Positions 1 to 64,000 of a DNA stretch of 64,000 bases are shown in pieces. Both the position numbers and the translations under genes were made by a program. This DNA comes from Candidatus Sulfopaludibacter sp. SbA3 (GTDB lineage: Bacteria > Pseudomonadota > Alphaproteobacteria > Caulobacterales > Hyphomonadaceae): contig CAMDAC010000003.1 in NCBI GenBank assembly GCA_945888325.1, forward strand, positions 1 through 64,000, in the 5' to 3' direction. The notes below the pieces were generated by a model. It was not told the origin of the DNA. It worked only from the letters and a program-made list of their open reading frames with translations, and searched no databases. The stretch's first letter is position 1; the number at the start of each line of letters is the position of its first letter.

Positions 1-105
1 GGCGCAGACCTTCACATCAACAAAACCCCTCGGCAAGGCAATCCGGCGGATTCTGTCCTCAGTAATATCCGAAGCAATCCTCGCCGCCTTTTTCGGCCAG
101 CCCAT
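1..105 (-). CDS. Partial ORF at left edge, hypothetical (MGWPKKAARIASDITEDRIRRIALPRGFVDVKVCA...)
   Basis: Open frame on minus strand running off the window edge; codon usage looks coding; true start may lie further upstream. No family recognised. Confidence 0.35.
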   Translation of the reverse strand, partial: MGWPKKAARIASDITEDRIRRIALPRGFVDVKVCA

Positions 106-137
106 CCAGGCCGTGTCCGCAGGCGCGAGAATCGGCC

Positions 138-2780
138 TCAGCCCTTCAGCGCCGTGCGGACCGCCTCAAGGGCGTCATCCGCCTTGTCGATCTCGCTGCC
201 GCCGGCCTGCGCCATGTCCGGCCGGCCGCCCCCGCCTGAGCCGCCCATGGCCGCGGCCGCGACCTTGACGAGATCCACGGCGGAATGCGTGCCCACCAGA
301 TCCTTGGTGACGCCGACCGCGATGCCCGCCTTGCCGCCTTCGATGCCGACGAACACGACGACGCCCGAGCCGATGCTGGCCTTTGCCTCCTCGACCAGCG
401 GGCGCAGGTCCTTGCTGCCGACGCCTTCGGCGATCCGCGCGATCAGGTTTACGCCGTTAATGACTTCCGGGCCCGAGGCGCCGCCGCCGCCGCCCATCGC
501 GAGCTTGCGCTTGGCATCGTTGAGTTCCCGCTCCAGCGACTTGCGCTCGTCGGTCAGCGCCGCCACGCGGCGTGGCAGGTCTTTCAGCGGAACCTTCAGG
601 CTTTTCGCGACATCCGCCGCAATCTGCGCGCGGCCCTTCAGGTAGCTCAGCGCCTCGGCGCCGGTGGCCGCCTCGATGCGGCGCACGCCGGCGGCAACGC
701 CGCCTTCCGACAGGATCGCGAACACGGCGATGTCGCCCGTGCGGGTCACGTGGGTGCCGCCGCACAGCTCGACGGAATAGGACCGCCCGCCATCGCCCGG
801 CTCGCCCATCGACAGTACACGGACTTCCTCGCCATACTTCTCGCCGAACAGCGCGAGCGCGCCGGCCTCGATCGCCTTCTCGGGGCTCGTCACCTTGATG
901 CCGGTCTCTATGTTCGCCCGGATCTGCGCGTTGACTTCATCCTCGACCGCTTCGATCTCGGCCGGCGTCATCGGCGCGCCGTGCGAGAAGTCGAACCGGA
1001 ACCTGTCGGCTTCGACGAGCGAGCCTTTCTGCGTGACATGCGCGCCGAGCACCTTGCGCAGCGCGGCATGCATCAGGTGGGTCGCCGAATGGTTCGCCAT
1101 GACCTGCTTGCGGCGCACGGCGTCGACTTTCAGCTGCGCCTTCGCGCCAAGCTTCACCGTGCCGGACACCAGTTCGCCGATATGCACATGCACATCCCCG
1201 GCGCGCTTCTGCACGTCGCGTACGATGAAGCGCGCGCCGCCTTCGAAGACGATCTCGCCGTGATCGCCCGCCTGGCCGCCGGATTCGGCGTAGAAGGGCG
1301 TCGTGTCGAACACCAGTTCAGCCTCGCCGGCCGACATGTCCTGCGCGAGCAGCCCGCCGGCAGCGATCGCCACCAGCTTGCCGTCGCCGGAGGTGGCGCC
1401 GTAGCCGCCAAATTTCGTCGCGCCGGTCTTGGCGCGGGCCTCGAACCAGATTTCCTCGGTGGCGCGGTCGCCGGACGTGAAGCCTGCGGCGCGGCTTGCG
1501 CCGCGCTGGACATCGAGCGCCGCCTCGAAGCCGGCCACGTCGACGTCGAGCCCGCGGCCGCGCAGGATGTCCTGCGTCAGGTCGAGCGGAAAGCCGTAGG
1601 TGTCCGACAGTTTGAACGCCACATCGCCCGGCAGCGCCGCGCCGGGCTTCAGCTCGGCGAGCGCCTTGTCGAGCAGCGACAGGCCGTTGCCCAGCGTGCG
1701 CTGGAAGCGGGCCTCCTCCTGCTCGATCGCGGCTTCGATGGCGACCTGCGCGCGGCCGAGTTCCGGATAGGCCTTGCCCATTTCGGCGACCAGCGCGGGC
1801 ACCAGCTTGTGCATCAGCGGCTCGCGCGCGCCGAGCATGTGGCCATGGCGCATGGCGCGCCGCATGATCCGGCGCAGCACATAGCCGCGCCCTTCGTTCG
1901 ACGGCAGCACGCCGTCCGCGACGAGGAATGCCGAGGTGCGCAGATGGTCGGCGATGACGCGGAACGAGGCGGCCTTGTCGCCGGCCGATTTCTGGCCGTA
2001 CACATCTTCTTCCGCATTGATCAGCGTACGGAACAGGTCGATGTCATAGTTGTTGTGCTGGCCCTGCAGGACCGCCGCAATCCGCTCAAGGCCCATGCCG
2101 GTATCGATCGAGGGCTTGGGCAGGCTGGTGCGCTTGCCGCCTTCGTGCTGCTCGAACTGCATGAACACGAGGTTCCAGACCTCGATGAAGCGGTCACCGT
2201 CCTGATCGGCGCTGCCCGGCGGGCCGCCGGCGACCTTGTCGCCATGATCGAAGAAGATTTCCGAACAGGGGCCGCACGGGCCGGTATCGCCCATCGACCA
2301 GAAATTGTCGCTGGTGGCGATCCGGATGATCCGCGAATCGTCGAAGCCGGCGACCTTTTTCCAGATCGAGGCGGCTTCCTCGTCCTCGGCATAGACGGTG
2401 ACCAGAAGGCGTTTCGGGTCGAGCCCGTAATCCTTGGTGATCAGTTCCCAGGCGAGGCGGATCGCGTCGTCCTTGAAGTAATCGCCGAAAGAAAAATTCC
2501 CCAGCATTTCGAAGAAGGTGTGGTGGCGCGCGGTGTAGCCGACATTGTCGAGGTCATTGTGCTTGCCGCCGGCGCGTACGCATTTCTGCGACGTCGTGGC
2601 GCGCGGCGCAAACGGGGCTTCCACGCCGGTGAAGATGTTCTTGAACGGCACCATGCCTGCGTTGACGAACAGCAGGGTCGGGTCATTCTGCGGCACCAGC
2701 GGCGCCGATGGCCGGCGGGCATGGCCGTTCTTCTCAAAAAAGCTGAGGAACGTCTCCCGGATCTCGTTAACGCCTTGCAT
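138..2780 (-). CDS. alaS: Alanyl-tRNA synthetase
   Basis: [47 protein letters not shown]... is diagnostic of AlaRS. The track ORF start at 2897 is too far upstream; the MQGVN start is at 2780. Confidence 0.98.
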
Positions 2781-3046
2781 CTCTGTTCCTTGCCAATCAC
2801 CAAACGTTCCGGCGCCCGCCTTAGCCGAGGCGCGCGATGGATTACAGAGGCGATATAAAGGCCCCTTTGCAGCACGCCAAGACAAGGCGCGCCGCAAAGG
2901 GGACTTCTTCCAGTCCGGAGATCGGTAGACCGGAAGCTTGCCACACCGGTCCAGCGCGGATTTACCGCGCAGACCGTGGAGGCTTGCGGTTTCCCATGTT
3001 GCAAGTGGAAAACCGCAATTTCATGTCCCTGCCAGACCCGCCGGGA

Positions 3047-4141
<1,095 letters not shown>

Positions 4142-4219
4142 AGGTCGTCTCCTTAGGTCTACCATGGGGGCCGGTTTGGCAAGGCCCCCGATTGCCATGC
4201 TGAGACGTTATGTACACTA

Positions 4220-4245
4220 TTTGTTCCAGAGAACAAAGCAGAAAC
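4220..4245 (-). promoter_or_regulatory. Putative LexA/SOS box (GTTT-N7-GTTC on minus strand) overlapping an 18-bp palindrome TTTGTTC-CAGA-GAACAAA
   Basis: Plus strand reads TTTGTTCCAGAGAACAAAGCAGAAAC, about 80-105 nt upstream of the recA start; one mismatch to the alphaproteobacterial GTTC-N7-GTTC box. Confidence 0.6.
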
Positions 4246-4297
4246 TTTTTGCCGGAACGTCTTTCCTTCCGGCGTTGTCTCAGGCATAGACCAAGCC

Positions 4298-4507
4298 ATG
4301 CTCACACGGTCCGGAAATTCCGGCGGGGAAGCCCGCCTTCGCTATGGCGACAATGATTACGACATCCTCACGCCGGGGAGTTTCGTCACCTGCGCCGTGA
4401 CCGGTAGACCGATTCCCTTGAGCGCGGTGCGCTATTGGAGCGTTGACCTGCAGGAAGCCTATTGGGACGCCGAAGCGGCCGCCCAGCGCCTCACCTATTC
4501 GAAGTGA
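4298..4507 (+). CDS. DUF2093-family small protein
   Basis: GEARLRYGDNDYDILTPGSFVTCAVTGRPIPLSAVRYWSVDLQEAY resembles DUF2093. Confidence 0.75.
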   Translation: MLTRSGNSGGEARLRYGDNDYDILTPGSFVTCAVTGRPIPLSAVRYWSVDLQEAYWDAEAAAQRLTYSK

Positions 4508-4513
4508 TGCCAG

Positions 4514-4999
4514 TCAGGCAGGCGCGCGCGCCGCAGGATTGAGCTGCCAGACGCGCAGGTTGAGCGCCGAGGCGATGGTCACCCAGGTCAGGTACGGCGC
4601 CAGCATCCCCGCCGCGAGGGCATTGATCGGCGCAAACGCGGCCATCACCGCCGCGATCGACAGCCAGAGCGTCACGACGATCACAAAACCCAGCCCCATC
4701 CGGCGCAGGCCGAAGAAGACGCCCGACCAGCTGGCATTGATCACGAGGCTGACGCCATAGAGCACCAGCGCGCCCGTGGCCTCCGCCCCGCCGGTCAGCC
4801 AGACCAGCCAGCCCGCCACCGCGTTCAGCACGAACAGCGCCGACCAGACGACCGGAAAGGCCCAGTTCGGCGGCGTCCAGGGCGGCTTGGACAGCGCCGC
4901 ATACCAGGCGCCCGGCCGGAACACCGCCCCGCTGGAGGCGGCGGCGAGATTGGCGAGCACGAACAGCGCCAGCACGAGCAGGTTTCCGGATGTGAACAT
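4514..4999 (-). CDS. TspO/MBR family tryptophan-rich sensory protein
   Basis: Five-TM protein with FRPGAWYAALSKPPWTPPNWAFPVVW and W-rich motifs typical of TspO/MBR. Confidence 0.93.
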   Translation of the reverse strand: MFTSGNLLVLALFVLANLAAASSGAVFRPGAWYAALSKPPWTPPNWAFPVVWSALFVLNAVAGWLVWLTGGAEATGALVLYGVSLVINASWSGVFFGLRRMGLGFVIVVTLWLSIAAVMAAFAPINALAAGMLAPYLTWVTIASALNLRVWQLNPAARAPA

Positions 5000-5093
5000 G
5001 AACGGGCGCCCTGCGATCTGACTTGCCTGGCCTATATGGGGCCGCTGAGGCCCAGAACGAAGCGCCCCGGCAAATGATCGCCCGCTGCGGCGC

Positions 5094-6269
5094 TCAGCGC
5101 CTCACATCCGTGCGCCAGACGACCTCATCCGCGCCAACAAGCCGCGCCAGCCGTCCCAGCTCCGCCTCCAGCTTGGCCTGCCGCGCCTCGGTCCACTTCA
5201 CGCCCGGCTCCGGCCACAGCTGGTGCACGCTGATCTCGCCGGCCTCTCGGTCGGATTTCACTTCGATGCGCCCGACGAACCGGTCCCCTTCCAGCAGCGG
5301 GTAGACGTAATAGCCCCATTGACGCTTGGCCTCCGGCACGAAAATCTCGATCCGGTAATCAAAGCCGAACAGGCGCGTCAGGCGGTTCCGGTCGCGGATG
5401 ACCGGGTCGAACGGGTTGAGGATGCGCAGCCGCGGCGCCGGCGCCGAGACCGAGGCCAGGCGCGTCTCGATATCCGGCAGCGCCAGCGCTCCGCTCCACT
5501 CGCCGCGCGCCGACTCGATCTCCACCGGCACCAGCTTTCGCGCCTTCGCCGCTGTCCAGGCTTTCACTTCGCCCAGATCCGCCGCGGCCCAGAAGCGCTG
5601 GATGTCGCCCTCGGTGCCGAACGCGAGCCGAGCCAGCGCCTCGCGGCACAGCCAGTCGACCTGCGCCGCGTCGGTGTGCTCGGCCGCGCGGTGATGATCC
5701 GGAATCACGCGCTCGGTCAGATCGTAGAACTTGGTGAAGCCGTCGCGGTGCGAGGTCGACAGCTCCCCGGCATACCACATGTAATCCAGCGCCAGCTTGT
5801 GCGGCGGCCGGCGCCACATCTCGCGCTTACCCACGATCTTGGTGTCGAACACCTTGGTGCTGAGCGGGCCTTCCGCTTCGATCCGTGCACGGATGGCGGC
5901 GCGCCCGTCCTCGTCCAGCATGCCCCGGTGCCATTCCCAGCCGCGAACCTTCTCCTCCATCCGGCGGAACTGGCGCCGCCACATCGGATAGAAGTCGATC
6001 GGGATCAGCGAGGCATCATGCGTGAAATGCTCGAAGACGTGCCGGTCCCGCGCGAGACACGTGTGCAGCATCGGTTCGCGGTAGTTCTGGTTGCGGCTCC
6101 ACAGGATATGGTCGTGCGCACGCGCCACCACGCGAATCGTGTCGAGCTGCACGAAGCCGAGCTTGCGGATCGTCCCGGGCAAATCCACCGGCCCCGTCGG
6201 CGGCGCCGACAGTCCCTGCGCGTCCAGCCACAGCCACCGCGCGTCCCGGTTGGCAATTCTCAGCGCCAT
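5094..6269 (-). CDS. Winged helix DNA-binding protein, YcaQ/AlkZ-like DNA glycosylase family
   Basis: LGFVQLDTIRVVARAHDHILWSRNQNYRE and MWRRPPHKLALDYMWYAGEL motifs of the YcaQ family. Confidence 0.85.
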   Translation of the reverse strand: MALRIANRDARWLWLDAQGLSAPPTGPVDLPGTIRKLGFVQLDTIRVVARAHDHILWSRNQNYREPMLHTCLARDRHVFEHFTHDASLIPIDFYPMWRRQFRRMEEKVRGWEWHRGMLDEDGRAAIRARIEAEGPLSTKVFDTKIVGKREMWRRPPHKLALDYMWYAGELSTSHRDGFTKFYDLTERVIPDHHRAAEHTDAAQVDWLCREALARLAFGTEGDIQRFWAAADLGEVKAWTAAKARKLVPVEIESARGEWSGALALPDIETRLASVSAPAPRLRILNPFDPVIRDRNRLTRLFGFDYRIEIFVPEAKRQWGYYVYPLLEGDRFVGRIEVKSDREAGEISVHQLWPEPGVKWTEARQAKLEAELGRLARLVGADEVVWRTDVRR

Positions 6270-6321
6270 TCCCCGCCCCCGCCCCTCCCGCTGTAAGCTG
6301 CTGGCCAAGCCGGCAACTGCG

Positions 6322-6798
6322 TCAGTTTGCCGTGCCCGGCAAGGGCGGCGGCGGGGCCAGCTGGTCGTCGATGGCAGACTTCATCGGCTCCGGGAAATCG
6401 TCCGCAAGGCCGACGCAGTCACGCCGGAAACCGGCCTCGGCGGAGTCCACGCTGTCCGGCTTCTGCGGATCGCTCGTCAGCGAGACTTCCCAATCGAATT
6501 GGCAGGCGCGCGAGGCGAAGCTGCGCGTGCAGACCGCCATCGGCTCCGGATAGTCTTCGTGCGCTTCGCCGTAGGTGCATTCATAGCCCGCCTCGGCCAG
6601 CTGGGCGAGCGTGGCCGCCCGGCCTTCGCGGTGCGCGATGCGGCTGAACCCGGTCTCCATCGCAGCCATGAGGTCGGCGCCGGGCTCGTGCTGCCAGACA
6701 TGCTGCTGGTGCAGCTCGGTCACCGTCTTCGGCCCCGCCATCCCGTGCGCGCACGCGCCGAGACCCAGAGCCAGTATCACCCCTGCCAAAGCTTTCAT
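6322..6798 (-). CDS. Hypothetical lipoprotein
   Basis: MKALAGVILALGLGACAHG lipobox signal; no family recognised. Confidence 0.7.
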   Translation of the reverse strand: MKALAGVILALGLGACAHGMAGPKTVTELHQQHVWQHEPGADLMAAMETGFSRIAHREGRAATLAQLAEAGYECTYGEAHEDYPEPMAVCTRSFASRACQFDWEVSLTSDPQKPDSVDSAEAGFRRDCVGLADDFPEPMKSAIDDQLAPPPPLPGTAN

Positions 6799-6860
6799 GT
6801 TCGTCTCCCCGTTTGTGGCTGAAGATTCTTCTCGGATTGCGGCGCAATCATGGAAATCCG

Positions 6861-7838
6861 TCAGGGCACCAGCAAGGTCGCCCCGGTCGTCGCGCCGCTT
6901 TCCAGCGCGCGGTGCGCCTCGGCGGCGTCCTTCAGCGCAAAGCGCTGGCCGATATCGGCGCTCAACACACCCTTCTCGATCAGGCTGAAGAGCCGCTTCG
7001 ACGCCCGCGCCAGTGATTCCGGCGTGTCGGTGAAATTGAACAGTGTCGGCCGCGTCATCACCAGCGAGCCGCCGGCAGCCAGCCGCCCCGGCGGGATCGG
7101 ATCGGCCGCGCCGGATGCGTTGCCATAGGTGATGAACCAGCCGCGCGGCCGCAGGCTCGCGAGCGAGGCCTCCGCCGAGATCTTGCCGACGCTGTCATGC
7201 ACCACATCGACGCCCTTGCCATTCGTCAGGGCACGGACCTGTTTGGCCACGTCGTCATAACCGACCACCACCTCGTCCGCGCCGAGCGCTTTCGCGCGCT
7301 CCGCCTTCGCCGCGCTGGATGTGACCGCGATCACCCGCGCGCCGAGATGTTTCGCCCAGGGCGTCAGCAGCGAGCCGACCCCGCCGACCGGCGCCCAGAC
7401 CAGCGCCGTCTCGCCTTTCTGCAGCGGCCGGATTTCCTCCAGAAGCATCCAGGCCGTCATGCCCTTCAGCAGGATCGCAGCGGCCTCCTCGTCGCTGATC
7501 CCGGCGGGCAGCGGCACGACGCCCGCCGCAGGCCCGGTATAGTGCGTCGCATAGGTGCCGCGCCCGGTATAAGCGACCCGGTCGCCCGGCTCCACGTGCA
7601 GCACGCCCTCGCCGACCTCCTCGATCACGCCCGCACCTTCCGACCCCGGAACAAATGGCAGCGGCATCTTGTAGAGGCCCGTCCGGTGATAGGTGTCGAT
7701 GAAGTTCACCCCCACCGCGGTCTGGCGCACCAGCACCTCGCCCGGCCCCGGCGCGCGCGGCGGCGCTGTCTCCACCTGCAACACCTCCGGCCCGCCGGTC
7801 TGGTGCATGCGAATGGCATAGGCATTGGGAAGGGTCAT
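6861..7838 (-). CDS. Quinone oxidoreductase (zeta-crystallin-like MDR)
   Basis: MHQTGGPEVLQVETAPPRAPGPGEVLVRQTAVGVNFIDTYHRTGLY... typical quinone oxidoreductase. Exact start between 7838 and 7883 uncertain. Confidence 0.93.
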   Translation of the reverse strand: MTLPNAYAIRMHQTGGPEVLQVETAPPRAPGPGEVLVRQTAVGVNFIDTYHRTGLYKMPLPFVPGSEGAGVIEEVGEGVLHVEPGDRVAYTGRGTYATHYTGPAAGVVPLPAGISDEEAAAILLKGMTAWMLLEEIRPLQKGETALVWAPVGGVGSLLTPWAKHLGARVIAVTSSAAKAERAKALGADEVVVGYDDVAKQVRALTNGKGVDVVHDSVGKISAEASLASLRPRGWFITYGNASGAADPIPPGRLAAGGSLVMTRPTLFNFTDTPESLARASKRLFSLIEKGVLSADIGQRFALKDAAEAHRALESGATTGATLLVP

Positions 7839-7970
7839 CTGGCGCTCCATGAACTTTGCGGGATCACCAAGCCGGGACTGCACGGGACTGTCAAATCCCC
7901 GCCTCGCAGCGGACTCGACAAGCGCGAAAAGTTCTGCTTTTGTTCGCGTCTCACTGGAGGGAGAAAATCA

Positions 7971-8339
7971 ATGATCGGCTATGTCACCCTGGGCACGCGC
8001 GACCTTGCGCGCGCTTCGAAATTCTATGATGCGATCGCGGCCGAGCTGGGCACTTCGCGCATGTTCACGATGGACAACTTCATTGCCTGGGGCACGCCGG
8101 AGGGCGGCGCGGGCATTGGTGTGGGCTATCCCTATGACGGCAACGCAATGAGCGTCGGCAATGGCGTGATGGTGGCGCTGCAGGCGAAGGACAAGGCGCA
8201 GGTGGACCGCATCTATCATCTCGCCCTCAGCCTGGGCGCGACCGATGAAGGCCCGCCCGGACCGCGCGGCGACACGTTCTACGCGGGCTACTTCCGCGAC
8301 CCCGACGGCAACAAGCTGAACGCCTTCGTGATGGGCTGA
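7971..8339 (+). CDS. VOC family (glyoxalase-like) protein
   Basis: MIGYVTLGTRDLARASKFYDAIAAELG...FRDPDGNKLNAFVMG; RBS ggaggg upstream. Track ORF 7197-8339 overextends. Confidence 0.92.
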   Translation: MIGYVTLGTRDLARASKFYDAIAAELGTSRMFTMDNFIAWGTPEGGAGIGVGYPYDGNAMSVGNGVMVALQAKDKAQVDRIYHLALSLGATDEGPPGPRGDTFYAGYFRDPDGNKLNAFVMG

Positions 8340-8359
8340 TCCGGCGCGGCCGCGCGAGT

Positions 8360-8620
8360 TCAGTTATGTCCCTCGCGCGGACGCGGCAGGATCATGCCTT
8401 CATAGAGATAGAGGTCTGGCCGCTCCATGTTGCCGGGGCGGATCCGGGCGAGCGCATATCGCGACAGCGATATCCGGCGCGGCGGCGCGAATGTCGTGCC
8501 GGGCACGGCATGGATCGCCTCCGCGAACGGCTCGCCGCCGACCTCGACGAGCAGGGCCACCGCATACGTCACCCCGCCGGTTTCAAGCGGCAGCGGGATC
8601 ACCACAAGATCTTCGCTCAT
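8360..8620 (-). CDS. Hypothetical protein
   Basis: ORF in a tight gene context; no recognised domain. Confidence 0.55.
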   Translation of the reverse strand: MSEDLVVIPLPLETGGVTYAVALLVEVGGEPFAEAIHAVPGTTFAPPRRISLSRYALARIRPGNMERPDLYLYEGMILPRPREGHN

Positions 8621-8701
8621 TACAGGGTCTCCGGCAGCTTAACCGTTTGAAGCCCGGCGCGAGCCTCGCGTCAAACCGGAACGCCGGCACGGAGGATGAA
8701 A

Positions 8702-9121
8702 TCACAGCGCGCGCATGCGGTTGCCCCGCGCGTTGTGTTCCACTTCCGCAAGCCCCAGCGCCTCCATCAGCGGCGGCACGTACATCCCGAACCGCCCCCG
8801 CAATCCCTTCTTCAGTCCGTACCAACCGCCGACGGGATTGGACGGTGAACGGCCCCACGCTTCCACGGTGCCGTCCTTGGCGTCTTTCTGCTCGTCAGCC
8901 GAACCCAGCTCCATCCAGTCCCCATGCGCCTTCAGCATCGCCTGCAGGTCCTGCAGGCAGCGGGCGTCATAGAGGAGGACCGTCTTGCCCACGGTGCAGA
9001 CCAGCACGTCCTTTCCGTCCCGAACGTCGCGGTGCATCGTGAAGTCCGATGTCAGCGGCGGCGTCTTCAGCTGCCAGGGAGCGGCCGGTGTTCCCTGTCC
9101 GGCAACGGGAGGCTTGGTCAT
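8702..9121 (-). CDS. Hypothetical protein (possible DUF6855-like)
   Basis: Coding-like ORF MTKPPVAGQGTPAAPWQLKTPPLTSDFTMHRD... family name is from memory and uncertain. Confidence 0.65.
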   Translation of the reverse strand: MTKPPVAGQGTPAAPWQLKTPPLTSDFTMHRDVRDGKDVLVCTVGKTVLLYDARCLQDLQAMLKAHGDWMELGSADEQKDAKDGTVEAWGRSPSNPVGGWYGLKKGLRGRFGMYVPPLMEALGLAEVEHNARGNRMRAL

Positions 9122-9148
9122 GTTGGGCTCCTTCGTTGATTTGCCTTG

Positions 9149-9961
9149 TCAGGCCCCCGTAAACTTGGCTGGCCGTTTCTCGAGGAAGGACGCCACGCCC
9201 TCCTTGTGGTCGGCCGACTTGAAACAGGCCGACAGCGCGGTCACGTGCGCCTTCATGTGCTCCGGCAATTCGCGCGCGAGGCCTTCATAGACCAGCGCCT
9301 TCATGTGGCGGATCGAGAAGGGCGAAGAATTCAGGTACCGCCGCGCCTCGGCCAGCGCCGCGTCCATCAGCGCTTCCGGCGCCACGACCTCGTTGGCATA
9401 GCCGATCTCCTTCGCCTCCGCCGCCTCGAGGAAGCCGCCGGAATAGAGGAGACGCAGCGCCCTCGAATGCCCGATCAGGCGCGGCAATATCCAGCTGCCC
9501 GCGCCTGTGTCCGGCACCAGGCCCCGGTGCGCAAAGTTCCAGGCAAACCGCGCCCGGTTCGTCACAATGCGCACATCGCACTGGCTGGAAAACTCCGCCC
9601 CCATGCCGACTGCGTAGCCGTCGATCGCGCCGATCACCGGCTTCGGACACGCCACCAGCGGCCACCAGACATCGCCCTCATGCGCTTCGCCGCGCACCCC
9701 GCGCGTCTCGCCCGGAATGGTCGAGAGATCCGCAAGGTCAGTGCCCGCGCAAAACGCTCCGCCCGATCCGGTCACGATCAGCACACGGACACTGTCGTCC
9801 ACCGACACTTCGCGCACCTTCTCGATGAACGCGAACAGCATCGCATAGGTCATCGCATTGCGCTTCTCCGCGCGGTCGATGGTGAGAATGGCAATGCCGT
9901 CTGCCGTCTTTTCCAGCTTGATATGGTGGGCCGTCATTTTTTTGTTCCTCCCGAATTGCAT
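9149..9961 (-). CDS. Enoyl-CoA hydratase/isomerase family protein
   Basis: AILTIDRAEKRNAMTYAML...GSGGAFCAGTDLADL...KPVIGAIDGYAVGMGAEFSSQCDVRIVTNRARF crotonase fold. Confidence 0.93.
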   Translation of the reverse strand: MQFGRNKKMTAHHIKLEKTADGIAILTIDRAEKRNAMTYAMLFAFIEKVREVSVDDSVRVLIVTGSGGAFCAGTDLADLSTIPGETRGVRGEAHEGDVWWPLVACPKPVIGAIDGYAVGMGAEFSSQCDVRIVTNRARFAWNFAHRGLVPDTGAGSWILPRLIGHSRALRLLYSGGFLEAAEAKEIGYANEVVAPEALMDAALAEARRYLNSSPFSIRHMKALVYEGLARELPEHMKAHVTALSACFKSADHKEGVASFLEKRPAKFTGA

Positions 9962-9997
9962 GACCCCTCTCCCAAGGGAGAAGGGTTCAAAGGTGCC

Positions 9998-10777
9998 TCA
10001 ATGCACCTTCGCCTTCCCTTCCGCCTTCGTCCGCGTCTGGATGTTCAAGAGTTCCACGCCCAGCGAGAAGGCAATCGCGAAGTAGAGATAGCCGCGCGGA
10101 ATGTGGAAGCCGAGCCCGTCCGCCACCAGCGCCACGCCGACCAGCAGGATGAAGGCCAGCGCCAGCATCTTCGTCGTCGGATGCTCCGCAATGAACTTCG
10201 ACAGCGGATCGGCCGCGACCGCCATCACGAACGTCGACAGCACCACCGCCGCCACCATCACCGCCAGGATGTCCGTCATCCCGATCGCCGTGATTACGGA
10301 GTCCAGAGAGAACACGATGTTGATCACGAACAGTTGCACGATGACGCTCGTAAAGTTCGATTTCGCGTTCGTCTCCTCGTGGTGCGTGCCCTCGACCGAA
10401 GCGTGAATCTCCTGCGTCCCCTTCCAGAGCAGGAACAACCCGCCGCCGAGCAGGATCAGGTCCTTGATCGTGATCTCTTCGAAATGGTGCGCCGCCTCCG
10501 CATCGCCGCCCGACACGAACATCGCCAGTTCGTGCGGCAGATGGAACAGCGCCTCCTTGTCCAGCCCGATGATGACGAAGATCAGCGACAGCATGATGAT
10601 GCGCAGGCCCATCGCGCCCCAGATGCCGATGCGGCTGGCGCGCTTGCGTTCCGCGCCCTCCAGCTTGCCGGTGGCGATCGAAATGAACAGCAGGTTGTCG
10701 ATCCCCAGCACGACCTCAAGGAAGGTCAGCGTGGCGAGGGATCCCCAGAACGCTGGGGAGGCTAGAAGTTCGGCCAT
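9998..10777 (-). CDS. TerC family integral membrane protein
   Basis: MAELLASPAFWGSLATLTFLEVVLGIDNLLFISI and NIVFSLDSVITAIGM motifs; start reset from 10891. Confidence 0.93.
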   Translation of the reverse strand: MAELLASPAFWGSLATLTFLEVVLGIDNLLFISIATGKLEGAERKRASRIGIWGAMGLRIIMLSLIFVIIGLDKEALFHLPHELAMFVSGGDAEAAHHFEEITIKDLILLGGGLFLLWKGTQEIHASVEGTHHEETNAKSNFTSVIVQLFVINIVFSLDSVITAIGMTDILAVMVAAVVLSTFVMAVAADPLSKFIAEHPTTKMLALAFILLVGVALVADGLGFHIPRGYLYFAIAFSLGVELLNIQTRTKAEGKAKVH

Positions 10778-10914
10778 GGGAGTCGCCTTTGTGGTTGGAT
10801 CCGTTGGCGCCGAGTGAACCCTGCGCCGCGATTTTGAGCAAGGCTTTCCCTTCGGGAGCGTCTTGCGCGCGGGCCTGCCCTGCCGCAGCATCCGGCCATC
10901 CTCGGGAGGGACCC

Positions 10915-11910
10915 ATGCCAGATATCCGGCCAGAATTCCGCACCGTAGACGCCGGTGCCGCGCAGATTCGTTTGGCGATTGAAGGCACTGGCCCCCTCGT
11001 GCTGATGGTCCACGGCTTCCCGGAGAGCTGGTATTCCTGGCGCCACCAGATCGGCCCCATCGCCGCTGCGGGATTTACGGCCGCCGCGATGGACGTGCGC
11101 GGCTATGGCGGCAGCACGCGCCTGCCCGAGGTCGCCGACTACCGCATGGAAGCGCTGATCGCCGACATCCTCGGCGTCGGCGCCGTGCTCTCCCCCGGCC
11201 AGCCCTTCACCCTCATCGGGCATGACTGGGGCGCCCCGCAGGTCTGGAACACCGCCCTCCTCCACCCGGACCGCATTGCCGCCGTCGCCGCCCTCTCGGT
11301 CCCCTTCTTCGGCGCCCCGGAATTCTCCTTTGACGACGTGATCAAGCGCGTCTTCGACGAGCGCGACCGCTTCTTCTACCAGTCCTATTTCCGCACCCCC
11401 GGCCGCGCAGAAGCCGCCCTCGAAGCGGACCTCATCCGCTTCCTGAAAGGCTTCTACTATTCGATTTCCGGCGACGCGAAGGACGGCGACTGGAAGATGG
11501 GCCTGCCCTCCAGCGCGACGCTGATGGACACGCTGACCGTGCCGGACGTCATGCCTTACTGGATGACCGACGCCGATCTTTCCTACTACGAAGCGGAATT
11601 CAGACGCTCCGGCCTGTTCGGGCCAATCAGCCGCTACCGCAACCACACGCGCGACTTCGAGTTCCTCTCCCCCTTCCGCGAACGGACGATTTCCCAGCCC
11701 GCCTGTTTCATCGCCGGCGACAAGGATCCCGCCTTCAACGGCTTCGGCATGGTGACAGACCCCATCGGCAAGATGCGCCCCGCCGTGCCCCACCTCGAAA
11801 CCGCGGTCGTCCTGCCCGGCTGCGGCCACTGGACCCAGCAGGAACGCCCCGCCGAGGTCAACGCCACCCTCGTTCCCTGGCTCGCCAGCCTCAAGGGACG
11901 GGTCGTCTGA
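10915..11910 (+). CDS. Alpha/beta hydrolase, epoxide hydrolase-like
   Basis: LVLMVHGFPESWYSWRHQ...VRGYGGSTRL...LIGHDWGAPQVWN...GCGHWTQQERPAEVN. Confidence 0.92.
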   Translation: MPDIRPEFRTVDAGAAQIRLAIEGTGPLVLMVHGFPESWYSWRHQIGPIAAAGFTAAAMDVRGYGGSTRLPEVADYRMEALIADILGVGAVLSPGQPFTLIGHDWGAPQVWNTALLHPDRIAAVAALSVPFFGAPEFSFDDVIKRVFDERDRFFYQSYFRTPGRAEAALEADLIRFLKGFYYSISGDAKDGDWKMGLPSSATLMDTLTVPDVMPYWMTDADLSYYEAEFRRSGLFGPISRYRNHTRDFEFLSPFRERTISQPACFIAGDKDPAFNGFGMVTDPIGKMRPAVPHLETAVVLPGCGHWTQQERPAEVNATLVPWLASLKGRVV

Positions 11911-11981
11911 GGCATCCAATACCGGCTATCAATTTTCACGCGCGCTGTTTAGCTGGCGCTTTCCAGCAGGAGACCTGATTC

Positions 11982-12413
11982 ATGTTCCGCACCCTTGCCG
12001 CCGCCCTCGCCCTCGCCGCCACCCCGCTCGCCGCCCTCGCCGACGAAGTCTGGGCCCTGCCGAGCGGCAACCAGATCGTCTATGATCGCGACAGCGGCCA
12101 GATGGCCGTGCTGTCCTACAAGGCGGAACAGGGCCTCGAAAGCGGCTGGATCTTCGTGCCCGGCCTCGCCGGCGTCTATGAAGGCCGCACCTCGTATCAG
12201 GGCTACTGGGTCGAAGCTGCCGATGCGGGCGCCGCCTGCCCGGCCGGCCTCGTCGACGCCGAAGGCAATACCTGGAGCCGCTGGGGTCTGATCGAGATCA
12301 AGTTCGCCAAGCCGACCTTCCCCTCGAAGATCACCATCAAGCGCGGCACCTGCTTCGGCCCCGCCAAGGACAAGCTCACCGCAAAGCCGGTCGTCGGCGC
12401 CGGGCTTCAATAG
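11982..12413 (+). CDS. Hypothetical secreted protein
   Basis: Signal peptide MFRTLAAALALAATPLAALADEVW; no family recognised. Confidence 0.7.
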   Translation: MFRTLAAALALAATPLAALADEVWALPSGNQIVYDRDSGQMAVLSYKAEQGLESGWIFVPGLAGVYEGRTSYQGYWVEAADAGAACPAGLVDAEGNTWSRWGLIEIKFAKPTFPSKITIKRGTCFGPAKDKLTAKPVVGAGLQ

Positions 12414-12422
12414 AATCTGTCA

Positions 12423-12453
12423 TCCCGGGCAGCGCGTAGCGAGTGACCCGGGA
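12423..12453. repeat. REP-like palindrome TCCCGGG...CCCGGGA between convergent genes
   Basis: tgtcaTCCCGGGcagcgcgtagcgagtgaCCCGGGAcc; possible bidirectional terminator. Confidence 0.6.
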
Positions 12454-12484
12454 CCTTCTCTCCGCCTACGTACAATAACCTGAC

Positions 12485-12516
12485 CCGCTCACCCCCGCAA
12501 AGGCGGGGATGAGCGG
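12485..12516. repeat. GC-rich hairpin CCGCTCA-c-CCCCGC-aaag-GCGGGG-a-TGAGCGG
   Basis: 13-bp stem with one mismatch, between convergent genes. Confidence 0.6.
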
Positions 12517-12524
12517 AACAGGTG

Positions 12525-13298
12525 CTACCGCGTTTGCCCGCCGTCCACCGCAATCACCGCGCCATTGATGAAGCTCGCCCGCTCCGACAGCAGGAACGCC
12601 GCCGTATCGCCGATCTCCTGCGGCGTGCCGAACCGCTTCATCGGCACTTCGCGCTTGATCCAGCGCCACCAGTTTTCGGCGCGCGGACCGGTTGATTGCT
12701 TCTCCCAATTGTTCCCGGCAAAGATGATGTTGCCCGGCGCAATCGTGTTGACACGCACCTTCGTATCGAACGCAAACCGCGCGACGCTCGTCGAGAGATG
12801 GTTCACCGCCGCCTTGGTTGCACCATAGTCGAGCGGCGTCCCCAAAGCCCCCAGCCCGGCAATCGAGCTGATGAACAGGAAACTCCCGCCGCCATTCTTC
12901 GCCATGCGCGGGATCGCCCCGCGCGCCAAGCGAAACGCCGAGTTCAGGTTCTGGTCCAGCCCCGCCTGCCATTCGTCATCGCTCACCTCGAGGCCCAGCG
13001 GCGAGGGCGACAGGCCCACATTCGCCACCGCCCCGGTGATCGGCCCGAACTCCGCCTCGCATTTCGCCAGCGCCTCCTCGATCGGCGCCGTCTGCGTCAG
13101 GTCCCCCGCAAAGCTCCACACCTTGTCCGCGCCGAAGCGCTTCGCAAATTCCGCCTTCGTCTCCGCCAGCGCGTCCGCCCCGCGCGCCGTCAGCGCCACC
13201 TTCGCGCCCTCGCCCAGCAGGCTCTCCGCGATGCCATAGCCAATCCCCCGGCTCGCGCCCGCAATGAAGATCACCTTGTCCTTCAGCCCGAAATCCAT
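12525..13298 (-). CDS. SDR family oxidoreductase
   Basis: MDFGLKDKVIFIAGASRGIGYGIAESLL...DYGATKAAVNHLS...; start reset from 13616. Confidence 0.94.
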   Translation of the reverse strand: MDFGLKDKVIFIAGASRGIGYGIAESLLGEGAKVALTARGADALAETKAEFAKRFGADKVWSFAGDLTQTAPIEEALAKCEAEFGPITGAVANVGLSPSPLGLEVSDDEWQAGLDQNLNSAFRLARGAIPRMAKNGGGSFLFISSIAGLGALGTPLDYGATKAAVNHLSTSVARFAFDTKVRVNTIAPGNIIFAGNNWEKQSTGPRAENWWRWIKREVPMKRFGTPQEIGDTAAFLLSERASFINGAVIAVDGGQTR

Positions 13299-13353
13299 GT
13301 CCGTCTCCTCCGTTTTTTCCATGCTGGCGGAGCGGGCGCCGAAAGGCCAGAGG

Positions 13354-14322
13354 TCACGTCGCGCGAAGCCGCGTGCGCACCGCGTCGGCCTCCTCCGCAA
13401 TGGCCCGCCGCAAGCCTGCCGGGGACAGCACTTCGGCCTCACTGCCCAGCGCCAACCATTGCAGCCGCGCAAAGCGCGAGACCTCGACCGGAATGCGCGC
13501 CCGCTGCCAGCCGGGCCGGGCAAAGTCCGTGCACCCCGCTTCGAACGCCGCCGCCGCCCGCGGATTGATATCGCGCAGCCAGGTGAGCCCCAGCGACGAC
13601 AGCGCGACCTCTGCAATCTCGGTCACAAGGCTCGCCTCGAACGCCCTGGCAGACTTCGCCCAGTAGCGCGCCAGATTGAAGTTCGCCGGCCGCCGGAACG
13701 AGGCTTGCGTCACCTCCAGCGCGTCGATGTTCATCACCCGGTAGGTCCGGATCGACCGTCCGTCCCGCGCTACGAGATACCAGGTCCCCGCCTTGAGCAC
13801 GAGGCCAAGCGGATCGAGCCGGCGCGCCACCGCCGCCTTCCAGCTGCGATACGCGACCTCGATACGCCGCTCCTGCCAGACCGCCCCGGCGAGCGGCCCC
13901 AGCCAGCGCGCCGCCCCATCAGCAGCGTACCAGTTCTCCGTATCTAGATGAAACCGCGAGGCGGTCCGCTCGGCCCGCGCAGCCGCGTCCGGCGGCAGGC
14001 TCGCCATCAGTTTCAGCCGCGCTTCGGCGAGGTCGCCGCCGAGTCCGAGCGCCGTGGCCGCCGACCCGGCACCCGCCAGCATCAGCGCATCCGCCTGCGC
14101 CGGCGTCATCCCGGTCAGCTGGGTGCGGTAGCCGCCTGTCAGCTGGAATCCACCGCTGCGTCCCCGCTCGCCATATACCGGCACGCCGGCCGCGCTCAGC
14201 TGGTCGATGTCGCGGTAGATCGTGCGCACCGAAACCTCAAATTCCTCCGCCAGCGCCTCAGCGCTCACCCGCCCGCGCAGCTGCAGGATCATCAGGATCG
14301 ACAGAAGCCGGCTCGCCTGCAT
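13354..14322 (-). CDS. YafY-type HTH + WYL domain transcriptional regulator
   Basis: MQASRLLSILMILQLRGRVSAEALAEEFEVSVRTIYRDIDQLSAAGVPVYGERGRSGGFQL then WYL-type domain. Confidence 0.93.
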   Translation of the reverse strand: MQASRLLSILMILQLRGRVSAEALAEEFEVSVRTIYRDIDQLSAAGVPVYGERGRSGGFQLTGGYRTQLTGMTPAQADALMLAGAGSAATALGLGGDLAEARLKLMASLPPDAAARAERTASRFHLDTENWYAADGAARWLGPLAGAVWQERRIEVAYRSWKAAVARRLDPLGLVLKAGTWYLVARDGRSIRTYRVMNIDALEVTQASFRRPANFNLARYWAKSARAFEASLVTEIAEVALSSLGLTWLRDINPRAAAAFEAGCTDFARPGWQRARIPVEVSRFARLQWLALGSEAEVLSPAGLRRAIAEEADAVRTRLRAT

Positions 14323-14344
14323 TTTTTCGGGACGCCCCTAATAC

Positions 14345-14361
14345 CTGACATTCGATGTCAG
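14345..14361. promoter_or_regulatory. Palindromic operator CTGACAT-TCG-ATGTCAG in divergent promoter
   Basis: Perfect 7-bp arms between divergent WYL regulator (start 14322) and 14406 gene. Confidence 0.6.
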
Positions 14362-14405
14362 TTTATGCCGTGTATGCCCGTGAGGCGCAATCCGGAGTTC
14401 CCTGC

Positions 14406-14783
14406 ATGTGGGCCATTCTTACCGTCCTCTCGTTCCTCTTTCTCGCCCTGCTGCATCTGATGCCGGCCGCCGCGTCCCTCCGTCCGGACGTGCTAACGGC
14501 GCTCTACGGCGTCCAGCCCGGCGACCCGGCCTTTGCCCTCCTGCAGCACCGTGCAGCCCTGTTTGCGGCGGTGCTGATTATCTGCATCTGGGCGGCGGTC
14601 GATCCACAGCCGCGCCGCGCTGCGGCTTTGGTCGCAGCCATCAGCATGCTGAGCTTCCTGTGGATCTATTTCACCAGTGGCCAGCCGCCGCGCCTGCGCA
14701 CCATCGCGTGGGCTGATCTCGCCGGACTCCCGGCGCTCGCCTTCGCGCTGGTGGCTGCCTTTCGGCCCGCAACCGCCCCATGA
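14406..14783 (+). CDS. Hypothetical membrane protein
   Basis: MWAILTVLSFLFLALLHLMPAAASLRPDVL..., several TM segments; divergent from the regulator. Confidence 0.72.
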   Translation: MWAILTVLSFLFLALLHLMPAAASLRPDVLTALYGVQPGDPAFALLQHRAALFAAVLIICIWAAVDPQPRRAAALVAAISMLSFLWIYFTSGQPPRLRTIAWADLAGLPALAFALVAAFRPATAP

Positions 14784-15352
14784 GCCTCAATCGCCGCGAA
14801 GCCCTCGCGCTCCTCTTCGCCAGCCTCGCCTCTGCGGCCTGCGCCCACATCCCAGAAGGAACCCCTCCGATGACGAACATTCCCGAAGGCCGCCCCGGCG
14901 AGTTCGACTTCCTGCAAGGTGAATGGAAAATCGCCCATCAGCGCCTCAAGGCGCCCGGAGATTGGGACACGTTCGAAGGCGAAGCCTCCTGCTGGACGAT
15001 CCTCGGCGGCATCGGAAGCGTCGAGGAATTGCGCATCCCGGCGCGTGACTTCGCGGGAATGGGCCTGCGCCTGCTCGATCAAGACAAGAAGGTCTGGAAC
15101 GATCTCTGGATGAACGTCAAATCCGGCGTCCTCACCGGCCCCGGCACGCCCGGCGGCTTCGCGAACGGCGCCGGCATCTTCGACGCGGCCGAAACCGTGG
15201 ACGGAAAAACCTTCATCTACCGCGGCATCTGGGACGAGATCACGCCCACCTCCTGCCGCTGGCGCCAGATGGCCTCCGAAGACAGCGGCGCCACCTGGGC
15301 CGAGAACTGGATCATGCACTGGACCCGCGTTGCCGCACAGCCCCTGCGCTAG
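14780..15352 (+). CDS. Hypothetical protein, DUF1579-like
   Basis: LQGEWKIAHQRLKAPGDWDTFEGEASCWTILGGIGSVEELR...; 4-bp overlap with the upstream gene. Confidence 0.7.
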   Translation: MSLNRREALALLFASLASAACAHIPEGTPPMTNIPEGRPGEFDFLQGEWKIAHQRLKAPGDWDTFEGEASCWTILGGIGSVEELRIPARDFAGMGLRLLDQDKKVWNDLWMNVKSGVLTGPGTPGGFANGAGIFDAAETVDGKTFIYRGIWDEITPTSCRWRQMASEDSGATWAENWIMHWTRVAAQPLR

Positions 15353-15774
15353 ACCGGCAAGGGCTGCAAGTCCGGCGCAACCCACTCCCGCCGCGCCTCC
15401 GGCGACATCAACCGCTCCTTGGTCCAGTAGTCGAATATCCAGCCGGATCGGCCGCAGGGACCGTTCATCATGCCCGCGAGCACCGCGCTCAGCGGCGCGC
15501 CCTCGGCTTCTGCCAGCGCCCGCGCCGCCATGCGCAGCGACGCCTGCGTGATCGTCTCGTGATAGCCTTCGGTGTCGGTATTCCGTCCGCCTACGGACTC
15601 GTTATACCGCCGGATCAACCCCGGCATCTCGGCATACGCCGCCTCGCCGCGATCCCGCAGCAACCACAGCGCCGCCGCAAAATGCGCCGCATGCGTCCAG
15701 CGCTCTTTCGGCAAGGTGCACGCTATCATCGCGCGCGCCGCCGCCTCGATCTCGTCGTCCGTCTCGAAATTCAT
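15349..15774 (-). CDS. Conserved hypothetical protein
   Basis: LPKERWTHAAHFAAALWLLRDRGEAAYAEMPGLIRRYNESVGGRNTDTEGYHETIT looks like a conserved family; function unknown. Confidence 0.75.
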   Translation of the reverse strand: MNFETDDEIEAAARAMIACTLPKERWTHAAHFAAALWLLRDRGEAAYAEMPGLIRRYNESVGGRNTDTEGYHETITQASLRMAARALAEAEGAPLSAVLAGMMNGPCGRSGWIFDYWTKERLMSPEARREWVAPDLQPLPV

Positions 15775-15815
15775 GTCAGTCTCCTCAGGTTTTGAGAGAC
15801 GGGGGCCAGAAACAA

Positions 15816-15840
15816 AAACCCCGCCTCTCGGGCGGGGTTT
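15816..15840 (-). terminator. Strong intrinsic terminator / possible attenuator
   Basis: AAACCCCGCC-tctcg-GGCGGGGTTT; on minus strand the hairpin is followed by TTTTTGTTT. Confidence 0.8.
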
Positions 15841-15865
15841 GAAGTCAGCTCAGCGCGGGAACCGT

Positions 15866-15952
15866 TCAGGTCCGAGGCCAGCCACACACCAACGCGCGCG
15901 CCGTTATCCGGAGCGTCCGTTGGGTCTGCTGGCAGGTTTTCCGCGTGAACAT
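15866..15952 (-). CDS. Candidate leader sORF MFTRKTCQQTQRTLRITARALVCGWPRT
   Basis: ATG to TGA, 28 codons, ending 25 nt upstream of the terminator hairpin on the same strand. Not in the supplied ORF track because of length. Confidence 0.3.
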   Translation of the reverse strand: MFTRKTCQQTQRTLRITARALVCGWPRT

Positions 15953-15999
15953 GCGCGCGGTTTAAATTCGCATCACGCCGGCGTCAACCGGCTGCCGGA

Positions 16000-16350
16000 T
16001 CAAACCAGAGCGATGCGCTCGCGTTGTGCCGGATCCGGGTAAGGACGGTAAAGCCCGACATTCAGTGACCCGATCAGGCTGTGCATGAATTCATAGCGGC
16101 GGGTGTGCTCGTCATCCATTTTCGACAGCTCGCTGAACGCCTTTTCCAGCGCGCTCATGCTCTCGACTTCGATCTCGATCAGGAAGTCCGTATGCTGTCC
16201 TGAGGCCAGGCCGAACTTGCGGCGCAGCAAGCGCCAGTCGGTGATGATGTTTTCGGATTTCAGGTGTCCGAGCCAGGCGTCCGCGGCCGCCGCGAACTGC
16301 AGCGCCCGGTCGCCGCTCTTCAGCTCCACCATGCAATGATACACGTTCAT
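16000..16350 (-). CDS. Hypothetical protein, DUF6614-like
   Basis: MNVYHCMVELKSGDRALQFAAAADAWLGHLKSENIITDWRLLRRKFGLAS...; family name from memory; start reset from 16794. Confidence 0.75.
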   Translation of the reverse strand: MNVYHCMVELKSGDRALQFAAAADAWLGHLKSENIITDWRLLRRKFGLASGQHTDFLIEIEVESMSALEKAFSELSKMDDEHTRRYEFMHSLIGSLNVGLYRPYPDPAQRERIALV

Positions 16351-16497
16351 GTCGTCTGTCCTAACGGTCCGTTCTCTGCTGGGCAGCCTATCAAATCCTG
16401 ATTGAGAAACCCTTAGTCCTGACCCTGACATTTCCCGGACCAGTTCAACCGGGGTAGTCACTGGCCAAGCGTTGCGATTCCCTGCTAACCATGCCGG

Positions 16498-17076
16498 ATG
16501 CAGCACCGGATCTTCACCTGCGGCGTCGATGAAGCCGGCCGGGGCCCCTGGGCCGGGCCAGTCACCGCGGCCGCCGTGATCCTCGATCCGCAGCGCCCCA
16601 TCCCCGGCCTCACCGATTCCAAGAAGCTCTCCGAAGGCGCCCGCGACCGCCTCGCCCCCGAAATCCGCGCCCATGCCCTGGCCTGGGCTGTCGCCGAGGC
16701 GAGCCCTGAGGAGATCGACCGCCTCAACATCCGCGAGGCCACCTTCCTCGCCATGACGCGCGCCGTCGCCGCCCTCGCCCGCGCCCCGGCCCATATCCTG
16801 ATCGACGGCAACGCCCTGCCGAAAAACCTGCCCGCCCCCGCCACAGCCATCATCAAGGGCGACCTCACCGAGCCCGCCATCTCAGCCGCCTCGATCCTCG
16901 CGAAAACCCACCGCGACGCCCAGATGAAAGCCTTCTGCGCCCAGCACCCCGGCTACGGCTTCAGCCAGCACAAGGGCTATGGCACCGCCGCCCATGCGCA
17001 GGCCCTCGCCCGCCTCGGCCCCTGCACCCTCCACCGGCGCAGCTTCGCCCCCGTCCGCGTCCTGCTGGAAGGCTGA
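16498..17076 (+). CDS. rnhB: Ribonuclease HII
   Basis: [22 protein letters not shown]...[13 protein letters not shown]...[21 protein letters not shown]...[14 protein letters not shown]. Confidence 0.98.
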
Positions 17077-17145
17077 CCCCGCCCCCACGTCAGGCTTTGC
17101 GCGCGCGCAGTCCGGGGTTACCATTCTACGCGGAGGACTACGCCC

Positions 17146-18384
17146 ATGACTTACGATCTGATCATCGTCGGCGGCGGCATCGGCGGCAGCGCGCTCGCCG
17201 CCGTCATGGCCCGCGCCGGCCGCAAGGTTCTGCTGCTGGAAAAATCCGAACATTACGAAGACCGCGTGCGCGGCGAATGGATCGCCCCGTGGGGCGTCAC
17301 CGAAACCAGGCGCCTCGGCCTCTACGACCTCCTGATGTCCGCCGGCGGCCACCACATCACCGACCACGTCACCTATGACGAAAGCCTCGCCCCGGCCGAC
17401 TGCGAAGCCGCCCCGCTCCCCCTCGGCATCTTCGCCGCCGATGTGCCCGGCCCCCTCTGCCTCGGCCACCCGCACCATTGCCAGACGCTGTATGACGCCG
17501 CCACCGCCGCCGGTGCCGAAACCCTCCGTCCCGTGACGATCGACATCATCACGCTCGGCAACGCGCCGTCGGTCACCTTCTTCCACAATGGCGAGACGCG
17601 CACCGCCCGCGCCCACATCGTCGTCGGCGCCGAAGGCCGCCAGTCCGAAGTGCGTGCCGCCGCCTCCATCCCCCTGCACCAGGACAAACCCCACCACTGG
17701 TTCGCCGGCCTCCTCGTCGAGAACGTGCCGGACGTAAACCCCAGACGCCAGACCATCGGCACCGAAGGCAATTTCGGCTTCCTCACCTTCCCGCAAGGCA
17801 ATGGCCGCGTCCGCGTCTATGGCGGCTACGCGCTCGAGGAGAAGGGCCGCTTCCACGGCGAAGGCGGCGCCCAGCGCTTCCTCGACGCTTTCCGCATGGC
17901 CTGCGCGCCCCAGAACGCCGCCCTCGCCGAAGGCACGCCCGCGGGCCCGCTCTTCTCCTATTTCAACAATGACAGCTGGACGGATGAACCCTTCGCGCAA
18001 GGCTGCGTCCTCATCGGCGACGCCGCCGGCTGGAACGACCCGATCAACGGCCTCGGCCTCTCGATCACTTACCGCGACGTGCGCATGGTCTCCGACATTT
18101 TGAAGGAAACCCCCGCCGGCGAGGCCCCCGACTTCGCTCCGTATGCAGAGGAACGCGCCGAGCGCATGCGCCGCCTGCGCTTTGCCGGACAGCTGCAAGC
18201 CTCGCTCGATATGGAATTCGGCCCCGAAGCCCGCGAACGCCGCCGCCAATACCATGAACGCAAGGCCGCTGACCCGACGCTTGGAATGCACGGCGTCGCC
18301 ATCATGGCCGGCCCGGAAAACGCGCCCGCCGAAATCTTCACCGAGGCCCACCGCGCCCGCGTCCTGGGGCTCGCCCCTGCATGA
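17146..18384 (+). CDS. FAD-dependent oxidoreductase / monooxygenase family
   Basis: MTYDLIIVGGGIGGSALAAVMARAGRKVLLLEK...GCVLIGDAAGWNDPINGLGLSITYRD. Confidence 0.92.
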   Translation: MTYDLIIVGGGIGGSALAAVMARAGRKVLLLEKSEHYEDRVRGEWIAPWGVTETRRLGLYDLLMSAGGHHITDHVTYDESLAPADCEAAPLPLGIFAADVPGPLCLGHPHHCQTLYDAATAAGAETLRPVTIDIITLGNAPSVTFFHNGETRTARAHIVVGAEGRQSEVRAAASIPLHQDKPHHWFAGLLVENVPDVNPRRQTIGTEGNFGFLTFPQGNGRVRVYGGYALEEKGRFHGEGGAQRFLDAFRMACAPQNAALAEGTPAGPLFSYFNNDSWTDEPFAQGCVLIGDAAGWNDPINGLGLSITYRDVRMVSDILKETPAGEAPDFAPYAEERAERMRRLRFAGQLQASLDMEFGPEARERRRQYHERKAADPTLGMHGVAIMAGPENAPAEIFTEAHRARVLGLAPA

Positions 18385-18740
18385 GCGTCGACATCGAAAC
18401 CTTCAACGCCGCCTGGCTCGCCGCCTGGAGCGCCAAGGATGTGGACAAGCTCCTCGGCTTCTATTCCGCGAACACCGTCTACAAGGACAGCCAGACTGCC
18501 GCCGGCCTCACCGGCCATGCCCAGCTGCGCCCCTACCTCGAAGGCCTCTTCGCTTCGACCCCCAAGATGATCTACACGCCCGACGAGACCTGGCCGATCC
18601 CTGGCGGCTTCTGCGGCCGCTGGTACTGCGCCATCGGCGAGACCGGCACGGACGCCAGCATGCGCGGCTTCGACCTCTGCCTCGTCCAGGATGGCAAGAT
18701 CACCCTCAACGAAGTCTACGTCCACATGATGCCCGCCTGA
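18381..18740 (+). CDS. SnoaL-like / nuclear transport factor 2 family protein
   Basis: FNAAWLAAWSAKDVDKLLGFYSANTVYKDSQTAAGLTGHAQLRPYLEGLF; 4-bp overlap with upstream gene. Confidence 0.85.
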   Translation: MSVDIETFNAAWLAAWSAKDVDKLLGFYSANTVYKDSQTAAGLTGHAQLRPYLEGLFASTPKMIYTPDETWPIPGGFCGRWYCAIGETGTDASMRGFDLCLVQDGKITLNEVYVHMMPA

Positions 18741-18814
18741 CCGGCCGGTTAAGGCGCCATTAACCGGACATCGCCGATTCTCCCCGCGCTCCGCACTGTC
18801 GCGGGCAAGGTGGG

Positions 18815-19285
18815 GTGGGTGACATGTTTCTGTTCGACTGGTTCATTTTCGGCTGGCATGTCTGGCGCGGCGAAACCGGCCAACGCTACCGCTTCAAGAT
18901 CACGCTGACCCGCAAGGGCATCCCCGAAGGCAGCGGCATCTACATCTTCGTCCGCCGCCGTTTCGGCTTCGTCCTCTTCCCCCTCTATATTGGCAAGGCG
19001 ACCGACTTCCGCTCGCGCCTCTATGGCCACGAGCGCTGGTGGGAAGCCTGGTGGAAACGGGGCGCCACCGAGCGCCACGTGCTCGTCGTGCGCACCGCTG
19101 CCGACCGCGCCCGCATCGAGGAAGACCTCATCCGCCGCTACCAGCCGCGCATGAACGACATGCTCGTCCCCCGCCACGAGCTCGACCTGCCGTCGAACGC
19201 CAGGCTGCGCGCAGAGTGGCGCTTCCGCCAATGGCTGCGCAACATCTTCCGCCTCCCCTTCGGCGGCGGCAACCGGGTGGCCTGA
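18815..19285 (+). CDS. GIY-YIG nuclease-like protein
   Basis: SGIYIFVRRRFGFVLFPLYIGKATDFRSRLYGHERW...ERHVLVVRTAADRARIEEDLIRRYQPRMND has the GIY..LYIGKA..E..LI..Y.P..N layout. Start could be 18824. Confidence 0.65.
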   Translation: MGDMFLFDWFIFGWHVWRGETGQRYRFKITLTRKGIPEGSGIYIFVRRRFGFVLFPLYIGKATDFRSRLYGHERWWEAWWKRGATERHVLVVRTAADRARIEEDLIRRYQPRMNDMLVPRHELDLPSNARLRAEWRFRQWLRNIFRLPFGGGNRVA

Positions 19286-19442
19286 CGCAGGCCTACTCGC
19301 CTGACGCGCGAGCGTGACCGGAAACACGCAGCGGCGGCAAAATCGCCTTCACGATCCTGTCATCCCCTTGAGAATTTTCCGTCACGGATATTCTTGGAAC
19401 CCGGGCGCCCATGCGCTTCCAAGCCAGCCTGGAGACTCATAC

Positions 19443-21680
19443 ATGAAACCTACACATACCTGGCGCGCTGCCATGGCGTCTTCTTGCGCCATCGCCTTGA
19501 TCGCCCCTTTCGCCCTCGCCCAGGAAGCTCCGTCTCAGGACGATGCGCTGAAGCTGACCTCTGTGACGGTCACCGCCACCAAGCGCGAAGAGAACATCAA
19601 GGACGTCCCGGTTTCCCTCACCTCGCTCGATGAAACCGCGCTCGCCACCTACGGCCAGGCCGGCGAAGACATCCAGTTCCTCACCGCCCGCGTGCCCAGC
19701 CTGATCATCGAAACCTCCTTCGGCCGCATCTTTCCGCGCCCCTATATCCGCGGCCTCGGCAACACGGATTTCGACTTCAACGCCTCCCAGCCCGTCTCCT
19801 TCATCTATGACGAGATCGTCTACGAGAACCCGGTCCTCAAAGGCTTCCCCGTCTTCGACACCGCACGCGTCGAAGTCCTGCGCGGCCCGCAAGGCACGCT
19901 GTTCGGCCGCAACACCCCGGCCGGCGCCCTGAAATTCGAAAGCGTCAAACCCGGCGACGAACTCGACGCCTATGCCCGCGCCTCCTACGGCACGTTCGGC
20001 ACCACCAACGTTGAAGGCGCTGTCGGCGGCCCGGTCTCCGACAAGGTCTCCCTGCGCCTCTCCGGCGTATTCCAGCGCCGTGACGACTATATCGAAACCG
20101 CCCTGCCGACCGGCGGCGCCGATGCTGGCGGTTACGAAGACCTCGCCTGGCGCGCCCAGGCCAAGGTCGAAGTCACCGACAACCTCACCTGGCTCGGCAA
20201 CCTGCACGGCCGCACGCTCGATGGCGGCCAGGTCAGCTTCCAGGCCAACGCCTTCCAGACCGGCTCCGCCGGCCCGCGCCCGGGCTTTGACCGCGAAAAG
20301 AACTTCGCCGACGCCCAGGCCGATGCGACCCTCGAGACCGACGCCCTCGGCTTCACCTCGCGCGCCGATTGGGAACTCTCCGCCGCGACGCTGACCTACC
20401 TGTTCGGCTACGAAACCGTCGAGACCTTCTCGCGCGGCGATGTGGACGGCGGCGCCGGCGCGGCCTTCCTGCCCACAGGCTCCACGCCGGGCTTCATCCC
20501 GTTCCCGGCCGAGTCCGCAGACGGCATCGACGACCATCAGCAGATCACGCACGAGCTTCGCCTCTCGAACGGCGAAGACGCAGACCTGCGCTGGACCGCC
20601 GGCCTCTACGCGTTCAACGAAGAGATCGACATCAGCTCGCGCAGCTACAATACGCTCGCCGGCGGCGCCGAGAACGGCACGGCCTTCCAGACCCAGAATA
20701 CAGACTCGCTCGCGGTTTTCGGCAGCCTTGCCTATGACCTGACCGAGACCCTGACCGGCCAGGTTGGTCTTCGCTACACGGACGAAAGCAAGGACCTGAC
20801 GGCTCGCCGTACCCTTTCGCCTTTCGGCGCGCCGAACATTGCTCCGCCAACGGTCAATGTAGGCGATGAGCAGCTCTCCTGGGATGCCTCGCTCACCTAC
20901 GCCCTCAACGGCGATACCAACGTTTATGGCCGCATCGCCCGCGGCTTCCGCGCCCCGTCCATCCAGGGCCGCCTCGTCTTCGGCGACGCGATCACCACGG
21001 CCGATTCGGAAATCCTCGACAGCTACGAAGCTGGCCTCAAGACCACGCTTCTGGACGGGCGCCTGGACGCGAACCTCGCCGCCTACACCTACACAGTCGA
21101 AGACCTGCAGCTCACCGCCATCGGCGGCGCCGGCAACTTCAACCAGCTCCTCAACGCCGAGGAAGGCAAAGGCTACGGCTTCGAGGCCGACATCCGCGCC
21201 CTGCTCATGGAAGGTCTCGCCTTCAGCGCGGGGCTTTCCTACAACAACACCGAGATCGACGATGCAGGCCTGACGGCCGGCGTCTGCGGCTCGCCCTGCA
21301 CCGTGCTCGACGCGATTGATCCGGTCACGGGCGGCGCCCTGATCGACGGCAACCCGTTCCCGCAAGCGCCGGAATGGATCGGCAACTTCGCTTTCGATTA
21401 CACGCGCGACTTCCGCGGCGGCGAAATCTTCGCCTCCACCGACTGGTCGTACCGGTCTGACTCGAACATCTTCCTGTACGAGTCGGTAGAGTTCACCGCC
21501 GAAGGCCGCTGGGAAGGCGGCGCCGCACTTGGCTACCGCAAGGGCCCCTGGTCGGCGAAAGCCTTCGTCCGTAACCTGACCGACGAAATCGGTACGGTCT
21601 CGGCGATCGACTTCAACAACCTCACCGGCATCTTCAACCAGCCGCGCATCTACGGCATCGAACTCGGCTGGACCATGTAA
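19443..21680 (+). CDS. TonB-dependent receptor
   Basis: Signal peptide, SVTVTATKREENIKDVPVSLTSLDE plug, GPQGTLFGRNTPAGALKF, C-terminal beta-barrel; start reset from 19314. Confidence 0.95.
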   Translation: MKPTHTWRAAMASSCAIALIAPFALAQEAPSQDDALKLTSVTVTATKREENIKDVPVSLTSLDETALATYGQAGEDIQFLTARVPSLIIETSFGRIFPRPYIRGLGNTDFDFNASQPVSFIYDEIVYENPVLKGFPVFDTARVEVLRGPQGTLFGRNTPAGALKFESVKPGDELDAYARASYGTFGTTNVEGAVGGPVSDKVSLRLSGVFQRRDDYIETALPTGGADAGGYEDLAWRAQAKVEVTDNLTWLGNLHGRTLDGGQVSFQANAFQTGSAGPRPGFDREKNFADAQADATLETDALGFTSRADWELSAATLTYLFGYETVETFSRGDVDGGAGAAFLPTGSTPGFIPFPAESADGIDDHQQITHELRLSNGEDADLRWTAGLYAFNEEIDISSRSYNTLAGGAENGTAFQTQNTDSLAVFGSLAYDLTETLTGQVGLRYTDESKDLTARRTLSPFGAPNIAPPTVNVGDEQLSWDASLTYALNGDTNVYGRIARGFRAPSIQGRLVFGDAITTADSEILDSYEAGLKTTLLDGRLDANLAAYTYTVEDLQLTAIGGAGNFNQLLNAEEGKGYGFEADIRALLMEGLAFSAGLSYNNTEIDDAGLTAGVCGSPCTVLDAIDPVTGGALIDGNPFPQAPEWIGNFAFDYTRDFRGGEIFASTDWSYRSDSNIFLYESVEFTAEGRWEGGAALGYRKGPWSAKAFVRNLTDEIGTVSAIDFNNLTGIFNQPRIYGIELGWTM

Positions 21681-21686
21681 ACTGTC

Positions 21687-21720
21687 ATCGCGGGCTAGAG
21701 CTGCCGCGATAGCCCGCGAT
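21687..21720. repeat. Inverted repeat ATCGCGGGCT...AGCCCGCGAT, probable terminator / REP-like unit
   Basis: Perfect 10-bp arms, 14-nt spacer, 6 nt after the TonB receptor stop. Confidence 0.65.
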
Positions 21721-21738
21721 AACGCGCCGACACTGCGC

Positions 21739-21953
21739 GATAAAAAATGAGAATGAATGAGAAAGAATCGTCATTCCGTGTGCATGGATTGTATACGGAA
21801 TGACGCCCCTTGGAGAGGATTGGCGAGGGCCGGAGCCCGGACTTGCGCCTACAAAAACCACCCCGCCCAAAAAAAATCGATTCCCCTCAAGCCGCTATAA
21901 AATACGCACCCAATCCTTCCGCCACACCTCAGCCCACGGAGTTATACTCCGTG
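21739..21953 (-). repeat. Dispersed intergenic repeat copy A
   Basis: Reverse complement of the 33424-33630 type; ends with CACGGAGTTATACTCCGTG and starts GATAAAAAATGAGAATGAATGAGAAAGAATCG. Confidence 0.8.
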
Positions 21954-21982
21954 CCTGATCACATAAGAGTTTTCCCAAACAA

Positions 21983-22056
21983 TAGCCCCTAACCCCTCTA
22001 CCGCTTCGCGGGAGAGGAGAGGCCCACGACCGAAGGTCGTGGAAGGTGAGGGGCTA
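21983..22056. repeat. Three-way-junction palindromic element
   Basis: Outer stem TAGCCCCT/AGGGGCTA enclosing CTCTaCCGC-ttc-GCGGgAGAG and CCACGACC-gaa-GGTCGTGG. Confidence 0.75.
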
Positions 22057-22107
22057 TCCAGGCCCCCCGCCCTTGCCGCGCCCGGCCCCGCATGGCAAAT
22101 CGCGCGC

Positions 22108-22992
22108 ATGCCCGATACGCTTTCTCCCACCCCGAGCCTCTATGCCGGCGCCCCCGACTCCGTCAGCTTCAAGAAGCTGCGCAAACGCCTCGTGCGCGGC
22201 GCCCAGGAGGTCATCGACACCTACGGCCTGCTCGACCGGCGGGCCATCGACGCGGGCGAGAAACCCCGCCCGAAATGGCTGGTCTGCCTGTCCGGCGGCA
22301 AGGATTCCTACGGCCTCCTCGCCGTCCTCATGGATCTTCAGTGGCAGGGCGCCCTGCCGGTCGATCTGATCGCCTGCAATCTCGATCAGGGCCAGCCGGG
22401 CTTTCCCAAACACGTGCTGCCGGAATGGCTCGCCCGTGTCGGCGTGCCCCACCGGATCATCACCGAAGACACCTATTCCATCGTCACCGAAAAGGTTGAT
22501 GCCGGCCGCACCTATTGCTCGCTCTGCTCGCGCCTGCGCCGCGGCATCCTCTACCGCGTCGCCCGGGAGGAAGGTTGCGAGGCGATCGTGCTCGGCCACC
22601 ACCGGGACGACGCGCTCGAAACCTTCATGATGAACCTCGTCCACGGCGGCCGCCTCGCCGCGATGCCGCCGAAGCTTCTCAATGATGAAGGCGACGTGAT
22701 GGTCTTCCGTCCCCTGATCACTTCCGCCGAAGCAGACCTTGCAAAATTCGCCGAGGCGATGGCCTTTCCGATCATCCCCTGCAATCTCTGCGGCAGCCAG
22801 GACGGCCTGCAGCGCGTCGCCATGAAACACCTGCTCGACGAGTGGGAGCGAAAGAAGCCCGGTGTGCGTCAGACTATGGCCCGCGCCCTCGCCAATGTAC
22901 GCCCCAGCCACCTGCACGACGGCCGCGTCTTCGACTTCACCGCCCTCGGCCTCGGCGGCCGCGGCGAGGACGATCCGAACGTGCCGTTCTGA
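22108..22992 (+). CDS. ttcA: tRNA 2-thiocytidine(32) synthetase TtcA
   Basis: [40 protein letters not shown]; start reset to [10 protein letters not shown]. Confidence 0.95.
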
Positions 22993-23700
22993 TTACTTCA
23001 GTATACGGCCTTTCAGAAGCCGGTCCACGACCAGCCAGATGCCCGCCAGCGACAGCATCAGCGCGCCGAAGGAAAACAGCTTCATCCACCAGGACGAAAT
23101 CGTCTCGCGGTTCGTCCAGTCCATGATGTGCAGTCCCCAGAACAGGTCGAACGTGCGCCACCAGTCGGTGCGCACCGCCGCCACATCGCCCGCCTGCGGA
23201 TCAACCCAGAAGGTCGCCGTGTCCTCGCCCTCGAACTCTGCCCGCCACATCGGACGCCCCGCCCCGCGCCCCGCTTCCGGCGGCGCCTCATCGACCAGCG
23301 CGAGGCTTGCGAGTTCGCCCTCACCCGCCCACGCAGCCTCTGCCACAAGGCGCGCATCCGCTTCAGACACGGGCGACAGTGGCTGACCGCTCACATAGTC
23401 GAACATCACCTTGCCGGAATGCGTTTCCGCCTCCCAGACCGGCCGTCCCAGCCAGGGCTTCACCTTAAGCGCCATCACCGGCTCGCCCACCGCGGCGAGA
23501 ATGCTGCTGACCGGCGCCTCGCTGTCCGGCAGCTCGGTGATCATCGTGTGTGCAGGGCTGCGAAGGTGTTCGCCCCGCACTTCCTCGATCGGCCGCAGCG
23601 AGAAATACAGGCCAGACACGACCCATAGCACGACCTGCGCGCCGACGATCAGCCCCAGCACATTGTGCAGCCGCCGGAAAAAATGCGTCAGCCGGTTCAT
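22993..23700 (-). CDS. PepSY-domain / PepSY-associated TM helix protein
   Basis: MNRLTHFFRRLHNVLGLIVGAQVVLWVVSGLYFSLRPIEEVRGEHLR. Confidence 0.87.
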   Translation of the reverse strand: MNRLTHFFRRLHNVLGLIVGAQVVLWVVSGLYFSLRPIEEVRGEHLRSPAHTMITELPDSEAPVSSILAAVGEPVMALKVKPWLGRPVWEAETHSGKVMFDYVSGQPLSPVSEADARLVAEAAWAGEGELASLALVDEAPPEAGRGAGRPMWRAEFEGEDTATFWVDPQAGDVAAVRTDWWRTFDLFWGLHIMDWTNRETISSWWMKLFSFGALMLSLAGIWLVVDRLLKGRILK

Positions 23701-23766
23701 ACCAAGCCCCCGTTTAAAGTACAGGGAAAGCGATGCCGGAATTGATCCTGCGCCGCAAGCGCCGGC

Positions 23767-24474
23767 TTACTCCCCGCTCTCGAGAGTCAACGTGTACGGA
23801 ATGAAAATCTCCAGCTCCAGCGGCCCGGAAGGCTGCGTGATGATGCGGCTTTCGAGACCAGTGAGCGTGACCCTCGCCGGTGCAAAGGCCGTGCGAAGCC
23901 CGCTGACCTCGGTGGCAATGTCGGCAACAAGGTCAGCCCGGTGCTTGGCCACGTCGCGCGCGCCGATGAATTGCTCGCCGCCCAGATAGGCTTCGGCGCG
24001 GCCGGCAGTATCGATCGAATCGATGAATCCCTGCGCCCGCTTCATCAGCGCTTCGAAGGACTCGTCGGGCTTGGTGTCGATGCTCAGGGTCAGGGTAAAC
24101 CGTCCGGTCCCGGAATAATCCGAGGCGTAGACGTCGGTGAAGAGGACCGTGTCGATGTCCGAGATCGACTCGCCTAGGCTGCCACCCTGCAGGTTGAAGC
24201 CGGGCGACTTGGCCGCCTTGGCCTTCAACCGGTCGAACATGGTCTCGAGTTCTTTGGCCCGCTCAGCGGTGTCGCGTGTTGCGCTCTGATACGTCACGGC
24301 GACGAGGACGAAGTCTGCCGGAATCTGGCGATAGACCGCCGGCGCCGAGCGCATCTCCTCGGCCTCGATCCGGTTGGCGGTGACGATGATGCGCTCCATG
24401 TCCTGCGCCAGCGCGGGCGCGGCCGGAATGGCGGTGAGCAAGGAAAGTGCAGCAAAAACAGACTTCAGACGCAT
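23767..24474 (-). CDS. Hypothetical secreted/periplasmic protein
   Basis: Signal peptide MRLKSVFAALSLLTAIPAAPALAQ; no recognised family. Confidence 0.7.
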   Translation of the reverse strand: MRLKSVFAALSLLTAIPAAPALAQDMERIIVTANRIEAEEMRSAPAVYRQIPADFVLVAVTYQSATRDTAERAKELETMFDRLKAKAAKSPGFNLQGGSLGESISDIDTVLFTDVYASDYSGTGRFTLTLSIDTKPDESFEALMKRAQGFIDSIDTAGRAEAYLGGEQFIGARDVAKHRADLVADIATEVSGLRTAFAPARVTLTGLESRIITQPSGPLELEIFIPYTLTLESGE

Positions 24475-24556
24475 GAGCAGATCCTCCCGATTATGGCGTC
24501 AGCGTCTGCCTGTGCCCGGCTGGTGTCAATCCGCAGCAGCCGCCTTGCTGCGCCGG

Positions 24557-24584
24557 TTGACAGGTTCAGGATTTTATATATTAT
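24557..24584 (+). promoter_or_regulatory. Putative sigma70 promoter TTGACA-N16-TATTAT
   Basis: Near-consensus boxes; -10 ends 7 nt before the TetR ATG at 24592. Confidence 0.55.
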
Positions 24585-24591
24585 CACCATT

Positions 24592-25164
24592 ATGCCAAAA
24601 ATAGTGGACCATGATGATCGCCGCCGCGCCCTGGCCCGCGCCGCGGTCGATGCTGTCGCCGCGAGCGGACTTGACGGGGTGAAGCTGTCGGACATCGCGC
24701 GGGCGGCGGGCGTCACGACCGGGGCCCTTGCCCACTATTTTCCGGACAAGGACGCGGTCCTCGCGGCCGCGCTTGAAGAAGTTTGCTCGCGCCTCCTGTT
24801 GCGGCTTGAGGCGGATGGCGTGCGGATCCGGATCGAGGACATTGCCAATGCCCTGCCGCTGGACAAGGCGTCGATGAAGGACTGGCGCGTCTGGCTCGCC
24901 TATTGGGGCCGCGCGCCCTTCTCGGAGAGCCTGAGAGCCATTCACCAGCAATACTATCAGGAAATCGAAGACGCGCTCACCGCCGGATTCGCGAAGGCCT
25001 CGAAAACGCCGCGCCTAGTTGCGGCCGCGATCATTGCTGCCGTGGACGGGGTTGGGACACGTGCCACGCTCGAGCCGGAGGCCTGGCCGCCGGAGCGCCA
25101 GCGCGCCCTTCTGTCTACCCTGCTGGGCCCTTTGTTTGCGGGCCTCAAATTCAAACCTGCCTAG
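24592..25164 (+). CDS. TetR/AcrR family transcriptional regulator
   Basis: DHDDRRRALARAAVDAVAASGLDGVKLSDIARAAGVTTGALAHYFPDKDAVLAAAL HTH. Confidence 0.95.
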   Translation: MPKIVDHDDRRRALARAAVDAVAASGLDGVKLSDIARAAGVTTGALAHYFPDKDAVLAAALEEVCSRLLLRLEADGVRIRIEDIANALPLDKASMKDWRVWLAYWGRAPFSESLRAIHQQYYQEIEDALTAGFAKASKTPRLVAAAIIAAVDGVGTRATLEPEAWPPERQRALLSTLLGPLFAGLKFKPA

Positions 25165-25176
25165 AGGAGGCCCGCC

Positions 25177-26067
25177 ATGCGCAGTCTCAAGCATTTGCCT
25201 GCCAAAGCCACCCGTGAAGATGTGCTGAAAGTCCTGGCCGAAGACGCCGCCGTGATCATCGACGGCCTGATGACGCCGGACCTCCTGAACCGTGTACGGA
25301 CGGAAATAATGCCTTTCGTAGAGGCGACCCCTCCCGGCCGGGATGACTTTACCGGCCGACTGACGACCCGGACCGGCGCCCTGGTAGCGCGCTCGCCCGC
25401 CTGCCGGGACCTGGTAAGCGATCCGCTGATCAACGCCGCCACTGAATCTTTCCTCGCGCCCTTCTGCGACCGCTACCAGCTGCACCTGACCCAGGTGATC
25501 CGCATCAAGCCGGGACAGGGCGCGCAGGTGCTGCACCGCGACCGCCTCGCCTGGGGCGGCTACCTCCAGCGCAGCATCGAGCCGCAGCTGAACATGATCT
25601 GGGCCGTGACGGATTTCACGAAGGAGAATGGCGCAACCCGCGTCGTGCCCGGCAGCCATCTCTGGGAAGACGGGCGCGGCGCCCATGAGGAGGAGATCAC
25701 CTATGCCGAGATGAAGGCGGGATCGGTGATCATCTATACCGGCTCGGTGATCCACTCCGGCGGCGCCAACGTCTCGGCCGCCGACCGCGTCGGCATCAAC
25801 ATCACTTTTTCCCTCGGCTGGCTGCGGCAGGAAGAGAACCAGTATCTCTCCTGTCCGCCGGAGATCGCCGCGAACCTGTCGCCGGACCTGCAGCGCCTGA
25901 TCGGCTATTCGATGGGCAGCTATGCGCTCGGCTATTTCAGCCCGCCTCTGCCACCCGGCGAAGGCCCGGAAATCGTGCCGCCGGAAACGCTGTTCTCCGG
26001 CGAAGTGAAAGGATGGGGGGATGATCTGTATGCGAAGGTTTCCCAGCGCGCATCCACCGCGTCCTGA
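25177..26067 (+). CDS. Phytanoyl-CoA dioxygenase family protein
   Basis: VLHRDRLAWGG...NGATRVVPGSHLWEDGR...VIHSGGANVS; Fe/2OG ligand pattern. Confidence 0.93.
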   Translation: MRSLKHLPAKATREDVLKVLAEDAAVIIDGLMTPDLLNRVRTEIMPFVEATPPGRDDFTGRLTTRTGALVARSPACRDLVSDPLINAATESFLAPFCDRYQLHLTQVIRIKPGQGAQVLHRDRLAWGGYLQRSIEPQLNMIWAVTDFTKENGATRVVPGSHLWEDGRGAHEEEITYAEMKAGSVIIYTGSVIHSGGANVSAADRVGINITFSLGWLRQEENQYLSCPPEIAANLSPDLQRLIGYSMGSYALGYFSPPLPPGEGPEIVPPETLFSGEVKGWGDDLYAKVSQRASTAS

Positions 26068-26089
26068 CACGCCAGAGCGAAGAGCAAGC

Positions 26090-26602
26090 ATGCGAACCCA
26101 GAGCATCCGGATGATCCCGCGCGGCGCAGGCCGCGTCTTTCTGGCCGCAGCGATCTGGACCCTCGCCGCGTGCGCCTCCGCCCACGATACCCGTATCGAA
26201 ATACAAGATCAGGCACAGGAAACCCTGCCGATGACACCGGCCATGACCTATTTTGAAATTCCCGTCGCCGACATGGACCGGGCCATGCAGTTCTATACCT
26301 CCGTATTCGGTGTTTCCCTGACCCGGGAAATCGTGGACGGTTACGACATGGCGCTCTTTCCGCCGGCGGAAGACGGATGGGGTGCGAGCGGCGCGCTGGC
26401 CAAGGGCGATGTCTATGTGCCGTCGAAGACCGGAGCGATCCTCTATTTTCGCGTCGCCTCGATTGACGATGTCCTTGCGAGGGCGACCGCGGCTGGCGCG
26501 GGCATACTCTATCCCAAGAAAGACATCGGCGAGCTTGGCTTCGTGGCCGAGATCGAAGACAGCGAAGGCAGCCGGATCGCGCTGACCGAGCAGAAGATGT
26601 GA
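26090..26602 (+). CDS. VOC family protein with lipoprotein-like signal
   Basis: FLAAAIWTLAACASA lipobox then MTYFEIPVADMDRAMQFYTSVFGVSLTRE. Confidence 0.85.
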   Translation: MRTQSIRMIPRGAGRVFLAAAIWTLAACASAHDTRIEIQDQAQETLPMTPAMTYFEIPVADMDRAMQFYTSVFGVSLTREIVDGYDMALFPPAEDGWGASGALAKGDVYVPSKTGAILYFRVASIDDVLARATAAGAGILYPKKDIGELGFVAEIEDSEGSRIALTEQKM

Positions 26603-26624
26603 GACAGCGCGCCTGAAAAGCAAA

Positions 26625-26660
26625 GCGCGCGGAAGTTGCCCTCCGCGCGCCTTTGATTTT
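26625..26660. terminator. Intrinsic terminator between convergent genes
   Basis: GCGCGCGGA-agttgccc-TCCGCGCGC-ctttgatttt. Confidence 0.75.
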
Positions 26661-26676
26661 CAATCCGTAGCCGGAC

Positions 26677-27978
26677 TTACTTGCGCCAGATGGCGGCCAG
26701 CGAGGGGTCTTCGACGCCGCCTTCATACTTGCGCAGCTCGTGGCGGCCGACCACCATGTGGTGGACTTCGTCCGGGCCGTCTGCGAGGCGCAGGGTGCGC
26801 TGGCTGGCATACATGCGGGCCAGCGGGGTCCATTGCGAGACACCTGTTGCGCCGTGGATCTGGATCGCCTGGTCGATGATCTGGCAGACGCGCTCCGGCA
26901 CCATGGCTTTCACCATCGAGATCCAGATGCGGGCTTCCTTGTTGCCGAGGACGTCCATCGCCTTGGCGGCTTTCAGAACCATCATGCGCATCGCTTCGAT
27001 CTCGATGCGGGCGCGGGAGATGATCTCAGTATTGCCACCGAGTTTCGCCAGCGGCTTGCCGAAGGCCTCGCGGCTGAGGCCGCGGATACACATCAGGTCG
27101 AGCGCGCGTTCGGCCTGGCCGATGGAGCGCATGCAGTGGTGGATACGGCCCGGGCCGAGGCGGAGCTGCGAAATCTCGAAGCCGCGGCCTTCGCCGAGCA
27201 GCATGTTTTCCTTCGGTACGCGGACGTTCTCGAAGCGCAGGTGCATGTGGCCATGCGGCGCGTCAGGCTCACCGAACACGTGCATCGGGCCGACGATCGT
27301 GACGCCCGGATGGGGCAGCGGCACGAGGACCTGGGACTGCTGGCGGTTGACGTCCGGGCCGTTGTTCGAGCGGCACATCACGATCATGATGCGGCACCGC
27401 GGATCGCCGGCGCCGGAGGCGTAGTACTTCTCGCCGTTCAGCACATACTCGTCGCCGACCAGTTCGCACTTCATCGAGACGTTCTTGGCATCCGAGGAGG
27501 CCATGTGCGGCTCGGTCATCACGTAAGCGGAGCGGATCTTGCCTTCGAGCAGCGGCTTCAGCCACTTCTCTTTCTGGGCGGGGGTGCCGACGCGTTCCAG
27601 CACTTCCATGTTGCCGGTGTCGGGCGCCGAGCAGTTCATCGTCTCGGACGCCATCGGGTTCTTGCCGAGTTCGGCGGCGATGTAGGCATAGTCGAGGTTC
27701 GACAGGCCTTCGCCGGTTTCGGCGTCCGGCAGGAAGAAGTTCCAGAGGCCCTGCTTCTTGGCTTCGTCCTTGGCTTTCTCGAGGCATTCAAGCTGGCCGG
27801 GGGCGTAGGTCCAGATGTTCGGATTGCCTTCGCCGAGGCGGTGGAACTCCACGCTCATCGGGTTCACGGTTTCCTGGATGAACTTCACGACGTGCTCGTA
27901 AAGCGGACGGACGCCCTCGGACATGCGAAGGTCGTTCAGGTCGGCGTGCTCGTCGCCGGTGCGTTGTGTATCAGGCAT
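26677..27978 (-). CDS. Acyl-CoA dehydrogenase family protein
   Basis: YVMTEPHMASSDAKNVSMKCELVGDEYVLNGEKYYASGAGDPRCRIMIVM...; QIHGATGVSQWTPLARMYASQRTLRLADGPDEVHHMVVGRHELRK. Confidence 0.95.
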   Translation of the reverse strand: MPDTQRTGDEHADLNDLRMSEGVRPLYEHVVKFIQETVNPMSVEFHRLGEGNPNIWTYAPGQLECLEKAKDEAKKQGLWNFFLPDAETGEGLSNLDYAYIAAELGKNPMASETMNCSAPDTGNMEVLERVGTPAQKEKWLKPLLEGKIRSAYVMTEPHMASSDAKNVSMKCELVGDEYVLNGEKYYASGAGDPRCRIMIVMCRSNNGPDVNRQQSQVLVPLPHPGVTIVGPMHVFGEPDAPHGHMHLRFENVRVPKENMLLGEGRGFEISQLRLGPGRIHHCMRSIGQAERALDLMCIRGLSREAFGKPLAKLGGNTEIISRARIEIEAMRMMVLKAAKAMDVLGNKEARIWISMVKAMVPERVCQIIDQAIQIHGATGVSQWTPLARMYASQRTLRLADGPDEVHHMVVGRHELRKYEGGVEDPSLAAIWRK

Positions 27979-28108
27979 GGGTCTGTTTCCTCTCCCAAGG
28001 TTCATGTTTTCTGCTGGTCTTCTTCAGCAGGGTAACTGACGCGCCGGGGGGCGCGCAAATTCTTTCTGGCTCTCGCGCTGGCGAAGGGACTCGGCTAAGG
28101 CGCTTGCG

Positions 28109-28855
28109 ATGAGTTCCGTTTCGGCCCTCGTGATCCTGGTTACCGTGTTGGTGACCGCGTTCATTTCCGGCATCTTCGGCATGGCCGGCGGGCTGATCCT
28201 GATGGGCGTGCTGGCCGCGATGCTGCCCGTCGCGACCGCGATGGTCGTCCACGGCGCTGTGCAGATGGTCTCCAACGGCTACCGGGCTTTCCTCTGGCGC
28301 CAGTACATCGACTGGCGCGTCTTCCGCCGTTACGCGCTCGGCGCGCTGTCGGGCTTTCTGGTCCTGTTGCTTGTGGCCTGGCGCCCCGAGGCGCGCGCCG
28401 TCTACCTGTTCCTCGGGCTCACAGCGATGCTCGTCTGGCTGCCGAAGAGCTGGCTCCGGCTGGACATACTCCAGCGAGGCCAGGCGGAACTGGCGGGTCT
28501 TGCCGTACAGGCCCTGAATACGCTGGGGGGCGTTGCCGGCCCCCTGCTCGATATCTTTTTTGTCACGACTGACATGGACCGGCGCGCGATCGTGGCCACC
28601 AAGTCGGTGACGCAGGTGCTCGCCCATCTTGTGAAGATTGTTTTCTGGGGCGTTCCGGTGATGGCCGCTGCCGGCGAGGCGGCCTTTCCGCCCGCCTGGT
28701 TTTTTGTCATGGCGGTCCCGGTCTCGATGCTCGGCACGACTCTCGGCGGCAAGCTGCTCGAGCGCATGAGTGATGTCGACTTCAAGCGGGCGATGAAATG
28801 GCTCGTCACCGCGATTGGCGCGGCGATGCTGCTGAAGGCGGCGGGATGGCTTTAG
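28109..28855 (+). CDS. Sulfite exporter TauE/SafE (TSUP) family permease
   Basis: FISGIFGMAGGLILMGVLAAMLPVATAMVVHGAVQMVSNGYRAFLWR. Confidence 0.9.
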   Translation: MSSVSALVILVTVLVTAFISGIFGMAGGLILMGVLAAMLPVATAMVVHGAVQMVSNGYRAFLWRQYIDWRVFRRYALGALSGFLVLLLVAWRPEARAVYLFLGLTAMLVWLPKSWLRLDILQRGQAELAGLAVQALNTLGGVAGPLLDIFFVTTDMDRRAIVATKSVTQVLAHLVKIVFWGVPVMAAAGEAAFPPAWFFVMAVPVSMLGTTLGGKLLERMSDVDFKRAMKWLVTAIGAAMLLKAAGWL

Positions 28856-28939
28856 CACGGCGGTCATGCGCGTTACTCCACTTCCCCACCGCGCTCCTTT
28901 GCCCCAGTCTCGACTATTCGGCAACTTTATCTTATGAAG

Positions 28940-28966
28940 CTCACTCATCACCGATGGTGATGTGAG
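28940..28966. promoter_or_regulatory. Palindrome CTCA-ct-CATCACC-gat-GGTGATG-TGAG upstream of LysR gene
   Basis: 7-bp perfect core arms plus 4-bp outer arms, 14 nt upstream of the start codon. Confidence 0.6.
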
Positions 28967-28979
28967 GAATTTACCATAG

Positions 28980-29873
28980 ATGAACCTGCGCAGTCTCGAC
29001 CTGAACCTCCTGCCGGTATTGGAAGCCATCCATACCGAGCGCAGCCTGACCCGGGCGAGCGAGAGCCTGCACATCACGCAGCCCGCCGTCAGCAATGCGC
29101 TGGCCCGGCTGCGGCTGCATTTTGAAGATCCGTTGTTCGTGCGCGAGGGGCGCGGCGTGAAGCCGACGGCAATGGCCGAGGCGCTGATGCCGGCGGTGCG
29201 CGAGGCGCTGGACCGGCTGCGTGCGGGACTGGAGCCGCGCTCCGATTTCGATCCCGCCCGCTCGACCCGTGTGTTCAACATCTCTGCCCGCGATGCCTCC
29301 GCCTACATGCTGGTGCCGCCCCTGGCGCGCAAGCTGGAAGCCGTGGCGCCGGGACTGCGCATCGCCTGGAGCCAAATCGACCGCTCCGCGATCTCGACGG
29401 AGCTGGCCTCCGGGCGCCTTGACCTCGCCATCGATGTGCCGGAACTGCGCGGCCCGAACCTGGAACGCGAAGTGCTGTTCTCGACACCCTATGCCTGCAT
29501 GCTGGCGCCGGATCATCCGATGGCGGACAAGAAGTTGACGGCCGAGCGCTTCTTCGCCTTGCGCCATATCGCCGTCTCCAGCCGGCGCGAGGGGCGCAGC
29601 CTGGTGGAGGAGATGGCACGCGCGGCGGGCGGGCGGATCACGCCGGCGCTGCGCCTGCCCAACCACCAGCCCGCCATCGAAGCGGCGCGCCAGACGCAGC
29701 TGGCGCTCGTGGCGCCGCGCCCGATGGCGGAAGCCTCGGGACTTGTGGTGCGCGACTTGCCGATCCCCTCGCCGATGCTGGCGAGCGTGCTCTACTGGCG
29801 GCGGGAGAATTCCGAAGACCCGGCCCTGATCTGGCTGCGCGGCGTGTTCGGGGAGATTGCGACGGGGATGTAA
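28980..29873 (+). CDS. LysR family transcriptional regulator
   Basis: MNLRSLDLNLLPVLEAIHTERSLTRASESLHITQPAVSNALARLRLHFEDPLFVREGRGVKPT. Confidence 0.97.
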   Translation: MNLRSLDLNLLPVLEAIHTERSLTRASESLHITQPAVSNALARLRLHFEDPLFVREGRGVKPTAMAEALMPAVREALDRLRAGLEPRSDFDPARSTRVFNISARDASAYMLVPPLARKLEAVAPGLRIAWSQIDRSAISTELASGRLDLAIDVPELRGPNLEREVLFSTPYACMLAPDHPMADKKLTAERFFALRHIAVSSRREGRSLVEEMARAAGGRITPALRLPNHQPAIEAARQTQLALVAPRPMAEASGLVVRDLPIPSPMLASVLYWRRENSEDPALIWLRGVFGEIATGM

Positions 29874-29883
29874 GGGCCCTGGC

Positions 29884-31632
29884 TCAGGCCCGCCGGTATT
29901 CCTCGTCCCGGGCCTGGCCGATCCGGGTGCGGACGGTCTCGGGATCGTAGCCGAAGATTTCGAGGGCCTTGCGGACAAGTTGAAGTCCGGATTCGATGGC
30001 TTCCGGCACGACATGGCTCGCGCCCGCAGCGGTCAGGCGCACCATATGGTCGCCGTCATGCGCGCGGGCGAGAATGGTGATGTCGGGGCGCAGTTCCAGC
30101 GCGCAGCGAACCATCGATTCCGCCCGGTCCGGATCATCCACGGTGATGATCAGCATGGCGGCGCGGGCGATACCGGTCGCGTTCAGGTACTCGGCCCGGG
30201 CCGCGTCGCCGACATAGGCATGCACGCCGGCCTTGCGGGCCAGGCGGATCTTGTCGGGCTCGCGGTCAATGGCCACGATGGCGGCTTCTTCATCGACGAG
30301 CAGGCGCGCGATCGACTGGCCGACACGGCCGTAGCCGGCGAGGATCACATGGTCGGTCAAGTGATCGAGGTCCATCATCGACGGCAGGCCGTCCTCGGCC
30401 GGCTTGCGGGCGGCGAGCCGGCGGCCGAGCTGGCCGAGCAGCGGCGTCAGCAGCATCGAGAGACCCGCGACGGCGGAGGCAAAGGTCGCCGCATCGGCCG
30501 GTATGGCATCGGCGGCGCGTGCGGCGGTGAGGACGACGAAGGCGAACTCGCCGGCGGGCGCGAGCAGAAGGGCCGCTTCGAGCGAGAGCGGATGATTGCC
30601 CGCAAACAGGCGGCAGGCGACATAGGCGATCAGCACCTTGACGGCGACCAGGGCGCTGAGTGCGGCGAGGATCCAGACGATCTGGTCGGCAATGAACGGC
30701 AGGTCGAGGCCCATGCCGACGGTCATGAAGAAGAGGCCGAGCAGCAGGCCCTTGAACGGCTCGAGGTCCACTTCGGTCTGGTGCTTGAACTCGGTCTCGC
30801 CTACGAGAAGGCCCGCGAGGAAGGCGCCGAGGGCGAGCGACAGGCCGGCGCTGTAGGTGATCGCGGCAGCGCCGACGACGGTCAGCAGCGTCAGCGCCAT
30901 CAGGAAGTCGCGCCCGCCGCTGGCGGCAGCGAGGCGGAAGACGCGGCCGAGCAGGTAGTGGCCAATGGCCCAGATCAAGGCGATGGCGATCAGCCCGCGG
31001 ATCAAGGCATCGACCAGCACGCCGGCCATGTTCGCGTCCGACTTCATCGCCGCGAAGCCGACAAAAATCAGGATCGGGGCGACCATGATGTCCTGGAAGA
31101 GCAGCACGCCGAGCGTGGCGCGGCCGACCGGCTGGGCCGCGCGCTTGCTCTCGATCAGCACCTGCATGACGATGGCGGTGGACGACAGGGCCAGCGCGAG
31201 ACCGAGGATCATGGCGACCGGCAGGTCCAGCCCGAAGGCGAGACCGGCCCCGGCGATGGCGACCGCACTGAGGATCGCCTGCCCGCCGCCCGCGCCGACC
31301 ACGACCTTGCGCAGGGCCCAGAGCTTGGCGAACGAGAACTCGACGCCGAGCAGGAACAACAGGAACAGAACGCCGAGTTCGGCGAAGGGCAGCGCGGCTT
31401 CCGGTGAGGAGATCGAGAAGAATTCGAGAACTGGTGTATCCTGAGCGAGACGTCCCAAGGCGAAGGGACCGAGCGCGAGACCGGCCACCATGAAGGCGAT
31501 GACGGTCGGGATCTTGATGAAGCGCATCGCGGGCACAAGGATGCCGGTGGCGATAAGAAAGACCAGCAGGTCCTTGATCAGCGTTGGGCTGGGGCCATGG
31601 CCGGAGGCGGCGTGATCGATGACCTGTTCCAT
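29884..31632 (-). CDS. Kef-type cation:proton antiporter with RCK (TrkA-N) domain
   Basis: Multi-TM CPA2 core, then HVILAGYGRVGQSIARLLVDEEAAIVAIDREPDKI; start reset to MEQVIDHAASG. Confidence 0.93.
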   Translation of the reverse strand: MEQVIDHAASGHGPSPTLIKDLLVFLIATGILVPAMRFIKIPTVIAFMVAGLALGPFALGRLAQDTPVLEFFSISSPEAALPFAELGVLFLLFLLGVEFSFAKLWALRKVVVGAGGGQAILSAVAIAGAGLAFGLDLPVAMILGLALALSSTAIVMQVLIESKRAAQPVGRATLGVLLFQDIMVAPILIFVGFAAMKSDANMAGVLVDALIRGLIAIALIWAIGHYLLGRVFRLAAASGGRDFLMALTLLTVVGAAAITYSAGLSLALGAFLAGLLVGETEFKHQTEVDLEPFKGLLLGLFFMTVGMGLDLPFIADQIVWILAALSALVAVKVLIAYVACRLFAGNHPLSLEAALLLAPAGEFAFVVLTAARAADAIPADAATFASAVAGLSMLLTPLLGQLGRRLAARKPAEDGLPSMMDLDHLTDHVILAGYGRVGQSIARLLVDEEAAIVAIDREPDKIRLARKAGVHAYVGDAARAEYLNATGIARAAMLIITVDDPDRAESMVRCALELRPDITILARAHDGDHMVRLTAAGASHVVPEAIESGLQLVRKALEIFGYDPETVRTRIGQARDEEYRRA

Positions 31633-31756
31633 GCGGCGCCCCCTTTCTGCGGATCCCTGATGGCCGACCTTAACGAGCGCGGAGTCGGCTGACACCCCAT
31701 CTTGTCACAATAGGTAGAATGGACCGGCACGAATGACGGTGGTGCCTGATTCCGGA

Positions 31757-32017
31757 TCAGGCGAGGCCATCACTTTCGGCAACCTGGGCACTGGCTGTTC
31801 CCGCAACCGTCTCTCCGAAATCAAGCAGGTCGCCCGGCTTGCAATCGAGCGCCTCGCAGAGCTTGGCCAGCGTCTCGAAGCGCACGCCCTTCACCTTGCC
31901 GGATTTCAGCAGGGAGAGGTTCGCCTCGGTGATGCCGATGGCCGCCGCCAGATCCTTCGCCTTCATCTTGCGGCGGGCCAGCATCACATCGAGCGTGACG
32001 ATGATGTCGCGCGCCAT
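31757..32017 (-). CDS. XRE/YozG-type HTH regulator
   Basis: VTLDVMLARRKMKAKDLAAAIGITEANLSLLKSGKVKGVRFETLAKLCEALDCKPGDLLDF. Confidence 0.93.
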   Translation of the reverse strand: MARDIIVTLDVMLARRKMKAKDLAAAIGITEANLSLLKSGKVKGVRFETLAKLCEALDCKPGDLLDFGETVAGTASAQVAESDGLA

Positions 32018-32535
32018 CAGATAATCTGGTCGCTTTCGGCCTTCAGGCGGATGCCTTCGGCGAGGACATGGCTGAGGCCGAGGATGGCGGCGCCTATGGC
32101 GGCCGTGCCGAGAGCGAGATCGTTGATGTGCCAGATAAAGCCGCGCCCGTCGCCGGTGGTCCAGCTGAGGACGGTGGGCACGATGATTGCGCTGGCGGCG
32201 GCCGCCCAGATGAGGCCGCCTCCGGCATTGCGGAGGGCCTTCAGGTTGCGGGCCGAGAAGACCTCGCCCTCGCCTGTACGGCTGAACAGACCAGCGAAAT
32301 CCCCGAGGACACCGATAATGATCAGCGTCGGCGTATTGACCAGCAGGGCGAGGAGAAAGGCCTGCAGCACATCCTTCCAGTTCTCCTGCGTGACGACGCG
32401 CGCGCCGACCTTGCCGGTCAGGTCGGCGGCGACGGAGCCGAGCATCATGACGATGAGCACGATGGCGGCGATGGACAGCCAGGACGTGTCGCGCAGGGCG
32501 GAGGCCGGAGGGGTGGTGGCTTCGGAGCGGGTCAT
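32017..32535 (-). CDS. DUF2975-like membrane protein
   Basis: Four predicted TM helices, overlaps the XRE gene, RBS AGGGAG before ATG at 32535. Track ORF uses TTG at 32571. Confidence 0.8.
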   Translation of the reverse strand: MTRSEATTPPASALRDTSWLSIAAIVLIVMMLGSVAADLTGKVGARVVTQENWKDVLQAFLLALLVNTPTLIIIGVLGDFAGLFSRTGEGEVFSARNLKALRNAGGGLIWAAAASAIIVPTVLSWTTGDGRGFIWHINDLALGTAAIGAAILGLSHVLAEGIRLKAESDQII

Positions 32536-32571
32536 GCGGGGGTCTCCCTGTTCGGGAGTCTCATATGTCAA

Positions 32572-32594
32572 AAATTATTGTATGACAATAATTT
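32572..32594. promoter_or_regulatory. Perfect inverted repeat AAATTATTGT-atg-ACAATAATTT overlapping a -35
   Basis: On minus strand TTGTCA-N17-TATGAG promoter with the repeat covering the -35. Confidence 0.7.
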
Positions 32595-32616
32595 CTTTTC
32601 GCCACCCTACAAGTCC

Positions 32617-33285
32617 TCAATCCTCCAGGGTCGGCTTGATCGCATCGATCGCGGGCTGGCGGGCGAGGATCTTGTTGCGCCAGTAGGCGCCGCTGGCGAT
32701 GGGCTTCAGGCGTTCGGCTTCGGCCATCGCGGCGGCGTGGACCTCGCCCGGCTCAACGACCTTGTCGAGCCAGCCGACGGGCACGGCTTCGTCCGGTGTG
32801 TAGAGGCGGGCCTGCACGAGGGCTTCGGTGAGGTACATCGGGTTGAGGCGGGCGCGCGGGAGCTCGACGCCGAAGCCGGGCAGCGTCATGCCGTTGATGG
32901 TTTCGTTGGCGCCGATCTTGTAGGCGCCGCGCGCGCCGATGCGGGTATCGGCGCCGAGCAGCAGGAAGGCGCCCATGGCGATGGCGTGGCCGGTGGCGGC
33001 GATGATGATCGGCTGTTTCGAGGTGAACAGGCGGAAGGCGAGCTTGCCGCCGCCATTGACGAGACGGCGCACGTCTTCCGGGTCCGAGGTGGCCAGGAAC
33101 TTCAGATCGAAGCCGGCGGAGAAGCGCTCGGGGCGGCCGGTGAGGATGATCACGCTGGCGGATTTTTCCGCCTCGTCGAGGGCGGCGTTGACGGCGTCCA
33201 GCATGGTCAGGCTGATGGCGTTGGCCTTGCCGTCATCCATGGTGATGAGGGCGATGTCGTTGTCGATCTTGAGGGTGGCGGTCAT
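32617..33285 (-). CDS. Enoyl-CoA hydratase/isomerase family protein
   Basis: MTATLKIDNDIALITMDDGKANAISLTMLDAVNAALDEAE...FSAGFDLKFL...; start reset, track ORF runs into repeat copy B. Confidence 0.92.
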   Translation of the reverse strand: MTATLKIDNDIALITMDDGKANAISLTMLDAVNAALDEAEKSASVIILTGRPERFSAGFDLKFLATSDPEDVRRLVNGGGKLAFRLFTSKQPIIIAATGHAIAMGAFLLLGADTRIGARGAYKIGANETINGMTLPGFGVELPRARLNPMYLTEALVQARLYTPDEAVPVGWLDKVVEPGEVHAAAMAEAERLKPIASGAYWRNKILARQPAIDAIKPTLED

Positions 33286-33423
33286 GGGGGCTCCTGCAGC
33301 TTGGGGCGATTTGGAGCGCGTGACATCGGGGAAAGCAAGGGCCCCCACCGCTTGCGTCGGGGGATCCATTGCGAAGGAATGGACGGTGAGGGTTTTGAGA
33401 TCGGGAAATTTTCTGGAGCCATG

Positions 33424-33630
33424 CACGGAGTATAACTCCGTGGGCGGAGGTGTAGCGCAAGGACGCGCCAAGCATCTTGCAAACGCTTGACGGGGATGGA
33501 GTTTATTTTTCGGGAGGGGTGGTTCTTTTAGGCGCAAGTTCCGTTTCCGGCGGCGGCCACTGGGCGTTATCGCGATGCAAACAGTGCATGTTTGCTATCG
33601 ATTTCCTCTCATCCATTCTCATTTTTTATC
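33424..33630 (+). repeat. Dispersed intergenic repeat copy B
   Basis: CACGGAGTATAACTCCGTGGGCGGAGGTGTAGCGCAAGG...GCTTGACGGGGATGG...GGCGCAAGT...GCAAACA-gtgca-TGTTTGC...CTCTCATCCATTCTCATTTTTTATC. Confidence 0.8.
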
Positions 33631-33649
33631 ATCTGGAGCCGGTTGGCTC

Positions 33650-34132
33650 TCATTCCTTCGCCAGAAATCCGCGTGCTGGATCTTCCCTCCGCTCCCGGAA
33701 GAAAGTGCGCAGCAGGTCTCCTGCCTCGACGGCGTTGGCGTCATCTTCTTCGACCTGTGGGCGCCAATGGCAGGTTTTCTGCTCGAAGAAGCGCGGGCCG
33801 TGGAGGATGGCGCCGCCCTTGGGGTCGCTCGCGGCGAAGATGACCTTGCCGATGCGGGCGAAGCTGATCGCGCCGGCGCACATCGCGCAGGGCTCCAGCG
33901 TGACGTAGAGGTGCAGGCCCGTGAGTCGGTAGTTGCCGAGCCTGGCCGCCGCCGAGCGCAGCGCGATGATCTCGGCATGGGCCGTGGGGTCGTGCGCCAT
34001 GACCGGCGCATTGGCGCCTTCGCCGACGATCTCGCCGGTGGCGGGGTCCACGATGACCGCGCCGACGGGCACCTCGCCCGCTGCGGCGGCGAGACGGGCG
34101 AGTTCGAGGGCGCGGGACATGGGGCTGGTCAT
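33650..34132 (-). CDS. tadA: tRNA-specific adenosine deaminase TadA
   Basis: AHAEIIALRSAAARLGNYRLTGLHLYVTLEPCAMCAGAISFARIGKVIFAASDPKGGAILHGPRFFEQKTCHWRP. Confidence 0.93.
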   Translation of the reverse strand: MTSPMSRALELARLAAAAGEVPVGAVIVDPATGEIVGEGANAPVMAHDPTAHAEIIALRSAAARLGNYRLTGLHLYVTLEPCAMCAGAISFARIGKVIFAASDPKGGAILHGPRFFEQKTCHWRPQVEEDDANAVEAGDLLRTFFRERREDPARGFLAKE

Positions 34133-34509
34133 GGGCTGAGTTCGCTGACGTGACCACCGACACCGAGTTCAGCGGCGACTTCTGCCAGCCTGCGGTCAGC
34201 CGTGCGCAACTGGACCGGGGGGGTAACGAACGCAGACGCCAGAAGGTGGACATCGACCAGACCGATGCCCCGGGAAAAAAGGCGCCGGGATTCGATCAGC
34301 ACAAGGACTTCCTCATCTGATACGCGGCCGGCTTGCGGCAGGGACGAAAGATCCAGAAGCGTGCGGGAACGGCTGCGCAACGAACCCATCGCAATCTCGC
34401 CCAGCACGAGGGCGTGCATCATGACCTGGCCAGACTCCAGGAAAGGCGCGAGCGAAAAGGTGGATGGGCCAAAATGGTCCACCCATACGGACGTGTCGAA
34501 AAGGATCAT
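34129..34509 (-). CDS. vapC: PIN domain ribonuclease toxin, VapC-like
   Basis: MILFDTSVWVDHFG...LGEIAMGSL...GIGLVDVHLLASAFV...LRTADRRL. Confidence 0.92.
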   Translation of the reverse strand: MILFDTSVWVDHFGPSTFSLAPFLESGQVMMHALVLGEIAMGSLRSRSRTLLDLSSLPQAGRVSDEEVLVLIESRRLFSRGIGLVDVHLLASAFVTPPVQLRTADRRLAEVAAELGVGGHVSELSP

Positions 34510-34718
34510 CCGGCCGCTTCTTCCGGCGGAAACCGGCGGCGCGGCGGCGCCTTGACCCCCGGCTCCTTGCCCGCCAACAGCGCGAGGCGGCGCGCGGCCT
34601 CCCGCGCGATCAGGGCCTTCAGCGCTTCACGTAGCAATGCGGGTGTTTCGGCGATGCCGGTATATTCGGTCGCTTTCGCCATGAGTTCGTCGTCGAGGTT
34701 GACCGTCGTGCGCATCAC
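34506..34718 (-). CDS. vapB: VapB-like antitoxin
   Basis: MMRTTVNLDDELMAKATEYTGIAETPALLREALKALIAREAARRLALLAG; 4-bp overlap with vapC. Confidence 0.92.
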   Translation of the reverse strand: MMRTTVNLDDELMAKATEYTGIAETPALLREALKALIAREAARRLALLAGKEPGVKAPPRRRFPPEEAAG

Positions 34719-34739
34719 TCATTCTCCCAATTGCATCAA

Positions 34740-34763
34740 ATATAGCATCAAGTGATGCTATAT
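34740..34763. promoter_or_regulatory. VapBC operator palindrome ATATAGCATCA-ag-TGATGCTATAT
   Basis: Perfect 11-bp arms, 22 nt upstream of vapB, extra half site TTGCATCA at 34731-34738. Confidence 0.75.
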
Positions 34764-34777
34764 GTCGAGCCGGATGT

Positions 34778-35560
34778 TCAGCGCGTAATGTCCTCGCCAT
34801 TGGCGAGGAAGTCCTTCATCGCGGCCATGGCGCTTTCGGATTTCAGGACGGCGTGGAAGCCGTGCTGTTCCTCGCGGGTGCCGTCCACGAGGCCCCAGGT
34901 GAGCGCGCCGCGCACGAGGCGTTTGGCGTGGGCGAGGCCTTCGGCGCCGCGGGCTGACAGTTCAGCGGCGAGCGCGAGGGCTTCGGTGACGGCATCGGCC
35001 GCGACGGCGTTTACGAGGCCGAGGGCGAGCGCGCCTTCCGCGTCGACCGTCTGTCCCCGGAGGATGAATTCGAGCGCCTTCGCCTCGCCGATCATGCGCG
35101 GCAGGCGCTGCGTGCCGCCGCCACCGGGGAAGATGCCGATGCGGGTCTCCGGCAGGCCGATCAGCGGCACCTGGTTGCCGGCGATGCGCAGGTCGCAGGC
35201 GAGCGCGAGTTCGAAACCGCCGCCCATGCAGACGCCGTTGATGGCGGCGATGACGGGCTTGGGCGATTCAAAAACCGCTCGGATCATGTCGGCAAAGCCG
35301 CCGCGCTCGAAGTCTTCCGGCTTCAGCTGTCCCGCCTGCACCGCTTCGCCGATGGCGACGATCTCGGCGACATCATAGTGGCGCACGAACACATCCTCCG
35401 TACCCGTCAGGACGAGGACGCGGATCGCGGGGTCGGCGACGGCGGCCTGCACCGCCGCCAGCATCAGACCAGCGCCCTCGGCGGTCATGTAATGGCGCGG
35501 CGGGTTGGCGTAGCGGATGAGGCGGGTGGCGCCGTGGGATTCAGTCGTGACTTTGGCCAT
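34778..35560 (-). CDS. Enoyl-CoA hydratase/isomerase family protein
   Basis: KPVIAAINGVCMGGGFELALACDLRIAGNQVPLIGLPETRIGIFPGGGGTQRLPRMIGEAKALEFIL; start reset to MAKVTTESHG. Confidence 0.95.
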   Translation of the reverse strand: MAKVTTESHGATRLIRYANPPRHYMTAEGAGLMLAAVQAAVADPAIRVLVLTGTEDVFVRHYDVAEIVAIGEAVQAGQLKPEDFERGGFADMIRAVFESPKPVIAAINGVCMGGGFELALACDLRIAGNQVPLIGLPETRIGIFPGGGGTQRLPRMIGEAKALEFILRGQTVDAEGALALGLVNAVAADAVTEALALAAELSARGAEGLAHAKRLVRGALTWGLVDGTREEQHGFHAVLKSESAMAAMKDFLANGEDITR

Positions 35561-35650
35561 TTGAATCTCCGCAGGCATTCGCAATGAATGCGCCCAACGC
35601 CAAAGGGCTGCAAGAGGGGCGGGCCAAAAGCAGCCTGAACAACTGAGCGG

Positions 35651-36595
35651 CTAAAGAGACATCAACGCATCAAACGCAGGCTTCGACTCGATCGATAAGC
35701 TATCGCGCAGATCAACGAAACAGTCGGGCGTTCCCAGCGTCTCGACATTCAGGTCTCGCCCTTCGGCGGCGCGCGCCGAACGAATGCGCTCCAAGAGCCA
35801 GACAACGCCTTCAATGGTCTCGTCATTCGTCATTTGGCGGCCGACGATCATCGGCGCCTTACCCGGAGATCGGATGGAAAAATGGAACGCCGGTGATGCT
35901 GGCATCCCCCGGAAGCCGGTTTGGCGTTTGCACTCGTGAGCAACCGACGACACGTCAGAATACTGCAAAACCTCGACAGAACCGGTTTGGCCCGCCGATA
36001 TTCGGACCATACGATCCGAGCCAAACGCGCCATAGAAGCCTTGCCCGAAGACGGACAGTATTGTGAGCGCCCCAAGCGCGAACAAGGAGCCGAAGACGTA
36101 CCACCGCAAATCGTAAGAAATGGCGCGGCTTATGTACGACTCGCCGTTGGCGGGCGCCGCATGCTTAAGCGCGCGCCCGAGAAACCCCATTCCGCGACCT
36201 GAGGCTCTTCCCAGCGCGATAAAGCAAAACAGGGCATATCGATACGCTGGCCACCACCACGCAAGCAGACGACTAAATATCCCGGCCACAGAGCCTGCGA
36301 ACAGGCCGTAGAGAACCAAGGATACTTCAGGTCCAGCTTGCACGTCGCCCAGGTCAGCAATCAGTTCGATTGGCCCGGCCAAAACTACGGCCGCAGCACG
36401 CGCAGAAGTTTCTGTCATTCTGAGAAGCGACAGGCATCCAGTGGCAATGACCAGCGCCAAAGCTGCGCAAAGCACAGACAGGATCCGCCCGTTGGTTATC
36501 GTCCACCATGCGTTTGTCTCATCTGGAATTTCAGCGGCAGCAATTTCGGCGGCCTCTTCAGAAACGCCCGAATCCCTGAGCGCAGCCCTTAACAT
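35651..36595 (-). CDS. Hypothetical membrane protein (orphan-like)
   Basis: Long ORF with TM segments; no family recognised; visibly less GC-rich than its neighbours. Confidence 0.7.
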   Translation of the reverse strand: MLRAALRDSGVSEEAAEIAAAEIPDETNAWWTITNGRILSVLCAALALVIATGCLSLLRMTETSARAAAVVLAGPIELIADLGDVQAGPEVSLVLYGLFAGSVAGIFSRLLAWWWPAYRYALFCFIALGRASGRGMGFLGRALKHAAPANGESYISRAISYDLRWYVFGSLFALGALTILSVFGQGFYGAFGSDRMVRISAGQTGSVEVLQYSDVSSVAHECKRQTGFRGMPASPAFHFSIRSPGKAPMIVGRQMTNDETIEGVVWLLERIRSARAAEGRDLNVETLGTPDCFVDLRDSLSIESKPAFDALMSL

Positions 36596-36652
36596 GGAGG
36601 CGTCGTTCCATTAGGTGCCAAACATTCATTGTTTCCCCGGAGCAAACCGAGA

Positions 36653-37213
36653 ATGCGCATAATCGCCGGACAGCACAAGGGCCGGGCCCTGATTGCCCCC
36701 AAGGGGATGGGCACCCGGCCGACCAGTGACCGCACGCGCGAGAGCCTATTCAATGTGATTGCCCATGCAGACTGGGCGCCGCCCATCGAGGGGGCGCGGG
36801 TGATCGACCTGTTTGCGGGCTCCGGCGCGCTGGGGCTGGAGGCGATGAGCCGGGGCGCGGCCTTCTGCCTGTTCGTGGAAACCGATGCGGCCGCGCGCGG
36901 CGCCATCCGCGACAATATCGAGGCGCTCGGCCTGTTCGGCGCGACGCGCCTGCACCGGCGCTCGGCGACGGACCTCGGCCCGAAGCCAGCGGGTGTCGGC
37001 GGCCCGTTCTCGCTCGCCTTCCTGGATCCGCCCTATCACAAGGGGCTGGTGCAACCGGCGCTGGACTGCCTGGCGGGCGGCGGATGGCTGGCGGAGGATG
37101 CGCTGGTGGTGGCGGAAACGGGCGCGGACGAGATGCTGATGTTTCCCGGCTGGACGCTGATCGATGCGCGCGAGTATGGCGCGGCGCGGGTCAGCTTCCT
37201 GAACAGAAAGTAA
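36653..37213 (+). CDS. rsmD: 16S rRNA (guanine(966)-N(2))-methyltransferase RsmD
   Basis: MRIIAGQHKGRALIAPKGMGTRPTSDRTRESLFNVI...VIDLFAGSGALGLEAMSRGA...FLDPPY. Confidence 0.96.
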   Translation: MRIIAGQHKGRALIAPKGMGTRPTSDRTRESLFNVIAHADWAPPIEGARVIDLFAGSGALGLEAMSRGAAFCLFVETDAAARGAIRDNIEALGLFGATRLHRRSATDLGPKPAGVGGPFSLAFLDPPYHKGLVQPALDCLAGGGWLAEDALVVAETGADEMLMFPGWTLIDAREYGAARVSFLNRK

Positions 37214-37244
37214 TCCGGCCACGGATTCTGTTTGGCCGGGAACT

Positions 37245-37676
37245 GTGGTTCCTTCTCCGTTTCCGATGGGGAAGCACAGCATGCTGATGGATCGAAGAAC
37301 CGTGTTGGCTGGGGCCGTTGGCCTGCCGCTTGTGCCGGCGGCGCTGGACGCGGCGTCTCCACTGGCGCGCCGTATGTTCGTGTTCGATCCGCAGGAAGGT
37401 GTCGCGAAAATCGTCAGCGCGGTCCTTGCGAAGAGCTTCGGTGTAGAGGTTGATTTCGTGGACGAAGGCGCGGAGCGGGCGCGCAGCCTTGTCGCCAGGC
37501 ACCCTCAGGCCTACGGTGCTGTCTTCTGGAGGCATGAGCTCAAACTGCACGTCGCCGAGGTCCGGTCGCCGGTACGCGCAAACGAATTGCGCTGCCCGTT
37601 TTCCATGCGCCAATTGACCTCGCACGTTGAAGCGGTGACCGGTTGGACCCGAAGTGACAAAATCCTGCGGCCGTGA
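37245..37676 (+). CDS. Hypothetical protein with N-terminal signal-like segment
   Basis: DRRTVLAGAVGLPLVPAALDAASPLARRMFVFDPQEG; no family recognised; true start may be 37281. Confidence 0.6.
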   Translation: MVPSPFPMGKHSMLMDRRTVLAGAVGLPLVPAALDAASPLARRMFVFDPQEGVAKIVSAVLAKSFGVEVDFVDEGAERARSLVARHPQAYGAVFWRHELKLHVAEVRSPVRANELRCPFSMRQLTSHVEAVTGWTRSDKILRP

Positions 37677-37682
37677 TGCCTT

Positions 37683-38684
37683 TCAGGTCTCGAGAAACTC
37701 CTTGCGGATATCGAAGCTCGACTGTTTCGTGCCGACATCTTTCGCGCAGTCGGCGAGCCAGCGGTCGGCGGTCTCGTAGCCCTTGTCGTGCAGCTCCGTC
37801 AGCAGGCGCCAGCGGGTGTCGGACTTGGTGGCGAGATTGTAGCCGATCAGGTCCTGCCCGCCCTTGATGGCGTGGATGTTCAGCCTGCGGTATTTCTTCA
37901 TCATCGGCTCCTTCAGCATGCCCTCGTCGATGAGGCGCTGGACGAAGGCGATGGCGCGCAGCTCGCCGATGAGGGAGGCGTTGAAGCTGATCTCGTTGAG
38001 GCGCTCCTGGATTTCGGCGGCGCGTTTGGGTGTGCCTGGCCGCGTCAGCGGATTGAGGATGACGAGCAGCACATCCGCCGGGGCGCCGGAATAGACGAGC
38101 GGGAACAGGCTGGGGTTTCCCATATAGCCGCCGTCCCAATAGGGCGTGCCCTCGATTTCCACGGCCTGGAAACTTTGCGGAAGGCAGGCCGAGGCGAGCA
38201 CGGCGTCGGCGTTGATCTCCGCCTTCGAGAAGACGCGTACCTTGCCGGTTTCGACATTCGTGGCGGAGATGAAAAGCTTGAGGCCGGATGCGTGCACGGC
38301 TTCGAAATCCACCTCGGCTTCGACCAGCTTGCGCAAAGGATTGTAGTTGAACGGGTTGAGGTCGTAGGGGCTGGCGAGGGATTGCAAGGCGGTCGCCATC
38401 GCGAAGCCGGCCGGGCCGAAGGCGCCGAGGGCGGAGCTGGCATCCGAGACCTTGCGCCAGAGCGATTCGAGTTCCTTGCGCGCGCCTTCCGGGCCGCCCT
38501 TGGCGCGGCCTGCGGCGAAGGCGACGGCATTGAGCGCGCCGGCGGATGTGGCCGAGATCGCCTCGATATGCAGGCTTTCCTCGCGGGTCAGGCGGTCCAG
38601 CACGCCCCAGGTATACGCGCCGTGGGCGCCGCCGCCCTGCAGGGCGAGGCTGAGGGGGCGGGGTTTTCCGTTGGCCTTGGCCAT
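37683..38684 (-). CDS. Patatin-like phospholipase family protein
   Basis: LSLALQGGGAHGAYTWGVLDRL...ISATSAGALNAVAFA...YWDGGYMGNPSLFPL. Confidence 0.95.
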   Translation of the reverse strand: MAKANGKPRPLSLALQGGGAHGAYTWGVLDRLTREESLHIEAISATSAGALNAVAFAAGRAKGGPEGARKELESLWRKVSDASSALGAFGPAGFAMATALQSLASPYDLNPFNYNPLRKLVEAEVDFEAVHASGLKLFISATNVETGKVRVFSKAEINADAVLASACLPQSFQAVEIEGTPYWDGGYMGNPSLFPLVYSGAPADVLLVILNPLTRPGTPKRAAEIQERLNEISFNASLIGELRAIAFVQRLIDEGMLKEPMMKKYRRLNIHAIKGGQDLIGYNLATKSDTRWRLLTELHDKGYETADRWLADCAKDVGTKQSSFDIRKEFLET

Positions 38685-38758
38685 GGCGGGGCTCCTTTGC
38701 GCGCGCGGCCTGCCCCTGCTAACGGAGGGCGCAGACCACCGCCAGCCCCGGAGACCGG

Positions 38759-40024
38759 ATGCCTGCCCTGCAAGACCCGCCTGCCTCCGGCCCGCGCAGC
38801 TTGACGATCGAATCGGTCGGCGCGCAGGGCGACGGGCGCGCGCAGGAGAATGGCGCGTGGGTGAACGTGCCGTTTACCCTGGCGGGAGAGACGGTGCGCG
38901 TGGAGGGCGCGGGCGAGCGGCTCAGGCTGCTCGAGGTTCTGACGCCCTCGCCGGAGCGCGCCAAACCGGCGTGCAAGCATTTCGGGGCGTGCGGTGGGTG
39001 CACGCTGCAGCATATGGCGCCGGCGCGTTATGCGGATTTCAAGCGGGAGCAGATCCTCCGTGCCCTGAGCGCACGCGGACTGGATGCCGACGTGGCGGAG
39101 ACCTGGATCACGCCGCCCGGATCACGACGGCGGGCGGCATTCACGGCGAAACGGGTAGGCAAGCAAGTCCTCATCGGCTTTCATGCGCGCAAGAGTCATG
39201 ACCTGGTGGCGATCAGCGAATGCCCGGTGGCGCGCCCCGCGATCGTGGCGGCGCTGCCGCGGCTGAAGGAGATCGCGGGATATCTGCTGACGGGCAAGGA
39301 TGGCATCGGCCTGCTGGTGACCGAGACGGCCTCGGGCCTCGACCTGCATATCACGGGTGTTCCGAAGGACGCCAAGGCGCTTGCCCGTGCGGAGGCGGCG
39401 AGCGCGGCGCTGCGGGCGGGGTTTGCGCGGATATCCATTGACGGCGCCGACGTGCTGACCGAGCGGCGGCCGAGCCTGCACGCCGGCGCGGCGCAGCTCT
39501 TTCCCCCGCCCGGCGGGTTCCTGCAGGCCAGCGCCGAGGCCGAGGCGGAGATGGAGCGGATCGTGCGCGAACATCTGAAGTTTGCCGCGAGTGTCGCGGA
39601 CCTTTTCTCCGGATGCGGAACATTTGCGCTGCGCCTTGCGGCTGAATCAAGCGTGCTGGCCGCCGAAGGCAATGCGGAAGCGATCGAGGCGCTGAAGGCG
39701 TCGGTGCGCGCGGCGCATGGGCTGAAGCCGGTGACGGCTGAAGTGCGCGACCTGTTCCGGAATCCCTACGGCGCCCGCGAACTTGCGCGGTTTGACGGTC
39801 TCGTGCTCGACCCTCCGCGCGCGGGGGCGTCCGCGCAAGTGGCGGAGATTGCAAAGTCCAACGTGCCGAAGGTCGCCTATGTCTCCTGCGATCCGGCAAC
39901 ACTGGCGCGGGACCTGCGCGCGCTGGTGGACGGCGGATACCGGATCGTCCGTATACACCCAATCGATCAGTTCCTCTGGTCGGCGCATGTAGAGGCGGTC
40001 GCGCTGTTGGAGCGCGCGCGATGA
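38759..40024 (+). CDS. Class I SAM-dependent RNA methyltransferase (TrmA/RlmD-like)
   Basis: N-terminal TRAM-like region, CKHFGACGGCTLQHM Fe-S Cys cluster, ADLFSGCGTFALRLA, VAYVSCDPATLARDL. Confidence 0.93.
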   Translation: MPALQDPPASGPRSLTIESVGAQGDGRAQENGAWVNVPFTLAGETVRVEGAGERLRLLEVLTPSPERAKPACKHFGACGGCTLQHMAPARYADFKREQILRALSARGLDADVAETWITPPGSRRRAAFTAKRVGKQVLIGFHARKSHDLVAISECPVARPAIVAALPRLKEIAGYLLTGKDGIGLLVTETASGLDLHITGVPKDAKALARAEAASAALRAGFARISIDGADVLTERRPSLHAGAAQLFPPPGGFLQASAEAEAEMERIVREHLKFAASVADLFSGCGTFALRLAAESSVLAAEGNAEAIEALKASVRAAHGLKPVTAEVRDLFRNPYGARELARFDGLVLDPPRAGASAQVAEIAKSNVPKVAYVSCDPATLARDLRALVDGGYRIVRIHPIDQFLWSAHVEAVALLERAR

Positions 40025-40452
40025 CCGGCAAGCCGCAACCCGCCGTCGGCACAGTCTGCTTCAGGGGCGAAGACGTGCTGCTGATCCGCCGGGGCACGAA
40101 GCCGCTGGCGGGCGACTGGTCGATGCCGGGCGGGCGCATCGAGTTCGGCGAGCGGGCCGAGGCGGCGGCGCTGCGTGAGCTGGCGGAAGAGACCGGCGTG
40201 ACCGCCCGGCTCGTCGGCCTCATCGATGTCGTCGACGCGATCTTCACCTCGCGCACGACCGGCGCGGTGGCGCGCCACTACCTGCTGTTCGACTATGCCG
40301 CGGTGTGGATCGCGGGCGAGCCGGTGGCCGGCGATGACGCGGACCATGCGGAATGGATCTCAACTGCACGTCTGACGGAGCTGCCGCTGTGGGACGAGAC
40401 GCGGCGGGTGATCGCGGCGGCGAAAGAGATGGTTTCCAAATCCTCCACTTGA
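40021..40452 (+). CDS. NUDIX hydrolase
   Basis: GRIEFGERAEAAALRELAEETG Nudix box; 4-bp overlap with upstream gene. Confidence 0.94.
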   Translation: MTGKPQPAVGTVCFRGEDVLLIRRGTKPLAGDWSMPGGRIEFGERAEAAALRELAEETGVTARLVGLIDVVDAIFTSRTTGAVARHYLLFDYAAVWIAGEPVAGDDADHAEWISTARLTELPLWDETRRVIAAAKEMVSKSST

Positions 40453-40520
40453 CCCGCCCTAGCGTCAGGTCTGTGTAGAGGGTCCAGATATCAGAACATT
40501 TCCAGGGAGGAACTTTCGTC

Positions 40521-41306
40521 ATGACCTACAAACCCTTTGATCTCAGCGGCAAGGTCTGCGTCGTCACCGGCGGCAACAAGGGCATCGGGCTCGGCATGGT
40601 GGAGGCGCTGGCGGCGTCCAACGCAGATGTCGTGATCTGGGGCCGCAAGGCGGATGACAATGCGTCCGCCGTGGCGTCGGCCTCGAAGCTGGGCACCGGC
40701 AAGGTGAAGGCCTGGGTCGTCGATGTCGGCGAGGAAGACCAGGTCGTGAAGGCGATGAAAGAGGCCGAGGAAGAATTCAAGCGCATCGATGCGTGCATCG
40801 CGAATGCCGGCGTCGGGCGGGGCTCGCTCGGCTTCGAGACGATGACGCTGGACACCTGGCGCTACAACCAGCGCATCAACTCCGAAGGCGCCTTCTTCAC
40901 CCTGCGCGAGGCAGCCAAATCGATGGTGGCGCGCGCCAAGGCGGGTGATCCGGGCGGCAGCCTCGTTGGCACGGCCTCGCTGGCCGGTATCGAAGGCGCC
41001 GGCCGCAACCAGGCCTACGCCCACACCAAGGGCGGCCTGATTGCCATGATGAACGCCTGCGCGGTGGAGTATGGACGCTACGGCATCCGCGCGAACTCCA
41101 TCCTGCCCGGCTGGATCGCGACCGACATGACCGAAGGCGCGCAGGGCAATGATGCCTTCGCGACGAAGGTCATCACCCGCGTGCCGATCCGCCGCTGGGG
41201 CGAGCCGGCCGATTTCGGCGGTATCGCGGTCTATCTCGCCTCGGATGCGTCCAAGTACCATTCCGGCGATACGCTGGTCATCGATGGCGGCTACGCGAAG
41301 TTCTGA
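40521..41306 (+). CDS. SDR family oxidoreductase
   Basis: DLSGKVCVVTGGNKGIGLGMVEALAASNADVVIWGRK...AYAHTKGGLIAMMN. Confidence 0.95.
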   Translation: MTYKPFDLSGKVCVVTGGNKGIGLGMVEALAASNADVVIWGRKADDNASAVASASKLGTGKVKAWVVDVGEEDQVVKAMKEAEEEFKRIDACIANAGVGRGSLGFETMTLDTWRYNQRINSEGAFFTLREAAKSMVARAKAGDPGGSLVGTASLAGIEGAGRNQAYAHTKGGLIAMMNACAVEYGRYGIRANSILPGWIATDMTEGAQGNDAFATKVITRVPIRRWGEPADFGGIAVYLASDASKYHSGDTLVIDGGYAKF

Positions 41307-41340
41307 TTCGCGCACCGTCCGGCATACCGACGCAAAGAAA

Positions 41341-41375
41341 AAGGCCGCTTCCCGAAGGAAGCGGCCTTATCTTTA
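41341..41375 (+). terminator. Intrinsic terminator
   Basis: AAGGCCGCTTCC-cgaa-GGAAGCGGCCTT-atcttt; between convergent genes. Confidence 0.85.
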
Positions 41376-41400
41376 GACCGGAAAACCGATCGCTCTGAGA

Positions 41401-41664
41401 TTACTCAGGAGCGGTTTCGGTGGTCGTTTCGGTCGTCGTTTCGGTCGTGGTGACGTCTGCAACGGCGCCGTCAACGGTCTCGGTCACGACTTCGGTCGTT
41501 TCTTCGACGGTTTCGGTCACAACTTCAGCAGCCGGCTCAACGGCTTCAACAACCACTTCTTCGACGGTTGCTTCTTCAGCAGCCGGAGCGGCTTCTTCCG
41601 TGGCGCCGCAAGCGGCGAGGACGAGAGCCGAAGCAGCGGCAGCAGCGAGGATCAGTTTTTTCAT
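41401..41664 (-). CDS. Small low-complexity acidic lipoprotein
   Basis: MKKLILAAAAASALVLAACGATEEAAPAAEE... ending in VTTTETTTETTTETAPE; lipobox LVLAAC. Confidence 0.75.
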   Translation of the reverse strand: MKKLILAAAAASALVLAACGATEEAAPAAEEATVEEVVVEAVEPAAEVVTETVEETTEVVTETVDGAVADVTTTETTTETTTETAPE

Positions 41665-41825
41665 GATGATAGTACCCCTGTTGAGATGTTCTTGCGAACG
41701 GTTGGGCTTTAACACCACTTCAACATTGCCGAAAGTTAATTTTACAGCTTTGTTGAACCGTCGCGGTTCGGTTAAAGGACACCCTCACCCGCCTAGGGAA
41801 GAGGGCAGTTTCCAGCCGGCGCCGA

Positions 41826-42062
41826 TTACTCGGCAACGGCTTCTTTGGTAACGCCCTTTTCGGCATCTGCTTCGGCCGGGCCAACTTCGCCCTCGGCTTC
41901 GACAGGAGCCTCAATGGCTTCGGCTTCACCATCGGCTTCAGTGTCCGTGGCATCACCCGCCACTTCGACTTCCACGATTTCACCTTCGATTTCTGGCTCG
42001 CCCGCAAAGGCGACACCAGCGAAGAGAATTGCAGCGGCAGCGCTTGCCAACAGTTTCGTCAT
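41826..42062 (-). CDS. Small acidic secreted protein
   Basis: MTKLLASAAAAILFAGVAFAGEPEIEGEIVEVEVAGDATDTEADGEAEAIEAPVEAEGEVG...; start reset from 42086. Confidence 0.7.
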   Translation of the reverse strand: MTKLLASAAAAILFAGVAFAGEPEIEGEIVEVEVAGDATDTEADGEAEAIEAPVEAEGEVGPAEADAEKGVTKEAVAE

Positions 42063-42270
42063 TCGAGCTACTCTCTCCAGACACACTGCCCAGCGGGCTG
42101 ATCCGCGGACGCACGCGCTCTTGCCCTTTGATCAGGGCCAGATTGCGGCAAAGAAACGGCAAATCTGATGAAATTGCGGCGTCGAAGGCATTTCGCCAAA
42201 GACTCTTGCGTTGACCTTGCGGCGCCAGCCTAAGGATTGGGCATAGAAACCGACCCAACGGAGAGACCCC

Positions 42271-43257
42271 ATGGCGCTGAAAACCCGGCTAACTGACCTG
42301 CTGAACGTCCAGCACCCGATCATGCTGGCAGGCATGGGCGGGGTTTCCTATGCGGAAGTCTGCGCCGCGATGTGCAATGCCGGCGGCTACGGCGTGCTCG
42401 GCATGGCCGGCACCTCGCCGCAGTTCATTGCCAGTCAGATGAAGAGTGTGAAGGAACTCGCGCCCGGAAAGCCGTTCGGCGTGGACCTGCTGGCCGCCAG
42501 CCCCGAGAGCCTCGAGGAATCGGTCGACGTGATCATCCAGGGCGGCGCTGATTCGTTCGTCGCCGGCCTTGGCGTCCCGCTGCCCATCATGGCGCGGCTG
42601 AAGGCGGCCGGCGTGAAGGTCATGGTGGTCGGCGGCGCCGTGAAGCATGCGATCAAGGCCGAGGAAGCCGGCTGCGACGCCGTGATTCTCCAGGGCGGCG
42701 AAGGCGGCGGGCATACCGGCCTCGTCGGCACGATGCCGCTGGTGGCGCAGGCCGTCGAAGCGGTGAAAATCCCGGTGATCGCGGCCGGCGGTATCTATGA
42801 CGGGCGCGGCCTCGCTGCCGCCCTCGCGCTCGGCGCCGAAGGCGTCTGGATGGGCACGCGCTTCATTGCCTCCGCCGAAGCCCACGCCGCCAACATGTAC
42901 AAGAACGCCGTGGTCGAGGCGGGCGACACCGACACGACCCGCACGCGCTGCTACTCGGGCAAGCCGATGCGCTGCCGCACCAACGAGTACATCAATGACT
43001 GGGAAACCCGCCCGCAGGACATCAAGCCTTTCCCCTTCCAGGCGATTCACTCGACCCAGACCGGCGTGATCGGCGGCATCGGCGGCATCACCGAAGAAGC
43101 GAAACTGAACCCGGACACGAGCTGCTTCGCCATGGGCCAGTCGGCCGGCGGCGTGCGCGAGGTGAAGCCGGTGGCAGCCATCGTGGCGGACATCATGCGC
43201 GATGCGGAGGCAGCCGTGGACCGGATGAATGGCATGCGGGCTAAAGCGAAGGTGTAG
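42271..43257 (+). CDS. Nitronate monooxygenase family protein (2-nitropropane dioxygenase-like)
   Basis: MALKTRLTDLLNVQHPIMLAGMGGVSYAEVCAAMCNAGGYGVLG...VILQGGEGGGHTGLVGTMPLV...VIAAGGIYDGRGLAAALALGAEGVWMGTRF. Confidence 0.95.
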   Translation: MALKTRLTDLLNVQHPIMLAGMGGVSYAEVCAAMCNAGGYGVLGMAGTSPQFIASQMKSVKELAPGKPFGVDLLAASPESLEESVDVIIQGGADSFVAGLGVPLPIMARLKAAGVKVMVVGGAVKHAIKAEEAGCDAVILQGGEGGGHTGLVGTMPLVAQAVEAVKIPVIAAGGIYDGRGLAAALALGAEGVWMGTRFIASAEAHAANMYKNAVVEAGDTDTTRTRCYSGKPMRCRTNEYINDWETRPQDIKPFPFQAIHSTQTGVIGGIGGITEEAKLNPDTSCFAMGQSAGGVREVKPVAAIVADIMRDAEAAVDRMNGMRAKAKV

Positions 43258-43390
43258 CGCGGTTGCGGGACACGGACGTCAGACCCCGGGAGTTGCCAAT
43301 TGTGCCTCCCGGAAAAAGGGCCTAAGCCGCGCGCCGCCGCGATCGGCAATGCATCTTTCCTGATTCCGATCAATCTTGCCGGAGCCAAAC

Positions 43391-45355
43391 ATGACAGGTT
43401 CAACGCCTGTTCCTGAGCCATCGTCAACGCCCCCAACGCCTCCTGCCAACAGTCCACCACCGGAGACCTATGCTCCGGCAGCTCACGGGCATGGAAAGGA
43501 CAAGTTCTGGGCGCTCGCCATCGGGGCGTGCGGTGTCGTCTACGGCGATATCGGCACCAGCCCGATCTACGCGTTCCGCGAGTCGCTGCATGGCGCGATG
43601 AATGACGGCGTGCTGGCGCGGGGCGAAGTGCTGGGCGTCATTTCGCTGATGCTCTGGGCGCTGATCTTCGTTGTGACGATCAAGTACGCGATCTTCGTCA
43701 TGCGCGCGGACAACAAGGGCGAAGGCGGCGTGCTCTCCCTGATGGCGCTGGCACAACATGCCATTGGCCGGCGGACGCGGACGGTGTTCATGCTGGGCGT
43801 TGCCGGGGCCGCGCTGTTCTATGGCGACGCCATCCTGACGCCCGCCATTTCTGTTCTCTCCGCCGTTGAAGGCCTGAAGCTTGCGATCCCGCAGTTCAAC
43901 CCGGACTGGGTTCAGCCGGTGGCCATCGGTATACTGATCATGTTGTTTGCCGCGCAGGCGCGCGGAACCGGAAAGGTGGGGCTCGTGTTCGGGCCCTTGA
44001 TGGCGGTCTGGTTTCTGGTGCTCGCCGCCCTCGGCCTGATGCATATCAGCGATGATCCGGCGATCTTTGCAGCGCTGAATCCCGCGCATGCCTTCGGATT
44101 CCTGGTGTCGCACGGGGCGACCGCCTTCGTCGTGCTTGGCTCGGTGTTCCTGTGCGTGACCGGCGCCGAAGCGCTGTATGCTGACATGGGACATTTCGGA
44201 AAGACGCCCATCCGGATGGCCTGGCTCTGGTTTGTTTTCCCCTGCCTCGCCCTCAACTATCTTGGCCAGGGCGCGATGGTGCTGGCGCATCCCGAACTCG
44301 CAAGCGACCCGTTCTTCCTTATGGCGCCGGACTGGGGCCTCCTGCCCCTGTCACTGCTGACGATGGCGGCGACCATCATCGCCAGCCAGGCCGTGATCAC
44401 GGGCGCCTTCTCGCTCACCCAGCAAGCGATCCAGCTGGGCCTCCTGCCGCGTCTCGAAATCCGCTACACCAATGAAGACCAGCGCGGACAGGTCTACCTG
44501 CCGCAAATCAACTGGCTGCTGCTGGCAGGTGTTGTCTCGCTGGTGATCGTGTTCGGCTCATCCTCCAGCCTAGCCTCCGCTTACGGCATCGCGGTGACGG
44601 CGACGATGCTGGTCGACAGTTTCCTGATCTACATCGTGATGACGCGGATCTGGAAGTTCAAGCCCTGGTTGGCGCTGGCCATCGTGACGCCCTTCCTGAT
44701 CGTGGACACGGCCTTCTTCAGCGCCAACCTGCTGAAGGTCTTTGCCGGTGGCTGGTTCCCGTTGATGCTCGGCGGCGGTCTGTTCTTCATCGTGCTGACC
44801 TGGGTGCGCGGATCGGCGATCCTGCAAGCCAAATCGCTCCGCGATTCCGTGCCGATCATGGACCTGATCGAGTCCTTGAAGATCGGGCCGCCGGTCCGCG
44901 TGAAGGGCACGGCGGTATTCCTCACCAGCAGCCTTGAATCTCCGCCGATCGCGCTGATGCACAACTTGAAGCACAACAAGGTGCTGCACGAGCGTAACGT
45001 GATCCTCAAGGTGCTTACGGCCGACACGCCGCGTGTGGCGGAGGAGTCGCGCGCCGTCATCCGTAAGCTGAGCGATGACTTTGTGTCCATCGAGCTGACG
45101 TTCGGCTTCATGGAAAGCCCCAACGTACCCCGCGTGCTGGCGAAACTGCGCAAGGCCGGTGGGCCGAAGTTCGACATCATGACCACGAGTTTCTTCCTCG
45201 GCCGGCGCACCGTTCTCGCCTCACCCAAGGGCGGCATGCCGCTGTGGCAAGACAAGCTGTATGTCGCGCTCGCCCGTTCGGCGACCAACGCGACCGACTT
45301 CTATCACATTCCGTCCGGAAGGGCTGTGGAGCTGGGCGCTCAAATCGTCGTCTGA
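43391..45355 (+). CDS. kup: KUP/HAK/KT family potassium transporter
   Basis: FWALAIGACGVVYGDIGTSPIYAFRESLHG...VFGPLMAVWFLVLAALG...; start at ATG 43391. Confidence 0.97.
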   Translation: MTGSTPVPEPSSTPPTPPANSPPPETYAPAAHGHGKDKFWALAIGACGVVYGDIGTSPIYAFRESLHGAMNDGVLARGEVLGVISLMLWALIFVVTIKYAIFVMRADNKGEGGVLSLMALAQHAIGRRTRTVFMLGVAGAALFYGDAILTPAISVLSAVEGLKLAIPQFNPDWVQPVAIGILIMLFAAQARGTGKVGLVFGPLMAVWFLVLAALGLMHISDDPAIFAALNPAHAFGFLVSHGATAFVVLGSVFLCVTGAEALYADMGHFGKTPIRMAWLWFVFPCLALNYLGQGAMVLAHPELASDPFFLMAPDWGLLPLSLLTMAATIIASQAVITGAFSLTQQAIQLGLLPRLEIRYTNEDQRGQVYLPQINWLLLAGVVSLVIVFGSSSSLASAYGIAVTATMLVDSFLIYIVMTRIWKFKPWLALAIVTPFLIVDTAFFSANLLKVFAGGWFPLMLGGGLFFIVLTWVRGSAILQAKSLRDSVPIMDLIESLKIGPPVRVKGTAVFLTSSLESPPIALMHNLKHNKVLHERNVILKVLTADTPRVAEESRAVIRKLSDDFVSIELTFGFMESPNVPRVLAKLRKAGGPKFDIMTTSFFLGRRTVLASPKGGMPLWQDKLYVALARSATNATDFYHIPSGRAVELGAQIVV

Positions 45356-45417
45356 CGCCGTGCGATCAGCCTCTGTCGCTAAGCGGAGACCGGTTGAACC
45401 TTCGCAATTCCTGAACG

Positions 45418-46380
45418 TTGGGCTATGTCCTTGGGAGGATACGAAGCGAGGCGCTGTTGAAATTGGGAACGATCCTTCTCGGCGTGACGCTGGCGGCGGT
45501 GCTGCTCGGCGGCTGCTGGCTGTATACGCCGGACAAGCCGCGCGCCGTTTTGGAGAAGGCCTATCTCCGGCAGGCCAGCGACATGCTGAGCGTGGCGGGC
45601 ACGCAGCTGCATGTGCGCGATGACGGGCGGAAGGATGCGCCGGCGATCATCCTGCTGCACGGCTTCGGCTCCAGCCTGCACACGTTCGAGCCCTGGGCCG
45701 AGGCGCTGAAGGCAGACTACCGCGTCGTGCGGCTCGACCTGCCCGGCTCCGGCCTCTCGCCGCCGGATCCCGCCGGCGACTATACCGACACGCGCTCCAT
45801 CGCCTTGATCCTTGTACTGATGGACCAGCTCGGCATCGACAAGGCGGCGGTTGTCGGCAATTCCATTGGGGGGCGGATTGCCTGGAACATGGCGGCGGAC
45901 CATCCGGAGCGCGTGTCGAAACTCGTGCTGATTTCGCCGGACGGATTTGCGAGCCCCGGCTTTGCCTATGGCGAGAAAGCGGACGTGCCGGCCGTGATCA
46001 AGGCTATGCGCTTCACGCTGCCGAAATCCGCAATCCGGCCGAACCTTGCGGCGAGTTACGGAGACCCGAAACGGCTGACCGAAGCGACGGTCAAGCGCTA
46101 TCACGACCTGATGCTGGCGCCCGGCGGGCGGGGTGCGCTGCTCGCGCGGATGGAGCAGACCGTGCTGACCGATCCGGCAACGCGGCTGCCGCAGATCAAG
46201 GCGCCGGTGCTTTTGCTCTGGGGACGCAAGGACCGGCTGATCCCGTTCAGCAATTCGGCCGACTACACTAGGCTGTTGCCGGACAGCCGCCGCGTCGCCT
46301 TCAAGGGCCTCGGCCATGTGCCGATGGAAGAAGACCCCGCGCAGTCTCTCGTCCCGCTGCAGGAATTTCTGGCGGAGTAG
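45418..46380 (+). CDS. Alpha/beta hydrolase
   Basis: APAIILLHGFGSSLHTFEPWAEALKADYRVVRLDLPGSGLS...VVGNSIGGRIAWNMA; true start may be downstream (about 45457) at the signal/TM segment. Confidence 0.93.
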   Translation: MGYVLGRIRSEALLKLGTILLGVTLAAVLLGGCWLYTPDKPRAVLEKAYLRQASDMLSVAGTQLHVRDDGRKDAPAIILLHGFGSSLHTFEPWAEALKADYRVVRLDLPGSGLSPPDPAGDYTDTRSIALILVLMDQLGIDKAAVVGNSIGGRIAWNMAADHPERVSKLVLISPDGFASPGFAYGEKADVPAVIKAMRFTLPKSAIRPNLAASYGDPKRLTEATVKRYHDLMLAPGGRGALLARMEQTVLTDPATRLPQIKAPVLLLWGRKDRLIPFSNSADYTRLLPDSRRVAFKGLGHVPMEEDPAQSLVPLQEFLAE

Positions 46381-46457
46381 GCTGCGCGCAAGCAACTTCC
46401 GCAAGATTTGTCAAAACGAGGTGTGCCAAGGTTCCTTCAGCAAGGGAGCGCGCAGCG

Positions 46458-47318
46458 ATGGCCGACAGCCCAAACACCAGCCATCCGACCTATTTCGACC
46501 GGGTGGAACGCGTGCGCGCTCATATCCGCGCGAACCTCGACGAGGACCTCGATCTTGATGTGATCGCCGAAGTCGCCTGCCTGTCGCGCTTCCATTGGCA
46601 CCGGATTTACCAGGCAATGACGGGCGAGACCGCAGCCCAAACCGTCCGGCGTTTGCGTCTGGCACGGGCCGCCGAAGATCTCGCGCATACCTCGCGGCCC
46701 CTGACGCAGATTGCGGAACGGGCGGGATACGCCTCCCAATCTGCTTTCACACGGGCGTTTGCCGCAGCGCACGGGCTCGCGCCGGCCGCATTCCGGATCG
46801 CTGGCATGCACGCCGCCCTTCAGCAGGCCATCTCGGAGGACAATTCCATGGCTTTCAATATAGACATCCGCACGCTTCCCGTCCGGCCTGCGGTCGGGCT
46901 GCTGCACAAGGGGGCCTTCAACGAGATCGGTGAAGCCTTCGAGCGATTGTTCGGCAATTTGGGCGCGCATGGACTTACCTTGCATGTGCGTGGCCCGTTC
47001 GGCCGCTACCGTGAAGGCCCGGACGGCGTGCCGGTGGACGAGTTGCGATCGCATGCGTGTGCGTTCACGGACATCCGGATTGAACCGCCATCGCCTCTTG
47101 CAGCGTTCGATGCTGGCGGCGGAACCTATGCGGTCCTGACCTACAAGGGACCTTATTCGGCGATGAAACCCGCCTATGACTGGCTGTTCGGTGTCTGGCT
47201 TCCGAATTCCGGGCGTGAGCCGCGCGACGAACATGTCCTCGAAATCAATCTCAACACGCCGATGGATACGCCGCCGTCCGAACTGCTGACCGAAATCTGC
47301 CTGCCACTGGAGGACTGA
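46458..47318 (+). CDS. AraC family regulator with GyrI-like small-molecule-binding domain
   Basis: RAHIRANLDEDLDLDVIAEVACLSRFHWHRIYQAMTGETAAQTVRRLRLARAAEDL... + C-terminal GyrI-like region. Confidence 0.95.
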   Translation: MADSPNTSHPTYFDRVERVRAHIRANLDEDLDLDVIAEVACLSRFHWHRIYQAMTGETAAQTVRRLRLARAAEDLAHTSRPLTQIAERAGYASQSAFTRAFAAAHGLAPAAFRIAGMHAALQQAISEDNSMAFNIDIRTLPVRPAVGLLHKGAFNEIGEAFERLFGNLGAHGLTLHVRGPFGRYREGPDGVPVDELRSHACAFTDIRIEPPSPLAAFDAGGGTYAVLTYKGPYSAMKPAYDWLFGVWLPNSGREPRDEHVLEINLNTPMDTPPSELLTEICLPLED

Positions 47319-47320
47319 CC

Positions 47321-47734
47321 ATAGCCCGGAAAAGCTGGACCGAAAGGGTCAACGATAAGCGCCCTCACGAAGTAAAACCATGCACGAAGGATTTTGCCGA
47401 CATCAAGCGCGGGCAACGCATGTTGCTGACGACCGCCCGGGATGTGGCCGGCGCCGTGCGGACAATACCGCGCGGTCAGGAAGTGGACATGAAGACCCTG
47501 CGGGCGCGTCTGGCGCGCGCATTCCAGGCAGAGACGGCGTGCCCTGTCGTTACCGGCATCCATTTGCGGGCGGTGGCGGAAATGGTGGGGGAGCAACTCG
47601 ACGCCGGTGTCGCGCCGCGCGACGTCGTGCCGGTGTGGCGCGCCATGCCGGAAGGCGCGCCGATCTGGAAGCGGATCGAGAACGGCCGTTCAAGGCTCGC
47701 GGCGCAGCGCAAGGCGGAAGGGCTGCCCGTCTAG
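47321..47734 (+). CDS. Conserved hypothetical protein with apparent ATA start
   Basis: In-frame extension upstream of ATG 47420 reads (ATA)ARKSWTERVNDKRPHEVKPCTKDFADIKRGQRMLLTTARDV...; resembles a MARKSW-starting family known to me from memory. Confidence 0.6.
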   Translation: MARKSWTERVNDKRPHEVKPCTKDFADIKRGQRMLLTTARDVAGAVRTIPRGQEVDMKTLRARLARAFQAETACPVVTGIHLRAVAEMVGEQLDAGVAPRDVVPVWRAMPEGAPIWKRIENGRSRLAAQRKAEGLPV

Positions 47735-48750
47735 AGCCAGCCGCGCCATTTGAAGAAGAGATAAGGAAGGACGGCCGACATCACCATGAGCGCCAGCGCG
47801 ATGGGGTAGCCGTAGACCCAGTCCAGTTCCGGCATGTGCTTGTAGTTCATCCCGTAGATCGACGCGATGAGCGTGGGCGGCAGGAACACAACGGCGGCCA
47901 CCGAGAAGATCTTGATGATCGCCGTCTGCTGGATGTTGATCATGCCGAGCGTGGCATCGAGCAGGAAGTTGATCTTCTGCGTCAGGAAACCGGCATGGTC
48001 GCGCAGGGCCTGGACGTCGACAGCGAGGGTCTTGATCCGGTGGTCGATGGCCTTGCCGGGCTTGCGTTCCGAGGCCAGTGACGAGTCGAAGGCCAGCAGG
48101 CGCTGGAGCGAGATCAGGCTGTCCTGGATTTTCGAGATCAGGTCACCCTTGTGACCCACTTCGACCAACACCGCCTGGAAGTCGCATTGGCGCGCGTTGG
48201 GGGTGCTCTTTGCCCCCTTGGCTCCACCGGCCGCCGCGGCGTTGCGGACGCTGGCGGGCGCCTGCGTGAAGAAGACCTTTTCCGACAGCATGTCGAGGTC
48301 ATGGCCCGCGCGTTCCAGCAGGTCGCCGATCCTTTCGATGACGCCTTCGAGGATGCCGATCAGGATCTGGTCGGCCGAATAGGTTCCGGATTTCTGGCAG
48401 CGCGCGACGAACGCGTCGATCGCCCGGGGTTCCTCATAGCGCACCGTGATCACCTTATCCCCCGTCAGGATGAAGGTGATCGGCGAAACTTTCACCATGT
48501 CATCGTCGGTGCGAGACAGCATGTTGGCGGTCAGGAAGTGCGCCCCGTCTTCCGAATAGAGGCGGCTCGACAGCTCGATCTCGCTCATTTCCGCGAGTGT
48601 GGGCACGCCGATCCCGAAGGCGCGTTCCAGAGCCGTTTCCTCATCCGGGGTCGGCCGCAGCACATCAATCCAGACCGCCGTGTCGAGCGCGCCGAGATGT
48701 TCGCCGTCCAGCACGAACTTGCCGGACGAGTTGGAATAGGTGCGGATCAT
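47731..48750 (-). CDS. corA: CorA family magnesium/cobalt transporter
   Basis: C-terminal IASIYGMNYKHMPELDWVYGYPIALALMVMSAVLPYLFFKWRGWL (GMN motif). Confidence 0.95.
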   Translation of the reverse strand: MIRTYSNSSGKFVLDGEHLGALDTAVWIDVLRPTPDEETALERAFGIGVPTLAEMSEIELSSRLYSEDGAHFLTANMLSRTDDDMVKVSPITFILTGDKVITVRYEEPRAIDAFVARCQKSGTYSADQILIGILEGVIERIGDLLERAGHDLDMLSEKVFFTQAPASVRNAAAAGGAKGAKSTPNARQCDFQAVLVEVGHKGDLISKIQDSLISLQRLLAFDSSLASERKPGKAIDHRIKTLAVDVQALRDHAGFLTQKINFLLDATLGMINIQQTAIIKIFSVAAVVFLPPTLIASIYGMNYKHMPELDWVYGYPIALALMVMSAVLPYLFFKWRGWL

Positions 48751-48826
48751 GAACGCCTCGGCAACCGGTCTTGAGCTTGCCCACGTCTGCGGCAAGTCGG
48801 CCCCGGTTGCAACGCTGCGAGCGCCT

Positions 48827-50002
48827 CTAGCGGGCCGGCGTCAGGCGCAGCAGGCGGGCGCCGTCCTCGTCTTCCAGCACGTAGATCGACCCGTCCGGGG
48901 CTTCTTCAACCTCGCGCACGCGCTTGCCCCAGGTGTAGCGCTCCGCTTCGGCGGCCGTGCCGTCCGGCTGGATCGCGACCCGCACGAGCGCTTTCGAGGA
49001 CAGGCCACCGATCAGGGCGTTGCCTTTCCAGTCAGAAAAGAGGCTGCCGTCGTAGACGTCGAGACCTGCAGGGCTGATGGCGGGCACCCAGTAGGCCGCG
49101 GGCGCGGCGAATTCGGGGCGCGTGGCATGATCCGGAATCTCGCGGCCGTCATAGTGGTCGCCGTTCGAGACTTCCGGATAGCCATAATTCTGTCCACGGA
49201 TGATCAGGTTCAGCTCGTCGCCATGCTTCGGACCCATCTCGTGAACCCACAGCTTGCCATCAGGGGCAAAGGCGATGCCGAGCGGATTGCGATGGCCGAG
49301 GGTCCAGACTTCTGCCGCCGGTCTGCCCTGGCTCGCAAACGGATTGTCGGACGGCACGCTGCCATCGAGATTGAGGCGTACGACCTTGCCGAGCGTCGAG
49401 CCCATATCCTGGGCAGGCGTGAATTTCTGGCGTTCCCCAGACGTGATGAACAGGTGGCGATCCGGCGAGATGGCGAGGCGGTGGCCATAGTGGCCATTTC
49501 CGGGCACGGAATCGAACTGGCGCCAGATAACATTCCGGTCACGGAGGATGCCGCCGGTCTCGGTCAGTTCAAGGGTCGCCAGCGCGACGGCTGCGCCGAA
49601 GAGCTCTTCATTGTCGGCGTCGCGCTCGACATAGGACATGTAGACTTGCCCCGTGGTCGCAAAATCCGGGTGCAGGATGATATCACCCAGGCCGCCCTGG
49701 CCTTTCGCCTCGACGTCCGGGCCGCCGGTCACTTTTCCGGCTTTTGTACCATCGGCCTTCAGCAGCCAGATCGTTCCGGCTTGCAGCGTCACCAGCGCGC
49801 GCCCGTCCGGCAGGAAAGCCATGGCCCAGGGACTGTCGAACGTCTGCAGTTCCTCGGCCTGCAAGACTGTGCCGTTCGTCCCGGTGATCCGGAACCCGGC
49901 GTCGGCGGAAGGCTCTATTTTGTCTGTTGCGGGGCTCGCGCAGGCCGCGAGCACAAGGACAGACGCGGCGGCTGCCAGGGCAGTCGATTTCAGGTGGGTC
50001 AT
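48827..50002 (-). CDS. PQQ-dependent sugar dehydrogenase-like protein
   Basis: LQTFDSPWAMAFLPDGRALVTLQAGTIWLLK...GQGGLGDIILHPDFATTGQVYMSY...LWVHEMGPKHGDELNLIIRGQNYGYPEVSNG; lipoprotein signal. Confidence 0.95.
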   Translation of the reverse strand: MTHLKSTALAAAASVLVLAACASPATDKIEPSADAGFRITGTNGTVLQAEELQTFDSPWAMAFLPDGRALVTLQAGTIWLLKADGTKAGKVTGGPDVEAKGQGGLGDIILHPDFATTGQVYMSYVERDADNEELFGAAVALATLELTETGGILRDRNVIWRQFDSVPGNGHYGHRLAISPDRHLFITSGERQKFTPAQDMGSTLGKVVRLNLDGSVPSDNPFASQGRPAAEVWTLGHRNPLGIAFAPDGKLWVHEMGPKHGDELNLIIRGQNYGYPEVSNGDHYDGREIPDHATRPEFAAPAAYWVPAISPAGLDVYDGSLFSDWKGNALIGGLSSKALVRVAIQPDGTAAEAERYTWGKRVREVEEAPDGSIYVLEDEDGARLLRLTPAR

Positions 50003-50021
50003 GGCTGTCTCCGTTCGCGGA

Positions 50022-51018
50022 TCAACGCGCGGCAAAGGCCGCAGGTTCCACAAGATTTTTCATCGGTTTTCCGGCGAGATAGAGCGACAGATTGGCAAGG
50101 AAAGTCTCGTCCGCGCCGGCGACCGTACCCGGCGTGTCGGAGCTGTCATGCGGCGTGAGCGCGATCCTCGGGTGGCTCCACAGCGGACTTTCCGGCGGCA
50201 GTGGCTCGGTGCGCGTCACGTCCAGCGCCGCGAAGGCTGGCCGGCCGCCGTCCAGCGCCGCGATCAGCGCGTCTTCATCCACCAGCGCGCCGCGGCCGAG
50301 GTTCATGAACAGGGCGTCCGGCGTCATCGCCGCGAAGAAGGCCGCGTTGGCCATGTTCTCGGTTTCCGGCGTGTGCGGCGGGCACAGGAGAACCACATCG
50401 GCGCGCGGCAATTCCGAGTGCAAGCTGTCCGGATGGGCAATTCGCGCGGCGCCATCAGCGGGCCCCGGCGACCGGCGCAGACCGGTCACCTCGCCGCCCA
50501 GCGCCGTCACCCGCCGGCCCACCGCCTGCCCGATCGAGCCGTAGCCGACTACCAGCCAGCGCGAGCCGCGAATCTCGCGCGCCTTCAGCCGCTGCCACTT
50601 GCCTTCGCTCTGCTGCGAGCGGTGGCAGGGGCCGCCGCGCAGGAAGTCCAGCGCCTGCCAGAGGGCCCATTCGGCCATCGATTCGGCCTGGGTGTGATTC
50701 GTCGTATAGAGGCGCGCCTTCTGGCCGATCATCATCAGGGCCGGGTTCTCGATTCCGGCGGCGGCGGATTGGAACCAGTCGAGCGACGGGCTCTTGAGGA
50801 TGGCCGTCATGTAGTCGCGCACGACCCAGGAGAAGAAGGCATCGGCATTGCCGAACGCGATGTCCAGCGGCGGCACGGTCTCCAGCGCCGCGCTGGTCCA
50901 GCCGTCATGGGCGTTTCCGGCGTCATCCATCGTGACAAAGCAAACAGCGGCTTCCAGCCCCTTGAGCCGGGGGCGAAGGCGCGCGAATGTCCGCGCATGA
51001 AGAAGACATGTTTTCATG
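50022..51018 (-). CDS. D-2-hydroxyacid dehydrogenase
   Basis: RWLVVGYGSIGQAVGRRVTALGGEVTGLRRSP...LMNLGRGALVDEDALIAAL; start at MKTCLLHARTF. Confidence 0.9.
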
Positions 51019-51419
51019 CACTCGTGCTTAGCCTTGCCTTGGGCAGTGGCACAAGCGCCGCGCAATCCGGCCTGCCTGCGCGCGGGCCGGATTACTTCCG
51101 TGATGCCGCCGACCTGGCGGGCATTCTCGGCTCGGCCCACGCCATCCGGGTGCGCTGCAATGGCCGGGATGACCAGTACTGGCGCCGCTACATGGCGGAC
51201 CTGCTTGCCTATGAAGCCCCGGAAACCGGCAACCTGCGCTCTTCGCTGGTGCGGGCGTTCAACGACGCTTTTTCCGACACCAGTGACGATTTCGAGAACT
51301 GCGACCCGATGGCGGTTGCGGCGGAAGCACGGTTCGCGGAGCGCGGCCAGGAAATCGCGACGCGGATGGCGACCTTTTATTTCCCGAAACGGGAACGCAG
51401 CGGCAGGGGATTTGAATGA
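50997..51419 (+). CDS. TIGR02301-like secreted protein
   Basis: MKKTCFHALVLSLALGSGTSAAQSGLPARGPDYFRDAADLAGILGSAHAIRVRCNGRDDQYWRRYM; family from memory. Confidence 0.82.
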   Translation: MKKTCFHALVLSLALGSGTSAAQSGLPARGPDYFRDAADLAGILGSAHAIRVRCNGRDDQYWRRYMADLLAYEAPETGNLRSSLVRAFNDAFSDTSDDFENCDPMAVAAEARFAERGQEIATRMATFYFPKRERSGRGFE

Positions 51420-53341
51420 TGCGCACCTTACTCGCGGGCGGCCTCGGCGCCCTGATGCTCTCGGCCTGCGCCCTGTTCGAGGCGCCGCCGGAACTGCCGG
51501 CCGTCGGCATCCCGCTTGACCTTGAGGCGGCGCCGATGCCCGGCCCGGTGACCGCGACCGAAATCGAGAACGCCGCCTACCCGAAAATGGGCCAGCGCCC
51601 GGAAAGCGGCCACCCGATCGCCTCGCGCTCGGCGGTCGTCGCGCCCAACGGCGCGGCTGCCACCGCCCACCCGCTGGCGACCCAGACCGCGCTTGATGTG
51701 CTGAAAGCCGGCGGCTCGGCGGTAGACGCCGCGATTGCCGCCAACGCGATGCTCGGCCTCGTCGAGCCCACCGGAAACGGCATCGGCGGCGATCTCTTCG
51801 CCATTGTCTGGGATCCCAAGACGCAGAAGCTCTTCGGCTATAACGGCTCTGGCCGCGCGCCGATGGACGCAACCCTCGCGGATGCCCAATCGAAGGCGGA
51901 CGCCTTTGCCGAGGGCAAGAAGCTGCCTTCCTTCGGCACGATTACCGTCACGGTGCCGGGTGCGGTGGATGGCTGGTTTGCGCTGCACGAGAAGTTCGGC
52001 AAACGTCCGATGGCGGACAATCTGGCGCCGACCATCCGCTACGCCCGCGAAGGCGCGCCGATCCCGGAAATGATCGCCTGGTACTGGTCGCGCGGGCCCC
52101 TGCGTTTCGAGCCGGCCTTCGCGCGCGGCGAACTGGAAGAGTTCGACAACGCCAAGAAACTCTACTTCAGCCCTGCGCCAGTGGCCGGTTCGCTGTTCCG
52201 CAACCCGGACCTTGCCAACACGTTGGAAACTCTCGGGAAGAAGGGCCGCAACGAATTCTACAAGGGCATCATGGCCAAGAACATGGCCGCCTATCTCGGC
52301 CGGATCGGCGGCAAGCTCGACTATGACGACTTCAATGCCCACAAGGGCGAATGGGTGGAGCCGATCTGCGTCGAGTACCGCCAGGAAGTGGCCGTCTGCG
52401 AACTCGGACCGAACACGCAAGGCGTAGCGGCCTTGCAGATGCTCCAGATGCTCGAGCGCTTCGACCTCAAAGCCATGGGCTTCGGCTCTGCGGATGCGCT
52501 GACTGCCATGGTCGAAGCCAAGCGCCTCGCCTTTGCGGACCGTGCTGTCGGCTATGCGGATCCCAAGTTTTCAGGCATCGACCCCTCTATATTCGTTGCC
52601 CCCGGCTACAATGCCGGACGCGCCGAAGCGATCGACGTCAAGAAGGCCGCGCCATCCGTTGCTCCGGGCACGGAGATTACCGACGCCGCCCTGCGCGATG
52701 GCGACACGACCTACCTGACCGTTGCCGACAAGGACGGCATGATGGTCTCGCTGATCCAGTCGAACTATCGCGGCATGGGTTCGGGCCTGGTGCCGGACGG
52801 TCTCGGCTTCATGTTCCAGGACCGGGGCGAACTCTTCAGCCTCGACCCGGCACACCCGAACGTCTACGCCCCCGGCAAGCGCCCGTTCCAGACGATCATT
52901 CCAGCCTTCGCGCTGAAGAAGGACTATCCGAACTGCCAGGTCCGCGCGACGGCGCCGGAGCTTGCCTGCCCGTATGAGCCCTGGCTCGCCTTTGGCCTGA
53001 TGGGCGGCGCGCTGCAACCGCAAGGCCATGTACAGATCATCACCAACCTCGTCGATTTCGGCATGGGCCTTCAGGAAGCGGGCGATGCCGCGCGCTGGGA
53101 GCATGATGGCGGCTGCGAGCCGACCAACAAGCTCGGCGATGATTGCAATGTGGGCACCGGCAAGGTGCTGCTCGAACGCGGCCTCGCCGACGCCGCCGCG
53201 GAACTCGAGGCGCGCGGCTATACGGTCGAGTGCTGCGAAGCCAACTATGGCGGCTACCAGGCCATCATGCGCGACTTCGACAACGGCACCTGGATCGCCG
53301 CCACCGAAATGCGCAAAGATGGCAGCGCGGATGGGTATTGA
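51416..53341 (+). CDS. ggt: Gamma-glutamyltransferase family protein
   Basis: AATAHPLATQTALDVLKAGGSAVDAAIAANAMLGLVEPTGNGIGGDLFAIVWD...; DGDTTYLTVADKDGMMVSLIQSNYRGMGSG. Confidence 0.95.
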   Translation: MMRTLLAGGLGALMLSACALFEAPPELPAVGIPLDLEAAPMPGPVTATEIENAAYPKMGQRPESGHPIASRSAVVAPNGAAATAHPLATQTALDVLKAGGSAVDAAIAANAMLGLVEPTGNGIGGDLFAIVWDPKTQKLFGYNGSGRAPMDATLADAQSKADAFAEGKKLPSFGTITVTVPGAVDGWFALHEKFGKRPMADNLAPTIRYAREGAPIPEMIAWYWSRGPLRFEPAFARGELEEFDNAKKLYFSPAPVAGSLFRNPDLANTLETLGKKGRNEFYKGIMAKNMAAYLGRIGGKLDYDDFNAHKGEWVEPICVEYRQEVAVCELGPNTQGVAALQMLQMLERFDLKAMGFGSADALTAMVEAKRLAFADRAVGYADPKFSGIDPSIFVAPGYNAGRAEAIDVKKAAPSVAPGTEITDAALRDGDTTYLTVADKDGMMVSLIQSNYRGMGSGLVPDGLGFMFQDRGELFSLDPAHPNVYAPGKRPFQTIIPAFALKKDYPNCQVRATAPELACPYEPWLAFGLMGGALQPQGHVQIITNLVDFGMGLQEAGDAARWEHDGGCEPTNKLGDDCNVGTGKVLLERGLADAAAELEARGYTVECCEANYGGYQAIMRDFDNGTWIAATEMRKDGSADGY

Positions 53342-53984
53342 CCTTCCCGCGGAGGCGCCCCGCGACTGCCCTCTCTGCCCGCGCCTTGTTGCGTATCGTG
53401 AAGCGGTGCGCGCGAAAGAGCCCACCTGGTTCAACGGCGCGGTGCCAAGCTTCGGCAGCGAGACGGCAGAGCTTGTCATCGTCGGCCTGGCGCCCGGCGT
53501 GACGGGTGCCAACCGCACCGGCCGTCCGTTCACCGGCGATTGGGCCGGCGACCTGCTCTATGCCACGCTCGACAAGTTCGGCTTCTCCAAGGGCACCTAC
53601 GCCGCCGATCCCGGCGACGGCTTGAGGCTGAGCCGCGCGATGATCACCAATGCCGTGCGGTGCGTGCCGCCCGAGAACAAGCCGGTGGGCGAGGAGATCA
53701 ACACCTGCCGGCCTTTCCTGCAGGCGCGCCTCGCCGCGCTGCCGAAGCTGAAGGTCATCGTCTGCCTCGGCAAGATCAGCCATGATTCCACCCTGCGCGC
53801 GCTGGGCATGAAGCTCGGCCCGCATCCCTTCGGCCATGGCACCCGCTATGATGTGTCCGTGAACGGACGGCCGGTGGTGCTGCTCTCCTCCTACCACTGC
53901 TCGCGCTACAACACGAATACCGGCCGCCTGACCGCGGTGATGTTCGAAGACGTCTTCGCTGCCGCGAAGGAAGCCCTTGGCTAA
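53331..53984 (+). CDS. Uracil-DNA glycosylase family (UDGb/type 5-like)
   Basis: CPLCPRLVAYREAV...ELVIVGLAPGVTGANRTGRPFTGDWAGDLLYATL...TNAVRCVPPENKP...LLSSYHCSRYNTNTGRLT; short overlap with ggt end. Confidence 0.93.
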   Translation: MGIDLPAEAPRDCPLCPRLVAYREAVRAKEPTWFNGAVPSFGSETAELVIVGLAPGVTGANRTGRPFTGDWAGDLLYATLDKFGFSKGTYAADPGDGLRLSRAMITNAVRCVPPENKPVGEEINTCRPFLQARLAALPKLKVIVCLGKISHDSTLRALGMKLGPHPFGHGTRYDVSVNGRPVVLLSSYHCSRYNTNTGRLTAVMFEDVFAAAKEALG

Positions 53985-54011
53985 AGGCCCGGCATTGGCC
54001 ACTCTGGCGCC

Positions 54012-55031
54012 ATGGAAACGCTCGTTGATCTTGCCGCGCTCGCGAACTGGATGGATGCTCAGGGCCTCGGGTCCGGGCCGCTGGACGATGTCCAGCGCCT
54101 CGCCGGCGGCACGCAGAACATCCTCCTGAAATTCTCCCGCGCCGGGCGGTCCTATGTGCTGCGCCGCCCGCCGCCGGTGCTGCGCGCCAATTCCAACGAG
54201 ACGATGCGCCGCGAGGCGCGCATGCTCGCCGCCCTCAAGGGCACGGATGTTCCGCATCCGGAACTGATCGCCGCCTGCCCGGACGAGGGCGTCCTCGGCG
54301 CCGCCTTCTACCTGATGCAGCCCATCGACGGGTACAACCCGAGTACCGGCCTGCCCGAACCCTTCGCCTCCTCGCCTGAGCTGCGCCACCAGATGGGCCT
54401 CTCCCTTGTCGACGGCATCGCCGCCCTCGGCGCGCTGGACTATGTCGCCCTCGGTCTCACCGGGCTCGGCAAGCCGGACAATTATCTGGAACGCCAGGTC
54501 GGCCGCTGGAAGGCGCAGCTGGAGAGCTATGCCGAGTTCCCCGAATGGGACGGCCTGAAGGACCTGCCGGACATTGACGGCGTCAGCCGTTGGCTGGAAG
54601 AACACCGTCCACGGACATTCGCGCCCGGCATCATCCACGGCGATTATCACCTCGCCAACGTCATGTACCGGTTCGATGCGCCGCGCCTCGCCGCCATCGT
54701 GGACTGGGAACTGACCACCATTGGTGATCCGCTGCTTGATCTCGGCTGGCTGCTCGCCACCTGGCCGGAGGGCGAGGCCAGCGCCGTCTCCGTCACGCCC
54801 TGGGAAGGCTTTCCGTCTACGGATGAACTCGTCGCGCATTACGCAAAGCAGACGACGCGCGACCTCTCCCAGATCCACTGGTACGGCGTTCTGGCCTGCT
54901 ACAAGCTCGGCATCATCCTCGAAGGCACCTATGCCCGCGCCCGCGCCGGCAAAGCCCCGAAAGCCACCGGCGACCAACTCCATGCCAGCACCATCGGCCT
55001 GCTCGAACGCGCCAACCGCTGGATCCGCTAA
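54012..55031 (+). CDS. Phosphotransferase family protein (APH/ACAD10-like)
   Basis: LAGGTQNILLKFSRAGRSYVLRRPP...IIHGDYHLANVMYRFDAPRLAAIVDWELTTIGDPLLDLGWLLATW. Confidence 0.94.
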   Translation: METLVDLAALANWMDAQGLGSGPLDDVQRLAGGTQNILLKFSRAGRSYVLRRPPPVLRANSNETMRREARMLAALKGTDVPHPELIAACPDEGVLGAAFYLMQPIDGYNPSTGLPEPFASSPELRHQMGLSLVDGIAALGALDYVALGLTGLGKPDNYLERQVGRWKAQLESYAEFPEWDGLKDLPDIDGVSRWLEEHRPRTFAPGIIHGDYHLANVMYRFDAPRLAAIVDWELTTIGDPLLDLGWLLATWPEGEASAVSVTPWEGFPSTDELVAHYAKQTTRDLSQIHWYGVLACYKLGIILEGTYARARAGKAPKATGDQLHASTIGLLERANRWIR

Positions 55032-55054
55032 GCCCCGCACAAAGGACACGCCCC

Positions 55055-56098
55055 ATGAAAGCCCTCGTCTATCGCGGCCCCCGCGACATCGCCTACGAGA
55101 CGATGAAGGACCCCGAACTCCACGATGACCGCGACGCGATCATCAAGGTCGACAAGTGCGCCATCTGCGGCAGCGACCTGCACATCTACCACGGCGAAAC
55201 TTTCTCCGAGGATACCGGCTATTGCGTCGGCCACGAGGCAGTCGGCGAAGTGGTCGAGATCGGCCGCGGCGTGCGCCAGCTGAAGGTCGGCGACAAGGTG
55301 ATGATTTCTGCGGCGGTGGGCTGCGGCCAGTGCCGTTCCTGCCTCGCCGGCATCGTCAACCGGTGCGAGAGCAATGCGGCCGGTTGCTACGGCCTCTCGG
55401 CCAAACTCCAAGGCTGTCAGGCCGAAGGCGTGCGCGTGCCCGCAGCCGATTTCAATGCCCAGAAAATTCCGGATGGGATTACCGCCGACCAGGCCCTGAT
55501 GATGACCGACGCCCTCGCGACCGCCTGGTTCGGCGCGCGCAATGCCGACATCCAGCGCGGCGCAACGGTTGCGGTGGTCGGTCTCGGCCCCATCGGCCTC
55601 CTGGCCGCAGAAGCCGCCTTCATCATGGGCGCCGCGCGCGTGTTCGGTATCGATCTCGTGGAGGACCGCCGCGCCATGGGCCGCGCCTTCGGCATGGAAA
55701 CACCGGACCCTGCGATTGCGCGCGAGTACATCGCCGAGGCGACCAAGGGCCGGATGTGCGACAGCGTCATCGAAGCGGTCGGCCACTCCGCCACCATCCG
55801 CGCCTCGCTCGGGCTCGCCGGCCGCCGCGCAACGGTCTCGGTTGTCGGCGTCAACCAGGATCGCAGCTTTGACTTCCCGATGTCGAAAGCTTTCGGCATG
55901 GGACTGACCTTCCGTATCGGGACTTGTTCGGTGCCGCAGGAATGGCCGGAGCTGATCCCGCTGGTCCAGTCCGGACGGATCAAGCCGGAGCGCTATATCA
56001 GCCACACCCTTCCGCTCTCGGATGGAAAGCACGCCTACGACATCTTCGACCGCCGCGTCGACGGCGCGATGAAGATGGTATTCGATATGGGGCTCTAG
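55055..56098 (+). CDS. Zinc-dependent alcohol dehydrogenase family protein
   Basis: [67 protein letters not shown]. Confidence 0.95.
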
Positions 56099-56583
56099 CC
56101 CCCCTTGAGGATCCGCGCCTTGTCCCGCGCCCAGTCGCGCTTGGCTTCGTTCTCGCGCTTGTCATGCGCCTTGCGGCCGGTGGCGACGCCGATCAGCAGT
56201 TTGGCGCGTCCCTTGTCGTTGAAGTAAAGCTTCAGCGGCACGATCGTGCGGCCCGCCCGTTCGACTTCCTGCGACAGTTTTGAAAGCTGGCGCTTCGAGA
56301 CCAGTAGCTTCCGCTTGCGGCGCGGCTCATGGTTGAACCGGTTGGCGCCCGCATAGGTCTGGATCTCGGCATTGATCAGCCAGAGCTCGCCCTGCTCGAC
56401 CGAGGCATAGGCCTCGGCGATGTTCGCCTTGCCATCGCGCAAGGATTTAACTTCCGAGCCGACCAACATCACGCCCGCCTCAAGCGTATCCTCGACGGAA
56501 TACTCGCGGCGGGAGCGCCGGTTCTCGGCGACCATCCCGTCGGTGCGGCCCTTGACGGCTGGGGTCTTCGGCTTGGTGGCCAT
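56095..56583 (-). CDS. smpB: SsrA-binding protein SmpB
   Basis: [76 protein letters not shown]...; start reset from 56814. Confidence 0.98.
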
Positions 56584-56587
56584 GGTG

Positions 56588-57469
56588 CTAGATATTCGCG
56601 CCGGCATGGCGCAGCGCCGCGTCGATCTGCGCGCGGGCTTCGGCGTCCGGCGGCGTGATCGGCAGGCGTACCTCGTCCGTGCACAGACCCATCCGCGACA
56701 GCGCATACTTCGCAGGTCCCGGCGACGGTGAGCAGAACATGGCGCGGTGCAAGAGGACCAGCCGCTGGTTGATGGCGCGCGCGGTTTCGAGGTCGCCATC
56801 ATCAAACGCGGCATGCATTGCGGCGCAGGCTTCCGGCAGCACGTTGGCGGTCACCGAAATACAGCCCGCCCCGCCCATCGCCCGGTGCGCCAGCGCGCTC
56901 GAATCCTCGCCCGACAGCTGGATGAACTGTTCGTCCAGTCCGATGAGATGGCTGTGCAGCGCCACCCGCTCCATCTCGTCGCTCGCATCCTTGATGCCGA
57001 TGACGTTCGGCAGCGCCGCGAGCGCCGCCACGGTCTGCGGCATCAGGTCGACGATCGTGCGCCCCGGCACGTTGTAGACGAACACCGGCAGGGCGACCGC
57101 ATCATTGATCGCCTTGAAGTGGGCAAACAGGCCCGCCTGGTTCGGCTTGTTGTAATACGGGCAGACGACGAGCGCGGCGTCCGCACCCACCGCCTTGGCG
57201 TGGCGCACCAGGTCGATAGCCTCTTCGGTCGCGTTCGAGCCCGCGCCCGCGATCACCGGCACCCGGCCGGCAGCGACTTCAACACAAAGTGATACGACTG
57301 CCTTGTGCTCCTCGGTCGACAGCGTGGACGTCTCCCCGGTCGTGCCCACGGGCACCAGAGCGGCGGAACCACCGGCAATCTGGCGCTCCACCAGCGCTGC
57401 AAAGGCGGTCTTGTCCACAAGGCCATTCCGGAAAGGAGTGACAAGCGCAGGAATGGAACCGGAGAACAT
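56588..57469 (-). CDS. dapA: 4-hydroxy-tetrahydrodipicolinate synthase
   Basis: [51 protein letters not shown]...[10 protein letters not shown]. Confidence 0.97.
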
Positions 57470-57543
57470 CTTATTATTGCCAGTTTTTCAGGGATTCGTT
57501 TCAGGAAATCGTGGGAAATGCGTGCTAGGCTCCACAGCTTGGA

Positions 57544-57571
57544 TTGTCACGCTTTGGTACAGAAATAAACA
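57544..57571 (+). promoter_or_regulatory. Putative promoter TTGTCA-N16-TAAACA
   Basis: Good -35/-10 pair; -10 ends 10 nt before ATG 57581. Confidence 0.45.
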
Positions 57572-57580
57572 TAGGCCGTT

Positions 57581-59695
57581 ATGACACTTACCCGGAATTT
57601 CGTAGTTTTTGTGTCGATGGCGGCGCTCCTGGCCGGCGCAGCCGTCGCGGCCGCGCCCGAGACGCCGAGCCTTAAGCCGGGGAAAAACCTCCCCGTTCAG
57701 GCACCTGAAACCGTGCTGTCCGTTAACACGTCCACCCCGATGGCGACCCCGGTCCTGTCGGCGGCGCCCACCACGCCGCTCCCCGTGCTCCGCCAGAAAT
57801 CCGGCAGCGTGCTCTACCTCGCCCGCGCCCTCAGCGCCGCCGAACGCAGCCAGTGGACCGAACTCTCGGCCCTGCAATACGCCGCGCCCGACCCGGTCCT
57901 CAAGAACCTCATCATGTGGAAGCGTGCCAGCGAAGGCGTGCCGGGCATGACCTTCGACGAGCTGAACCTCGCCCTCACCATGCTCGAGGGCTGGCCGCAG
58001 ACCTCCAAGATGCGCCAGCGCGCCGAGGAGATCATCGAACTGTCGGCGCTTGATGCCCGTGCGCGCGTGGAATGGCTGGACAAGTCCGGCCCGCAGACTG
58101 GCGCCGGCAAGGTCGCGCTGGCCAACGCGCTGCGCGAGGTGGGCGACCGCACGCGATCCGATACCGTCATCAAGGATGTCTGGCGCAACCACTCCCTGGA
58201 AAACGACCTGCAGCGCGTCGTCCTCGCTCGCTACGGCCAGACGCTCAGCCAGGACGATCACCGCGCCCGCGCCGATTTCCTTCTGTGGACCGGCCAGACC
58301 AGCGCGGCCGAAGCCCTGAAGCCCCAGCTCGCGGCCGACTACCGCAAGCTCGTCGATGCCCGCATCGCCCTCGCCAAGCGGACCAAGGCTGTGGACGCCG
58401 CCATCCAGGCCGTGCCGGACCATCTGCAGACCCATCCGGGCCTTCTCTATGAGCGCGCCAAATGGCGCCGCCAGAAGAAGGTCGACGGCGTCTCCGACCT
58501 GCTGCGCCAGATCGACGGCAAGGACGTGCCCGCTGCCGGTCGCGGCAAGCTCTGGGACGAGCGCGCCATCGCGACGCGCGAAGAACTGAAGCTGCGCAAC
58601 TATACCCGCGCCTACCAGCTCGCCGCGCCGCACGGCATGAACACGGGCGCCGACTTTGCCGACGCCGAATGGCTTGCCGGCTGGATCGCCCTGCGCCTCA
58701 ACGGCGACGCCACCCGCAGCCTCGGCCACTTCGAGGCGATGACCGCCGGCGTCTCCAGCCCCGTCAGCCTTGCGCGCGGATACTACTGGACCGGTCGCGC
58801 CCGCGACGCGCTGGGCCAGGCCGAACCCGCCCTCGCCGCCTACGGCGCCGCCTCGACCCACAAGTACACCTATTATGGCCAGCTCGCCTCCGAACGGATG
58901 GGCGACAAGAAGGTCGATCTCGGCGCGCCGCCTGTTCCGACAGCGGAGGAAATCGCCCGCTTCAACGACATGCCGGTCGTGCAAGGCATGCGCCTCCTCG
59001 GCGAGGCTGGCGAGACCGAGAGCTTCCGGCACTTTGCTTTCTTCCTGGATGACCAGCTCACGAACCCGGTCGACTACGAACTGCTCTCGGACCTGACCAA
59101 CCAGTTCACGTCGCCGGATGTCGGCGTGCGCGTCGGCAAGGCAGGTCTTCAGAAAGGCGTGGTCGCTCCGCGCGCCGCCTATCCCGTGCTCAATCCCGCG
59201 ATCAGCCGCAAGCCGGACGTCGAGCGCGCCTTCGTGCTCGCCATCACGCGGCAGGAGAGCGAGTTCAATCCCAAGGCCCAAAGCTCCGTCGGCGCCCGCG
59301 GCCTGATGCAGTTCATGCCCGCCACCGCGCGCAATGAAGCGCGCCTGCGCGGCATGCCCTACCAGCAGTCCTGGCTGACGGATGATCCGGGCTACAACAT
59401 GACGCTTGGCGGCCTGCACCTCGACACGTTGCTCAAACAGTTCGGTGGCAGCTACATTATGACCGCCGCGGCCTACAACGCCGGCCCTTCACGCCCCAGC
59501 CAGTGGGTGCGTGATTATGGCGACCCGCGCACCGGCCAGATCGATCCGATCGACTGGGTGGAATTCGTGCCCTTCTCCGAGACCCGCAACTATATTCAGC
59601 GCGTCCTCGAGAACATCCAGGTCTACCGCCACCGCCTCTCCGGCCAGCCGGAAGACATCCGCCTCGGCGAGGACCTGAAGCGCGGCCGGAAGTAA
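57581..59695 (+). CDS. Soluble lytic murein transglycosylase
   Basis: AITRQESEFNPKAQSSVGARGLMQFMPATARNEAR...MTAAAYNAGPSRPSQW SLT domain. Confidence 0.96.
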   Translation: MTLTRNFVVFVSMAALLAGAAVAAAPETPSLKPGKNLPVQAPETVLSVNTSTPMATPVLSAAPTTPLPVLRQKSGSVLYLARALSAAERSQWTELSALQYAAPDPVLKNLIMWKRASEGVPGMTFDELNLALTMLEGWPQTSKMRQRAEEIIELSALDARARVEWLDKSGPQTGAGKVALANALREVGDRTRSDTVIKDVWRNHSLENDLQRVVLARYGQTLSQDDHRARADFLLWTGQTSAAEALKPQLAADYRKLVDARIALAKRTKAVDAAIQAVPDHLQTHPGLLYERAKWRRQKKVDGVSDLLRQIDGKDVPAAGRGKLWDERAIATREELKLRNYTRAYQLAAPHGMNTGADFADAEWLAGWIALRLNGDATRSLGHFEAMTAGVSSPVSLARGYYWTGRARDALGQAEPALAAYGAASTHKYTYYGQLASERMGDKKVDLGAPPVPTAEEIARFNDMPVVQGMRLLGEAGETESFRHFAFFLDDQLTNPVDYELLSDLTNQFTSPDVGVRVGKAGLQKGVVAPRAAYPVLNPAISRKPDVERAFVLAITRQESEFNPKAQSSVGARGLMQFMPATARNEARLRGMPYQQSWLTDDPGYNMTLGGLHLDTLLKQFGGSYIMTAAAYNAGPSRPSQWVRDYGDPRTGQIDPIDWVEFVPFSETRNYIQRVLENIQVYRHRLSGQPEDIRLGEDLKRGRK

Positions 59696-59758
59696 GCAAA
59701 ACTGTTGACCGCGCGCAGGCCTTGGCTCGCGCACGACAATAACCGGCCTTGCGTACCA

Positions 59759-59798
59759 GCGCTCCCGATGCTCAGAACAATGTGAGCTGAGGGAGCGC
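59759..59798 (+). promoter_or_regulatory. RBS-sequestering hairpin
   Basis: GCGCTCCC-gat-GCTCA-gaacaatg-TGAGC-tga-GGGAGCGC; 3' arm contains GGGAG 8 nt before the GTG start at 59804. Confidence 0.6.
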
Positions 59799-59803
59799 GT
59801 CTG

Positions 59804-61072
59804 GTGTCCATTCTGAAATCTTTGTCGGCCCGCGTGCTGATCGCGCTGGCCCTGGGTCTCGGCATCGGCGCCTTCCTCGGCAGCAGCGGCAATGTACCCG
59901 GTTGGCTCGCCTCGACCACAGAAGCCATCGGCTCGCTCTGGCTCGGCTTCCTGCAAATGACGGTCATCCCGCTGGTCTTTGCGCTGCTGGTCGTCGGCGT
60001 GGCGGCCGTGTCGGATGCCATGTCTGCCGGGCGGCTGACGGCGAAAGCGCTCGCCTGGTTTGCGGGACTGCTGGCCGGCGCCATCGTGCTGACCTTCCTC
60101 GTCTACGAAGCCGTGCTCGCGGCCTGGCCGGTGGATGCCGAAAGCGCCCGCCTGCTCGTCGCAGGCGCCACCGGCGCCGATGCCCCGCCGCCTCAGGCCA
60201 TCGAGTTCGGCGCCTGGCTGAAATCCCTGGCGCCTTCGAACCCGGTGGCTGCGGCCGCCGGCAACGCCATCCTGCCGCTGGTGATCTTCGCGCTGTTCTT
60301 CGCCTTCGCGGTCACGCGCCTGCCGGAGCATCAGCGCACGATCCTTGTACAGATGTTCGACGCGGTGGCGGACACAATGATCGTCATCGTCAAATGGGTG
60401 CTGCTCGCCGCCCCGCTCGGCGTCTTCGCCCTCGCCCTCACGCTCGGACTGCGCGGGGGTCTCGGCTCGACCGGCGCCCTCTTCCACTATGTGCTGCTTG
60501 TCTCTGCAGGCTGCATTGTCACCGTGCTCGCCTGCTACCCGCTCGCCGCCCTCTTCGGCCGGGTCGGCCCGCTGCGTTTCGCCCGCGCGATTGCCCCGGC
60601 GCAGGTCGTCGCCTTCTCGACCCAGTCGTCCATCGGCACGCTGCCGGTGATGGTTGAATGCGCCCGCAAGAACCTCGACGTGCCGGAGCATGTCGCCGGC
60701 CTCGTCCTGCCGCTCGCCGTCGCCGTGTTCCGCCAGACCAGCCCGGTCGCCAACCTCGCGGTCGTCCTCTTCATCTGCCATGTCTCCGGCATCCAGCCGA
60801 CACCGGCCCAGTTCGTGGCAGCCGGACTCGTCGCCTTCGCGGTCTCGATCTCGTCGGTCGGCCTGCCCGGCCAGGTCAGTTTTTTCGTGTCGGTGGCGCC
60901 GATCTGCCTCGCCATCGGTGCCCCGATCGAGCTGCTGCCGCTCCTCCTCGCCGTCGAAGTCATCCCGGACATCTTCCGTACCGTCGGCAACGTCACCGCC
61001 GACCTGATGGTCACCACCATCCTCAATCACGGTGACAAGGGCGTGCGCGTCATCGCGCCGGAAACCGCTTAG
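59804..61072 (+). CDS. Dicarboxylate/amino acid:cation symporter (DAACS)
   Basis: LWLGFLQMTVIPLVFALLVVGVAAVSDAMSAGRL...FSTQSSIGTLPVMVECARKNLDVPEHVAGLVLPLAVAVFRQTSPVANLAVVLF; GTG start. Confidence 0.95.
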   Translation: MSILKSLSARVLIALALGLGIGAFLGSSGNVPGWLASTTEAIGSLWLGFLQMTVIPLVFALLVVGVAAVSDAMSAGRLTAKALAWFAGLLAGAIVLTFLVYEAVLAAWPVDAESARLLVAGATGADAPPPQAIEFGAWLKSLAPSNPVAAAAGNAILPLVIFALFFAFAVTRLPEHQRTILVQMFDAVADTMIVIVKWVLLAAPLGVFALALTLGLRGGLGSTGALFHYVLLVSAGCIVTVLACYPLAALFGRVGPLRFARAIAPAQVVAFSTQSSIGTLPVMVECARKNLDVPEHVAGLVLPLAVAVFRQTSPVANLAVVLFICHVSGIQPTPAQFVAAGLVAFAVSISSVGLPGQVSFFVSVAPICLAIGAPIELLPLLLAVEVIPDIFRTVGNVTADLMVTTILNHGDKGVRVIAPETA

Positions 61073-61121
61073 CCCCTTTCCCCCATTCCCCCATGCCGCT
61101 ACGCTGAATCCGGAATGCTCC

Positions 61122-61140
61122 ATAAGTCGGGCTGACTTAT
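61122..61140. promoter_or_regulatory. Inverted repeat ATAAGTC-gggct-GACTTAT upstream of M20 gene
   Basis: Perfect 7-bp arms, about 40 nt upstream of ATG 61180. Confidence 0.45.
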
Positions 61141-61179
61141 AGAGGCTTTTGTGGACGGTTCATGGACTGGGGAACGGCG

Positions 61180-62622
61180 ATGAAATCAGCTTTCAAGACA
61201 GCACTTCTGGCAGGCGGGATCGCCCTTCTCGCCGCTTGCGGCAGCGAGACCGTCACAGGCCCTGGCGGCGCGGAAGGCAGCGCTGCTGCCTCCGGTGACG
61301 CGGCAATTGCCTCCGTCGCCGGCATGCCCGAGGGCCCGCTGCGGGTGGCCGACGCCGATCTCGTGACCCTGTACAAGCAGCTGCACGCGGCGCCGGAACT
61401 CTCCTTCAAGGAATCGGCCACGTCCGCCCTCCTCGCGGCGGAACTCAAGTCGCTCGGCTTCACCGTCACCGAAGGCCTCGGTGACGCCTGGGTGAAGGAA
61501 AAGTCGATGCGCGACCATGGCGAAGTACGCCCCGGTGTCGGTGGCTACGGCGTCGTTGGCGTGTTCGAGAACGGTGACGGCCCGGTCGTCCTGGTCCGCG
61601 CCGACATGGACGCGCTTCCCGTTCCCGAGAACACCAATTTTGCCTTCGCTTCCAAGGTTGTTGCTGAAACCTGGACCGGCGTCGAAAGCCCCGTCATGCA
61701 CGCCTGCGGCCATGATGTGCACATGACCGTCTGGGTCGGCACCGCTCGCCGCCTGATCGCCGAGAAGGACAAGTGGAAGGGCACGCTGGTGATGATTGCT
61801 CAGCCTGCGGAGGAAATCGGCCTCGGCGCGCAGGCGATGCTTGCCGAAGGGCTTTACTCGAAATTCCCGCAGCCGGACTACAACATCGCCCTGCACGTCT
61901 CTGCCGGTGCGCCGGCCGGGACCGTGTCCTATTCCTCCGGCTTCGCGCTCGCCAACGTCGACAGCGTCGACATCAAGGTAAAGGGCGTCGGCGGCCATGG
62001 CGCCTATCCGCAAACGACCGTCGATCCGATCCTGATCGCGAGCCATATCGTCGTCGCGCTGCAGAGCCTCGTGTCGCGCAATACCAATCCGCTGGATTCC
62101 GCTGTGGTCACGGTCGGCTCGATCAAGGCCGGCGCCAAGCACAATATCATTCCGGACGAGGCCGAACTGCTGATCACCGTGCGCTCCTACGAAGACAAGA
62201 CGCGCCAGATGCTGCTCGACGGCATCAAGCGCATCGCCGAGGGACAGGCCGCCGCCTTCGGCGCGCCTCCGCCAGAAGTTACCATCGAGAGCGACTACAC
62301 GCCCGCCACCTATAACGATCCGGACCTGACCGCCCGCGCCATGAAAGCGGTGTCGAAGGAACTCGGCGAAGCCAACGTACGTGCCGTCCCGCCGGTCATG
62401 GGCGGCGAGGATTTCAGCCAGTTCGCCCGAACCGACGAGAAGATCCCCGGCGTGATCTTCTGGCTCGGCGTCGTCGAGCCGGAACGCTACGCGGCCTCGC
62501 AAACCGACGGCATGCCGCTCCCCTCGCTCCACTCCGCCCTGTTCGCCCCCGACTACGACCCCGCCATCGCGACCGGCGTCGACGCGATGACCAGCGCAGT
62601 GGTGGAACTGTTCAAGGACTGA
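61180..62622 (+). CDS. M20 family amidohydrolase/metallopeptidase, secreted lipoprotein-like
   Basis: LYKQLHAAPELSFKESATSALLAAELKSLGFTVTEG...VLVRADMDALPVPENT...MHACGHDVHMTVWVGTARRL; lipobox GGIALLAAC. Confidence 0.95.
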   Translation: MKSAFKTALLAGGIALLAACGSETVTGPGGAEGSAAASGDAAIASVAGMPEGPLRVADADLVTLYKQLHAAPELSFKESATSALLAAELKSLGFTVTEGLGDAWVKEKSMRDHGEVRPGVGGYGVVGVFENGDGPVVLVRADMDALPVPENTNFAFASKVVAETWTGVESPVMHACGHDVHMTVWVGTARRLIAEKDKWKGTLVMIAQPAEEIGLGAQAMLAEGLYSKFPQPDYNIALHVSAGAPAGTVSYSSGFALANVDSVDIKVKGVGGHGAYPQTTVDPILIASHIVVALQSLVSRNTNPLDSAVVTVGSIKAGAKHNIIPDEAELLITVRSYEDKTRQMLLDGIKRIAEGQAAAFGAPPPEVTIESDYTPATYNDPDLTARAMKAVSKELGEANVRAVPPVMGGEDFSQFARTDEKIPGVIFWLGVVEPERYAASQTDGMPLPSLHSALFAPDYDPAIATGVDAMTSAVVELFKD

Positions 62623-62650
62623 GTCTGAAGCACTTTCTTCCTTGAATCCG

Positions 62651-62855
62651 GGGATTGTCGAGAGATCCGCGGGCGGAGGTGTTGCGCAAGGTTCGGGGGC
62701 GGATGGCGTAACAGCTTGACGGGGATGGGCTGTATTTTTCCAGAGCCGCGTTTCTTGTAGGCGCAAGTCCCCCCGCTGGGCTCACAGGTGGCCTCGTCCT
62801 GTTGCAGGCTTTGTATTCTCCGTGTCGATTCTCTCATTGATTCTCACTTTTTATC
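62651..62855 (+). repeat. Dispersed intergenic repeat copy C
   Basis: GGGCGGAGGTGTTGCGCAAGG...GCTTGACGGGGATGGGCTGTATTTTTC...TTGTAGGCGCAAGT...CGATTCTCTCATTGATTCTCACTTTTTATC. Confidence 0.75.
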
Positions 62856-63026
62856 ACTTGGTATCGATCCGGTATCACCTGGTATCACGTGAGCGTAGTT
62901 GAAGGACGAGCTGGGGCTTGCAGCAGCTCTGTTTGGCCCATCCTTCGACTTTGCTCAGGATGAGCTTGGGTCTGTGTTGCGGGCCAAGCACCCAAGGCTT
63001 TGAAGGGGTGCGAGCCTAGCACGAGC

Positions 63027-63143
63027 GCGAGTATAACCCCGGCGGCAGGAGTGTAGCGCAAGTTTTCCGGAGACATCTTCCAGGCGCTTGAGGCCCTTAC
63101 GGATTTTGTTTCGGGAGGGGGCGGGTTTGGTTGCATAGGCCGG
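63027..63143 (+). repeat. Dispersed intergenic repeat copy D (truncated)
   Basis: GAGTATAACCCCGGCGGCAGGAGTGTAGCGCAAG...GGCGCTTGAGG...TTTCGGGAGGGGGCGGGTTTGGTTGCATAGGC. Confidence 0.6.
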
Positions 63144-63324
63144 GGGTCAGCGTTTGCCCGGCCCAATCATGGCCAAAAGGTGGCGGCGCCTTGCCTGTAG
63201 GCGGGTTCTGCGCTAGATTGCCTTTTGCTCAGAGTGCGCAAAAGTAACCTCGCTGTCACGAACGAGCCCTGATTTCCGCGAGCGATCCTGGCTGGCCCTT
63301 GAATTGCGGATCATCAGGCCTAAC

Positions 63325-63345
63325 TTATACTCAAATCGAGCATAA
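63325..63345. promoter_or_regulatory. Interrupted palindrome TTATACTCAAATCGAGCATAA, NadQ-box-like operator
   Basis: TTAT-a-CTC-aaatc-GAG-c-ATAA, 22 nt upstream of nadA ATG. Confidence 0.6.
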
Positions 63346-63367
63346 CGGCTCGGTGAAGGAGGTTTTC

Positions 63368-64000
63368 ATGGCGCGTCTCATCGACTCCGGTCCCGGCTGC
63401 CCCACCCCCACACCCCTGCGCGGCCGATCCGCCGCTGAAGCGCGCGGACTCGTCTATGATGACGCCGTGAAGGCGGAAACCGACGCGCTGTACCCGCTGG
63501 TCGCCGATTTCGTCACGCCGATGGAATGGCCCGCGGTCGCCCCGCTGGTGGCCGGCATCAACCGCCTGAAGAAGGCGAAGAATGCCGTCATCCTGGCGCA
63601 CAATTACATGACTCCGGACATCTTCAGCCTCGTCGGCGATTTCCGCGGCGACTCGCTGCAGCTCGCCCGCGAAGCGGCGGCCACGGATGCCGCGATCATC
63701 GTGCAGGCCGGCGTGCACTTCATGGCCGAGACGTCGAAGATCCTGGCGCCGGGCAAGACCGTTCTGATCCCGGACACCCGCGCCGGCTGCTCTCTCGCCG
63801 CCTCGATCACGGGCGCCGATGTGCGCCTGATCAAGCAGAAGTTTCCAAACTATCCCATCGTCACCTATGTGAACTGCACCGCCGACGTGAAGGCCGAATG
63901 CCACATCACTTGCACCAGCTCCAACGCGGCGCAGGTGGTCGAGCATATCGCGAAGGCCTGGAACACCGACACGGTGATCCTCGTGCCGGACCAGTACCTG
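63368..64000 (+). CDS. nadA: Quinolinate synthase (5' part, truncated by window end)
   Basis: Own translation: [16 protein letters not shown]...[82 protein letters not shown]...; absent from the ORF track because it is open at the edge. Confidence 0.96.

Follow-up and report, generated by a model that had tools for sequence, protein, structure and literature searches.

Four intergenic blocks in the window (the whole 64,000-nucleotide stretch analysed here) share one sequence of about 210 bases. The question raised by such a locus is where the repeat came from, how it spread, and whether it still has a role. The original prediction took it for an undescribed dispersed family, perhaps a non-autonomous mobile element of the MITE type, perhaps a structured RNA unit.

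The repeat family and its distribution

The four loci, which the original prediction matched by eye, align along their lengths. A family profile, built from 28 copies with three of the window copies among them, finds exactly these four in the window, at 21739-21952 (-), 33425-33630 (+), 62657-62855 (+) and 63029-63141 (+), the last match covering only the first 118 of 208 profile positions. Further copies are present in the rest of the genome (G000, a Hyphomonas species; 3.28 Mb in 65 contigs). BLAST with copy B alone, a check that does not depend on the profile, returns 64 matches there, the best paralogues with E values of 1e-25 to 1e-13 and most copies with values of 1e-25 to 1e-7, and the profile returns 72 at E <= 1, about 41-42 of them full-length and about 25 limited to the left module. 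All copies in G000 are intergenic according to a re-trained gene caller.

Within a set of 42 Hyphomonas genomes, full-length copies occur in G000, G062, G065 and G011, with a single one in G014, and nine other genomes hold copies of the left module only. The exact repeat pattern, searched over 85,462 named species, matches in four genomes only: Hyphomonas RI_47, Hyphomonas Bin_23_5, Ga0077551 (which matches G062) and ERR2206763_bin.56 (which matches G011). The latter two (LNFC01, CALGEF01) are MAGs titled Acidobacteria, yet by kinship they are placed in the Hyphomonas genus of the window. The 150 genomes searched in the order, which cover 30 other genera, gave matches in Hyphomonas alone. Plasmid and phage records gave no match either, and an origin in them was rejected; Rfam gave none even at a relaxed threshold. 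The description of a dispersed, undescribed and non-autonomous element is borne out: there are some 42 full copies, all of them between genes, and insertions occur that are specific to a species, their sites being empty in relatives.

The sole copy in Hyphomonas Bin_23_5 (G014 C12:40492-40707; L084, L264) has flanks 99.8% and 95% identical to those in G062, two genomes that differ by about 17% elsewhere. Either horizontal transfer or bin contamination would account for these near-identical flanks.

Anatomy of the copies

Alignment of the copies separates two subfamilies, type 1 (copies A and B) and type 2 (copy C). A type 1 copy begins with a linker of about 40 nt (GAGGGTNTTG..GGGAAATTTTCTG..GATCAT), followed by a left module of about 130 nt (AGTATAACTCCGTG..GGAGGTGT..CTTGA..TTTTATTTTTC..TGTAGGCGCAAG), a variable, hairpin-bearing stretch and, last, an array of short boxes (Table 1). 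Type 2 lacks both the left hairpin and the -10 element, and usually a second left module (module B; copy D in the window) follows some 90-300 bp on, often with a hairpin GTCGGATTTCGGCC..GGCC..ATCCGAC between the two. Contrary to the common order of blocks described in the original prediction, copy C, a member of the second subfamily, has no CACGGAG..CTCCGTG hairpin. Copies C and D were both correctly located, but they are parts of one composite insertion of about 540 bp.

Table 1. Features of the repeat copies in the window and of the genes beside copy B
Feature	Position	Strand	Remarks
Copy A, type 1	21739..21957	-	after stop of TonB-receptor-like gene (ends 21680, +)
Phased box array, copy A	21707..21762	-	
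Covarying hairpin, copy A	21769..21805	-	CGTCATTCCGTATACA-loop-TGCACACGGAATGACG
Enoyl-CoA-hydratase-like gene	32617..33285	-	start flanks copy B
Copy B, type 1	33380..33652	+	linker, left module, covarying hairpin and phased array; orthologues at same locus in G062, G011, G065
Left module, copy B	33425..33545	+	reverse complement homologous to upstream region of small-protein gene in other Hyphomonas
-10-like hexamer TATACT, copy B	33429..33434	-	6 nt before former start codon (CAT 33420-33422 on +)
Covarying hairpin/palindrome region, copy B	33567..33600	+	covariation between type 1 copies
Phased T[AC]TC[AG] array, copy B	33607..33652	+	boxes at 33607, 33617, 33627, 33648; degenerate box at 33637
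tadA-like gene	33650..34132	-	stop flanks copy B
Composite type 2 insertion	62624..63162	+	copy C, REP-like palindrome and module B (copy D); directly after stop codon of gene ending 62622
Copy C, module A of composite	62651..62856	+	no left hairpin or -10 element
Phased box array, copy C	62832..62888	+	
Copy D, module B of composite	63029..63145	+	left module only; start codon lost
-10-like TATACT, copy D	63030..63035	-	

Repeats of another kind occur in the same regions. The palindromic repeat CATCCTTCGACTTTGCTCAGGATGAG at 62890-62975 is a separate, genus-wide REP-like family with dozens of matches in relatives. REP-like hairpins (CCCTCACCTCCC...GGGAGGTGAGGG) adjoin the left ends of many copies, for example at 21990-22080, and similar hairpins sit in some of the empty sites.

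The array comprises six T[AC]TC[AG] boxes, at -24, -14, -4, +6, +17 and +27 from the end of TTTTTTATC. Successive boxes are 10 or 11 bp apart in 319 of 386 cases over four genomes (about 0.5 in shuffles), most of the remaining spacings are doubles of 20-21, and the extra box of some copies likewise adds one 10-bp step. CTCTCATCCATTCTCATTTTTTATC, proposed earlier as the terminal block, is not the end of the unit, since this array with its 10-11 bp phasing runs about 30 nt further; in copy B the last box overlaps the stop codon of tadA. The array pattern occurs 40 times in G000, 30 in G062, five in G065, six in G011 and once in G014, with no occurrence in the other 37 genomes, and a reversed control pattern has no match. 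Boxes so arranged would lie on one face of the helix, where a host protein may bind cooperatively. The phased array predicts an undescribed DNA-binding protein.

A multicopy small-protein gene as the probable parent

The left 130 nt or so of the repeat, read in reverse, shares homology with the sequence upstream of a small-protein gene that occurs in multiple copies. The reverse complement of the left module stands directly before the start codon of this gene, about 94-144 codons long, in nine other Hyphomonas species, a relationship to a promoter region that the original prediction had missed. The gene is present in 39 of the 42 Hyphomonas genomes at 1-16 copies each, and the three from which it is absent, G000, G062 and G011, are precisely those richest in the repeat. 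Among 289 genomes of the class, no copy of the gene turned up beyond Hyphomonas. With dN/dS values of 0.03-0.2 for the closest pairs (the median over all pairs, saturated ones included, is 0.35), the gene is under purifying selection. The 94-144-aa protein has no relatives at meaningful scores in Pfam, NCBIfam, PHROGs, PADLOC or the PDB sequences, and constitutes a genus-wide, multicopy, selected and previously undescribed family without a known relative. Several contigs end inside copies of the gene (G010 C94 and C222; G001 C322; G023 C39), which suggests near-identical recent copies that break assemblies.

The gene units share a recurrent 3' end, CCGGCCAGCC..GCTGCGTCCGGCC-N5-TGCTGCGC, for which neither the window nor the clade's fetched repeat loci gave a match. 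At the other side of the gene, a TATACT-like hexamer lies 6-7 nt before the ATG in 16 of 33 gene copies (strict pattern), a spacing that we take to be that of a leaderless promoter. TATAMT-N6-ATG is kept in 34 type 1 copies although no ORF follows; a conserved short ORF after the retained ATG was considered and rejected, since the linker lengths differ by non-multiples of three. The left module may still be a promoter of the leaderless type, in which TATACT, six bases upstream of what was the start codon, is the putative -10 element.

Replacement of gene units at shared loci

Some type 1 copies sit at loci that hold intact gene units in other species. The locus of copy A is occupied by a gene unit in G021 (C20), whose two flanks match at 87% and 85%, and in G010 (C176), where the right flank matches. 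The locus of copy C2_98272 has a gene unit in G001, G010 and G022 with both flanks matching, and five further loci are shared with gene units on the evidence of one flank; the orthologue comparisons rest on MAGs that are 85-93% complete. In same-locus alignments the G000/G062/G011/G065 clade lacks the coding part, with a short linker in its place, and has gained about 95 nt upstream, made up of the covarying hairpin and the six-box array. At one gene-unit locus, in G001 and G010, the left flank of one of two G000 copies (C18:433 and C4:111873) is joined to the right flank of the other, as would result if the copies had recombined and so rearranged the chromosome.

A tree of the left modules has few supporting columns and a bootstrap that is not fully settled, and only its strongly supported splits are used here. 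All the clade's type 1 and type 2A modules form one group (99/93), which leaves out the outgroup modules, including those at the same loci. This grouping by clade, taken with the identity of the loci, implies that a single gene-less unit, specific to the clade, took the place of existing gene units. Type 2A falls within type 1 (98/95) and the module B copies are sister to gene-bearing modules; thus, the composite arose later, by the joining of two module lineages.

The repeat is probably a dispersing gene-less promoter/operator element descended from the multicopy small-protein gene unit, although the presence of clade-specific modules at both ends of the same loci counts against this explanation. 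From the sequence arrangement one would expect transcripts to arise in the module, a protein to bind the array cooperatively, and some regulatory effect. Where gene order allows, the element would act as a portable promoter/operator reading into the neighbouring gene. This may be so for copies A and B, which lie in tandem settings with the retained putative promoter pointing into 22108-22992 and 32617-33285, respectively. Elsewhere it would make a short non-coding transcript. G000 carries no copy of the small-protein gene, so the element does not now depend on that protein.

A wider reading, to be held more tentatively, is that within one genus a multicopy coding unit has become a non-coding dispersed regulatory element. 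The gene would have been lost and its promoter kept, a cooperative operator array gained, old loci taken over and new ones reached by copying without transposon ends, which may have given the clade a portable regulatory network.

Constraint and gene context

Comparison of G000 with G062 provides a yardstick for selection on the repeat. Fourfold-degenerate sites are 84% identical between the two, the CTCCGTG..GGAGGTGT block 95% and the array 92-96%, and the intervening stretches 82-90%; some of the left module thus changes at close to the neutral rate. This pattern agrees either with selection acting on array and promoter-like block or with homogenisation, and is not proof of function.

The copies could instead be defunct relics of a small-gene family that was mobile in the past. 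They would now be drifting, no longer functional, and would share the array because they descend from one founder copy. Type 1 copies are indeed old and positionally stable: most hold the same position in G000 as in G062, with flanks 92-97% identical, and many do so in G065 and G011 as well. The middle parts change at the neutral rate, no ORF is left, and gene contexts are mostly convergent (22 of 40 neighbouring pairs in G000, with one divergent, by the re-trained gene caller), so that most copies cannot drive a neighbour. Mere drift is, however, hard to reconcile with the conservation of the GGAGGTGT block and array above fourfold sites, with the TATAMT-N6-ATG retained in the 34 type 1 copies, or with the recent insertion of the composite form in G000, and this explanation seems unlikely.

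Movement and mobilisation

Composite type 2 copies are inserted at species-specific sites, some of them specific to G000. The composite in the window is a recent insertion, its site being empty in six relatives (G065, G011, G010, G018, G019 and G007), where the flanks are only about 9-44 bp apart. Short intergenic regions likewise stand at the places matching C15_49795, C5_56434, C1_195163 and C16_3361 in several relatives. The insertions begin directly at or near a stop codon.

These species-specific insertions of a unit of about 510-540 bp directly after stop codons, at sites empty in relatives, together with the strictly intergenic location of the copies, are what one would expect if a transposase from another locus acted in trans on a MITE-type element with cryptic ends. 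The ends of the repeat do not fit such an element. The mean best end-to-end score for terminal inverted repeats is 6.40, against 6.58 in shuffles, and the longest shared k-mer, as a measure of target-site duplication, is 6.07 against 5.91. No target duplication is visible at the empty sites, whose exact boundaries are uncertain. Mobilisation by a RAYT was rejected because the transposase does not track the repeat, with one Y1_Tnp match in G000 and none in G062, G065 or G011. No other transposase partner was found among those transposase families that were searched; the parent unit encodes the small protein instead. That protein is itself unlikely as the mobilising enzyme, because G000 has recent insertions yet not one copy of the gene.

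Without terminal inverted repeats, target duplications or a tracking RAYT, there is no demonstrated MITE, and the original MITE-like assignment fails in the strict sense; movement in trans with cryptic ends is distinctly improbable. Mobility itself fared better, through the empty sites in relatives, although the target-site duplications sought with them did not appear. Given no transposase and no such ends, the case for a moving element rests on the empty sites and the distribution of the loci.

Hairpins and RNA structure

The internal hairpin CACGGAG..CTCCGTG, put forward in the original prediction as a conserved structure, does not behave as a structured stem. The CTCCGTG arm is nearly invariant, the other arm drifts without compensation, and four of the seven positions are paired in only 14-19 of 26 distinct rows. 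A different hairpin, the second one (about 33567-33600 in copy B), does covary. Its cells are paired in 81.6% of cases (74.3% in shuffles), with 28 double-change cells (12 in shuffles) and a covariation score of 0.227 (0.128 in shuffles); none of 500 shuffles reaches the observed values, and slid versions of the hairpin score far lower. A palindromic DNA site and an RNA stem explain this covariation equally well.

The suggestion of a structured RNA unit is accordingly left with one short covarying palindrome. That each copy encodes a structured non-coding RNA, as an sRNA or a cis-acting 3'-UTR element, is very improbable. The gene on the right usually runs up to the element with its 3' end (its strand is - in 33 of 40 G000 copies), making 3'-UTR processing or termination possible. 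Against such an RNA, the unit as a whole folds weakly and unremarkably (z-scores of -1.2 and -1.8 for the two strands) and has no compensated pair according to RNAalifold, the arms of the first-named hairpin show no covariation, Rfam holds no counterpart, and a covarying palindrome beside a phased array suits a DNA site equally.

Comparison with known systems

A dispersing promoter/operator element of this origin resembles several known classes of repeat in part. The CIR elements are CcrM-associated intergenic repeats of Caulobacter and other alphaproteobacteria (Chen and Shapiro 2003, in PMC2229807), about 110 bp long, in which GANTC is conserved and two long arms form an inverted repeat (PMC2229807). 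Both they and the Hyphomonas repeat are dispersed, strictly intergenic sequences of 100-200 bp without an ORF, found in the same bacterial order. The Hyphomonas repeat is set apart from CIRs, by description, in having no long inverted-repeat arms. Among the 150 genomes of the order it has no match in other genera, and GANTC is present in 19 of 41 type 1 copies and 47 of 61 type 2 copies (66 of 102 overall). Membership of the CIR family is not supported, since GANTC is not conserved and the matches are limited to one genus.

Prokaryotic MITEs (reviewed in PMC10969869) are likewise small, non-autonomous and intergenic with species-specific insertions, but the Hyphomonas repeat has no terminal inverted repeats, no target duplication and no parent transposase that was found. 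REPINs, or REP sequences with their RAYT (PMC8049555), also form non-autonomous populations at the 3' ends of genes, whereas the unit here is about 210-540 bp, is not a REP pair and has no RAYT that tracks copy number. A further likeness to REPs is that REP-like palindromes adjoin many copies of the repeat and that one lies inside the composite.

Putative mobile promoters are promoter-bearing intergenic blocks that have dispersed to different genes. The Hyphomonas repeat is similar in that an intergenic block with a putative promoter has spread to different genes; it differs in its descent from one particular multicopy gene and in its helically phased array. Where most bacterial intergenic repeats come from is obscure. 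Here the parent, a gene unit whose 3' end is recurrent, is visible in sister species alongside the intermediate and final forms, which makes it possible to study the change from a coding unit to a spreading non-coding repeat.
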